The translations under genes and the position numbers were made by a program. 64,000 bases of DNA from Planoprotostelium fungivorum (taxonomy: Eukaryota > Evosea > Variosea > Cavosteliida > Cavosteliaceae), in assembly GCA_003024175.1 (NCBI GenBank), contig MDYQ01000207.1, positions 1-64,000 of the forward strand, in the 5' to 3' direction. Below the pieces are notes generated by a model. That model saw nothing but the letters and a program-made list of their open reading frames with translations, was not told where the DNA came from and did not search any database. Positions 1 through 64,000 of this stretch are shown piece after piece (position 1 is the first letter of the stretch; each line of letters opens with the position of its first letter).

Positions 1-715
1 CACGATCCACGGGCAGCAACACATACGATAAACGATCGGATGAACGACACGTACTATGAATTATCTTTACAAGAAACAGAAGGAGATTTTCCTTCAAAGA
101 TTGTGTGTGACACATATACATCGAACACCACGCTGACATCAACATAGATACGAGAGATAGAAGACACAGACATCACAAGAGAGAGACTGAAAGAGGTAGA
201 GACACGATTTCCCATACGGGTGAGCCGATATGGGAAGCCTTCGTTCACCCCCTTACAGTTTCTCGATTGGGATTGTAAAGAAAGAGATGGTTTTATAGAC
301 ATTAGTCCTCTCGGAATCACTGTACTCAAGAGAGAATATGGAGCCCTGTGGCTCAGCTGGAGTGAAGTATGGATCGACTATTGAGTACAATTCTTTACAT
401 TTCACGAGGTTCCATTCTATGTCTTCACTTTCGAGCGTATCCCCGTCTTCCATTGGAACTTCATCGATCACGTATCCTTCGTGTATCATTGGCCAAAGGA
501 TGCACAAGTAGAGCGATCATCTGATGGAGTGACTTCTTAACGAACACCAGATGAACAAGAGGAAGACGGGCATGAGTGTGAAGGGCTCCGCAACCATCAC
601 CTGGTGGGCCAGAGGGTACATGCGACAGATCAAGAAGGCCATAGACATTGTCCTCGAAGAGAGATTGAAGAGAAGAGAACGATTGAGGCTCTTGACACAA
701 GAGAGATCCTTATAA
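1..715 (+). CDS. 3' end of an unrecognised gene (partial at left edge)
   Basis: The reading frame is open from base 1 (HDPRAATHT...) and continues through five exons that join in phase: an exon ending GDFPSKI, one running IREIEDTD to RFPIR, one holding FLDWDCKERDGF and GALWLSWSE, one holding VPFYVFTFERIPVFHWN and VYHWPKDAQ, and a last exon ending in a basic helix (KKAIDIVLEERLKRRERLR) and a TAA stop at 713-715. The introns I infer are about 40-50 nt with GT and AG ends (near 107-146, 219-258, 366-407 and 508-550). No single frame is long enough to stand out, so the support is the joint phasing of all four introns plus protein-like composition. I do not recognise the family. The product is rich in aromatic residues with a charged C-terminus and no clear membrane segment. 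The 5' end lies outside the window. Confidence 0.55.
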
Positions 716-1430
716 ATGTACTATTGTCTTGAATGGCCAATCCATGTGATTGTGAGCAATGCAATGGTACGCACTTGTGATGTTGTTTCTTCATTCTCCC
801 TTCGCTTCAACCAGCCTTTAACCATACAAAAACTAGCCAGAGGTGGCTCCTTCGACTCGTCAGCGAGCCCATCACCACGTTCATTCACACGCACTCAAGC
901 GTCCAGAAATGAAATCTTCCTAGCTCGGCGTTTCGATCTGTTATTCATCCAATTCTATCAAAAATTGATCATATCCGTGCACGGATCATAATAAGTACTC
1001 TATGACGCGAAACTCCGAAGATAGCTTCCCGTTCAATGATCGTCCACGTGACACACCGCAGAATCAGGTAGTAGGGTCAGACTGCCTCACACATTCAATT
1101 TTCTGCGAGATCTGTGATAGAGGAATAATGAAACGACATGAGGGCACTATACAGCACGTCAAAGAGGCAACCATGGATCATCATACAGAAGAACTGAATT
1201 GCCAAGATGACGAAAGACCGTACGTGTTGATATTATGCAATATGATTTCACCACTTCAAGACGTAAAGTCCATGGTCAACCACATCTGTTTGCGGAGTTG
1301 GACGTCAGTTGACTTATATCTCACAGAAAGTTCAAACGAATCCCGGAGTTATCAGTATATACGTCCGAATACGTATGCGATGGAATAGTTGTGTCACAGG
1401 CATTCTCAAAATACGCACGAACAGGACACG
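716..1430. other. Gap between left-edge gene and kinase copy A
   Basis: No convincing gene. One ATG-started open frame at 1002-1388 (+, 128 codons, with CEICDRG and HHTEELNCQDDERP) could be a small protein or upstream leader. It has no recognisable domain, and no counterpart lies upstream of kinase copy B, so I do not call it. A short palindrome (CCGTGCACGG) lies near 977. Similarity between the two kinase copies begins only about 7 bp before their ATG. Confidence 0.3.
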
Positions 1431-3420
1431 ATGCAGGACGAGTTCTTAACTCACTGTCCCGAGGGACTCCTTCTCCTGAGTTTGGAGGTAGACGATGTTC
1501 TCAAGATCGAATACCTCAACCAGGCGGCTGCCAACATGTTGGATTCCTCAGTATCTGAACTGCAGAGTAGAAGCATTAAACGAACAGAGTCAGTCCTTCC
1601 AGAAGAGATATGGACATCTTCTTACACTTGCATACTGGAGAAAGAGCAGACTGAGGGACTCATCCAACAAAGAACCCGCTGTGCCCACTATCGAATGAGG
1701 AGATCACAAGTGCCCGGGCGGCTGCTTCTCTACCTCCAACAACTACCACCTATGCCACTCTACCTTGAAGGTCTTCTGTCTGTCGAAGATCAGCAGTGGG
1801 CAATCCTTCTTCAAGACGCGTGCGGGATTTCCGCCCGACTCATCCGTTGGGATGAGAAGAACGACATATCAACCTGCATCCGACAGACTCTCTCTTCGAG
1901 AGACGCCACTTTCACTGGTGATGCGTGCGAGACAGTCTGATCGTTCTGACCTTCTTCGCAGGTGAACTTGATGTCTGGCCCTTGGCCTTCAATCGGTGGA
2001 GAGATCGCGTGGATGTCAAGACACTCTATCGTGGACACAAACAACTCGTTCGGGAAAATACTACTCTCGACAGAGGCAGAGGTATCACCCTGTTGAACTT
2101 CTATTCAGACTGATTCTCCCGCAGAACTGTACTACTCGTGCACCATATTATACGTCGGAAGAGACGGTGATGATCACCATCACCTGGTGATATCCCTCGA
2201 TGAGGTCTCTGTTCAAGACGAACACAGCAGCAGCCTTCCAATGAATGAACGATCGAACAAGAAACAACTTACCTCGGCGTGGACAGATGCCTCGGAGCCA
2301 GCCAAAGGTGCACCTCTCCTCCTGACCGGGATGACACTCCACAGAGAAGAGAGATCAGACTTTGCAGAACATGAGAGGCATCTACAACTACTGCAAGGGA
2401 AGGATGACAGGATCATTAGACATGAACGTTTTGTCGGTGTTCAGGACGACCTGTGATCAGTTGGAAGAAGACTTTGCAAACATTCACACCGATGATGAGC
2501 AAGAAGTTTCGAGTCAGTGGAAGAAGAAGAGATCTCTGTCGCAGTACAAGATGATAGATTACATGAAGAAGGGGTCGGCGTACAGCGTTGCGAGAGCGCG
2601 TGACCATAAGGGAAATAACGTGAGACCAATCGAAGGTATCTCGATTGACGATGATACAGTTTGTGATCAAGTCCATCAAGAAAGGTGAAGAGACTGCCAT
2701 GTGTCTGTCCTCCATGAAAGAAGTGGAGATACTCAGGAATCTGTCACACCCGAATGTTCTCAAGCTCATCGAAGCCATTCAGACTCCGAGTCATTATCAC
2801 TTGGTCACAGAGTTTGTGCAAGGAGTCACGCTGGAGAGATACATCAAGGAGAGAAAATCTGCTATGAGACAGAATGAGGTCAAGTGTCTGTTCAATCAAC
2901 TGGCAGAGGGACTGGCATACTGTCACAAGAGAGGGGTTAGTCACAGAGACGTGAAGCCGGCGAACGTCATGGTGAGTCGTCACGTTGATCATCACGGTGG
3001 TCACCTGTCTGACGACTACAGGTAGGAAATGGAGGCAGAGTCTGTCTCATCGACTTTGGCCTCAGTAACTATTCTTCCTTCTGCAGCACTTACTGTGGTA
3101 CACTCCTCAACAACAGCCCAGAGATGCTCAACGGTCAAGAATATGACGGCCCCTCCTCCGATGCATGGTCCGCCGGTGTCATTCTGTTCACTCTGGTGAT
3201 CGTCAACACAGACTCGTCTACGACTTACATCCATCAGCTGACCGGTAAGCCACCCTTCTCTGACGTAGATGTCATCATGAAGGGTAAGGTGGACTTGTCT
3301 GAGGTGGTGACGATGGAGGCCAAGGACATATTGAGCAAGTTACTGTCTGTGGATCGAAGGGGTCGAATGACTATGATCGAATACCTGAAGACGGCCTGGT
3401 CCAAGACGGAGGGTTCATGA
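1431..3420 (+). CDS. PAS-like sensor / Ser-Thr protein kinase, copy A
   Basis: The N-terminal exon reads like a PAS fold (CPEGLLLLSLEVDD, KIEYLNQAAANML). A linker follows, then a complete kinase domain with beta-3 Lys (FVIKSIKKG), catalytic loop HRDVKPANV, DFG (LIDFGLSNYS), an SPE in place of APE (LLNNSPEML), and subdomain IX DAWSAGVILF. The overall style is CAMK/SNF1-like. Likely role: cytosolic phosphorylation of Ser/Thr proteins under control of the PAS-like domain; the ligand is unknown. Inferred exons: 1431-1917, 1962-2081, 2125-2307, 2378-2619, 2660-2971, 3022-3195, 3238-3420. The start was chosen because the paralogue at 39780-41773 starts at the equivalent ATG, and similarity stops just upstream. 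The 2308-2377 intron is the least certain. The intron at 2082-2124 is 43 nt and must be removed to keep frame. The paralogue shares every intron position. Confidence 0.85.
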
Positions 3421-3665
3421 ATTGGGGCGGTTCGATGATCGTCTATCACGGCCCATTTTGAGCCATCCTCCCCTTTTGGTTCATTATTGGTACGTTCTTT
3501 CTGACCAACCAAATTCATTTACACTCCTCCCCGATGCTTATCTATAAATCACCATTGTATCTATCTATATTATTTGTTCTTTCAAACGCCCTTTTATGAT
3601 CTAGATATCCCGCAACGTAAACCTCTTCCCCTGTTCAATCCATTCACAATTCATTCTTGGGCTCT

Positions 3666-6232
<2,567 letters not shown>

Positions 6233-6460
6233 GTTGGCGAGCAATCACGAGTGTGAATGAGGGGTTTCGTTGTAGTTCTCAGGCCCTTCCGACATTTCTC
6301 AACTTTTGCGGCACAAACGATTGGCCCTTTCGCAACGAGAAGTGATCAAGTCTGAGACACTGTGACAATTATCGTTGTTGTGACGATGCAAAGTAAGCCA
6401 GAGTTTGAAGGAGATAGACTTTTCTTCAGCAGTGTACCAACGATGAAGTAGATTCGATGA

Positions 6461-6643
6461 TGTTATACGGTGGACCGTGGTGATGGTGCGCTCCAACTGA
6501 ACGAAAGATTCACACAAACGAATTCGCCTGGTCACACAAAGATATTTGCATATGATTGGATGGGTAGATTTCATCTCTGTGGACGAGGCAGTGCCTATAT
6601 CATCCATCCTTCACATCTAGATGTTGATAATATCAATCGCTAA
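6461..6643 (+). other. Orphan open stretch between DHX15 and the CHY gene
   Basis: A 60-codon plus-strand frame ends in TAA at 6641-6643 and reads like protein (TKIFAYDWMGRFHLCGRGSA, YIIHPSHLDVDN). It has no good upstream ATG or splice acceptor that I could find. The KIFAYDWMGR motif loosely recalls the FxYDWLGR motif of bacterial SUKH/Tdi1-type immunity proteins, but this is only resemblance. The rest of 6233-6657 shows nothing clear. Confidence 0.2.
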
Positions 6644-6657
6644 ACAATATTCATTGA

Positions 6658-7195
6658 TCATCTGAAGCCAAGTCGAGACATGATCTCTGCATTCTGTTGC
6701 TGATGTCGTGGCCTTTCTCTCTCGTCTCTCAGCATGTCTGTGTCTTCTCAGTGTGTGCTCAACAGACACAACTATCTCACCTTGTGTTGCACCCTCAAAT
6801 TGGAGCATCATCTTCGGGCCCTCTGGCTCCTTGGCTTCTATGATGAAATGGTTGTCTGGGTGAGATCAGAGGAGAACGAAATGATGACAGTGGTCATACT
6901 CACCACAGTTTGGACAATATTCATCAGACTCTTCGAATTGTCTGTTTTTTTGAATGAGAATCGGAGCGTTATAAGACAGTACTCACCCTACATCTTTTCG
7001 GAAGACCTTCTTACATTTTTTGCATGCGAACACCATCTCTGTTGTCTTTCCCAATTCATGATCAGAAACATCTTCGTGGCATTGTGGACAGTCGAACCAC
7101 TTCTTACAGCATGGTGCACGAACAGAGACCTGTGATCATCAGGCAAACGCTCTCTCGTTCACTCCTACTTGTGCGTTCAGGATGTGCTTGCACAT
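6658..7195 (-). CDS. CHY-type zinc-finger protein
   Basis: A small cytosolic zinc protein. Spliced sequence begins MCKHILNAQVSVRAPCCKKW, then FDCPQCHEDVSDHELGKT, MVFACKKCKKVFRKD, FEESDEYCPNCDNHFIIEAK and a short charged tail ending MSRLGFR. Paired Cys/His ligands (C-K-H, CC, CPQCH, CKKC, CPNC) match the CHY zinc-finger family found in fungi and animals, whose members also start at MCKH. Four introns of roughly 43-50 nt are needed, near 7132-7174, 6963-7008, 6896-6943 and 6741-6785, and all keep phase. The ligand-rich exons and conserved start make the identification secure. The cellular function of the family is poorly defined; zinc handling or ubiquitin-linked roles have been proposed for relatives. 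It lies head-to-head with the F-box/TPR gene, sharing about 255 bp of upstream sequence. Confidence 0.85.
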
Positions 7196-7450
7196 GATTG
7201 CGATCTTGAATGTGCCGCGAATGATTTTCTTCCCGTTCTTTTTTTAGACACTGAATAAAGTGATGGGACAGCCTGACCCTCAGACAACAATAACAAGCAG
7301 AGATTTATTGAGAGCATGTATTATTAAGAAGACGATACGAAGAGGGTGGTTAAGAGTAGGTGAATTAAATTCAAATTAAAAGAAGACATTTGTTGTCACG
7401 ATCACACAATCGCATCTGCTGTCAGCATTACGCCGAGGACAACGACTGCG

Positions 7451-10400
7451 ATGGAGTTGCCATTAGAAGTGGTCCTTCATATGCTCCACTATGTGGACGC
7501 CAGAACTCTGATTCAATCCATACCGCTCGTGTCCTGGTCGTGGAATGAATTATCAAAGACAGAGTCTCTCTGGCGTATCATCTACCAGGTATGACAATAT
7601 TGCACATACTTTCGTTATTCTAATGGCAACGACAGAAGAAATACGGAATGGGGCAGCGCGAGAGACTGTCCATCTTTGTCCAGTCGTGGCAAGAGCTCAC
7701 GAAAAGCAGATATTGCATAGAGAAGAAACTTTCACACGTCTATAAACATGAGCCGGGAGGATGGATCACTGACCATTTCCTTGGCTGGAGAGAACAGAAT
7801 ATGAACGAATTAGCCGAAGAACACGAGAGAAGAACGGAGAGGCAAGATCATGGGGAGTACTGGCAGGAAAGGGAGCCATATCAGATGTACTTCGACTGGG
7901 CATCTAAGTTACACCGAACGGCCCTTCACGTGTTCAGCGAGAAATTAAGCGCTGACAATCAGAGATGGGGCAATCTCGATGGAATCAAGATAACGCAAGT
8001 CAAGAACATGATCAACGGATACACTACCAGGTGGGAGAAAGAGGAGAGAAGAAGAGTGAAAGAAGACAGACAACTGGACATTGCAGATCTGATCGAACAA
8101 GTCAGCCGAGGCCTCAATCGAGAAGAATTAGAAGAGAAGAGCGACATGAAGATTCCACCCATCCACTTTGACAGTCTACAAGATCGTTTGATGAGCGCCG
8201 CCTACTACTTGCAGTCGTTCATCCCCGGCGGCGACCGTCACGCATTCGAGACATTTGGCGCGATGAATCGCAGAGTCGATGAAAGAAGTGCTCCCGTCGA
8301 ATTATCGGTGAGATCTAATGAATCATCTCTCTCTTCATATCTTTCACATCACATCTGGCTCATCCGTGGTCGATCGATCCGATCCGCACAGATGATCATC
8401 AAAAAGATTATTTTCAAGAAGAAAAATTTATCTCTCTTTAAATAATAAAAATATTATCGATTCATGTGATACAGAGAGATAAGCTTTTTTGCTTTGAAAT
8501 TATATAATATAATATAATAAGATAAAAAATTATGGAAAATAATATGCAAAATGTACAATAATAATGTAGTAATAATATAATAATAATAACAACAAATTAA
8601 TATAATAATAACAATATAATAATGATATCTCGACAGCCACTGGAAGAAGCGATCGAGAGGGCCTACAACGAGATGGCAGAGAGTTACACCAGCGACATCC
8701 TCTTTGCTATCTCTTACGATCTATACGAGTCCGCACTGGAAGGCTGCGTCTCTGATCTACACATCACATTACCCGATCCATCTCTTCTATTCGAACCAGG
8801 GGGAGGGAAGGGAAATAGTGAAGAGAGCAACATCAATCAGAAGATGGACCTGGTGGCCACGCTGCTACCGTACTGTAAGAACCTCCTCATGCATGCCGAT
8901 CGTGCGACAATGGAACAAGCAAAGTACATCTTCTCAGAGGCCATCGCAAAGGTGAGACGCTCGTCATGATACCTTATTCGATTCTTTTGTTCATGAAATG
9001 TTCAATTGAGACGGATGATGTCAATCTAACATTGTCTCCATCAACAAAATCCGTGTGACAAATGAAAATCTCGATTACAAAAGTGATGGGAGCAAAACAC
9101 CTGAAGATTTTTTCAGCTAAAAATCGCCGTCATGTTGGATCCGGAGAACGACTACTGGTTAGCCGATCTGGCCGACGCCTCCATGGAATTAGCCAAAGTC
9201 ACATTCTTACAAGCTCAAGGCATCTCCAACGCCAAGGACAGTAACCCTGATCTGTGGTCCGCCAGTCGAGCGAGGAGAGGCATCGTCAACGATTCTCAAG
9301 TGCTGCTGATGGAAGCCATCACTTATTTCGAGAGGGCGAACAAGATCAATCCAACGGACCACGTGTGTCTGGGCAGCTGGGGACTCGGTCTGGCCGATCT
9401 GGCCGACATCTACGTCTACACTGGAAACGAGACGAAGGCAGACGAATGCCTGAGAGAGGCCATGGTCAAGTTCGAGGCTTCGTGTGCGATCGAGCCCACG
9501 GATTTCCTCATCGATTGGGCGAGGACTCTGTACGAGAGGAGTAAGATCACGGACGGTGACATTCCAGTACAATTGCTCAGCGAATCGGTGGAGAAATTTC
9601 GATTTGCCATGACACTGGTGAGAGACATTCTTTTCATCATTTATATATATACTGTATATATAGCTATATCGACGTAAGATAGACAGTATAGTATGTATCG
9701 AATCGTTAAGAAATACAATCGGATAGTTTTTATTCTGTAGGATAAATCTGAATGATGACACGAACGAATAGGATGGTGAAGACGGTCGTCCGTTATGTGG
9801 AAAGAGTGTCGTACTGAAGCACTGGGCCGATTCATGCAGTGATCTATCTCTACAGATCGTCGACGCTGACAAGGGGGACGAACTCCACAGAGAAGCATTA
9901 GAGAGATACAGAGAAGCCCTGAAAGCAGAAGACGAACATCCCAGTGGTAACTGTGCCACCATCTACAACAACTACGGTGAATCGAGACAACGAGATCATC
10001 TTTACTCAACGAAACGTGCAGGAAACAGTTTTTATGATTACGCAAAGAGGAAGCAAGACAAGGAACAGATCAGAGGTCTCCTCGAATCATCCGTAGAGCA
10101 GTACCTCAAAGGCCTCGCCATCAAACCGGACGACGAGACGATCATCTTTAATCTCGTGAGTCCACCCATTTTCACCCTTCTCAACGCTTCAGGGTGACGT
10201 CCTCGCCGAATTAGCCAAGATGGAAGACGATCCCACCCGCTTGGACTGTTATTTCGAGATCGCGAGAGGAAAATACGCCCAGTCCAGGGCCGATTCGGTG
10301 ACTTTGAACAACTGGGGCTTCGCTTATCTAGAGAACGGAATCTGGCAGACGTGCCGCGAGATCAAATCGGACATGCTGAAGAGGGCAGAAGAAAAGTTCA

Positions 10401-10935
10401 ACGACGCCTTGATGGTCGAAACGGACTATTTCACTTCCATCGCCAATTTGGGGAACGTCAAGAGGGAGATGGCTAAGATGGCAGAGACGGAGGAAGAGAA
10501 GTCTCAGCTGTTCGATCGAGCCGTCTATCACTTTAAGGAGAGCCTGCGATTGCAACCGAATCATTCGAAGGTGAGGGTGATGGATGGGTGGGGTGCTGAG
10601 ACATGCAGTCGATGGTCTACTGGGCACAGACTCTCATAGAGAGATCACAGACGTTCGAAGGAGAAGAGATGGAGAAGAGAGAAAATTTGAGAAAAGCGGA
10701 GGAGCTGTGTCTCACGGCCCTGAACATCAAACCGAACTACCACTTGGCCGGATTCACTCTAGTCGAAGTGTATCACTTCCAGGGAGATGTAAGAGAGAGG
10801 GATAGATGGGTGGAGAAGACGAGAGCTTGGACGGGCTACACGAAGGACTGCTATCGATACCGAAGGCTCAGCATCCGGTCGGCCTTCTCTTTCTTTGATA
10901 CGGAAGAGTTTACTTCGGGGATAAAGAGTGGATGA
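7451..10935 (+). CDS. F-box protein with TPR-like repeats
   Basis: The first exon is a clear F-box (MELPLEVVLHMLHYVDARTL, SLWRIIYQ), the part that docks on SKP1 in SCF ubiquitin ligases. After a charged middle region (ERRTERQDHGEYW) and an unusually long AT-rich intron (about 8309-8633), the remaining exons hold helical TPR-like units: FERANKINPTDHVCLGSWGL, MVKFEASCAIEPTDFLIDWA, YREALKAEDEHPSGNC, YLKGLAIKPDDETIIFNL, FNDALMVETDYFTSIANLGN, YHFKESLRLQPNHSK and LTALNIKPNYHLAGFTL. The repeats would bind a substrate or partner. The joining of the F-box half to the TPR half across the long intron is inferred from phase (SAPVEL-S-PLEEAIERAY); two adjacent genes are possible. The exact 3' end is unsure because two frames are plausible after 10785, so the stop may lie at 10935 or about 11001. 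Confidence 0.7.
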
Positions 10936-11024
10936 GTTTCGTAACAGAGGCTGATTTGTGTGATGAAACGATACCTTCTCTTCGTTTGAAATCGACCGTA
11001 TCGTGAGTGGATGCGGTCACTTTG

Positions 11025-11170
11025 GGTGGAAAATCGCCCGAGAGCAGCCGAATGACCTCGGTATGATCTCCCAAAGCTGCCCGTATGATGGCCTTTCGTC
11101 TTGTGTCAATGGATCCACACGAGGACACGAGGACCCGTTGTTGAACACCCTGAACCAACGCTGTGTGTAA
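11025..11170 (-). pseudogene. Ankyrin-repeat relic (minus strand)
   Basis: In one minus-strand frame the segment reads RRKAIIRAALGDHTEVIRLL, a good ankyrin repeat. The preceding repeat end (NNGSSCPRVDP) is in a different frame, so at least one frameshift separates them. No start, no flanking repeats and no plausible intron were seen. It sits back-to-back with the plus-strand ankyrin piece at 11239 and is probably debris of a duplicated member of the same family. Confidence 0.5.
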
Positions 11171-11238
11171 GATGATTCCTGTAACGTCGCGGCTGGTGAT
11201 AGTCCGTTCGTTATCACTTATCCTCTTCTGCTGGGAAG

Positions 11239-11843
11239 ATGTCATGTTGCACGAGAGTCATCTTGGCGAAGATCAAAGGTGCAAGCAAAGAACCTCGGTA
11301 CACTACGCGGAAGCGGTTCGCCAATCTTCGCCTGACATGCAAGTTGTGGAAAGATATCGGTGAGACACCCGATCACAAACAAGCCCATCTCACGTTCTCA
11401 GTGGACAGCTTCACTGACTGGCTGACCGACGATGATCTGCTTTTGGCGGTAAAGAGAGTCAAGGTCGAGTCTTTACGCTTCCTGTTGACTCGCAATGAGC
11501 TGGACCCATCCAGTGAAGACATTGGGCTCCTGAGCATAGCATCAGATAATGGCTCGATGGAGATTGTAGGTTACTCTTCAATGATCCTCGAGTGGATCCA
11601 TCAGCAGCAGACAACAAGGCCATCATCACAGCAGTTTGTAAAGGCCACACTGATACCGTACGGCTGCTCTTGATCGATCCACCTGTGGACCCATCAGCAT
11701 CAGACAGTGAGGCCCTCAGATACGCAGTCGATAAGGGTCGCAAAGAGATGGTGCAGCTACTCTTGTCTGATCCTCGCGTGGATCCATCGATACGACACAA
11801 TTACGCCATCCGCAGGACGGTCTGTAGGGGCCCTTCCCTGTGA
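11239..11843 (+). pseudogene. Broken F-box/ankyrin-repeat gene
   Basis: Starts at ATG 11239 with MSCCTRVILAKIKGASKEPR, then an F-box-like helix (FANLRLTCKLWKDIG) and ankyrin repeats of the DPxVDPSA type: VESLRFLLTRNELDPSSED, GSMEIV, RVDPSAADNKAIITAVCKGH, TVRLLLIDPPVDPSASDSEA, YAVDKGRKEMVQLLLSDP. At about 11567 the frame breaks: a single missing base after GAGATTGTA moves the repeat from one frame to the next, and translation of the first frame runs to about 11673. The last repeat stops abruptly (RTVCRGPSL) at 11843 instead of continuing as family members do. Either a pseudogene or, less likely, a one-base sequence error plus natural truncation. Such repeats are a multigene family in some amoebozoans. 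Confidence 0.6.
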
Positions 11844-11878
11844 ATCCTAATGAAGTTGAACTCTATTTCTATTCATCT

Positions 11879-12008
11879 GATTCGGTTTTTCCGGTTGGTA
11901 GTCAAATGGTGCATTGAGAATGGATCACTTCTCTCCCGACTACTGGAATACGCCTGACAAAAAAATTAGTGATCCAAATGGGCGGACACCAACCAGAAAA
12001 ACCAAATC
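11879..12008. mobile_element. MITE-like foldback element, about 130 bp
   Basis: Left end GATTCGGTTTTTCCGGTTGG at 11879 is matched by the reverse complement of the right end at 11988-12008, with two or three mismatches over 21 bp. Inside, TGGATCAC also recurs in inverted form (about 11929 and 11969). The ends are flanked by the short direct repeat ATCT (or CATCTG), as expected for a target duplication. There is no coding capacity. It sits directly after the broken ankyrin gene. The remaining gap to 12122 shows nothing else. Confidence 0.5.
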
Positions 12009-12121
12009 ATCTGTTCACTTCGAAGATTTGACTCGATGTTTCACATAGACCTCACAGCCCAGATTGTATGAATTCATTTATCTATCATCCAATTGTGATC
12101 GACTTTGTCTTTATTGACTCG

Positions 12122-13257
12122 TCACGTTTGCACCTTTGTCCTCTTATCTCTCGCTTGCTCTTCTATCGCCTCTTCCGTCCCCTCTCTACTCTCCAGTGGG
12201 CCTCCATCTATCCTCTCTGATCTATTTGTCTCTCTCGTTTCCATCTCTTCCGCATCACTGATGGACAAATCACCCACCTGATCTACATCACACATCGACA
12301 TCTTCATGACCGCGATCTCGCATCACACATGGCTCATCGATCACATCGCTGTCTCACCTTCGTCCGGTAGATATCGAAGGCAAGCGCACCACATGCGAGC
12401 TCCTTCCCCATTCGATTGGCTATCGACCGAATGAACGTACCGGGTGATACTCTCGCCTTGAAGTGAAGGACGAGGTGTTCTTTCACATCCACTCTCTCCA
12501 GCTCTTCACTCCACCTGCAGTCGATGTCTTAATTTTCTCTCATGATCGTTCTCTCACAGTTGTAAGATTTGCGTCTGTCTGAAATCGTTGGCTGATGCTC
12601 CCAGACCTCTCTTCCTCTTCTTCTTCTGTGGTGTAGATCGTTCTGGTCCCAGTCTGTCGATCTTGTCTTTGACTTGCGTCCACAGCTGATCGGTCGTGAT
12701 GATTGTCTCTTCCAAAAGTTCCAGCTCGAAGACTTCCACGGACACACTGGGTATCTGTATCTCAGACAGCTTCCCCTCTTTAGCCCACTCATGCAATGCT
12801 CTTCCATCGACTCGAGCGGCCGAGTATGGAGGGTAAGGTTGATCGTATCTTCCCACGTAAGACAAAAGGTTCTCTCTGATGTACTTTTTCATCTCATCGT
12901 GAGAAGGTCTCTGTCGTTGTCCATCGAGAAGACCCAAGACATCATATGTGTCGGTGGAGAAACCGAGGAGGACTTGAAAGTGATACTCTTTCGTCTTCAG
13001 CTCTAATTCTTTCTGTCTGAGAACGTGATCGCCAGCCAGGAGGATCATCAATCCGTGAGCCATGGGATCTAAACGCCCGGCGAAAGAGATCTGAATGGAA
13101 TATGTGCATCAATAATCGTCATCTTTGTTACCTTCCTCTCTTTGCATTCTGGATGTTTCTGAAGATATTGTTGGATGAGTTGAAATGGTGTGACTCCTAT
13201 AGGCTTATTGACAAGGATCAATCCTTCCTCAGTCTCCGTCGGGTGTTCTTCCATCAT
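12122..13257 (-). CDS. TruB-family tRNA pseudouridine synthase
   Basis: Isomerises uridine to pseudouridine, by family rule at position 55 in the T-loop of tRNAs. Four exons in phase: EEGLILVNKPIGVTPFQLIQ (substrate-binding entry motif), then ISFAGRLDPMAHGLMILLAG holding the catalytic Asp in GRLDPxAxG, KEYHFQVLLGFSTDTYD and YSAARVDGRALHEWAKEGK (motif III-like), a Lys-rich insert (PQKKKRKRGLG), then VSPGTFIRSIANRMGKELAC and an acidic tail (DLSISDAEEMETRETN). The gene starts at ATG 13257 (MMEEHPTETEEG). The tail exon joins after FDIYRTK. It diverges from OXNAD1 with only about 80 bp between start codons. No mitochondrial presequence is evident; likely nuclear or cytosolic (PUS4-like role). Confidence 0.9.
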
Positions 13258-13336
13258 CGATGTGATGTGATGTGAGATCTCGAAATAAATGTGATGCGAT
13301 AAATTGTCATTTTTGCTAAGATGGTTCTCCTGGGTC

Positions 13337-14440
13337 ATGCTTCAACGAACGAGCTACGTAGGGTGCACTTTCATCAGACATTCCACGAAACAGAAACCTT
13401 TATATCATAAACGCCCTAACTTTTCCACACCACCCTCGTTCAATCCGTATCGAATGGCTGCCACATACACAGCGGGTCAGTCTGTCCATTCAATTTCGTT
13501 GATATCAATTCCTATACTAGATGTCTTAGAGAAAGAGCTCCCCATCGTCCCATCCAAAGTTGTAGTTAAGACGAAGGAGGCCAATTCTTTCGTTTCCTTC
13601 TCTCTCAAACTCGAGCCTGAACAGAGAAAAGACTTCCAGTGAGCGATGTGATGGATCACATCACATCTGATGTGTTCAGATTCTACAGTGGACAGTGGTC
13701 CGACTTCTTCTTTCCGCCAGATAAGGATGCCAATCGACTATCAGATCCTAAAACCATCATCTCAGGTGCGTCGATCGAATAATGATGCAATTGAAGTGAC
13801 ATCCGTAAGGATTCTCAATGACTTCATCTCCAAACGAACTGAATGAGAGAGGAACCGTACGATTCACTGTAAAGAAGACGACTCATCCTGGAACCATCCA
13901 CGTCCACGACATCATGCAGGTGAAACATCCTCCTCTACACCTCGCGTGACCATGTGCAGGTGGGAGACACGATACACATCAAGGGAGGGCAAGGACCTTT
14001 CTTCTACTCCCGAGAGAAATTTCATCACAAGAAGGTTGTTCTCATCGGAGCGGGTGTGGGCACGACGCCCCTGTGGTCCATTCTCAGCCACATTTACGAT
14101 TCAGAGCCGGAGGTCTCCGCCACATTCATTCACTCTGTGAGAAACGAAGAAGACAAACTCTACATGCGAGAGATCGAAGAGATGATGCAGAAGAGAGAGA
14201 ACGTCCGAGCCAAGTGAGAGACAGGGACATCGAATCGTGAGGTTGACTGTCTATAGATGGTACGTGACCAGCACTTCTGGTCGTATGACTTCATCGCATC
14301 TGATTGAAGACTGTGGAGATCAGTTGAGCGAATCCCTGTATTACGTCTGTGGGCCGAAACCATTTGTTGATGATGTCTCGACGTGGCTGCGAGAGGCAGG
14401 AGTCAAAGAAGATGACATTCAGTATGAGAGATGGTGGTAA
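13337..14440 (+). CDS. OXNAD1-like FAD/NAD(P) oxidoreductase
   Basis: A ferredoxin-reductase-like flavoprotein. ATG 13337 gives a basic, Ser/Thr/Arg-rich leader (MLQRTSYVGCTFIRHSTKQK) typical of mitochondrial import. The FAD-binding barrel follows (KTKEANSFVSFSLKLEP, FYSGQWSDFFFP, FSMTSSPNELNERG, IMQVGDTIHIKGGQGPFFY) and then the NAD(P) domain with VVLIGAGVGTTPLWSIL and the C-terminal YYVCGPKPFVDDVSTWL ending in WW, as in animal OXNAD1. Short introns near 13642-13676, 13767-13811, 13920-13958 and 14216-14256 keep frame. Its electron acceptor is unknown for the family. A shorter start (ATG 13454, MAATYTAG) would remove the leader. Confidence 0.88.
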
Positions 14441-14582
14441 TGAAAAGTTGTTCGAATGACAAGACTATTCCAATGTTTTATCGATAGACAGCAACCGCTC
14501 GTGTCAAAATGTTGATGAAACCTCTCTTCCTTTTGCGAATCCGTTCGCGGATATTTGAGATCATTACAGATCGCCAGCAACG

Positions 14583-15851
14583 ATGAAGTTCATCCTTCAA
14601 TGTTGTTCATATTTTCCCTGCGCCACACCAGGGTTTCTGAAAGCAGTAAAGACGGTGAGACAGTCATCCCGCAATTGCCATCCATCTGAAACGATTCGAA
14701 AGTTCTTTAATGTACTACCTTGGTTGGCTGTTGTCATATATTTTGGAGTGGGATGGTTCGACTTCGTCTCTGTTTGTCTCATAGACATTGAGGAGGGTAA
14801 CGGCGGCAGAGCGCTGCTGAACCTCATAATCTTTCACGTGACAGGAGGTCTATGTATGTGGTCCTATTTCGCCACCGCTCTGGCATCTCCCAAGATGATA
14901 CAATTGGATGTGAGTGATACCCTCCACATTCGACCGACGTCTTTCTCAGGCCGATGAACAAGAAGATTACGAATTTGTCAAAGGAGAGATGGATGCAGCT
15001 CGTGCCGCCTTTGAGCAGAATCCATCAGCGAGGATCTTAGTGCCCAGCTATGTGTCACAGAGACTGTGTAAAAAGTGCACCTTTTACAAGCCAGAGAGAA
15101 CACATGTGAGTGGAGATCGTCCGTGATGTACTGAATCACGATAGCACTGCTCGTGGTGTAACACATGCATCGTGAAGATGGATCATCATTGTGAGATGTT
15201 CTGATCACGAACAATCTTCTCGATTCTAATCTTTCTTAGGTCCTTGGGTGGGCAACTGTGTCGGAGGTCACAAGTGAGTCTCCTCTTACATTCTAAAGTT
15301 TTGTGTGGCTGAGTCATGTTCAGCTACAAGTATTTCGTCTTGTTGTTGTTCTACACTCCAATATTCACTGGGTATTCTGCCGTCTATGGTTTCTATTCTC
15401 TCAGGACAGCAGTGAGCCATCACATCACCATCATCTCATTCTCATCTCTCACCATCACCCCTCTGACGCAGTTCAGGCACAAAACGGTCTTCCTTTCACT
15501 CGCGTCTTCCTTCTGAGCGTCATCGCCATATCACTCTGCATGGGCGTGGCCTGTCTACTCTCCCTCCACCTCTACCTCCTCTTTAGTAACACGACCACTC
15601 TGGAGTTTGGCTTTCTCATCGCAAAATGTTCCGGTTGCTCACCCGCGGTATGCATTCGATATTCAAATTTTCGTCTTCGTCGCGTTTTTGACTCGTTGTA
15701 GATGAGTCCGTACAACAAGGGTTCGTTGAGAAATTTCGAGTCGGTCTTTGGGACGGATCGTAAGCTGTGGCCCTTTCCAATGGAAAATCAAGTCTCAAAA
15801 GTGTCGATCAGGAGACCGATGGACACGAAGACAGTAGTCGAAATGGTGTAG
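14583..15851 (+). CDS. DHHC palmitoyltransferase
   Basis: S-acylates cysteines of membrane proteins. The protein has four membrane segments, two before the catalytic core (VLPWLAVVIYFGVGW, ALLNLIIFHVTGGLCMW) and two after it (YFVLLLFYTPIFTGYSA, FLLSVIAISLCMGVACLL), with the Cys-rich DHHC domain split by introns: SQRLCKKCTFYKPERTH, HCSWCNTCIVKMDHH, CPWVGNCVGGHNYK. The C-terminal MSPYNKGSLRNFESVFG matches the NPYDxGxxxNxxxVFG element (TTxE/PaCCT region) of the family. The last intron ends in ACTCGTTGTAG, one of the recurring intron elements. The protein acts at the Golgi, ER or plasma membrane; which one cannot be told. Confidence 0.93.
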
Positions 15852-16131
15852 AGAAACTGCATGTGTTGTGGTGAACGCAACATGTCGAAGGTTCCGTCTT
15901 CTCTTCAGGCTGGAGGTATAAAGGATGAAGACAGAATGATTTAGAGTTTTTAAAACGTGATCGAGGCTACTGATAACCAGTCGTTCACCACACAACAAAT
16001 TTGTAAATGAGGAAGTGAAGATCACTAGATTCGACATTGGTCCTGCGGTGTAAGGTGTATCGATCATCGAAAGCGAAGAGCGTTCAACGGACAATGGTTG
16101 TACACAAAAACTTTATCCAAACACTTGGTGT

Positions 16132-16443
16132 TTAGATGATGGTACAGCAGCACTCCTCTTGGCATCCACAGCATCCGCAGGACTCTTCACATCCTCCCTT
16201 TAGGTGGAAGGAGAGGTTCACAGTTGACCCGTCGGCAATGTCGTTGTTCATTACGGCTCCAGAGGCGTCTTTGAACATCTATCAAACTCGATCAACCCAT
16301 GCTCCTTCACATCATCCTCTTCTCACCTGATAGCTCTGAGGGACTCCCTTCTGCTCGTAGATCTCGTCCTTGAGTTGCTGAACGTCGCTGGCCTGAGCCT
16401 CGAAGGTCTCGCCGGTGGCTGTGAGGACGATCTTGACTGTCAT
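16132..16443 (-). CDS. Ubiquitin-like protein with GG motif and Cys-rich CaaX tail
   Basis: Two exons (16443-16328 and about 16278-16132, intron about 49 nt) encode 87 residues. The first about 68 form a ubiquitin-like beta-grasp: MTVKIVLTATGETFEAQASD, VQQLKDEIYEQKGVPQSYQ, GSTVNLSFHLKGG. LKGG lies where ubiquitin has LRGG. The remaining tail is CEESCGCCGCQEECCCTII: eight or nine cysteines and a terminal CTII that fits a CaaX prenylation box (Ile at the end suggests geranylgeranylation), with neighbouring Cys that could be palmitoylated. Membrane-anchored ubiquitin-fold proteins (MUBs) of plants and animals share the fold plus CaaX idea, but not, as far as I recall, a GG immediately before such a Cys-rich tail. 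The loop corresponding to ubiquitin 52-60 is shortened. Function is inferred only: a membrane-tethered E2 platform or a cleavable ubiquitin-like modifier. Confidence 0.85.
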
Positions 16444-16675
16444 GTTGTTGGTTTGTGGTTGCTCTTTGGCTGTCCCTGAAAAATGAATCCTCCTACTCTT
16501 GTGTCGGGCGAGCGGAAGTCCGGTTTCAGTTAAGTAAGGTTTGAGGGTAAAATACCATCGTTCTCGTCATATCTGGTACAGTTGTACGGTAGAGGAGAAA
16601 GCACAGCCGGCTGGGTGACGCTCACTTTTTCGGGCGATGTAAAAATGCTCGTGTCCATCGGAACTTTATCTTTCT

Positions 16676-17942
16676 ATGAATCTCGGGGCGGTCAGGGTGA
16701 CCTCCTGCTCTCTTCGTAAGCTCAGGCCCGAAAATCTTTGCCTGACACAGCATACGACCTATCGGAAGCGATCATTGAATGATATCGTGCGCTGCGGACG
16801 TCAGCATTCGACCACATCTTCTATCACGCTTCCTGAGGGTGCAAGATTGATTCAGTTTTCGAATCGAAGACGAAACGCATTATCGTTGGAGTCTCTTCGA
16901 TCCGTTAAGGAACAACTCCTTCAGGCAAACACGAAAGACGGTGTGACGACTCTGCTTCCCGATTTTCTTCCTTCACAGTTACCACCCAGAGATTCGATAC
17001 AAGATAGGTTGTCCATACCCGTTGAGAAGAGAGACTCAATGTGAACAGATGGTTGTGGGATTCTGAAGAATGGAGGAAACAAAGAGGTGGTCTCCCTAGT
17101 TGCCTCGTCATCGCCACAGAAGGACCCGTCTTCTCCAGTGGACACGATCTCTCTGAGATGAAAGGGAAACCGAAAGAAGAGGTGAAAGATCACTTGCATG
17201 ATATCACGTCCGTTGACTCTAGATCAGATCAAAGAGATATTCGACTTGTGTTCCGAAGTGATGAGCCTCATTCGAAGATCACCCTCCGTTGTTATCAGTC
17301 GAATCAATGGGATCGCCACTGCAGCCGGCGCTCAACTTGCAGCAACAACCGACATCGTCATCGCTTCACCATCGTCTTCGTTTGGAACACCAGGTGAGAA
17401 CATATGTTCTAAATTTCTTCATGACATTCTCAACAGGTGTTAGAGTGGGACTGTACTGTACGACCCCCGGGGTGGCGGTGGCGAGGGCGTTCCCGCCAAA
17501 AACGGCTTTCGGCATGTTGGCCACGGCGAGGACTCTCAGCGCAAAGGAAGCACACGAGAAGGGAATGGTCACTTTCCTGTCCAAAGTGGAAGGAGAAGGA
17601 GAAGTACATGCTTTAGACCAGCTAGTCCACGATGTTGCTCTCGACATCACATCGTCAGGTTCTCAAGTGAGATCGATCATCGATCATCACTCTCACATCT
17701 GATGTGAATCGGAGAGGATGAATAGAAAAGGATTCAAATTGTATCTGATGAATTGACAGATCCAAGCGTTAGGAAAATGGTCCTTCTATACTCAGATAGG
17801 AATGAGGGAAGGAGGAGGTGATGGTATGGAGGCGGCTGTGAAGTGGGCGGGAGAGATCATGGCTAGAAACGCAAAGCTAGACGATGCGAAGGAAGGTTTC
17901 TCTGCATTTTTGGAAAAGAGGAAGCCGAGCTGGAAGACTTGA
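16676..17942 (+). CDS. Enoyl-CoA hydratase/isomerase family protein (ECHDC3-like)
   Basis: Crotonase-fold protein, probably mitochondrial: the first 35 residues are basic and Ser/Thr-rich (VTSCSLRKLRPENLCLTQHT). Crotonase signatures: LIQFSNRRRNALSLESLRS (N-terminal CoA pocket), VIATEGPVFSSGHDLSEMKG (oxyanion-hole GHDL), SPSVVISRINGIATAAGAQL and ATTDIVIASPSSSFGTPG (second oxyanion loop). The C-terminal helix ends EGFSAFLEKRKPSW, as in ECHDC3. The family's physiological substrate is unsettled. Introns near 16927-17040, 17189-17230, 17393-17439, 17665-17760; the first of these is approximate because the frame is also open nearby. It diverges from the ubiquitin-like gene with about 230 bp between ATGs. 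Confidence 0.88.
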
Positions 17943-18177
17943 TGAAATAAATGGACTGCTGGTCATGATACTTTCACACTGTCCTCATGAGTTGGATTAG
18001 AGATGGCCCACATGTTCTATTGTTTCTGGCGGAGTTGTTGCACCAACGAAGAGTCCTCAGCACTTAGAGCGCAGTCATTGGAGCCATCATCGGCATCATC
18101 CTGCAGATTCGAAAACACAACTCAAAAGGATGACATTCGTGTTGTCTTAAGGCCAGAAACGAAGAGAAACCGACATT

Positions 18178-19838
18178 TTATCTCTTTCCTCTGCTCTTCG
18201 ATCTTCCACTGGTGAGTGGCTGCGAACCCTTTGGCAACACGACAGCCGTTTGCTTCGCCGCTTCCGACGATTTGAAGTCAGTCACCACGGCCGCTGCCGC
18301 AGTGAGTGGAGTGGGGGTGACCTTCTCTGGCTTCTGATCGAAGATCTTGACGGTGGGGACGTCTTCTAGTGCGTCGGCTCGTCGAATCTTTGGAATGTTG
18401 AAGAACTTGGACACGGCGGGACGTCTGAGGGTCTTCGTGATGGCGAAACCCATGATGGAAGATGGGATCCAGTAGCACAGAACGGACTGTGAGAACGTGA
18501 GATGATGATGATGATCGGGTGTGAAATTCGTGGTTGATGATGGTGTGTGATGATGGACGTACCGCTGGCATGGTGGTTCCGATGAAGAAGACAAAGGCAG
18601 CCATGACCGATCCGATTTTCTTCGACATGCTCGAGTTGGCTTCCGTCACTGTAGCTTCCATGGCATTCATCTACGATCCGATCAGCTTGATGATGCACCA
18701 TCACACATTGCCATCGATCATCACGATCATCATCTTCTACACTCACCCAAACACTTCCCAGCAATACACCGGCGTTCATCGCAGGTAAGATGAAATAAGG
18801 ATCCGGCAGAGTCAGATTTTCGAACCAAAGGGCTCCACCGTGAACCAAGGCGGGAGCGAACTCGTGGTTACGAAGCGCGACGAAGAAGGTGAAGAAGAGG
18901 GGAGCTTGCATGAGAGGGTTCAGTAAGGCCTTGAACATGGCACCGGCGGCACCAACTTTTCTCATCTCATCCATGACCAGTCTCTGTGCCTCCATGAACT
19001 TGACTCGATCACTGTCCTAGTCATCACGTTGCATCGTCCATGATGACGGACTCACGCGTTCGACTTTGTCTCTCTGTACTTCTGCTTGGCGACATCCATC
19101 TTCCTCCTCGCGGCTAATACGGCCGGATTTGTCGCCGCATTGCTCGATGCGGCCGATGCACGTAAGGACTTGACCATCATGGGAGAGATGAGGATTCTGA
19201 GGAAGACGGTGGTGGCTGCGATGGTGACGTACCAAGGCATACCGCTGTACTCGTGGATGGATGCGAGAGCATCTTGCATCCAGTGGACGGGTTGGTAGAT
19301 GATGCTGTCGGACCAATCGCTCGCGGGTGTTTCGGGTATCGTATCGATGGCTGGTGGGAGGTGAGAAGTTTGCATTGGAAGATGGATATGAATGTACCTT
19401 TGCTGACTTTGTCGTTCTGAGCCTGCATGATGCGATAGAGCTCTTCCAAGCTCTCTGCGTCTGTCTTGGAACTTCTGTGGAGGCATTCAGATGATCAACG
19501 TGATGGTGCGGACTCACACATCGAATGGTGGTAGATCACCAACCGACTGAGGTGGAGTGGCTGGATTGACTGGTGGTGGATGGACAGCAGCTGAATGGTC
19601 GGTAGGTGGAGCATCAAGCTTAGAGGAGGGAGGAGGCACAGAGTTGGAGTTCAATCTCACAGAAAGAACGTTGGAACTCAGAACTGACACTGTCAGAGGA
19701 GTGATAACGAAGGGAAAAGTTGGCACCTCTCGATTTCAAAACATGGGAACGGTTGAGATTACCGATGGGAAGATGTGACAGTGTCCTGTGTGTTTGCGAG
19801 CTCTTTTGCTGCAGCAAGTGTATTCCGCGTAGCATCAT
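18178..19838 (-). CDS. OXA1: OXA1/YidC/Alb3-family mitochondrial membrane insertase
   Basis: Inserts proteins into the mitochondrial inner membrane. A basic leader (MLRGIHLLQQKSSQTHRTLS) is followed by a Pro-rich linker, TDAESLEELYRIMQAQND, and the insertase core: YSGMPWYVTIAATTVFLRIL, a matrix coiled loop (NPAVLAARRKMDVAKQKYR, EAQRLVMDEMRKVGA), then LLNPLMQAPLFFTFFVALRN, FILPAMNAGVLLGSVWV, KKIGSVMAAFVFFIGTTMPA and SVLCYWIPSSIMGFAITKTL. The last segment ends in a basic Lys/Arg tail (SGRSKSRGKR), as in OXA1, where it contacts ribosomes. About six introns; those near 18490-18560 and 18675-18750 are rich in CATC/GATG runs. Divergent from TMEM231 (about 80 bp between start codons). Confidence 0.92.
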
Positions 19839-19920
19839 TCTTCTCTGAGATCAGATCACATCATCTACCTCATCTACAACTGATGTTTTTCAGCCAAACG
19901 CGGCAACAGCCTCAACGGTC

Positions 19921-21075
19921 ATGCCGCTGCTATTCTGGGAGAGTCAGAAACGCTACTACTCTTCTCCATGGCTTTCAGCAGCTACATTCTACACACTGTT
20001 GGCCATCGGCGCATGCTTCGTGTCTCCGTTTATCATCACATATTACTCTGGAGGTTTGATCAGATAGATTGCGATGTGAGATAACCTGTTATAGGTCTGT
20101 GGCTTAAATTTACGGAAGAATTCGAACAACCTTTCATCAACTTTCGATACGAGATGTTGATGAAAGCATACAGCAGCCAAGACACCCTATTCTGGAGTAC
20201 ATCTCCCACGATCAATCAATACGCAGCGGAGCAGTTACGAACACCCAGTGTAACTGTGAGGTGAACTGCATGACATCGCCATCTTATGACTGCAGGTGGC
20301 CAACCGAGATTACAACTTTGATGGAAAGATAGACGAGATCGAATTGAGGATACAGATACCACTTGATAGCAGTGAAACGATTAACGGTTTCGACGTCTTA
20401 CTCTTCTTCAACTACAGTTTGACGGTAAATTTTCTCGAACCTCATCCATCCTCATCCATCCTCATCATCACAGACGTCTCTTCACCTCAACATGACTGGT
20501 GCGGTCCATCTTCGTTTGGAGTCTAGCACGCCTTCATCAGCATTCACAAACTCGGGAAAGTTACAGATGAATCAGATCCAGCAGATCTACGTACCCGGAC
20601 AACGTCTGACTTACAATTATCCGGTGTACAATTTCACCAACACGACTGCGAACAACGCAGTAGCCGCCTTCGATTTTGCCGGCTTACTCCGTAGCTACCA
20701 CCTACGTAACGGTGAGACCCTCTCGTCGGCGCTTCTAATATTGCGACAGAGACCCTATACTTGCAAGAGGAGTACAGAATGACTGATCCTGTATTGGGCA
20801 CTATCGCTGCAGGCGATTCATCTTACACGATAAGATCATACATGAAAGTTCAGCCGAATCGTATCTTGCAGCGACCCAGCGCCGTACAGACCGTGAAGAT
20901 GGCTTGGGTTCAATATCTCAGCATACTCATCCTCTTCTACATCGGGGGCATGCTGCTCTCCCACTTTCTATTCACGCAACAGATCATACAGGCTGATGTC
21001 TCGACGGAATCTCACCTACTGGCGCCCAATAACGTCTCACACCCGAGAGACAGATATAAATTGAAGAAGTTGTAA
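19921..21075 (+). CDS. TMEM231: Ciliary transition-zone protein TMEM231
   Basis: A B9/MKS-complex membrane protein of the ciliary transition zone, where it gates entry of ciliary membrane proteins. N-terminal membrane segment AATFYTLLAIGACFVSPFII, then an extracytosolic domain with the family hallmark NRDYNFDGKIDEIELRIQIP (R-N-x-DGK-D) followed by FDVLLFFNYSLT, PGQRLTYNYPVYNF, and the C-terminal membrane segment preceded by VKMAWVQYLSILILFYIGG, which matches the KxAWVQYxSILL signature. Start ATG 19921 (MPLLFWESQKRY) gives a length close to the human protein. Introns near 20054-20094, 20257-20295, 20424-20474 and 20711-20752 hold phase. The neighbour downstream on the same strand is the axonemal gene CFAP47. 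Confidence 0.9.
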
Positions 21076-21171
21076 CTTTGTCCCACCCCAGCGTCAGCCA
21101 CACCAGCTGAAGAGAACACGACGTGTCGATCACACACACTGCATGGAAGGCTTTTACTCTGTTGTTTTTAT

Positions 21172-21191
21172 CTTGACACTTTGGTGTCAAG
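21172..21191 (+). promoter_or_regulatory. Perfect 8-bp hairpin in the CFAP47 leader region
   Basis: CTTGACAC (21172-21179), a TTTG loop, then GTGTCAAG (21184-21191). It lies between the TMEM231 stop and the CFAP47 start chosen here, so it could be in the 3' end of one transcript or the 5' leader of the other. Function unknown. Confidence 0.35.
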
Positions 21192-21250
21192 CAAAAAGCT
21201 ATTTATGGTGCAGTTCCAGCTTTTCAGGACGAGAGGAGCATTCATCCTAC

Positions 21251-24200
21251 ATGACTTCTAGGAAGAGAGGTGATTCTTCCTCACCAACTGCCACGAAAGA
21301 TCGTCCGCCGGAGGATAAAAAGGCCAGCCACATCTCCGTCACACCGTCCGTGATCAATATCTCTAATGTGGTGTTGGGGAAAACATACGAGGTGAACATT
21401 CGAAAGATAGCGTTGATACTACAGTTACGATTTTGAAAAAACGAATTTGAGATTGGATGCATGAATGGATTAATCGGACGATGTAGGTCGTTGTCACAAT
21501 ACGAAATTTAGCGGTCGATCTGAAACCGATTCGAGTCACATTACCTTCTTCAGACCAAGGATTCTCACTGAGGTAAGTCTAAATTATCCGCATAATCTCG
21601 GTAAATACACAGACAACAAGTCTTTTCACATCTGCGCTCCATCGTCAGATGTGGTGTTGATTTGCCTTTATCAGGGGAGTACAGGGCACAGAATTTTACG
21701 CTGCGTACGGATTAGATAAAAAGGTCACGCTAGAATATATACCTCAGCAAGAGAAAGAATGCACTACACGCATCATCGTCAAATCAGATGTGGGCAGTGT
21801 CGAGGTATGTGGATATTTCTCACTTCTGAGACGATCACCGCTGACGACATCATCACAGATTCCAGTCTATGTCACTCTTCCTGCTGCAGAATTTCACTTT
21901 GGACAGAACGAGATCTCATTTGGTAATCTCGTTTTAAACCAATCCTTATCCAAGACGGTCACTGTACATAATAAGGGACAGAAGGGAGGAGAATTCAGCA
22001 TAGCTTACGACACGTCCGTGCCACTACAGATCACACCGGCGAGAGGATATTTAGATGCAAAAGGAGGAGCGAAGTCTTCCGTTCAAATAACAGTGAGTCA
22101 TAGACGATCGACACCATGAAGATGATCACTTATAACTGGAGATATTCAGCTCTTCTCATACTCATTCGTCATAGATCAGATTGGATGCTTCTGTGGCGGG
22201 TCTATTCAAGAGCACGGCCACATTAGAAGCCAACGGTCAATCTTCTTCGTTAGACATCATGGCCACCGTCGTCTCGCAATCTCTCGAGCTGATGCTGCCC
22301 GACGGCAGACGATTGGACACGATTCACTTTGGATCCATTTATTTCGGTCAAGAGAGATCTTTCTCGGCTGTATTAGTCAACAACGGCCCCCACCCTTCTT
22401 CCTTTCGAACTCTCATCGATTCAAAGACCGAGGTAATGTCATTGCAGAGTTTCTCTCCTCTCGTTTTTGTTTATTTTGCAAAGAATTGGACTAACTTTAT
22501 GACAGGATGAAGAATTGTTGATGAATTGGTCAGAGATGATTGTGGAGCCATCAGAGGGCACCATCGATCCCATGTCTAGAACGGAGCTCGTCTTTCGTTT
22601 CACACCGGTGGATATCGATCCACAGCTCCTTCCCCTCCTCAAGAACATGAGGATACCGAAATCTCTATTGAATCCACAGCGAGAATACTCTCGCATCGCC
22701 TTCATCGCCATCGTGGAGACCGGACAATCGATCGAGATTCCTTTGACTGCCAGAGTGAGTCACACTCTTTCACTTGAAACTTGTTAATACAATTTCAGGC
22801 CATCAAGACGGTGTATGACGTGTCAGCGAACAACTTGAACTTTGGAGATACGTTCGTTAATTCATCTTCTGAGCTTACCTTCACCCTTACCAATCGATGT
22901 GAAGAGTTACCGATCAACTATCACGTTCAGAAGGTGGCGCACTTCAAGACCGTTCCTTCGAATGGTAAGTTGTTACCTCTTCAATCGCAAGAGATCTCGG
23001 TCGTGTTTGCACCCAAGCAGGTGAGAAGAATCGTGCCCCCAGCCTCCACCGACTCTCGTTGTAGATGGGGGTCTTCCGTCACATCATCGAGCTGAACATC
23101 TGTAACGGAATTTCGATCGCGCCGTTGCATTTGAAGGGCAATGCATCGTTCAAGCCGGGTTCGGGTGATACTGCCACACTGAAACTACCACCTATCAAGA
23201 CACCAGAGTCTCCCAGCCGCAGTACATGTGAGCGTGATCAGAGTTGTGAACATTGACATGGATCAGGGAAGAGAGCGGGAGAGGTGATGATATCACTTCA
23301 ACCGGATACGGAAGCTGTGGATTCGTTCCAGAGGAGGAAAGAGAACGGAAATCAGTACACTCAGTTCATTAGAGCATCACACGCCGCTCGTGTGGCCCGC
23401 AAGGTCGATCATTCTCATTCTCATTCTTCTTATTCTCCTCATTCACATACTCATTCTCAATTCTTCACATTTTCTCTTCGTACTTCTGTAAACAATTATT
23501 TGTGTGGGAACTAACTCGTTACAGTTGCAAGAGAGAGCAGAAGAGACGATCCAAGATGTCGATATGGACATGCAGCCGGGCGCCGGTCTATTGACCCCAC
23601 GTCTCCAACTCCCCAAAGTCGTCGACTCTTACTTTGGAAACTACAAGAACATGGTCGACCGTCTTAAACTGAGAAAGAAGGCCCGCGAGACGACGAGCGA
23701 AGACGTTCTCATCAAGAAGAAATTCAAATCGAAACCTACGACGCAGCTAGAGATGAGAGAGTGCAAGGCGAAATTGAGCCGCGCAGATCTATTTCAGAAC
23801 GTGACGGCCGGTAACAAGATGTTTGACTTTGGAACCGTCTGCGTTTACAGTCAAAATACCAAGTCATTCAACATCACGAACAACATGAAGCAGAGTCTTT
23901 TGGTGGCTCTCGTTGTAGAGCACGAGGAACTGAAGAAGAGCTCGCCTTCCGCGCAGGTGAGCTGAAATATGCGATCTGCGATTGAATATTCTGGGAAAGG
24001 TCATACCGCCCGGCGCCACGGCGGGTTTCGATGTGGTCTTGTGTTCTACGACACCTCAGTCGTTCTACAACACTATATCTTACACCATCAACGGACAGCA
24101 CACTTACATCATCACCATCACGGCAGACGTGTCGCCCATCAACTTGGATCTCTCAAAAGAACAGATCAACTTTCGGTTCTCTCCAGATTCTCTGTCTTCA

Positions 24201-27200
24201 GTAAGTTGAATATTCTTTTATTTATGGAGCAAGGAAAAGAAGAGATAGAAAGACAGAAGAACATGTAAATAATTGACGAAAAATAGTTTGCATCAGAGAT
24301 GCTGACTCTGACGAACCCATTCAACCAAGTGGCCGAGTTTAAATGTGCCAACGGACCCAATTTCGTCATCGAACCATCAGAGGGTATCGTCAAGCCCCAC
24401 TCGAGCTTAGACATGGAAGTCAAGTTCTTGCCCGATTCGAAGATGAAGTACGAAGAGACGATCTTGATCAAAGTCAATGGTGGTCCAGATAAGGCCATAC
24501 GGTGTTTCTCTAAGCTTGGAAAGGTGAAAAAAGAGCGGAAAGGCATCTACTGAGACAATTCAGGTGGATGTAGTGTGTTCGCACAAGGTGGTCGACTTTG
24601 AGATTGTCGCCGTGGGTGAGTTCTCTGCGAGATTTCGTTCGAATTTCGTTGACTCTTCAGGTCTATCCAAGACACAGATGATCAGTTTGATGAACACGAG
24701 CTCGTGCGATGCCTTCGTACATGCCGAATCGACTGTTCCAGAGTTGAGCGTTTCACCCAAGCAAGCTTGCATTCGTGCAGGTGCTTCGTTGGAGATGGAA
24801 TTAAAGTTGAAGCCCACCAAGAGGTTCTTCTATGAGATCGAGGTAAGATGCATGATCATAAGCTGCGATATTATAGAAGATAAATGATTGTGGTGATAAA
24901 TCCAACAACATCATATGATCATATTTTCAAGGAGAAGTTGGGTCAGATACTAACTCGTATCAGTTGAATATCCTTGTTCCCGGTGGAAAATCGCTCAAGA
25001 TCCGAGTGAAAGCGAGGGCTGATGTTCCCAACGTCATCGTGGAAGAAGAGAGCTTCGATTACGGAAACGTCTACGTCGGAGCTACATCCAGGTTACCCCT
25101 CACCCTCTCCAATACCTCTATCATCCCCGCCATGGTCATCTGCGATCTATCCGCCCACTCTGAATTCTTTGTCGTCATGTCTTCCAATTACATTCGACCG
25201 CACGAGGAGGAGACATCTTCTCTATCATCAGAGCGAACCAACAAGACGGTGATATCTCTACGAAATCTACTCGACTCACGGCCGATGTACAGAAGAACAG
25301 TAAGGGACCAAAGTCCCATCGATTGAGTCAACGATCGATTGTCGCTGAATCACTCTTCGAAGAGAAGCCTCAGCCTGGATCCATCACGATGACGGACTCC
25401 ATCTGTAGGATCACCGTGGATGCTGGTAAGTCATTGCACCTCGATTTGGTTTACAAACCGAACCAAACCGTTCGACATCAATTTGCCCTGCCCATGTTCA
25501 TCAGTGGAATCGCTGCGAACATTGTGGGGAAGGAGGTGGGCGGGACATTCGAAATTTGAAATCTGATTGAAGAAGGTGACCGCACAGAGTGATGTACCTC
25601 CTCTGACTCTCACGGAGATGGTCGTACAATTCGGACCAAAGGTGGTCCTGATGACATCTCGTATGATATCTCACCATCGTGACAGGTAGTATTGAAGGAA
25701 GGGTTCAAGACACAACCGTATCACAACACTACAACCCTGACAAACGACAGCAATCAAGATCTCGTTTGGGAGATCGGTGTGTCTCTCACAAATCATCGAT
25801 GTGGCTGATCATCTGCAGGATCTGATCATCCTCTCATCGAATCTGGCATCTTTCAAATCGAGCCTAGAAAAGGTAACGAGACATTTCATCTCAGATTCTG
25901 ATCCATGTCAGGTACGCTGGAACCGCGTCAGTGTGCATCAGTCAGAGTTTCTTTCTATCCGAGAGAAAGGGAGATCTACCAGGCCACTGTCCCCATTCAC
26001 TTAGACAACAAGAGGGAGAGAGTCTTATTCGAGTTCGAAGTCAGAGGCGAGGGCATCTATCCCATGATCACATTCGACACACGCGAAGTCGTCTTACCCA
26101 TCGTTCCATTGAACGTTACCTCTGAAGTCACCTTCCGCATCGTAAATCAAGTGAGGTCACCATTGACGAAATCATCGATTGATGGTATCAGGGATACGAG
26201 AGATTGGACTTCGATTACAAGTTGCCAGTAGATAAGAACCTCATACCGATCGAGATTGAGTTTCCAGAGGGCACCACTTTGACTTCCTCCAATCGAAGCG
26301 TCCCCGCTATCGTTCGGTTCCGTGCCGTAGAGCAACCGCTCTCCTTTACATCGAAAATCGATTTCTTCGATAACGGTGACATATCCTCTTATTTCTCGTC
26401 TCTAATGATAAACAGGTGGACAAAAGTTTTCCGTTCTCGTCTCAGGAGCGTCTGATAACTCTCTCTTGACTTGCTTTCAATACATCCAATCGACTTCAGA
26501 GTCTCACGAGTTCAAATTGAGAAAAGGAAAGGGTGTCTTATATGAAGAGAGGGATGAGCCTACCCGGCTGGACGGTGGTGACAGGTCAGTATCATACCGT
26601 GATACGTTGCGGTAGTTGACGTGAGAAGGAACGGCGTGGATCCCATGCAGTGGATTCAAAAGAAGGACGACGTGGAGAAATTCAAGCCCGCCGATTTCGT
26701 ATCTGAAAATCTGTTGAAAACTCTCTCGAGCTGGCTGAACGGTAACGCCCTCAAGGTATACACGATGACATCATATGACATGATGATGACGTCATACAGA
26801 ACTCGGTGCAGAATTTTCCGGGAGAAATCATAGAGGGGAGGGGAGGCACCCTGTTCGATTTGGCCGAAACTCTATCAGGTAGAAAGATTCCCTTCTCTAG
26901 CGAGAGAGTTGTGAAATCTTCCGAGAACTCTCTCGTCAATTTGACCGTACAGCGTTACGAGGTGAGAATTGAGTGACGATGAATCAAGTTAACCTACGAA
27001 GATCTTCCTCAATTTCTTACGGAGTCTGGGTGGACTGTTTGGTGCGTTGAAGCCGGAGTTTCTGTTGAGTTGGGAGGAGTTCCACCGCTATCGAAATCTT
27101 TCACCCGAGAACAAGATGTCGTTCGAGGGGGGTTACCCTAAATTATCCGCCCTCGCCTGGTCCACCATCGTCTTTCAGGTCTTCCCCCTATTTTCCAGCG

Positions 27201-30200
27201 GTTGTATATTGACTCGTTGTAGATGATCAAACTGTTCTACTTAAACCGTGTGACCATCAAGTCGTTCAAGGGCACACCGGGTATCCAGGGCAACATCACC
27301 AAGCAAGACTTGGCCCTGTACAAGGGCAACGTCTACGGTACCTCCGAGCAGGTACATCTCATCTACATCGTTGTAGATTGACGACATCAGGTCCTCCTCA
27401 AGTGGGTCAACATCCACGCTCGACGCATGAACCCCAACTCTCCTCGAGTTGTCAATTTCGATCGAGATTTCAGAGACGGCTTGATCTTCTCTTCTCTCCT
27501 CTTATCCCATTGCCCTCAGATCAAGAGATTGACTTCCATGTACCAATTCTGCAGCCTGCCCGAACACTTTGAACACAATGCATCTCACATTGTCAATGCC
27601 GTGAAAGATCTCGGATTGGATTATCCCATCACGCCCAAGGACATCCTGAGTCCAAATCCCGTCGGTGAGAGGGTTTGAGATGTCACGTGATGTCTGACCG
27701 TTGGCAGTCATGTTGCTGTTCGTGTGGTACTTGTTCATGCACTTGCCTCAGTTCATACCAAAGTCGACGATCGAATTCAAGGGAACTCTTCTCGAGAAAT
27801 TGGTGAAGGAGCTAGAGCTGAGTAACCCCACGGCCGCTCCCGTATCATACACCGTGTCCGTGGAAGGTTCAAACGACTTTTCCATTCCAGAGCACAGCAT
27901 CCACCTGGGTGAGTCGTGGAGCATCCGTGGGAATGTTTCCCAGCAAATTGACTGTCCCCAGAACCCAAGGACACAAAGTTCTTCCCGGTTCACTTCCTGT
28001 CGAAGCTGAGTCGACCATCCGAGGGCAGATTGATCTTTCACGCGCGGAGGAAGGGTCAGACTTCGTTCATCCTGACGTTCAACTTGAGGGGAACCATCGA
28101 TCAACAGAAACCAACGAAGGTGGTGGAGCTGGAGTGCAAGTTGTACGATCACTTTGAATTTCCGGTGGAGATTCGTAACCCACTACAACTTGCCGGAAAG
28201 TTCAAGATTTCTCTGCAGCAGGAGACAAGACCAACACCGATCAAGGATGGAAAAGTGAGTGAAATCGAAGTGAGATATCACTCACATTTACCAGGGAGAA
28301 AGATCAACGAAAATACCTAAAGAGTTACCAGACTCATTCGTCTGTCTGTACGATCAGTTGACATTATCTGCCACAGACAAGGCAGTCATCACACTACAAC
28401 TCGTTCCTTTTGTACTGGGAACTCACGTTGCTCGCATCATTCTCGTCGATGATAAGGTGAATTCTCCTCGAAATTTCATCTGAAATTCAGCCTCGTCTCG
28501 TTGTAGATTGACGTTCGTTCTAGGTGGGAGAGTTTATGTACTTGGTAGAAGTGAAAGTCATCCTCCCCACACGTTTGGATACCATTCAGATCTCTTGTGA
28601 AGAGAGGACGTCAGCCGACAGAACCATCACAATACCCCACAACTACCACTACACTGCCGCACTACAACACATCCAGAAGCTCATGACCGACATGGAAGGA
28701 AGGAGGGAGCAGCTGAGGAAGATCCTGGCCATCTTGCCGGCCGAAATGCCGTCGAAATTTCGAGTCGAATACTCCTCCCCGTTCTACAGTGGACCGGTCG
28801 AGGTACAGACATCGAAAGACAAGATGGACACGCTCAAGTGAGGACCATCTACAACGTTGTAGACGCTAAATTCCACAGACTCGGCGTCAATTTCCACCCG
28901 AAGGAATCGGGATATTACAACTGCCGCCTTCTCATGACTTCCCTGTACGACGTCAGAGTGGTCGAAGTAGAAGGCACATCCACAGCGAAATCGACCGTAC
29001 AGTCTTTAGACTTTGTCGTCGCGGCTCGACAGAGTATCACGCAACACGTTCCCATCCGTAACAACACGAACAAAGATTGGACTTTCAAAGTAACATTGCA
29101 AGCGAAGGGTTTCAGTGGTCCAATGGAGTTTGTTGCGGCGGCCGGGCAGGTGTCGAATTATCCATTGGTCTTCAAGCCTCAGGTGATGGATGACGTGTGA
29201 TGATGTTATCATGACGTGTCGTACAGTACAAGGGATCGTTCTCGGGCGTGTTGACCATGTCCAATTTTCCGACCGGAGAATTCGTGTACAATCTGAAGGG
29301 TGAGATCCATTTCGATGTAAAATGAAATTTATTTGTATTTATTTTACATCAGGTGTGGGTGAAGACCCGTTGCCAGAGGACCACATCGTTATAGAATGCC
29401 AGGCTAAATCGCGAAGCATCGTCAAACTTCCCATCAAGAACCCGGGCAATATCAACATCGACTACCGCGTCGAGTCCGACGTACCGTACGTATCCGGACC
29501 CAATTCAATCAAAATGGCGCCGTTGGAGCCATCGAAATTCTACGAACTGGTCGTTCTCCCACAGTGCTCCGGGAGATTTCAAGGAGTTGTCAAATTCTCC
29601 GCTTCGGAGGAGAATTTCATCTTCTTCACGGTGGAGGTGAAGTGGAAAATCGAAAGAAAATTCGGTACTTACGGACCGCAGGTACAAGCCTCACCTCCTC
29701 CCCCCGAACAGAAACTTGAGATCAGCAGCATCGTAAGATCGGCAGTTGCAGCCGAAATTTCGATACGAAATCCTCTGGACGAGGCGGTGGAATTCGAGGT
29801 GAGATCTCTACCGTTTCTCTCTCACTGATCTGTCACATCAGGTTACCATGGAAGGTGACGGACTGTTTGGTGAACCGACGGTTCTGTTGGGAGCGAAGGA
29901 GAATGGAATTTATCAGTTGATTTATTATCCGATCGTGAGAGGAGATCAGGTGAGGACATTGATTTCTTCGTGTTGATATCCTGTTGATCATCACGATGAT
30001 GATCGACATGATGAGATCATGAACATCGTCTCAATCGACTGCCTATTTCATATTGAACTCTCATGCAGGAGGGATCTGTCATGTTCTTTTCAGAGTCCGT
30101 CGGCGAATTCTGGTACAAATTAAGGTGAGCCGTGTATCCTATCTCTTCTGACCCGTCAAGATTGATGGCTGAATCTGGGCCGCCCACCGTCGTCGAACCC

Positions 30201-31689
30201 TTCGAATGCTCTCTGGGTAGCAGTCAACAGAAAGTCATCACGTTGAACAACCCTACCAACGATCAGGTCTACACGAACGTAGAGAAACATCTCATACTGA
30301 CGTGATATTGCAGGTTGCCCTGACAACGAGCAACACGACACCCGGACTCTTCACCATTCACCCAGAACAAGTCTCTCTGTCTCCCTTCTCCTCCACCGAA
30401 GTGAGATTTCCATGAAATCTTGTGGAGAATTCACACGTGACAGATCAGAGTGACGTACAGCCCTGCCGCGCTGGACCGACTGGATACGTCCACCCTGACT
30501 TTCTCTCACGCCGACATCGGTGAATGGGTCTACTCCCTCAGCGGCCGCGGAACTGAGCCCACGGACGACATGGACGTAACGTACGTACACACGTCTCCGG
30601 GAGACACGGTATCGGGTACCATCACCTTCTCCAATCCATTCGGTGAAGCGAAAGACTTCTGGGTTAGAATGACTGAGAGGATGGTGAGTCATTCGATGCG
30701 TGATTCATTTTTGTATTCAAACGAGACAGGGCTCGTTCTTTTATGATTCCCCGCCCATCTTGAGTCTCGACGGGTTCGAATCCATCGAGATTCCGTTCGG
30801 TTTTTCACCGGATGATGTCGATGCACATCACTCGGCCATCATGGAAGTCATCACCGAAAAAGGACACGGCGATCATGATCCCGATGATGACGATCACGAC
30901 GTCGACTCACACATGCTCACATGGAGGTGAATCCCGATCGTCTCGTACGTTTTGACGCGTTGTAGATACCCCATCGTCGGTTGCTCCAGGATCAGATCTG
31001 ATCGCACGATCAATGTCAGCGGCACGGCCAGGACAAAACAAGTACAGAGCGTCGAGCTACTTCTGACAAACTACTCTGTCTTTGCTGATCTGAGAGAAGA
31101 GCTTTGGACGGTTGATTTAGAGTTCTCCCAATCTCAATCGCGATTCGCATGTTCTAGGGCACTGCAAGCTCACCTGACCAACATATCGGTGTCAGGCGGT
31201 GCCGTCATCGCTTCGGTAGACATCACGTTCGCCCCTCTAAAGTGAGACACCACGAGATCAGCGACATCATCGACTCACATGACCTACAGGACACTTCGAG
31301 AAGACGCCGAACTCGTTCTGAAGAAGAACAACGGAAGCAGCTGGGTCTTCCCTGTAGACATCGAATCGACTCCGTGGACTCAGCCAGACGACACGCTCGT
31401 CATCGAGTCGCATCATCGAAGACCTTCTGGCATCGCATTCCGTCTTCCATCGCAGTTCGACTATGCGGCAGAATTCCACGCTTACATTTCGGAGAGCAAG
31501 ACTCTGAATGAGTTGAGCGTAGAGCCAACCAAGGGAAATCTGAAGCCAGTGGGAGAGGAGGGAGAGGGAGCCCTCATTCGGCTCAAATTTGTACCGACCA
31601 GCAAGACGGCACCGAAGAGCGTGGCCAAGTTGATGATCGAGAGCGAAGAGATGGAGTGGTCGTTCGACGTGGTGACCATTTGTTCGTAG
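21251..31689 (+). CDS. CFAP47: Cilia/flagella-associated protein 47 (CFAP47)
   Basis: One giant gene of several tens of exons, which I estimate codes for 2,700-2,900 residues. Repeated Ig-like ASH/MSP-type domains carry the xxxFGxxxxG/N pattern: ISFGNLVLNQSLSKTVTVHN, TIHFGSIYFGQERSFSA, NNLNFGDTFVNSSSELTFTL, KMFDFGTVCVYSQNTKSF, SFDYGNVYVGATSRLPLTLS. A calponin-homology domain follows near 27.0-27.7 kb (LLKWVNIHARRMNPNSPRVV, FDRDFRDGLIFSSLLLSHCP, GLDYPITPKDILSPNPV, FLFxHLPQFIP-like end), then more Ig-like units to the stop. Ig arrays split by a CH domain are the CFAP47 architecture (axonemal, central-pair-associated). ATG 21251 (MTSRKRGDSSSP) is preferred; an in-frame ATG at 21143 would add a hydrophobic leader (MEGFYSVVFILTLWC) not expected in an axonemal protein. 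Many introns carry the TTGTAGAT element. Confidence 0.9.
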
Positions 31690-31823
31690 TAGATAAAGTA
31701 AGCTCAGCCTTGATTTGGATAGTATTAGGAGTGAGGGTCATCTGTAGTTGTGTCGCTTGACACACAACATGTCAGGCAAACGACACAAAATAGCGGTATA
31801 ATTATTTCAGGACAGAGGCGAAG

Positions 31824-33225
31824 ATGAAAACGATCTTATGTCTAATATTATTGTCAAGCGTCACTGCATTCTATAATCCTGTATAGTAAGTCAACATATT
31901 GTGGATCAACTTACAAATGAAATGCGTAGCCCAAAGAGGTTTGCTGATCCGTGGGTCTATAAATTAGGTAAATGGTATTACCTCACTGCTTCGACAGGTG
32001 AGACCATCTTTCATCAGTTCGACACATCTCAACAGATGATAGGGTTGAACAACATCACCATTCTGCGCTCAAAAGACTTTTCGAATTACAATGAATTGAG
32101 TCAAAATGATCAGAAGGTAGTATGGAAAGCACCTCCAGCCATACAGGGCGCACTGTGGGCTCCGGAGATGCACCTCATACAGGGCTCTCTCTATATTTAC
32201 TTCTCTGGAAGTGAGTTCTCACATTTGTCACGACTGGGACCGAAGATGGATCAGCGAATGGAACAATGGATAATGCGGCTCATCGCATGTATGTATTAAA
32301 GGCAGCAACTCTGGACCCTTTTGGAGAATGGAATTTGATCGGAAAGATCTCGACGCCAGGTACATTTCCCTCTATCATCATCGGACACAATCCTCACAGT
32401 CATAACAGATGACAACTGGGCCATCGATGGGACTGTATGGCAACGGTGGAATGGAAGGTACACCATTGAAATCCGTTCTTTCCTTATATCGACCATAGAA
32501 GCTACTTCATCTGGTCAGGGTGGATAGACAGTCATCACCCGCTCGATCAACACCTCTATATCGGTGTTTCTCTTCTCAAGCAAACACTTCTGACTTTTAC
32601 AGCCGAGATGAAGAGTCCCATCGAATTGAAGGGCGAGAGGGTCCTATTGCATTCGCCGACTCAGCCGTGGATGAGAAGCAATGGACAGGGAGTCAATGAG
32701 GGCCCTGAGATTCTCATCAACGGAGACTTCCGCTTTCTCATCTATTCGGCTGCGGGAAGGTGTGATGTGATGTCTGGATGATTGACGATTGCTAATGACT
32801 CGCAGTTGGGGACCCGATTACTGTTTGGGCATGATGGAGTTGATGGGAGATGATCCTCTAGATCCAACTCATTGGTGGTCGAAAGACGATGCACCTGTCT
32901 TCCGATCTGGTAACGGAGGTAATCATCATCCAATCACATACAACCATCTCTCCATTCCGACATCATCCATTTACAATGCACAGTCTATGGACCTGGGCAC
33001 TGCTCCTTCACACAAGACGATGCGGGACGAAATTACATCTTCTATCATGCAACGACGAAGATCACCGACTCGTGGCCACAGAGACGAACCAGAGTCGAAC
33101 CCTTTCATTTTGGATCCAAAGGCTGGCCCGTCTTTCCTAACCCACCCAGCAACTTCACTCAGAAGATTAAGAATCCAAAGATCAACAGGAGTGTGCGGTT
33201 GTCGTCTGAAAGACTACTAGAATGA
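31824..33225 (+). CDS. Secreted glycoside hydrolase family 43 protein
   Basis: A signal peptide (MKTILCLILLSSVTA) leads into a five-bladed propeller hydrolase: FYNPVYPKRFADPWVYKLGK contains the family's first catalytic-blade Asp (ADPWV), followed by WYYLTASTG, LNNITILRSKDFSNYNELS, ALWAPEMHLIQGSLYIYFSG (WAPE motif), a later NEGPEILINGDFRFLIYS (EGPE, likely general acid Glu), SWGPDYCLGMMEL, VYGPGHCSFTQDDAGRNY and FYHATTKITDSWP near the end. GH43 enzymes attack arabinans and xylans, usually with exo action. Introns: about 31888-31932 (GTAAGT donor after NPVY), then near 32210-32265, 32358-32408 and 32918-32984. The stop (33223-33225) is a few bases beyond the stop of the convergent minus-strand gene. 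Confidence 0.88.
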
Positions 33226-33716
33226 AAAGAAAGAAATCTTTTGCATCGCATGATGTGAGATCGTGTCCACTTGGCTCTGTCGTAAATCGTATCCCTTCTT
33301 CTTCACATTCATCTGGTTGGAATCACATAGAGGTACGGCCTCGTGATACTCTTTCACTCGGCTGATCTAAAAAGGAGGAGGGAGCATGCGATGATCGTAC
33401 GACATGAAAACTATCTCGCACACGGTGTAAACCTCGTGGTCGTTAAAACAACACAAAGTCTCTAAGAAGGGTGTCTCTTGTGTAAGGTACACCAGGCCGC
33501 AAAAGTGGATGCATTTCACAGCTTGGCTCATCTTCTCTTCGGGTGAGTGCCATCACATAAGATATTCTTCCCAACTCACGGTTTGGGATCACCGAACGTA
33601 CTCTGCCGATGTCGGGACTACGTATTCTCATATCAAAGTCACAGCATAAGGCCACCGTGATCACTCAAACCCCTATTATTCTTCGTTCAGATGCATCCCC
33701 GTCCATCTAAAAAGTT
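33217..33716 (-). CDS. Small unrecognised minus-strand gene
   Basis: Spliced minus-strand exons give protein-like sequence in consistent phase: MRIRSPDIGRVRSVIPNP, then VKCIHFCGLVYLTQETPFLE, TLCCFNDHEVYT, then ISRVKEYHEAVPLCDSNQMN, VKKKGYDLRQSQVDTISHHA and a stop at 33217-33219. The two introns (GTGAGTTGG donor near 33582; a second near 33371-33427) are 50-57 nt with good ends. The 5' end is unresolved; an ATG at 33716 (MDGDASERRI) is a candidate but its junction to the next exon did not phase. I do not recognise the family. It overlaps the GH43 stop by 9 bp, tail to tail. Confidence 0.4.
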
Positions 33717-34392
33717 GTCAGACCCATAATAATTGACCTCGCAAAATAAAAAATCTCGACCGTGGCCCCTGCGCCAGGATGACACGCAAAGAATTACCAA
33801 TTTTTTTTGCAGTTTCCAACACTGAAGTCCGTTGATGAGGGAGAGGGATCAGAATCTCACGTAAACAGATCCCTCATCTGAATAGATGTTCCATCGCCAC
33901 CATAAACCAATAGCAAATTTTTCAAAGTTACTGCTGAGCTCATCTGCATTATTCTGTGCTGGCAACATGATACTCGGAAACTCTACATTTCAAATTCAAA
34001 TTGTCGAGAGCAGGCGATCCATCAGTCGCTTGAACATCAATACGACACGGATGCACACACAACATGACTGGATTCAACAAAAAGGACTGCTCAGCTCAAC
34101 GAGATGCAGTTCAAGCTCATGAATGCCTCTGTCGGAACCTTCAACTCCAGGAATTATAATCTCATCAGACCCTCCTCTTAGAGGACGATCGAGTGAAAGA
34201 CGGTGGAGGAGTCTAACCCAAAACAATTGACGAGCTGTAGGTGTTGACCACCGCGATGTCAAATTCAGACACCTAGACTTTGTTGTCCACACACGTAGAA
34301 ACATGAATAAAGGTCTTCTCGTTATCGTTCGGCTCTCTACAACTGGACGACTGTACACCTCCGGTCTTAAGGTTTATATCGATCTGACACCA
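33717..34392. other. Gap with decayed or non-coding sequence
   Basis: No supported gene. Short plus-strand frames near 33968-34122 and 34300-34404 read partly like protein (SAQRDAVQAHECLCRN; NKGLLVIVRLSTTGRLYTSG) but are interrupted by stops with no usable splice sites, as in a decayed gene. An imperfect hairpin (GATGAGGG... paired with ...CCCTCATC) lies at about 33834-33879. Confidence 0.3.
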
Positions 34393-36696
34393 TCACTGAA
34401 GTAACTGCAAGATGGCCTCTCTCTGTACCTTCATCCCCTCTTCCTCCACCTTCCATCCCTTCAAGTACTCCTCCGGCTCCCCCCTCAGCGCCTCCCTCTT
34501 ACTCCCTGATGACGTCACCGGTGTCGGTGTAGCGGACGAGAACGCGGGCGGCTTCGTATTCGACTCTGGGATCTTTCTCCTTTGGATTTCCATCGTCGTC
34601 TTCTTCTGTTCTATAGTTAGAATGATCGACTTGAATTTCAACTTGAACGAGATCGGGATGAAATAGATTAAAATAGAATGAATTGATGACCTGGTTTGAC
34701 ACCGATACCATTGGCAGTAGAGATGAGTGGTTTCAAACCTGTAATTTGTGAGATGTCATCAACTACAACGATGTAGATGTACCTCCCGCCTGAGCGAACG
34801 ACGCTAAAAAGGATTCTAAATCACGTCAGTCTCGTTGTAGATGGAATATCCTGGGAACTTTACCTCCGCCCGATATCAACGCCTTCACGATACCCACACA
34901 GACGTACTGATGCCGATCAGTCCCAAACCCGTCCGTTCATTCACCTGCAGGTGCAAATTGGGACTCTCCGTCTTACTCAGATGCGGCTTCACGACATCAT
35001 AGATACCATGGGTCACCAATTTCTCCTTGTTCTGAACTGAATTTTCTGTGAATTTTCTCCCACTACAACGAGCCCACCTGGTACGGCCAGATTGCGGTAG
35101 ACACCCAGCGATAGGTGAGATATCCTCACATCCGAGTGAGATGTCGTTGCTGTGAGTTTAGATAGCAGAGTCTCGTCGTCGGCCATCTTGATGCACTGTT
35201 CCTCTGTCTTTCCTTCAGCTCGAAATGTCACGTGAAATCGAATGAAAATTCGCGTGTCACACTAGTCTTCTGAGATATCTCACCCGATCGAGCCAGATTA
35301 CCCAGTACCATGAGAGATCCCATCGAAATTTCGATTTCGGGGTGGTCGGCTTGTTGAATCAGCAGATCGTACTTCTCCACAAATTTTTGAATGTTCAATT
35401 CTGCAGGGATCAACTTCTTTTGGCGGGAAAGATTTCACCCTCGAGTGAAGCGTTGGACAGAGCTCGATATGCCTTCTTCGCTTCTTCTTTCCTCTCACTT
35501 TCTCTCTCTACGATGGAAAATAAGTCGTTGTAGATGTTCAATGTGGTGAAGAGTGGTTTTCCATCGTCCTTCTCAGACAGCGTATTGATCGTCTGAAATT
35601 TGTGAATCTTCGTGGAAATCTCTCTCTCACCTCCCACGCTGTGCTACGCTCCTCTGCATCATCTTCCTCTTCATCAGCTGCCTCTCTCACTGTGTACAAG
35701 AGAGCATCCACCATGTCTTGGTTCAACAATTTGATCCTCTGTGCATCTACAACGCCTTCGATTTCGGATTCTCATATGATTCTCACCGTTGTCCACGATG
35801 ATGTTGATGAGGTTGAGGTATTCTCCATGATAATTACCACGGCTGAGACGAGAGAAAGCTTCGAAGCCACCGGCACTCTTCAAATCTTCCAGGTGATCTC
35901 CTGTTCAAGGTCAATGGGCTGTAGGATAGAAATAGAACGCATCGAATTACATGTCGTCGTGTCGTCATCTCATCGCGATCCGATCATCGGATCGATCGAA
36001 GGATGTGTGTGGGATGATGGAAAGAGGATCGAGTACTTCACCATTGCGGAGGACGTTGATGATCGCTTTCGATGTCAGATTAACTGTGAGCTCATCGGTG
36101 CAAGACAAGAGACGTACAAAGAGAGGTAGTCCTCCCAATTTGACGATGTTGCTCGAGACACCCTCTGTGAAATTGAGAATCGACATCACGATGAATGCAT
36201 CGCTTGGAATGAGATCGATGATGCGGAAGAGATGCTTCACCATTGTCTGAGGCGAGATTGTTGAGAGCTCCGGCGGCATTCCGTCTGGCGACTTCATGTT
36301 GACTGTTGAGAAGAGAGATGAAACGGTTGACCGCGTTGATCTCGGAGAACTGAGTGGAGAGGGCAGCTGCAATCGACAATGAGTCGAAGATAAGGATGGG
36401 AGGTGGACTCACAATCTTCGTAACAGAGGTTGCCGACTGCTCGAGCCGTCCACTGCGTGATCTCGTCGTCGAAAGGTGATTGGTCAGCCAAAAATGGTCT
36501 GAAAGATTCGACTACTCCATCCTGTGCTTTCAATTCGCTTCTTCCCTCCTCTTCATAGTGTGAGAGATCGCATGAAGTCTCTCAAAATATATCCACCCGT
36601 TCTGGCCAGATCACCAACGGCCTTTAGACTCTTCACGATATCATCTCTATTACCCGTCTGCAATGCAGATTTCACGTCTTCTAACAGTTGACTCAT
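34393..36696 (-). CDS. Armadillo-repeat protein, RAP1GDS1 (SmgGDS)-like
   Basis: A chain of armadillo repeats across about 13 exons: SQLLEDVKSALQTGNRDDI at the start (ATG 36696), DEITQWTARAVGNLCYED, NAVNRFISLLNSQHEVARRN, AAGALNNLASDN, MSILNFTEGVSSNIVKLGGL, PLFVRLLSCTDELTVNLTSK, GNYHGEYLNLINIIVDN, LLNQDMVDALLYTVREAADE, NIQKFVEKYDLLIQQADHPE, IEISMGSLMVLGNLARS, SDVRISHLSLGVYRNLAVPG, and a last exon ending EGMKVQREAILQLLQ. Repeat sequence, overall length (roughly 600 residues) and order match RAP1GDS1, a chaperone and exchange factor for prenylated small GTPases such as Rap1 and RhoA. It would act in the cytosol on GTPases with CaaX tails. Several introns carry the CGTTGTAGAT element in antisense (34833, 35525). 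Confidence 0.8.
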
Positions 36697-36807
36697 CTTT
36701 ATGTGTGTCAAGAGATCACATCAGTCCCGTGTTAACGTAAGTTGGAATTTCACCTCTTCCCGCCACTTCCAATTTCAATTTTCTGACCCCATTCAATCAC
36801 ACACACC

Positions 36808-39413
36808 ATGTCGAAGAAGATTCAGACGGGTTATTCGTTTGTCGTAGACAAAAAGAACAAAAAAGTCCCTCTCGCTTATAAACCAGATGATCCAAAAAAG
36901 ATCGCCTTAACTGTGGGATCGTGAGTCAATGATTGTAAATACAACACCATCATTGACAATAAACAGCTCTCTGGATTCGGATATCAAAACTCCCTCGAAG
37001 TATTTCCTTCCCGAACACTTCTTCATCACTGCTGCGAACGATCAACTTTCATTGGACAGCGCTGCGTTCAAGAATGAAGGATTTGAATCCATCCGAGTCA
37101 ATGGTCAAGCCATCTCCCAGAAAACAGCCATTCAGCCCGGCGACAAGATCTCGTACAGGACACTCTCCTTTGAAATCGTCACCAACGATGTCGTAAGTCA
37201 TTCGACCTTCGTTTCATCCTGATTGATCACATCACAGATCCAGCCACAGTCCTCCAAGAAGATCGTAATCACCAAGCCGAAGACAGACACTCAGGACGAA
37301 GAGAACAAGAAGCCCGCAGATGAGACTCTGGAGCCCACCGACGACACGAAAGAGGTCACACCTCTCATTGGATCTTCTGAAGAGATCAAAGAGAGCGACA
37401 TCAACCAAGTCACAGACAGTTCCATCCAATTGAATGATTCTGAAGAAGGTCCCTCCGTGAAGAGTGCCAAGAAGGGCAAGAAGATGGACCCGCCAGCCGA
37501 CAAGTCTGTTCAGCAGAAGACCACCAAGGGCGGCAAGAAGGCCGTTGTAGAGGACGACGTTACGTCGGGAGAATCACCTCTCATCAGCAAGAAGGAGATG
37601 ATGAGAGCTCTCAAGGCCAGCGGAGCGAGGCACTCGACCGAGTCTGAGGAGATGGATATAGAGATGGTAAAGAGGGAAGCGGAGAAGATCGAGGCAGGAG
37701 AGAAGGAAGAGGAGGCACAGGAGGAAGAGGACGAGGCCGAGGAGAAGCCAACCAAGCAGAAGAAGGGAAAGAAGGCACCTGCGAAGAAGAACTCGAAGAA
37801 GGCCGCCGTCGTGGAAGAGAAGGAAGCCGAGGGAGAGGAAGAAGCTGTAGAGGAACCATCCAAGAGACAAGCCAAGAAGGGAGAGAAGACGACACTGAAG
37901 AAGACTGCCAAGACCACCGCTGCGGAGGAGACTGTTGAGGAGGAGGAGGGAGAGAAAGAGGGAGAAGAAGAGGAGACAACGACCAAGAATGACACCAAGG
38001 AACCCGCCTTAGAAGAGGAAAGCGAGAAGGAAGAGGAGGAGGCTGAGGAAGAGCCAACGAAGAAGCAGAAGAAGGGAAAGAAGGCCCCCGCTCCCAAGAA
38101 GGCAGCACCGAAGAAAGTGACCACTCCGAAGAAAACCGAGACAGAGGAAACGGAAATCTCTGAGGAATACAAAGAAGAGGAGAAGCCAACCGAGAAGCAG
38201 ACGAAGGGAAAGAAGACGCCCACTAAGAAGACACCCACCAAGAAGACATCCGTGGAAGAAGAAGCTGAGGAAATCAAGCCAAAGACTCCCACGAAGAGCG
38301 GCAAGGCGAAGAAATCAGTTGTAGAGGCTGAAGAGGTGGAGTCTGCCGAGGAAGAGGAGCCTGAGGAAGTGAAGAAGGAGACCAAGAAGGCTAAGAAGTC
38401 CACCGACAAGAGGAAGACCAAGGAGAAGGAGGAGACCAAAGAAGAAGTTGGTACCGAAGACGAAGAAGAGGAAGAAGCTGCACCAAAGAAGCTGCGCGAG
38501 AGGAAGGCGAAAGCTCAGCCCGTTCAGAATTCCGATGAAGAGGTGAAGTGACTCGTTGTAGATCATCGGTCTCATCAGAAATAGGAGGAAGAAGAGGACG
38601 ATAAGGGTGCCGCGGATAAGTCCTTCGCAGAAGGTATGATGTCATCACATGTCTTTACGTTAAATTGACATTCTTCAGTCAGCGATGATGAAGAGGAAGA
38701 GGTGGAAGAAGAAGAAGAGGAGGAAGAAGAGGAGGAAGAAGAGGAAGAAGAAGAGAAGCCTAAGGGTAAATCCTCTCACAAGAAGAGAACCTACGTACCC
38801 CCCGTCGTCAAATCATCCAAAATCGACCGCATCACTGTCAGCGTGACCTCCAAGCCTAAGAAGGTAAATTCCTTTCATCTCTGTCAACTCCATCTCATCT
38901 CATCATCTCACCAATCACATCATCTCAATCACACCATCTCAATCACATCATCTCAATCACACCATCTCAATCCCATCATCTCAATCACACCATCTCAATC
39001 ACATCATCTCAATCACACCATCTCAATCACATCATCTCAATCACATCATCTCAATCACATCATCTCAATCCCATCATCTCAATCCCATCATCTCAATCCC
39101 ATCATCTCAATCACATCATCTCAATCCCATCATCTCAATCACATCATCTCAATCACACCATCTCAATCACATCATCTCAATCACACCATCTAATCATCTC
39201 CTCACACGATCAACTGATGACGATCAGGCCACCCCGAAGAGCCTACCCAAATCACCCAGAAGCAGAAGAAATACAAAGGAAGAGAAGAAGGAAGAGAGTG
39301 TGACCAAGCAAGCGCTCCAGATGGAGAACGAGAGGAAGTCTTACCTCAGGATCACGAGGCCCGGTGTCGTAGAGAAGATGGATCTACCCAAGACGAGATC
39401 CGGTAGAGTCTGA
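36808..39413 (+). CDS. Lys/Glu-rich low-complexity protein with a small folded N-terminus
   Basis: Exon 1 (MSKKIQTGYSFVVDKKNKK) and exon 2 (KYFLPEHFFITAANDQLSL, FESIRVNGQAISQKTAIQPG, DKISYRTLSFEIV) form a compact domain of about 110 residues. The VNGxxI...LxxGDxIxYxxxxFEI pattern is reminiscent of an FHA fold, but the phospho-binding residues are not obvious. The third exon codes about 430 residues of alternating acidic and Lys/Pro runs (KKGKKAPAKKNSKKAAVV, TPTKKTPTKKT), then a long Glu run at about 38700-38755, and a basic C-terminus (KSLPKSPRSRRNTKEEKK, KMDLPKTRSGRV). Such composition is typical of nuclear or nucleolar chromatin-associated or chaperone proteins. The exact function is unknown. 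The last intron is swollen by a minisatellite. Confidence 0.8.
38905..39190 (+). repeat. 14-bp minisatellite inside an intron
   Basis: About 20 tandem copies of TCATCTCAATCACA with variants (CACCA, CCCAT in place of CACAT), between a donor at about 38874 (AAG|GTAAAT) and an acceptor at about 39229. Because 14 bp has no stop in any plus frame, it appears as an open frame of SHHLN/ITSSQ repeats, but the flanking splice sites and the peptide join (SKPKK to ATPKSLPK) show it is intronic. Confidence 0.85.
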
Positions 39414-39698
39414 CGGACCGAAGAAGTGAAGCCCGTCCTCTATATACGAACGAACCGATGTCGTTGTCTCTATCGTGTCTTCCATGCGTGATGATGGTCG
39501 CTGTCGGTGATGATGATGATGAGCGCTGTCGTCGATGAGATTGTCTCGTTGTAGACTGCTGCGAAGAATTCTCGTAATTTGTGCGAGACGAAGACTGACC
39601 TGATAAATTTCGGCGATATATAACTCTGTAATGACTCTTCGCATGTCTTCTGTCACAGGGTGTATACAACACTCCACGATGTGGGGTGTGTCCATCAC
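39384..39698 (-). CDS. Possible small minus-strand gene
   Basis: An open frame with an internal ATG (MDTPHIVECCIHPVTEDMRR, VITELYIAEIYQVSLRLAQI) reads like protein for about 50 residues, then turns low-complexity (His run, Ser/Arg). Its 3' part is antisense to the last exon of the Lys/Glu-rich gene, so the true end may be earlier. A possible intron near 39531-39600 contains the GTTGTAGAC element. No family recognised. Confidence 0.25.
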   Translation of the reverse strand: MMDTPHIVECCIHPVTEDMRRVITELYIAEIYQVSLRLAQITRILRSSLQRDNLIDDSAHHHHHRQRPSSRMEDTIETTTSVRSYIEDGLHFFGPSDSTGSRLG

Positions 39699-39779
39699 TA
39701 GGAGAGGATGGGCTACAATTCAACGTATATGTACATCTTTAATGACGATTCACACAAGAGATCATCCAAATGGTTCGAT

Positions 39780-41773
39780 TCATCCTCCCTGAGACCACTC
39801 TGTCTTCAGATACTCTGTCATAGTCATTCGACCCCTTCGATCCACAGACAGTAACTTGCTCAATATGTCCTTGGCTCCCATCGTCACCACCTCAGACAAG
39901 TCCACCTTACCCTTCATGATGACATCTACGTCAGAGAAGGGTGGTTTACCGGTCAGCTGATGGATGTAAGTCGTAGACGAGTCTGTGTTGATGATCACCA
40001 GAGTGAACAGAATGACACCGGCGGACCATGCATCGGAGGAGGGGCCGTCGTATTCTTGACCGTTGAGCATCTCTGGGCTGTTGTTGAGGAGTGTGCCACA
40101 GTAAGAGCTGCAGAAGGAAGAATAGTTACTGAGGCCAAAGTCGATGAGACAGACTCTACCTCCATTTCCCACCTGTAGAGTCGTCAGACAGGTGATCTCG
40201 GTGATGGTCAACGTGATGACTCACCATGATGTTCGCCGGCTTCACGTCTCTGTGGCTGATACCTCTCTTGTGACAGTATGCCAGTCCTTCTGCCAATTGA
40301 TTGAACAGACACTTGACCTCGTTCTGTCTCATCGTTGATCCTCTCTCCTCGATGTATCTCTCCAGCGTGACTCCTTGCACAAACTCTGTGACCAAGTGAT
40401 AATGACTTGGAGTCTGAATGGCTTCGATGAGCTTGAGTACATTCGGATGTGACAGATTCCTGAGTATCTCCACTTCCTTCATGGAGGACAGACACATGGC
40501 AGTCTCTTCACCTTTCTTGATGGACTTGATCACAAACTGCATCATCGTCAATTGAATTCACTTGATGGAAGACTCACGCGGTTTCCGTTATGGTCGCGCG
40601 CTCTCGCAACGCTGTACGCCGACCCCTTCTTCATGTAATCTATCATCTTGTATTCTGATAGATTTCTCTTCTTCTTCCACTGACTTGTTGCCTCTTCTCC
40701 TCCTTCGTTCGTGTTGATCTTGTCGAAGTCTTCTTCCAACTGATCACAAGTTGTCTCGAACACCGACAAAACGTTCATGTCTAAGGACCCTGTCATCCTT
40801 CCCTTACAGTAGTTATAGATGCCTCTCATGTTCTGCAAGGTCTGATCTCTCTTCTCTGTCGAGTGTCATTACCGTCGAGATGATGAGCGTGATCACCTTT
40901 CGCCGGCTCCATGTCTTCTGTCCACATCTGAGTCGGTTGGTCTGCATTGCGCTCTCTCTGGTTGGGTCGTTCACATTTAGAAAGGTTGTTGCTGTTTTCA
41001 TCTTGGACAGAGATCTCATCGAGGGATATCATCAGGTGATGGTGATCATCACCGTCTCTTCCAACGAAAAATATGGTACACGAGTAATACAATTCTGCAG
41101 GAAGATCAGTCTGAACAGAAATAGAGACGATACCTCTTCGTCGATCGAGCATGATCTTTTCACGAACGAGTTGCTTGTGTCCAGGACAGAGTATTTTGGT
41201 GTCCGTGCGATCTCTCCATCGATTGAAAGCTAACGGCCAGACATCAAGTTCACCTGCTATGATGTCAGGATGATTAGACGATCATTGATGAACATCACCT
41301 ACGAGAGTAGCGTCTCTCGCGGAGTGGGTCTTTCTGATGCAAGTTGAGATGTCATTCTTCTCATCCCACCGAATGAGCCGGGCGGAAAGTCCGCACGCCT
41401 CTTGGAGAAGGACTCCCCACTGCTGATCTTCGACACACAAAAGACGGTCTGAATAGAGCGGTACGGGTGGCAGCTGTTGGAGGTAGAGGAGCAGCCGCCC
41501 GCGCACTTGTGATCTCCTCATCCGATAACGTGTTCTATGGATGAGTCCCTCTGTCTGCTCTTTCTCCAGTATGCAAGTGTAAGAAGATGTCCATATCTCT
41601 TCTGGAAAGACTGAATCTGTTCGTCTGATTCTCGTATTTTGTAGTTTAGGGACTGAGAAACCTAAGATGCTGGCAGCCGCCTGATTGAGGTACTCGATCT
41701 TCAGAACATCATCTACCTCCAAAGTCAGGAGAAGTAGTCCTTCGGTAGAATGAGCCAATAACTCGGCCTGCAT
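39780..41773 (-). CDS. PAS-like sensor / Ser-Thr protein kinase, copy B
   Basis: Paralogue of the gene at 1431-3420, in opposite orientation. Same parts in the same order: PAS-like N-terminus (STEGLLLLTLEVDD, KIEYLNQAAASILGF), GRDGDDHHHLMISLDEIS, then the kinase domain with FVIKSIKKG, HRDVKPANI, LIDFGLSNYS, LLNNSPEML and LTGKPPFSDVDVI; it ends SQGG. Intron positions match copy A. The intron at 41095-41133 is 39 nt here, so unspliced transcripts stay open and would add 13 residues (SISVQTDLPA region). The kinase half and its introns are almost identical to copy A at the DNA level, while the PAS exon is clearly more diverged. Start ATG 41773 follows a shared AGGACACG leader. It diverges from PIEZO across about 730 bp. 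Confidence 0.85.
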
Positions 41774-42506
41774 CGTGTCCTATCTCTTGCAGTAAGAGAT
41801 TGACCCACCCAAGCCTTGTCTCAGATCGTGTTATCAGAAACGCAGATTCCCGACATTACACTTCATCCCCCAGCGACCGTATTTGTGGTTGCAGCGTAAC
41901 GGCCGTGTAATAAGAGAAATTAAGTCACCACATCACCCTGAGGTGCTCATTTATGCCAGGGTCAATCTGCGTTGAGATGTAAATATTGTATGGCGTCACG
42001 TGGAATATGGAATCAGGGTAATCCAGGGTGCAGTGAAAGCTATCCCACTTCAATCGTATTTACGCAACGAATATCACGACGTCGTGAGATCTGCCATGTT
42101 CCATGATTCGTAGATTGCATCGCATCAGATTCGCGTTGGAGCGTCCAGATATAGCAGAAGCGTACAATGGCGTCCACTCTCCTCAACAGGAACAACGACA
42201 CTATCTAAAAGGAAAATCATTCGTCTCGTATACCTTTGTCACACTCAGACAACGCAGAGTTTTTATTGCAGAGATGTCATGGCGATACATCCTCCAAGGA
42301 AGAAATCTTCATTCGTCTGGCGATCCAGAATGGCTGTTCCTCGTGATGCGAGTGTGACTGCTTCCTCTGAAATGCTCGTGACTGCTCGCGTCAATAGTCC
42401 ATTTTATTCCTTTAAAGCTTTTATTCAAGCGGAATTTGACCCGATCTTGGACCGCTCATCGAGAAGGAAAGAGGGTGTAGGAAGTCTCATTTGAAAGAGC
42501 TTCAGA
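41774..42506. other. Divergent upstream region of kinase copy B and PIEZO
   Basis: Probably holds both promoters. Two small ATG frames (42103-42357, IRRLHRIRFALERPDIAEAY; 42279-42494, PPRKKSSFVWRSRMAVP) overlap each other and have no recognisable domain, so neither is called. I see no clear TATA box. Confidence 0.3.
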
Positions 42507-45500
42507 ATGAAGGAGACCCTCAGCTTCTTGCTCAGGGTGGTCTATCCATCCATTTTGTTTGCCGCCAGCATTGGAAGGGTTCTGAATGCGATCTCGGCTC
42601 TCTACTTTGCTGGATTCGTCGCTTTTGCTGTATGGGCAACTCAGCGAGCAGCTAGAAACAACAGTGAGATGAATCATATCTCGAGTGGAATGACTAAAGA
42701 CGGTAGCGACAATACCTAGAGTGTTGACTATCATATTACTCACAGTCTCATTGATTGGCGTTGTCGGGAATATAATCGTGACCATCATCGCACAACGTAG
42801 GCCCGAGATCAGAGAGACAGAAAATCCAACAACGGTTAAGAACGTCATCAATTATCTGGGTTTCATGTGAGTCCCATCTCAACCCTTATCATGTCAACCT
42901 TCAACAGACCCGTCGATGATGATAAGACACACCTACGCTTCCTCATATCCGATATCATTGTATCTATCTTCTCATTAGCTCTCTACATTGCCTCTCGCTA
43001 CTCTCCACAGAGTGAGTCGTCTCATTTCACATCACCATTCCATCTCCGTCACAGAATGATGACCCTTCACAGACGAAGCTCTCTCGGAGAGAATCTCTAA
43101 GTCCTCCAATTTCAATGCTGTCATCAACCTCGTGCTGCTTTACATCATCGCCAGCTCATACCCCTCCGTCTTGAACTTAGTCTACATCTTATTATGTGTC
43201 GGCAGCGCTGTCGCCCTACGCTGGGTCAGTGTAGCTCAGATCAATTCGAAGTGAGCTAAATCGAAAAGACATTTATTCTATTTTATTGTTAGCTTATCAT
43301 CTTCAAGGATATGGCCGATTCTGATGATCTACAACGGTGTACACATCATCTTGTTGTATATCGTACAATTTGAACCCATTCACACCAAGATCCCTACGAA
43401 TGTGATGAGAAAACTCGTGGAGAAGTTGTGACGTACGGTAGGTACGTCAGTTCCTGGGAATCTTGGACTATCGAAATTTCAGCGGAAACATGTATCCCAT
43501 CATCATCGCTTATACCACGATCGCTCTACAATTCATGTTGGTGAGGATGATCTTACTATTTTTCTTTATTTTATTTCGTTTTATTTCTGAAACTCGAACA
43601 GGTTTGTCACTGGTATGCCGTCTTCAAGAACTACGAAGATTACAAGACGAAAGAGAAAGATGACAGAAAACCCGACGAAAACTCACCCCTACTGGTTCGA
43701 ACCACTCGCCGCAACACGTGATTCAATCGTAAATTTCACATTTTATTCACCATCTACAACAGCGTACTCAGCCGTAATACGTCCGCCACGATCATCCGTC
43801 ACGGCTGGAAGGTATCCAATTCTCATCGAAATTTCCTCATCGTTGTAGATCCTCGTTCTGACCAGCGCCGTCAATTTCTTCTTCTACCCGAAAGTCATCA
43901 CTATCGGTCTGTTGCTCTACACTTGTTTCGGCCTCATGCTGCCAAAGAAATCAATTATCGCAGCACCCATCATGATGTTTTACACGATTTGCATCATCAT
44001 GGTGGTGTGGATCGTCAACATACCTTTTGATTACCCGGGAGTCGTGAGTCGACATCATGATTTACACGTCGCATCGTCGATGTGATATCATAAATCACGG
44101 CATCATCCATCGATTCACGTCATACATCGTCGATGTGATCACGATGTGATGTTGACATCCATCAGACTGCCGAGCCAGATGCAGATTCTACGAATCCCAT
44201 CAGCAACGTTGGCTTGTACAAGCTCGATCCAAGTATTTGGCACATCGCCTTGCTCCTCTCTTACCTCTGGCTGAACGCCATTTTCTGGACCATCGTGTCC
44301 TCCCACCACCTCCGTGGCATACAAATCGACAGCCCGGTGACGATCTACAACCTGCCGTTTCATTCTGATGAACCCCCAGAGGATGAACCGCAAGCCCACC
44401 GAAGAAGGGTCGACGAAATATCGCAGAAAACACAGGTACTCCTTCGCCTTGAAAAATCAAGTCGTGAGCGGTGGAGATTATTACAAGCAGAAGATCGCAC
44501 CCAAAATCAAGTACCACTTTGTCGGCTTCGTAGACTTTTTCTTGAGACAGTCTTACGTCATCTCTCTCGCCGGATTATGCATTTCCGCTCTGCAGAGAGC
44601 TTCGCTATTCAACACGGGGTGAGTCATCGTTGTAGATCGATCTTCGGAATTTCCGCGAAATCTCCTGAAACTCCGCAGGTACATGGTCTTCTTCATCGTC
44701 TACGTCGTCTCTAGAGATTTGGCAGAGAGGACGTGGCTGACTGTAGTTGTGTACAGTCAGTGTGTCATCATCATCTACTCCCTGTGGCAGATACCGTTCA
44801 CGGTGACTTGGTCGAAAGAGCATCCGGCCCTGGTCAATGAAGTCGGTGAGTTTTCCGTGGAATTTCTGTGAGATTGACGGGGGAAGGGTTGGTACAAGCG
44901 CACGACTCGGGGCAGTTCTTTGTGAACATGCTGCCGAATATCATTGTCATGATGTTTACTGTCATGCAGTGGCATCTCATCAAGGTGCGTCTCTTCTCTT
45001 TCTATTATACACATATCATTCTTTTCATCAACAACATCTTTATTTCGTACTTCTCTTTTCATGATCACGTGCATATGATTCCCCACCGTCTACACAATTG
45101 TAGACTGACCCCTCCAGTATCGCTTCAAGCAGCAACTCGCCCGCCAGCGCCGAGCTCCTACCTTGGACAGCAACTCTCTCACTCCCCAGGACATCCCTCC
45201 ACGCACCCTACCAGAGAAGGTCCTCCATTTCTTCAGAAACCTGTGGGACCAATCGTACGCCTACACTCTGGCCGTATCTTACCTCGTTCTCGTTCTGACC
45301 GCTCTCTCCATCGAGTTCTCGGCCGTATCCATCGTCTACGTCATTTATTTCTTTTTATTCGCGTTCATTCACGTGGCGTCAGAGAGGGCACTGTTTGTCA
45401 TCAAGACATTGTGGGGAGTGGCTACCATTGGATCGGCTGTCATTCTAGTGACGCGGTACATGTACCAGTTCACGCTCATCAGGCAGATTGTAGAGGACCA

Positions 45501-48500
45501 TTTTCCAAAGAATTCACGTATCCTCACATTTTATTTTCGTTTTATTCTTTTTACATCTCCTTGATTCTTCTCAGCCATCACCTTGGAAGATCTGTCACTG
45601 GTGGGGGTCCTCCCGGACGATTCTACAACGAGCCAACTCAGCACGCTGCTCCACGAACTACTGGGTAACATTGTCATTCTGGTCATCTTTGTCTTCCAGG
45701 CCAGAGTCTTCATCAGCCACAACGAAGAGGGAAAACTCACCGTGAAACAACTCATCGTGGAGTCTGGTCTCAGCCAGCGGCTCGTTCTATTGGTCCGGGC
45801 AGTGAAGAGACTACTGGCGCTCTCCCTGCCCCTCTTGACTGCCGTCTGCGTTTGGGCCGTGGTAATCCACGAAGTCAACTTGATTCACTTGTCTTATCTC
45901 TTCCTCTTGATGATATCGGTCTTTCTACCGAGGAGAGTGGACAGCATCAATCTCGCTTTTCTATTGTGGATCGAGGTGAGTTTTCCGCGAAACTTCGACT
46001 CGAAGAGGAAATTCGACGGAAAATTCGACTGACGAGATTGTGACAGGTGGTAGCACTTTCTAAGATGCTCTTCCGGTTCCGATATTTCGACACGTTCCGC
46101 AGAACTGACCGCGAAGTGTTACGCTGGATCGGTGAATTTCATCGAAATTTCGCCCACATTCTGACGTGTACAGGCCTGCCCGTCACATTGAAGCCCTCTG
46201 ACAATCTATGGAACGATATTTTCACGGAAGTTTTCTTGGTCAGCATGTTCTTGCTATTGAGAGTGTCCTCCCGCTGGAAGATCAAGGTGCGTCTCGTTGT
46301 AGATGGACTGAGTCACGTGACTGAGGTCAGGGCTACCGATCGACTTCACCGAGACAGTTTCTGGTGGATACACCGAACATCGTTGTAGAGCCGCAAGAAG
46401 TGATCATTGAACCGCAGAATGACACCACGGTACGATCATTTATTCTATTTTATTATTTGACGATGGTCTCTTTTCTTCCTCTTCGTATCTTTCATCGCTG
46501 AGACGATACAAATATGAAAAAAGAAAAGAGAAAGAAGAAAAGACTGAAAGAAGTAGGATGGTGTCGTAGAGAGGAGAAGCGTAAGCATACGTAACCCTAA
46601 TAGCTTGATCGATGAGGAGACACCAGGCACCCCCAGTTCTGATCCAGAAACGGCGACGAGGTGAATTTTCACTCGATTTTCCAGGACACTATTGAACAGT
46701 GGCAGCAGTATGTCCGTGCTATCTGACAGCACCGTTTTCCCGCCACATTTGAATCTTGAAACAAAAGACCGAGAAGAAGCTGACAACGGTCACTCTTCCC
46801 CCACGACCGATGGAAATGTCGCAGAAAACTCGACGGAGACTCCGATCGACCTCCGAAGGGCAGCTGTCCATACGGTAGTCGACGTCAACCATAATGTCGA
46901 CACACCCATCACGACCACACCTCACGAAGAAAATACGAATGGATCTACAACGAGCCAAGAAGAAATATTCCAAGTCAAGAAACCAGAAATGGATGAAATT
47001 TCACCGAAAAAGAAGGAGAGGTCCCAATTGTACATCTCATTCAAATGGTACACGGAGAATTTTTTCCTCCTGTGGGGATACGAGGTGAAATTTCATCCGA
47101 TTCTACGATGATGACGTCATCAGATCTTCTTTGCCCTGTGTACGGTGTCCCTCGTGGTGAGAAACGATTATTTGGGCCTGATCTTTCTCCTCTTTGTCAT
47201 CATTCAAGACCACTTTGGAAGGAGGATTGCGTTCGGTGCAGGTGAGAACGTGAATTTTCCAAGAAATTTCGTGACGTGTACAGCTTTCCCGCTCTTTTTA
47301 TTATTCTTGGTATTCGTGTTGACGTCGGAATATATCTTTGAATTGGATGCTCCACAGACGCAAGGTGTGTACACTCTTCATTATCTTCTCTCATCTACCA
47401 CTCATATCATACAATCAGTACAATTCTCTCGATGTCATCATCATGATGAACATCTCATCAAATCAAATCAATCAAATCAAACATGTTATCATCCATTCAA
47501 ATCACATCACTTTCGAACATTCAACTCTTCTCAGGCTTCGTCTTCATCTGGAAATCGTTCAATCTGAACGCATGGTGGAACTGGCTCACCATCAAAAACC
47601 CCTCCTTCCGTGTCTCTATGTCCTTTGATTTCATCATCTTCTACGTCGCATCCTTCCTCTGCTTCATTCCTACGGCCAACAAGAACACGTTGTTTATACA
47701 CAGAGACCAATTGAGAGATAACAATGCGGCCAGATTTGCAGATGATCCATAGTGAGTCGTTTTTCTTCTTTATCTCATCATCTTCTCATCGTTTTGTCTT
47801 TTCTTCTTATATCAAGATCGTAACGTCCGATTTCAAAAATGAGAAATATTTTATTTTCAATTTACATTTTCTTTTGAGAATGAACTGATGAGATGTAGCA
47901 CTGGTATGAGGAGAGTTCAATTCATCATCTATCGATTCTCCGCTGACGTCATCCTCGTTACTATTTTCATCATCGGAGCCTTGCAGGTGAGGCTACAGCC
48001 CATCATCTCGTTGTAGATCGATCTAAAAATAGACCAGATCAATCTGATGCGTATGGGTTACATTCTTTTCGCTCTCTTCCTCCTCATCAACAGTCAATCG
48101 GCCTTCTCCCCCACCAGCCGAGGCTGGCAGTGGTTACGTACCTACACCTTCCTGGTCATCGGAATCCAAGTGAAAACTCGACGAAAACTCCCAAACTCAC
48201 GAGATTTCAGTTAATATTCCAGATCCCCGGCCTGGCACAGTGGTCCGGCCTAGCTGGAGAGTGTCACGAAGATGGAAACGAGAAGCCGACTGTTCCAGAA
48301 CAATTCGGTCTCAAATATATGAGCAGCAATCTGTACGACGCTCTCTTTACCAAATGTGGAATCGCTCAAGACATCCTCATCTTACTCCTACTCTGGGCCC
48401 AGAAGAGGGTGAGATTTCATGGGAATTTCACGAATTGACTCGTTGTAGATCAGTAAGCGGCCGGAAATCGAGACGGTGAAGAAGATCGTGAAGGATTACG

Positions 48501-51500
48501 AGGAGCACGCATACATGAGAGCGAAGAAATATTACGAAGAACAAGATCTCTATGAAGAAATGAAACGATTCCGTCTGACGAAAGAACAATCCGAGCGTTG
48601 GTTACGTCTCATCGAGGGTGGGTCACGTGCATCTACAACGACTCACCGAAATCTCAGTGAAAAATCGGCACATGCAGCTGTACAACTTTGGAAAAGTCGA
48701 GGAAAAGTCGAAGGTCAACACAGATCGTCATCGAGCGAGATCAGATGTGCCTCTCATCAAGGACACACTGCCTGACGTCACCATCACTTTCTCTCCCAAG
48801 ACTCAGAAGACAAACTTGAAGCAGCAGACAATCAAGATGGCCGTGGAGGAGGAAGACAAGTTGAGGGAGAAAATGAGAGAGGCGAGTTGTAGATGGAAGG
48901 TTCTGAGAAAATTCTGACGGTTGTACAGCAGGCGAGCCATTCGACGAAGGAACAGGAGGATTTGGGAGAGGAACTGCCCACGCTGTGAGTCTCAAATATT
49001 CGTGCCACCCGACTCACCACCCCCTCAGTGACAATGATACGGTCACGGTCGAACTCATGAAGATGGAACGTTTCAAGAAATTTTTGGCGGCAACGAAACG
49101 ATTGAGCTATCGTCTTTTAGATCTGGCGATCTACAGCATGGAGGGTGTGGTCAAGTACAAGAAAGAGACCGGTGAGTTTTGGCGGGAAAATTTTGGCGGG
49201 AAATCTGATATCGACAGAATGGTCTCACCTATCTAGAAAAGCCAGGTTCTTCAATATCTTCGCCGCCGTAGTGCAGCAGCAATCAAAGAAGGTGGCCTTC
49301 CTCTTCTTCTTCGTCAATCACCTGGTGTATGCCAGTGAGTATCGTCCATCTACATCGTTGTAGATGAACTGTATCAGGTGTCATCTCTATGTTCTATCCA
49401 GTGGTTGCATTCGGATATGCGATGGTATTGCAGGGCACTCGACCCACGAAGGTGAAATCTCGTCGAAATCCCACCACGTATCGTTGTAGATTGACACTCT
49501 CAGCGATTCTGGAACATGATTTTAATCTATTCGACACTGACGATGGTGTTCAAATTTGTCTACTATACCTTCAGCGATCCCATCACAAAGGACGTACAGA
49601 GTCCAGTGAGTCGTCGAAATTTCCCCCAATTTTCTCCCATTCTTCTCCTTCTTCTCTTCCACTTTTCTCGTATTTTTCTCACACTTTTCTCAGAGAGTTC
49701 GAGCCTACATCGGTCTCTCCAGTGACAACTCCTTCATCCATGACGTCATCTTAGATCTCCTCATCTTCCTCGCCGTTCTGTGGCACAGAAATGTCATGCG
49801 TGTCAACGTAAGTTGAAATTCCTCACACGTTTTATTCTTCTTATCTTTTCTTTTCATGTTCGACAGGGTCTGTGGGACTATGCTTCAAAGGAACAAGATC
49901 GAGAGCAGAAGAAGATGAGAGAATCAAACGCAGCTTCACGATCGTCTTACGCTTCCCTGCCGGGAGGGTCACCCCTCGTCGGACGAAACAACGTCGACAA
50001 TCTGTCGACTTCGAGGAATAGCTTGAGGGAGTCTGGTAATCGGTCGTTGAGAGAATCTGGAAAGAAAGAAGAAGAGAGAGCTTCTGCTTCTATCGCGAAA
50101 CATTTGAGAATCACATTCAGCACAGAGCCGGTCGATCTACCTGCAGACGATGACGAAGATACGGTGAGTTTTCATCGAGTTTCCATCGAAATTTGGCACG
50201 TCTTACAGTCTGCCAGCTGTTACCGCAACATTCGGATGAGAATTCGGATGAGTACGATTACTCGGAAGATTACGTCGACGATGTCGAGCCCGGATGTTGC
50301 TCCAACTTGTGGTCTAAAATGCAAGAGAAGATCGTCGCAGCGTGGGACATCGTCAAGGCACAATATTTCGAGTTTGTAGATCAATCAAAGAAACCAGGGC
50401 AAGATTACTACAATATGACACTCTTCATACGTAAGTGTGACGTCATATTACGTCACGATGACATCGTACCATGTATTGAGACATGTGGATGACCTCATGC
50501 AGAGCTCATCCTATTTGTCTATCTCGTTTTTTTCCAGAACAATTTGACCAGCACGCCCACCAGCCGCATCACCACGGTAACCCACTCGAATCGAACGAAG
50601 TCTCACTGAAATCTCCAGGTCATCTCGAACAGCTCCCTCCCCGGAGCCTACCTCTTAGTTCTCATCCTTCAATTCACCATCATCGTTGTAGATCGAATCA
50701 TCTACTTATACCGATCGACCCACGCCAAACTCATCTTCCTCTACATCAACATCATCATCGTTCACGTTCTGCTCTTCTTAGTCAAGCCTTTCGCTGGCAC
50801 TGGGGAGCCCGATGATAGCTACAATTACAAATTGAACGTCATATTGTATGTCATGGAGGGTATCTACTTGTCACTGTGTGCACTTCAGGTGAGAGGAAGA
50901 GTGATGGTGATGACTGACGCGTTGTAGATCGCCGCGGGATTTCCACACAATACTCACGATCGATTCATCACACGCACTGCCGACATGAAACACGAATATG
51001 CATGTGAGATGACCGTCTACACGTTTGTAGATTGACGTTATGACAGTCTTGATCTATCGAGCGCTTCCATTCGTCTTCGAATTGAAAACTCTCTTGGACT
51101 ACATCTTTGTAGATACGACGCTACACTTCAGAAATTTCCTCAAATTGGAAGATTTCTACAGCGAATTATTCTCGGTCAAAGTGGGTCGATCGATCTGGGT
51201 CACGTGATCACAGTCACGTGACCCACCTCCTCGTGACGTCATAATAGACATCTTATCGATGACAGTGCGAGGCCGTAGCCAGGGAGAGAGAGAACAGACG
51301 CATCGGTCAGAAGCAACCGTGGCACGTCAAATTAGTCGAAGGCATCATCATGTTTGTCGGTCTAGTCGCCCTCGTTTGGTTTCCCCTTCTCATCCTCTCT
51401 TCGTGGGCTCCCAACACTCCTTACTACTCCAACACGTCCATGGTACAGGTGAGATCACATCGAATGTGTTTCTCTACTCATCTACAACGTTGTAGATCGG

Positions 51501-52674
51501 GTTCAATACGGAATATCTGTGGTCGGGGCAGACGACGAATCACGTGGACAGTGAAGCGGCTGTGGAAGATCTGAGGGCGATGAATGTGTCGACGTTGTTG
51601 GATTCAGATTCGAGGCAGTTGATACAGAGATTCTGGTTCGATGCTACGTCGGACACGCCGTGGCAACCTGTCAACGATGGAGCCACGTGAGTCCCTCATC
51701 GATCACGCGATGAACGATCTTCGTCACATCACATCATCGACGATCGTCATCATGTCATCATCACGTTCACATCGCATACCATCAGCCTACATCGAACGAT
51801 CGTCATCATGTCATCATCACCTTCACATCACATCATCATCATCATCACACATCAACCACATCGTAACAACATCCACAGTAGCAACATCACCTCTCTCCGC
51901 ACTACCATCACCATGGCCAGAGACGGAAAATTAACCGCCTTCCCCATCATCACTTCCTCCTGGGACTACCGCTTAGATAACGTCACCATCAATCGATTCA
52001 ATCAGATCATCCAAAATGGCTACGGCAGAGTTGCAGTCAACGTCGTGAAGAAGTGGGTCAGCGTTCCAACCAACGGCCAGATCACGTGAGTCGTCGACGC
52101 AGAAATTTCTCGGAAGAGTTTGACCCCGCGCAGGGATGCGGAGAATCCACCGGCGGAGCTGTTGAACGCGACGATATACCTGACGCTGCAATCGCGAACG
52201 GTCTCGGTAAATAACGTGACGACCGGCCTGCGGTACTGGACCCTCACCGATGGAGCCGATTCCACGACGGGTATCAAGGTGGGCGTCTACAACGAGCCAC
52301 GTCTGACGCGTACAGATCTTCTCGTTCTGCACGCGAGTTCCCATCGGATTTTCCGCCGCCCTGGCTTCGAACGGGCTGGTTGGACTGTATCTGGGAATCG
52401 TGCTCTCGATCGGACGTTTCTTGCGTCTGTGGGTGTCTGCCGCCATATCTAGAATCTGGCTGGATGACATGCCAACCGTGGACAAGCTCATGACCATGTG
52501 TGAGGTGAGAGAGACAACATAGAGGGACAGAGAGGAGATGTTGAGATGGGACAGGACATTTTCATCGCGAGGCAGTACAACGATCTGTTGTTAGAGGAGC
52601 ATCTTTACAACGAGTTGATACAGTTGTTGAGAGATCCGATACGAATCATCGATATCACGAAGAAGGAGAGTTGA
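42507..52674 (+). CDS. PIEZO: PIEZO mechanosensitive ion channel
   Basis: A very large membrane protein spread over dozens of short exons, about 2,500 residues by estimate. Hydrophobic helices recur from the first exon (MKETLSFLLRVVYPSILFAA) through the whole gene, arranged as PIEZO blade repeats: LVVRNDYLGLIFLLFVIIQD, FFNIFAAVVQQQSKKVAFLF and others. The C-terminal third has the anchor and outer-helix region (RQKQPWHVKLVEGIIMFVGL, VWFPLLILSSWAPN), the extracellular cap (NVSTLLDSDSRQLIQRFWFD, WVSVPTNGQIT) and the pore-end inner helix followed by the conserved cytosolic tail (EEHLYNELIQLLRDPIRIID). The protein forms trimeric cation channels opened by membrane tension. ATG 42507 opens directly into the first membrane helix. 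Introns are unusually rich in the TTGTAGAT and GAAATTTC elements described in the findings. Confidence 0.92.
51197..51224. repeat. Inverted repeat within a PIEZO intron
   Basis: GGGTCACGTG and CACGTGACCC are perfect inverted arms around an 8-bp loop; the flanking T and A extend the arms to 11 bp. The arms contain the E-box-like CACGTG. It lies wholly in an intron (about 51181-51266). Confidence 0.6.
51480..51497. repeat. Perfect 18-bp palindrome ATCTACAACGTTGTAGAT at an intron end
   Basis: Best example of the recurring intron element. Here the intron's AG lies inside the palindrome (TTGTAG|ATC). Half copies occur in many other introns on both strands, for example at 4877, 15694, 27215, 28499, 34833, 38554, 46295 and 48441. 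A second near-full copy at 28848-28863 lies in mid-intron, away from the splice site. Confidence 0.7.
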
Positions 52675-52970
52675 AGAGTTAGACGTTGTGAATAAATTCA
52701 AGCGGATGACAAACTATTTGGGAATCCACACTTGACAACATGAGATGAGAGGTATAGTTGGTGATGTAGGTGCGATACAGAATGTTGTGCTGACAATGCT
52801 GTTAAGTGTCCACCACTTTAATCATAGCATTGAACCACAAGGCCACAAAAGGAGACGAGAATAAATAGAATTAAATCAAATGGGTGTCATCGGGTTTCGG
52901 AGACAAAGAGATCGGCGATCGAGTCACAGCATCACCCCCCTCTACTCCATCACCTAAAGATACACCGACC

Positions 52971-53484
52971 ATGCCCAGAGGCTGCCCTTGGAATGGTCTA
53001 CAAGACATGATGATGTATTATCACAATCATTTTCGAAGCAACACCGAGAAATTGTACAAGTACGCAGATAGAATCGATGAAATAGGTTGGAGGTCTTATC
53101 TCAACACGGCTCGAACTCTGGATCATCACCTCCACATGCATCATAGTATAGAAGAGCAGCACATTTTTCCCATTCTGGCTAGAAAGATGCCGAAGTTTGC
53201 CAAGGATCACATCGATGAGCACAAGCATATGAACGAGAGTCTATCACAGATGCGACAGTACGTAGAGCAGGGTTACACAGACAACAGCAATTACCACCCA
53301 GAAGAGATGAAGAAGCGACTGGACGCTTTAAAGACAGCTCTCTTTGATCATCTTTCCGCAGAGGTAATGATTTGATCCATCGGTCGAAGACTAACATCAT
53401 CTTCAGGAGAAGAGTTTGGGAGAAGAAGAGATGAAGAAGTATTGGACAGAAGAAGAAATGGAGGAGTTAGTTCAGGCCTTCTGA
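52971..53484 (+). CDS. Hemerythrin-like (HHE) domain protein
   Basis: A single four-helix HHE domain: MMMYYHNHFRSNTEKLYKYA, LDHHLHMHHSIEEQHIFPIL (HxxxE-type ligands), HIDEHKHMNESLSQMRQYVE, ALKTALFDHLSAEEKSLGEE, YWTEEEMEELVQAF at the end. Bound di-iron would serve in oxygen or iron handling, or redox sensing. There is one intron near 53364-53406. The first in-frame ATG is at 52971 (MPRGCPWNGLQD); the frame is open a further 87 bp upstream but only from a GTG. The 296 bp after PIEZO show no other gene; an AATAAA-like signal lies near 52690 and 52860. Confidence 0.85.
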
Positions 53485-53521
53485 GCAATTATTTTCGATT
53501 GTACAACCAAAGTAAAACTCG

Positions 53522-53650
53522 TTACAATTCCGTTTTATATTCGATGCTGAAACTCTCGATGTACTTCTTTCCACAGCTGACGCAGCCGCAAGCGTAACCT
53601 CGAGTCGATCTGACTAGCGGACAGGTCCGCAGTAGTGAAGCTGTTGTCAT
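53522..53650 (-). CDS. Possible 42-residue Cys-rich mitochondrial miniprotein
   Basis: A single-exon minus-strand frame: MTTASLLRTCPLVRSTRGYA, then CGCVSCGKKYIESFSIEYKT and a TAA. The leader is basic and Ser/Thr/Arg-rich, as in mitochondrial presequences, and is followed by CxCxxC, a possible metal or redox motif. It is too short for homology by eye and may be chance. It faces the hemerythrin gene tail to tail. Confidence 0.3.
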   Translation of the reverse strand: MTTASLLRTCPLVRSTRGYACGCVSCGKKYIESFSIEYKTEL

Positions 53651-54455
53651 CTTGTGTCTCTTGTGCTACACTCTCTTCTCGGTGTACGTAGCGGAGCAAG
53701 TGTCCTGGATAGCGGCGCTCCACAGGCAGTGCTTAGTGTCTCTACAACGTTCGCTCTCTACTCGGCGGTCAGCTTCGCATTAACGCAGCAAAGAGCGCCA
53801 CCGCTGCTGTGAGCTTCACTCTGTCTGCAGGATCTCTCTTCGATCAGAAGTCAGCAGTGATACATCTCTGCCAATGGCCGGCTGATGTGTAGTCATCAGA
53901 CGCCGGCAATGGTCCATAGGCGGGTCGTGACCATCAGGAATGGGTATTTGCGAGGCTCGAGGATAGGATACTTAAATACTCATAACACTAATCATCGCAC
54001 ACATCACATCACAAATCACTCACTGAGGGAGAAAGATGTATCCGAGCAGGATTCCAACAACAAGACGAAGGAGACACATCAATTAAGGTAATCGCTGATG
54101 TGATTTGTAATGTGATGCGACGTGTTGCATGCTACAGAATTAATAAACGTAACGCATCATACCTGAAATGAGTATTCGTGTGTGAGTATCATCCAAAATG
54201 AGTGAGTATTGGATGAAATGCGATACTCAAAACCCATTCCTGGACCACTCGATCCATTCCACACCGCTACGGAATATTCTACTATCCATCTGCAATACCG
54301 TATCGTCTAATAGAAGCCGTGACCGATCTCGCAGAGTATTAATAGAGAACGATCCGGTTTTAGGCCACAGATTTAAGCGCTTCCATTGTCTCAGATCCAC
54401 ACGATACTGGTGGAAAAGATCCCACCACAACGACCATTTTTTCTTTTGCCTCATT
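53651..54455. other. Gap upstream of the secreted-protein gene
   Basis: No gene seen. A bipartite hairpin lies at about 54183-54229: GAGTATC and ATCCAA are matched by TTGGAT and GATACTC across a short spacer that repeats GAGTA. A minus-strand frame at 53535-53723 is the shadow of the miniprotein frame. Confidence 0.3.
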
Positions 54456-56217
54456 ATGAGACAACACGGCCTCCTCTTGTGCATCCTCCTGGGTCTCAGC
54501 GTCACCCATGCGACTATCATGTCCTGGCGGAATACCTACGGCTGCTATGCCGACGGAGGAGGTAATATTGCCTTCAACACCTCCTACTGCTGGGACTCTG
54601 GTGTGGTGTGTATTCGATGCAACAGACTTGTTCCTGACACGACCCAGGTTCCTTCTGCTGGCGACACTGCCATCATCTCTCTGGGTACGAATTCTTATGG
54701 AATTGAGATCTTCACAAACATCTCCCTCTCTCAGCTGATCATCAACGGCTCTGTGGTCACCATCTCCGCCAGCGGAACGAACGTAAGAGTGTCTCTCAAG
54801 ACTGTCCATCGCTGACACGCTCCTCTAGATCACTTCCATAACCCTGGTCAACGGGGCTCAACTCGCTTATGACACAGATTCTTCTGCTTCCTCCTCCATC
54901 TCGCTGTCTGGTGGCTCTGATCTCACCCCGTTGAAGAACAGTTTGTCAGTCCGTCAGCTCACCTTCTCAGACGCATCCCTCACCATCGCTATGCACGACA
55001 CGTTCGACCTCTACTGTCGTTCTGTGGGCGTCCAGAACGGTGGTATGAACGTATATTCATCGACAAAGGAGCTGACACATCTCACGTGGCATTTGTGAGT
55101 ATCATTCGTCATCTTGACATCATCTGTTGACATCATGACAGTGACAGTATGTATATCAACGGCAACATCGTGGATAGCGCCTCAATCTCTCACTCCTACC
55201 AGCCCATATCTTCATCTGCCATCTTCGCCATGTCCAATTCTTCCACTTCGCCTCTGACTCTGTGGAACACGGGTTCGAGCATCACCTTCAATTCCACCAA
55301 CGTTACCGTACAGTCTCCCGTGACTTGGCTGGCGAATTCCATCACTTTTTCACCCAACAGTACCCTGACGCTGAATTCTACCTCTTCCAATCTCGCCTCG
55401 ATCGACGCCTCTTCAGCATACGTCACCTTGTCTTCTGTCAGCGTCAATGTGGCAGACATAAATCCTTACTATCAGAGTGAGCGTAGAGGTGTACCGTCGA
55501 GACTGAGAGGCAACAGATCGACGGCTTCTCATCCAAGCGAGCGATCTCCGCTCGACGCAGCCGATCAAAGTCTCCCAGAACACCTCGATTCCTCAAAAGT
55601 GTCAGGGTCCATCCAATATCGACGGTGTGTTCGTTTCCTCTCCTTCGCTTCCTCTCATCTCACGGATGCTCAGTTCAAAACCAGCAGAAGATGGTCTTAT
55701 CTATCGACGCCTACGTTCCCTCTCCGGTCACAGATCTTGAATTCATTTCAAGAGGGCAAAGAAACTACTATTATAATTTCCGTCGTGTGGCTGATCCATG
55801 CGTAAGCGTTGCCAATTTTGTGAGAAAACTCTTTCCTTTCTCCGATTGATGTTGCGACAGGAAACTTACTATTTTTACAATGATAACGGTACCTTTCAGA
55901 GCGACGTCTTGGTTAAATATATGCCAACTGCTGGTCGTGCTGTAAGAATTACGGTGCCGTGACTTCACTCATTCCATTGCAGGGGCCATTCGAGATCCGT
56001 ATACCTGTACTATTGGGTGAACATAATTACTGGCTGAACTACACCTATGTCACCAAGGATGGTCGATCGTATAATGCGAAGAGCAACACCGTAAGTTTCG
56101 ATTGCAATGGCTCGAATGCAGGTGAGATAACAATCGTCTTTCTCAGACGCTGAATCGAGTGCAGTGGTTAGCGTGGGTGTCCTCTTGATTGTCTTTGCAA
56201 TTTTCCTCGTATCTTGA
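54456..56217 (+). CDS. Secreted or surface-anchored protein, Asn/Ser/Thr-rich beta domain
   Basis: A signal peptide (MRQHGLLLCILLGLSVTHA) is followed by WRNTYGCYADGGGNIAFNTS and a long stretch of short beta-strand units with many N-x-S/T sites: IEIFTNISLSQLIINGSVVT, SITFNSTNVTVQSPVTWLAN, TLTLNSTSSNLASIDASSAY. The regular hydrophobic/Ser/Thr alternation resembles a parallel beta-helix. Later exons include PFEIRIPVLLGEHNYWLNYT and YVTKDGRSYNAKSNTVSFDC. If a very short intron (25 nt near 56121-56145) is removed, the C-terminus becomes SSAVVSVGVLLIVFAIFLVS, a membrane anchor or GPI-type signal; otherwise the protein ends at 56152. No enzyme family recognised. Likely a glycosylated cell-surface protein. 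Confidence 0.65.
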
Positions 56218-56301
56218 TCGTGTTTGCAATAAACAATCCACAAACGCATCGTCGCTGCTCTTCATACATCTCATCGATCATGTCTCGGAGGGTCAGATCG
56301 A

Positions 56302-56616
56302 TCACGTCGGAGCCTCTCCTCTTCTCATCTCGATATTCGTGAAAACATCCTCAGCAACGTATCCAAACTCGTCGCCACAAACTTGAAATTATTCCCGCCA
56401 CTCCATCAGCATCAGCATCGCCATCACACTGTCGATCGTCAACCAATTATCTCGATATAAAGTTGTAAGGTGGCTGAGGGAAGTCCACTGAGGTCAACTT
56501 CACCGGCAGGTATCTACAAGGCAATAAAATAAGATAAAATTTCGGAATATCGATCATTCTCTCGTCCGACGGACGATAAATCTTGACGTTTTCGACGTCG
56601 CATCACTGGCGATCAT
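56302..56616 (-). CDS. Possible 64-residue minus-strand gene
   Basis: Three short exons keep phase: MIASDATSKTSRFI (ATG 56616), IPAGEVDLSGLPSATLQLYI, then VCGDEFGYVAEDVFTNIEMR and RRGEAPT with a TGA at 56302-56304. Introns of about 60 nt have GT/AG ends, the first ending CCTTGTAG. The composition is protein-like, but I do not recognise a family and each exon is short, so it could be chance. Confidence 0.3.
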
Positions 56617-56827
56617 CACTGACGAGTCTGACGATTTCCAGAAGAATACATCTTTTTTTATACTTTATTTATTCTACTTCTTAGCGCTATTTCCATTCGT
56701 TTGCATCATTGTTTCGACGTTACAGTTTTTCTCAGAATCAACGAAAGTCGACTGAAACATCACAATTCGTGGAGAAAACGTGTAAAGCAGACTCACGGGT
56801 TCCAAAAGGTCCCGAATGACAAAAGAG

Positions 56828-56923
56828 CTCCCCGACCGGGAATTGAACCCGGGTCCCAAGCGATCTGTACGCCATAGAGCGTAGCTTGACAGGCTTGTAT
56901 ACTCACCACTATACTATCGAGGA
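56828..56923 (-). tRNA. tRNA-Asp (GTC) with an anticodon-loop intron
   Basis: The minus strand reads TCCTCGATAGTATAGTGGTG at the 5' end and ...GACCCGGGTTCAATTCCCGG then TCGGGGAG at the 3' end. Acceptor arms pair (one G-T wobble), the A box and B box (GGTTCAATTCC) are standard, and the anticodon stem CAAGC/GCTTG encloses CTGTCA with anticodon GTC. About 24 nt after position 37 are extra and do not fit the loop, so they are a tRNA intron removed by tRNA endonuclease. A TTTT terminator for RNA polymerase III follows 6 nt after the 3' end. No CCA is encoded. Confidence 0.95.
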
Positions 56924-57619
56924 GTGATGTAGTGTCGGCTCGGATGCGGTATTGAAACCTATACTACTGATCGTAACTAGTCACCCCTTCTGTAAAACAG
57001 TTCTATGTGACCTGATATGAATTAGATGAGAAGTGAAGATGGTTCTGGACCCACTTGGTGAGATGAGGGGAGGAATGAGATGTGGAGGTGGTGTCATTCG
57101 GTTCAGGTGTCTAAAAGGGAGTATTGGTGCGTTCGGTGTAAGTTTGAATCGGTTGCAGGTCTGAGTTCGTCAGTATATGCGAGATCTCTTGCGCGGACTG
57201 ATTACATGATGTGAAGTATGAGAGGCGGTTTGGGATTAAGATTATGAAGGATTATGCAAGGCGGTCAGATGTATGCATTATGAAATCCATCGTGGAGATC
57301 CATTCACGGCTTGAAAAGGTAGTCAAGAGGGTCTACTCTCGAACACTATTGTTCTCTCAGGCGAAGGGGTATCAGGATCCATTGTGAGAGGCCTACCAAA
57401 AGAGAACGAGAGAAGTAGATTGCAGCTAACATATGGACGTCTCGATCGGATACCACAGAAAGACTGAGAAGATGTTCTTCCTGTCGCTTCGTTTTTGAAT
57501 TTCGAAAGCGGTGATCCTTTTATCCTCTACAATGGTCATCGAAGGCACGCGAAGAACTTTGAAACGAGAGATTGCAGTCATTTCGATGCCAGCGGATGTT
57601 TATTCGACCTCCATCATCA
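56924..57619. other. Gap with split coding-like frames
   Basis: Two adjacent plus-strand frames read like protein but do not join: one ends in REYWCVRCKFESVAGLSSSV (a possible zinc-knuckle CVRC), and another at about 57209-57387 reads YERRFGIKIMKDYARRSDVC, IMKSIVEIHSRLEKVVKRVY. No splice sites place them in one frame. This is a possible decayed gene, not called as a CDS. Confidence 0.3.
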
Positions 57620-60756
<3,137 letters not shown>

Positions 60757-61107
60757 TCGTATCGTAGCGTGTTGTGATTGTGTCTGCGTGCGTGGACTGA
60801 CTGGTATTGTCTGCATTATGTAGTTGTGTTCGCCAGAACCGATGGTGGAAGCTCGATGATAATTCCGAATTTCTATTGAGAAAGCGCATCCACACGAGAT
60901 TTAACAGCGACACACTTCATCCTAAACTTCCCCGAGGGAGTCCATCAGTACACTGACAGTCTGGATGAATAGAGTCACGCGATGTAGAGGATGAAACGTT
61001 CCGAACACCTTCCATATCATCGCATGAGAGATACTTTTGGGTGGAACGATGGAAAGCACGATGGTGATATTGATGTTCCAAGATGATGAACGAAGCATGT
61101 ACACTCT

Positions 61108-63088
61108 TTATATAGTCTGGGGCATAACCGTTGTAGACAGTGGCTCCTCCTTATCCCCCAATTTTCTCAAGTGTAGGTAGGCATCTGTCCCATGTCCTGA
61201 TGATGACGTCATCACTACGTTGTCCGTCTTCTCTCACCTTCCATGGACATCAGTTGTAAATCACCACCAAAGTACCTGGCGTACAGCCTAGAGATTGGCA
61301 ATCCAACACCTGTTCATTGTCACACATATGAATGGGACGATAACAATAAAATAGAATAAAATGAAACAGAGTCAAACGTGAATACGATATGAAAACAATA
61401 AAATGAAATAAATTACCTAGACCGGCCATAGGTGTTTCCATTCCAAAGTCAGGACCGTCTATCGATACGTCTGCGTCAAAGTCTGCAGTGGTGTACAGGT
61501 AAGACCAAATCTTCTCGTAGTTGGATCGGCTGATGCCACCTCCCTCGTCTGAGATCTTGATGGCGACGTCCTCTCCTTGGGCCTGTCGTCACAGTCAGTG
61601 AATAGAAGTCATGTGTCGTGATGTGTGATGATGAGGTGCTCGATGTGACGGCTTTGTGATGATGTGGTTGATGAGGTGACGTGATCGTCGTGATGATGTT
61701 GTGATGATGCATTTGTTCGATGAAGATGATCGTGATCGACCTGATCGGAGATGATGATCTGAACCGGAGGCAGAGTGTCCTTGTCCTTGTGCTTCTCAAC
61801 CACGGCACGCGTGGAATTTTTCAATAGCTCGAACAAGATATAATACAAGTGCGATGGAACGTATGGAAAGGCCAATTTTGATCCTCCCACAATCTGCGAT
61901 ACGTCAACGGAATTCGAATGAAATTTCACGTAGAATCGATTCAACTTTAAATCACAAAATACGGTGAAATTTCGATGAGATGTCCCTCACCTCCACCTCA
62001 GGTGATATACCGTGTTGTCTCTCGCACATAAATCTGGCATCTACAATTGCATGGTGCGCTACCTATCTATCATCAATGACCAACGATTATATCATCATCT
62101 ACAACGCACATCCACCGGTGACGTCGTCTTGGCGATTAAACCCTAAATCCAGTCAGAGACTCGAAATTTCCCTCGTTTCTCCACTCACCACGTGATTGTT
62201 CACGTTGGCGCCTTCTTTCTGTATCTCCAAGTGTTGACCGATCAACATCCGAATGCCGATTCGGCTCATGAAAAAAGAGTCTAAGAACTGATGGATCTCG
62301 ACCATGTCGGTGAGATCGATCTCGTCGGTGTTATCAAAATAATGTTTCGACATCTCTGCTTTTAGTTCTCTCACGCCTGGAGAGGTGATGAGTTGATCGA
62401 TCGCATCATGTGAAATCAGATCGCGAGATGGAGGGAGATCATCACCTTTGGCCATCAGGATGAGTGTGGGAGCGTGTCTCTGGTAGATCTCTTCCAAGAC
62501 CTTCGTGAACCTCTCTTCATCTTCTTCACTTCTAATCTTTGGGAAATCGTGAAGGAGTTCGAACGAGCTGACGTACCATTGTCTAACTTTTCTGACCTAG
62601 AGTGATTTGTAAGAGAGAGCGAAAAGAGGAGGACACGATGATGATGAGGCGGAGAGATAAGAGGACGGAACATGGGCTCACAGATGGCATCAGACACATG
62701 CCGTATGGAAGTTTGTCTAATTTGACAACCTGTGTGGGATAAGTTGGGAGGAGGATGACCGTGTCGGTTGAATGGTGAAATCATACAACGGTGATGGACG
62801 TGAATCCAAACCTGAACTGCCAGACGTGTTGGAAGCTCCTGATGTAACCACGCTGCGTTCTGTTGCTTTCTCTGAGGTGAGATAGCTAATCGAGTCAGTC
62901 TCTTATTCGATTTCAAGTGCATCACCTGCTAGGTCTTTCAACGTCACTCCTCTCTGTGGCCTCTTCGCCCACTTATAAATCGTCTCTAACATTGCCTTGC
63001 TGGTATATGTTCGTTTGGGCAGAGCCATCGGTCGACATGGTGTGAATGGTATCGTTGGATGGTGTCGAAAGAGTTGTCTGGATATCAT
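61108..63088 (-). CDS. Mitochondrial PDK/BCKDK-type protein kinase
   Basis: GHKL-fold kinase that phosphorylates and switches off a mitochondrial 2-oxoacid dehydrogenase (pyruvate or branched-chain type). ATG 63088 gives a leader [20 protein letters not shown]. Then the helical bundle: [56 protein letters not shown]. The ATP lid region has [15 protein letters not shown] (N-box), [20 protein letters not shown] (G1), [20 protein letters not shown] and [11 protein letters not shown] (G2/G3). The Leu-x-Gly-Gly-Asp-Leu segment and HGTD are family hallmarks. The C-terminus is short (ends VMPQTI), without the long PDK tail that forms the DW motif, which leans slightly to BCKDK. Introns near 61411, 61583-61735, 61892-62000 and others vary from 40 to 150 nt. 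Confidence 0.88.
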
Positions 63089-63390
63089 GCTGTTTCAAAT
63101 TTGTTGGATGTAGAAAAGTGGTGGGCTGCAAGTTCCCCCGAAATCGAAATTACGTATGATCTACAAATGATTGGCCCACATCTTTGTGGAATCGTCTACG
63201 CTTCATCCTCAAACATAGTGAGGCCTCACTCCTCTAAACAGGACACATTGAGATGTATCATCTCATTCGGATCCAAAGACAAGAAGAGGCGGTGATTGTG
63301 TCCCAGGATTACGTACGAAATTTCGTGTGAATATTGAAACGTCTACAATAAGCTAAATACGGCCTGCAAGGCATCCAACGGAAGCTGCAA

Positions 63391-64000
63391 ATGTCTTTCA
63401 AGACACGCACTCTGGGTGGTACCTCGCAGTTGAAGACCTCTAAATCACCTTCTTCTACTCGTCTCGTGAGCTAATCTGAGACACCGCCTCATGTCTAACA
63501 CCTCCAGAGCTCCACATTACCTTCTAAAGTCACACTCGAATGTCAAGCTTGTGGTAGAAACTACAGTGAGTCGCACCGATGACGAGATTTACGAAGCGTC
63601 TCTGACATCATCTCAGCCGCCGACAACAATGCGGGTCTGCACGTGTGTCCGAAATGCACAGAGATCGGAACTACGTCGCGAGCAAAGAAGGCCGATCTCA
63701 TGTCTGCCAAACCGACTGCCGTCATCTGTTATTGCTGTGGAAGAGAATTCTTCGCACATTCGCTACAAATTCATCTTCCACAATGCATGAAGAAGGTGTG
63801 ACGTCGAAGTCCGATCGGATCACCATTTTGATCGCTTGCAGAGAGCCATAGAACAGAGTAAATTGCCTCCTGAGAAGAGAACACCACTGCCAAAGAGTTT
63901 GGCGGAATTTCAAGCCTCGAAAGGCCTGTCCATCGATCAGATGAACGAAGAAGCGTACAACATGTACAAACAGTGAGCACGATTCCATCCTCTCTAGCAA
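63391..64000 (+). CDS. C2HC zinc-finger protein (ZC2HC1/ZNF474-like), 5' part
   Basis: The gene runs off the right edge. Spliced exons: MSFKTRTLGGTSQLKTSKSP, SSTLPSKVTLECQACGRNY, then GLHVCPKCTEIGTTSRAKKA and AVICYCCGREFFAHSLQIHL followed by PQCMKK, which is the C2HC knuckle (CxxC...H...C) of the ZC2HC1/ZNF474 group. A later exon has PPEKRTPLPKSLAEFQASKG and MNEEAYNMYKQ, matching the Pro-rich spacer that follows each knuckle in ZNF474-like proteins, so further knuckles are expected beyond the window. Introns near 63465-63507, 63567-63617 and 63797-63840. Relatives are often axonemal or testis-expressed, consistent with the two ciliary genes here, but the function is not established. The 63089-63390 gap holds one short frame with no support. 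Confidence 0.75.

Follow-up and report, generated by a model that had tools for sequence, protein, structure and literature searches.

Ubiquitin-like (UBL) proteins are usually sorted into two groups: those that end in GlyGly and are conjugated, and the lipid-anchored MUB/UBL3 proteins, which lack the GlyGly. One gene of the amoeba Planoprotostelium fungivorum belongs to a family that carries both signals back to back. It is located on the minus strand, at positions 16443–16132 of the 64,000-nucleotide stretch of contig MDYQ01000207.1 that we analysed (the window). Are the two signals really joined in one protein, are they conserved together, and could the double glycine mark a site at which the fold is clipped from a membrane anchor?

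Gene structure and ubiquitin fold

The gene contains two exons, which together encode an 87-residue ubiquitin-fold protein. Exon 1 (16327–16443, minus strand) is 39 codons in length; it starts with the ATG at 16443 and encodes residues 1–39, the first half of the β-grasp, in agreement with the NCBI model (PROFUN_00931, hereafter P0001). The intron (16279–16326) is 48 bases long, of GT-AG type (GTGAGA...TGATAG) and in phase 0; it follows a Gln aligned to Q41 of ubiquitin. Exon 2 (16132–16278) contains 48 codons (16278–16135, residues 40–87) and the stop codon (16134–16132), and encodes the second half of the fold, the LxGG motif and the tail. The motif, L65-K66-G67-G68 (16192–16203), is aligned to L73-R74-G75-G76 of ubiquitin. 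It is followed by the 19-residue tail CEESCGCCGCQEECCCTII (16135–16191), which has a CX3CX2CG core and ends in the CaaX box C-T-I-I (16135–16146), so that the translated end of the spliced product reads LSFHLKGG-CEESCGCCGCQEECCCTII. The two-exon model, together with the 12 loci described below, confirms the first-pass annotation, which had read the locus as an 87-residue ubiquitin fold with LKGG and a Cys-rich CaaX tail. Of the eight or nine tail cysteines that it had counted, eight is the correct number. Two further acceptors inside exon 2 are mechanically possible and would give frame-shifted products lacking the tail; the use of either is unsupported.

P0001 is 146 residues in length. It contains all 87 residues at 100% identity, plus an N-terminal extension of 59 residues. 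Because this extension is absent from three complete paralogues, P0003, P0005 and P0006, which begin at the equivalent Met, we consider the likely protein to be the 87-residue form and the extension to be probably a mis-annotated 5′ UTR. The deposited models PROFUN_00188 and PROFUN_07509 (P0002 and P0004) are like PROFUN_00931 in this respect; the three carry unrelated N-terminal extensions of 46–59 residues, all of which are probably mis-translated 5′ UTR.

Both the predicted structure of P0001 and its structural alignment support a ubiquitin (β-grasp) fold. The model aligns to ubiquitin (1ubq) with 26% identity, and the alignment ends with residue 127 on G76; the fold prediction is ubiquitin-like, as proposed. 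In single-sequence searches the best PDB match was weak (E = 1.9e-4) and the Pfam match was not significant (E = 0.11), and it is the profile that makes the relation to ubiquitin clear. UBL3 and MUB structures were absent among the structure matches listed, which excludes nothing. The model of a Dictyostelium relative, with a pLDDT of 51, is too poor for fold assessment.

Paralogues and Dictyostelium relatives

A search of the 36.86 Mb P. fungivorum genome, with the protein as query, returned 18 matches; these fall into 12 loci, the 16443–16132 locus included. Once spliced, all 12 loci give complete proteins of 82–89 residues. Ten of the genes have one phase-0 intron of 41–49 bases and two are single-exon; an intron site after codon 38–40 is common to seven loci. 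The GG and the tail share one exon in all 12 genes; therefore, none of the modelled introns could take out the tail and leave the GG, and every gene model retains the tail. Among the weaker own-genome matches, C216:13815 (E = 0.026) holds no readable family member; further ones are C231:38868 (E = 0.4) and C431 (E = 2.8).

Additional searches, with two other members and one Dictyostelium relative as queries, produced one doubtful further relative, L031 (C234:55600–56300; E = 0.0014 over 37 residues). Spliced so that most of the match is kept, L031 still has the first half of the fold and ends in ...NLSYVDGKVGKKEEKKEKLKKRLQAWKVMYFRQ, lacking LxGG, Cys tail and CaaX. The C-terminal end of L031 is Lys/Glu-rich in place of the Cys tail. 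This doubtful relative is the single result against universal conservation, and both signals are missing together there.

Relatives also occur outside P. fungivorum. A profile built from the 12 proteins, searched against 5.77 billion proteins at E ≤ 0.1, found eight proteins: seven P. fungivorum entries and one from Dictyostelium firmibasis. With the latter as query, relatives in D. citrinum and D. cf. discoideum were recovered; neither search yielded an entry of D. discoideum AX4. Such a protein-database search relies on shared exact words, so absence from other taxa is weak evidence. Planoprotostelium is a member of Variosea and Dictyostelium of Eumycetozoa, two different classes of Evosea. 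The 12 loci and the three Dictyostelium species form the 15-sequence set used below, with protein lengths of 82–101 residues. Both GG and CaaX are present in all 15, which bears out the expectation that close relatives would keep them; the doubtful L031 is without both. A viral or prokaryotic source was considered and rejected: scans of viral and prokaryote contig collections with P0005 returned short patterns (8 and 50 stretches, respectively) and no confirmed relative.

For the nearest paralogue pair, dN is 0.079 and dS 0.83 in the UBL, and dN is 0.044 and dS 0.38 in the tail; both parts are under purifying selection. Synonymous changes in this pair fall in one Gly codon of the GG and in three tail codons.

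The LxGG junction and the Cys-rich tail

L-x-G-G, at ubiquitin positions 73–76, is invariant in 15 of 15 sequences, and its neighbours 72 and 74 vary. On the family tree, no change was counted at L73, G75 or G76, compared with 7 and 6 changes at positions 72 and 74 and a mean of 4.6 over 67 columns; these are the columns with at most 3 gaps of 15, the Dictyostelium tails being partly in the alignment as insert columns outside them. Seven of the 67 columns lack any change. In the sequence alignment, M1, I30, G35, P37, L73, G75 and G76 are identical to the organism's own ubiquitin in all 15. Different from these, R42, I44, V70 and R72 of ubiquitin are kept in 0, 1, 0 and 0 of 15, respectively; residue 72 is H, G, Q, N, P, C, S or D, never Arg. 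This pattern argues against a modifier that is conjugated. Position 72 is the E1-selecting residue of ubiquitin-like proteins. The loss of R72 and of the Ile44 patch would speak against the usual E1s and many deubiquitinases.

As a control, we used other UBL domains of the same genome, namely 17 of the 32 PF00240 matches that are not canonical ubiquitin repeats, drawn from, without exhausting, those that reach profile position 67 or beyond. LxGG at that place occurs in 0 of the 16 non-ubiquitin domains read to their ends; the sole LxGG among the 17 belongs to a ubiquitin fused to another protein. Since the ends were read in unspliced sequence, some may be masked by an intron; the 17 also include two pairs of near-identical copies. 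LxGC-stop is the end of four of the 16 domains, two of which are near-identical, and L-Cys-stop that of one more, suggesting that Leu and the first Gly can persist where there is no GG to cut. The domains concerned lie in L052 (C464:145800–149200), L053 (C162:12900–14700), L054 (C50:2600–4400) and L055 (C99:268000–270000), where the UBL ends in LTGC, LRGC, LAGC (twice, near-identical copies) or L-Cys-stop, so that a free C-terminal Cys takes the place of G76 of ubiquitin. The region N-terminal to the UBL in L055 has no Pfam match at E ≤ 0.001; one UBL in L052 has, by eye, a comparable region ahead of it.

According to PMC12440824, Leu73 is recognised by deubiquitinases in a pocket and is central to activity, and L73P ubiquitin is resistant. 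This recognition and the invariance of L73, G75 and G76 in the family are our main grounds for thinking that a protease reads LxGG and that the motif is more than a hinge.

The CaaX box is equally constant. Cys stands at −4 in 15 of 15, the a2 residue is always aliphatic (I in 14, V in one), and the terminal residue is I or L in 14 and Q in one. In 13 of 15 a further Cys precedes the CaaX Cys, either directly or with one residue between them (CC or CxC), the exceptions being L025 and L026. At the other end, the residue directly after GG is Cys in 14 of 15 and His in L026. The tail is thus most constant at its two ends. The conserved Cys after GG points to selection on the tail, which would not be expected if the tail were routinely removed during translation.

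Between its ends the tail is more variable, with 3–8 cysteines across the family. Of the 15 tails, 13 show the CX3CX2CG spacing, and among the 12 that are 19 residues long, 11 have C82; in the P. fungivorum genome, L025, L026 and L019 depart from the other members in tail length and spacing. L025 and L026 no longer have the CX3CX2C spacing yet keep LxGG and CaaX; therefore, metal binding alone does not explain the tail. The metal-binding alternative raised in the first-pass annotation finds support in the spacing of 13 tails and none in that of these two.

In the best cross-species pair, the tails are identical at 16 of 19 positions and the folds are 25% identical. Tail identity (32–84%) exceeds fold identity (16–29%) in all 27 comparisons of 9 P. 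fungivorum with 3 Dictyostelium sequences, which cover the 19-residue tails only (12 of 15; L019, L025 and L026 left out). The high tail identity is owed in part to shared Cys/Gly richness.

The genome contains prenyltransferase β-type genes at three loci. ICMT-type matches are also found at three loci, and the same Pfam family matches in 5 of 14 prokaryote controls. The CVVQ box of D. cf. discoideum would suit farnesyltransferase. According to PMC1175975, geranylgeranyltransferase I prefers L as the terminal residue, and either enzyme accepts I.

In the window, a DHHC palmitoyltransferase gene (about 14580–15850, plus strand; PF01529, E = 3e-29, exons joined by eye) stands tail-to-tail with the UBL gene. 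We considered this neighbour as a functional partner and rejected it, as the pairing looks unconserved among paralogue contigs: none of the 17 DHHC matches listed is on another paralogue's contig, in an exon-wise search that missed the window's own DHHC gene. The adjacency is probably coincidence, and the enzyme is still a candidate for such a tail. On the other side, at about 16676–17950 on the plus strand, frames resemble by eye a spliced gene of enoyl-CoA hydratase type.

Relation to known systems and possible function

Like MUB in plants and UBL3 in animals and fungi, the amoebal proteins combine a small ubiquitin fold with a C-terminal CaaX and, in 13 of 15, an extra Cys by the CaaX Cys. 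MUB/UBL3 proteins are prenylated, reside at the plasma membrane and dock E2s of the UBC8/Ube2D type. The CCaaX/CxCaaX arrangement is reported for UBL3 orthologues, and the box of Arabidopsis AtMUB3 is given as CTIL, in PMC10511055; paralogues L019 and L026 also end in CTIL. Different from MUB and UBL3, which are stated to lack a C-terminal GlyGly in PMC4996978 (MUBs) and PMC10511055 (UBL3), the amoebal family has LxGG in 15 of 15, and its tail, with 3–8 cysteines, directly follows the last strand. The Ile-centred patch is described as kept in UBL3 in PMC10511055, whereas Ile occupies position 44 in 1 of 15 amoebal sequences. None of the 15 family sequences matches PF13881 at E ≤ 1. We take PF13881 to be the UBL3/MUB family. 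Because LxGG is present, the Ile patch is absent in 14 of 15 and no PF13881 match was found, we do not place the family in MUB/UBL3. Of the profile comparison that the first-pass annotation had called for, ubiquitin versus MUB, the ubiquitin side came out positive and the MUB side negative.

A canonical UBL3/MUB in the genome was also sought and rejected: the three PF13881 matches at E ≤ 1 all fell under the cut-off, in a search limited by exon splitting. The best, C461, lies in a frame of 234 codons whose end is a hydrophobic stretch; the second is a ubiquitin gene extended by basic sequence, presumably S27a-like, and the third is C466.

The family also resembles the GG-processed precursors (NEDD8, SUMO, ubiquitin fusions) in its fold, in LxGG at the same place and in an extension behind GG. 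Compared to these, the amoebal extension is conserved, Cys-rich and CaaX-ended, and the family retains neither R72 and R42 nor the Ile44 patch. As in the ubiquitin-tail fusions Ub-S27a and Ub-L40, a GG-bearing fold is joined to a potentially releasable C-terminal piece; here, however, a fold divergent from ubiquitin carries a short tail that bears a prenylation signal. A further fusion of the ubiquitin-tail kind occurs in the P. fungivorum genome at L001 (C33:72075–75290), where two ubiquitin repeats are fused to a Cys/His-rich C-terminal domain that by eye is AN1-type zinc finger-like. In the literature that our search reached, which leaves out most subscription journals, we met no UBL described as having LxGG together with CaaX. 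The new part is the joining of GG and CaaX, kept across two classes of Evosea.

What might the joined signals do? Our preferred reading, offered tentatively and at somewhat less than an even chance, is that the family is a prenyl-anchored ubiquitin fold with a conserved site of ubiquitin-protease type at the junction, so that the fold could be clipped from its anchor. The protein would be made in the cytosol, and its CaaX cysteine would be prenylated, mostly by geranylgeranyltransferase I because the terminal residue is I or L in 14 of 15. Neighbouring cysteines would probably be S-acylated too, as the motif suggests, and the ubiquitin fold would be held at the membrane. The invariant L-x-G-G between fold and tail would then be recognised and cleaved by a ubiquitin-type protease, clipping the fold from the anchor. 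Lipid anchoring is highly probable from the motif; recognition or cleavage at LxGG, to which the invariance of L73, G75 and G76 points, comes close to an even chance, and conjugation of the freed modifier is unlikely. The membrane-stored, releasable modifier imagined in the first-pass annotation has therefore held up in part: CaaX in 15 of 15 argues for the anchoring, and the invariant LxGG hints at the release. That LxGG cutting would free, and possibly activate, such a stored modifier, leaving a conserved prenylated Cys-rich lipopeptide behind, seems to us rather doubtful.

The GG may be only a hinge. In that case the protein would be a permanently anchored fold like MUB/UBL3 that is never cut, with GG as a flexible link between the last strand and the lipidated, Cys-rich tail; the fold would be a membrane docking surface, or the tail cysteines would modify partners. 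The universal CaaX, the UBL3-like Cys before its cysteine (PMC10511055) and the Cys directly after GG in 14 of 15 all fit this proposal, and UBL3 is reported to act via disulfides of its C-terminal cysteines in PMC6158211. A hinge, however, poorly explains the invariant Leu at −3 beside variable residues 72 and 74, and the stated lack of GG in MUBs and UBL3 and the absence of PF13881 matches also count against it; we regard a permanent anchor as a substantial possibility, if on the doubtful side. Quite unlikely, in our estimate, is a metal, iron-sulphur or redox site in the tail, with C69, C73, C76 and C82 as ligands, the fold as carrier and prenylation optional. The common spacing and the frequent C82 would suit ligands, S-acylation would presumably not need fixed spacing, and the His after GG in L026 would be a usual ligand swap; but metal binding does not need the constant Cys at −4 and aliphatic a2, and the spacing is lost in L025 and L026, where LxGG and CaaX are retained.

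By analogy with ubiquitin, which serves as chaperone for ribosomal proteins, the tail could instead be the product, a cut after GG freeing a prenylated Cys-rich 19-residue lipopeptide (signal or pheromone) for which the fold had acted as chaperone. Tail identity above fold identity in all 27 cross-species pairs agrees with this, but is inflated by the Cys/Gly richness; the L025, L026 and L019 tails vary in both length and spacing, and tail dN exceeds fold dN in 2 of the 4 paralogue pairs with both values computed. We consider a tail product very unlikely. The chance that the combination is accidental or an annotation artefact is negligible: it would have to account for readable gene models at 12 loci, ten of them interrupted by GT-AG introns and two intronless, for purifying selection, for relatives in three other species and for the models deposited at NCBI, and the cross-species conservation refutes it for practical purposes.

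On the doubtful reading of a membrane-stored modifier freed by a cut after LxGG, one and the same tail of a ubiquitin-like protein would serve for maturation and as a lipid anchor that can be released. Cutting at the site would make the tail a regulated anchor derived from a maturation signal; without cutting, the invariance of LxGG would call for a different reason, which would bear on what recognises the motif. The Dictyostelium relatives make the family open to experiment.
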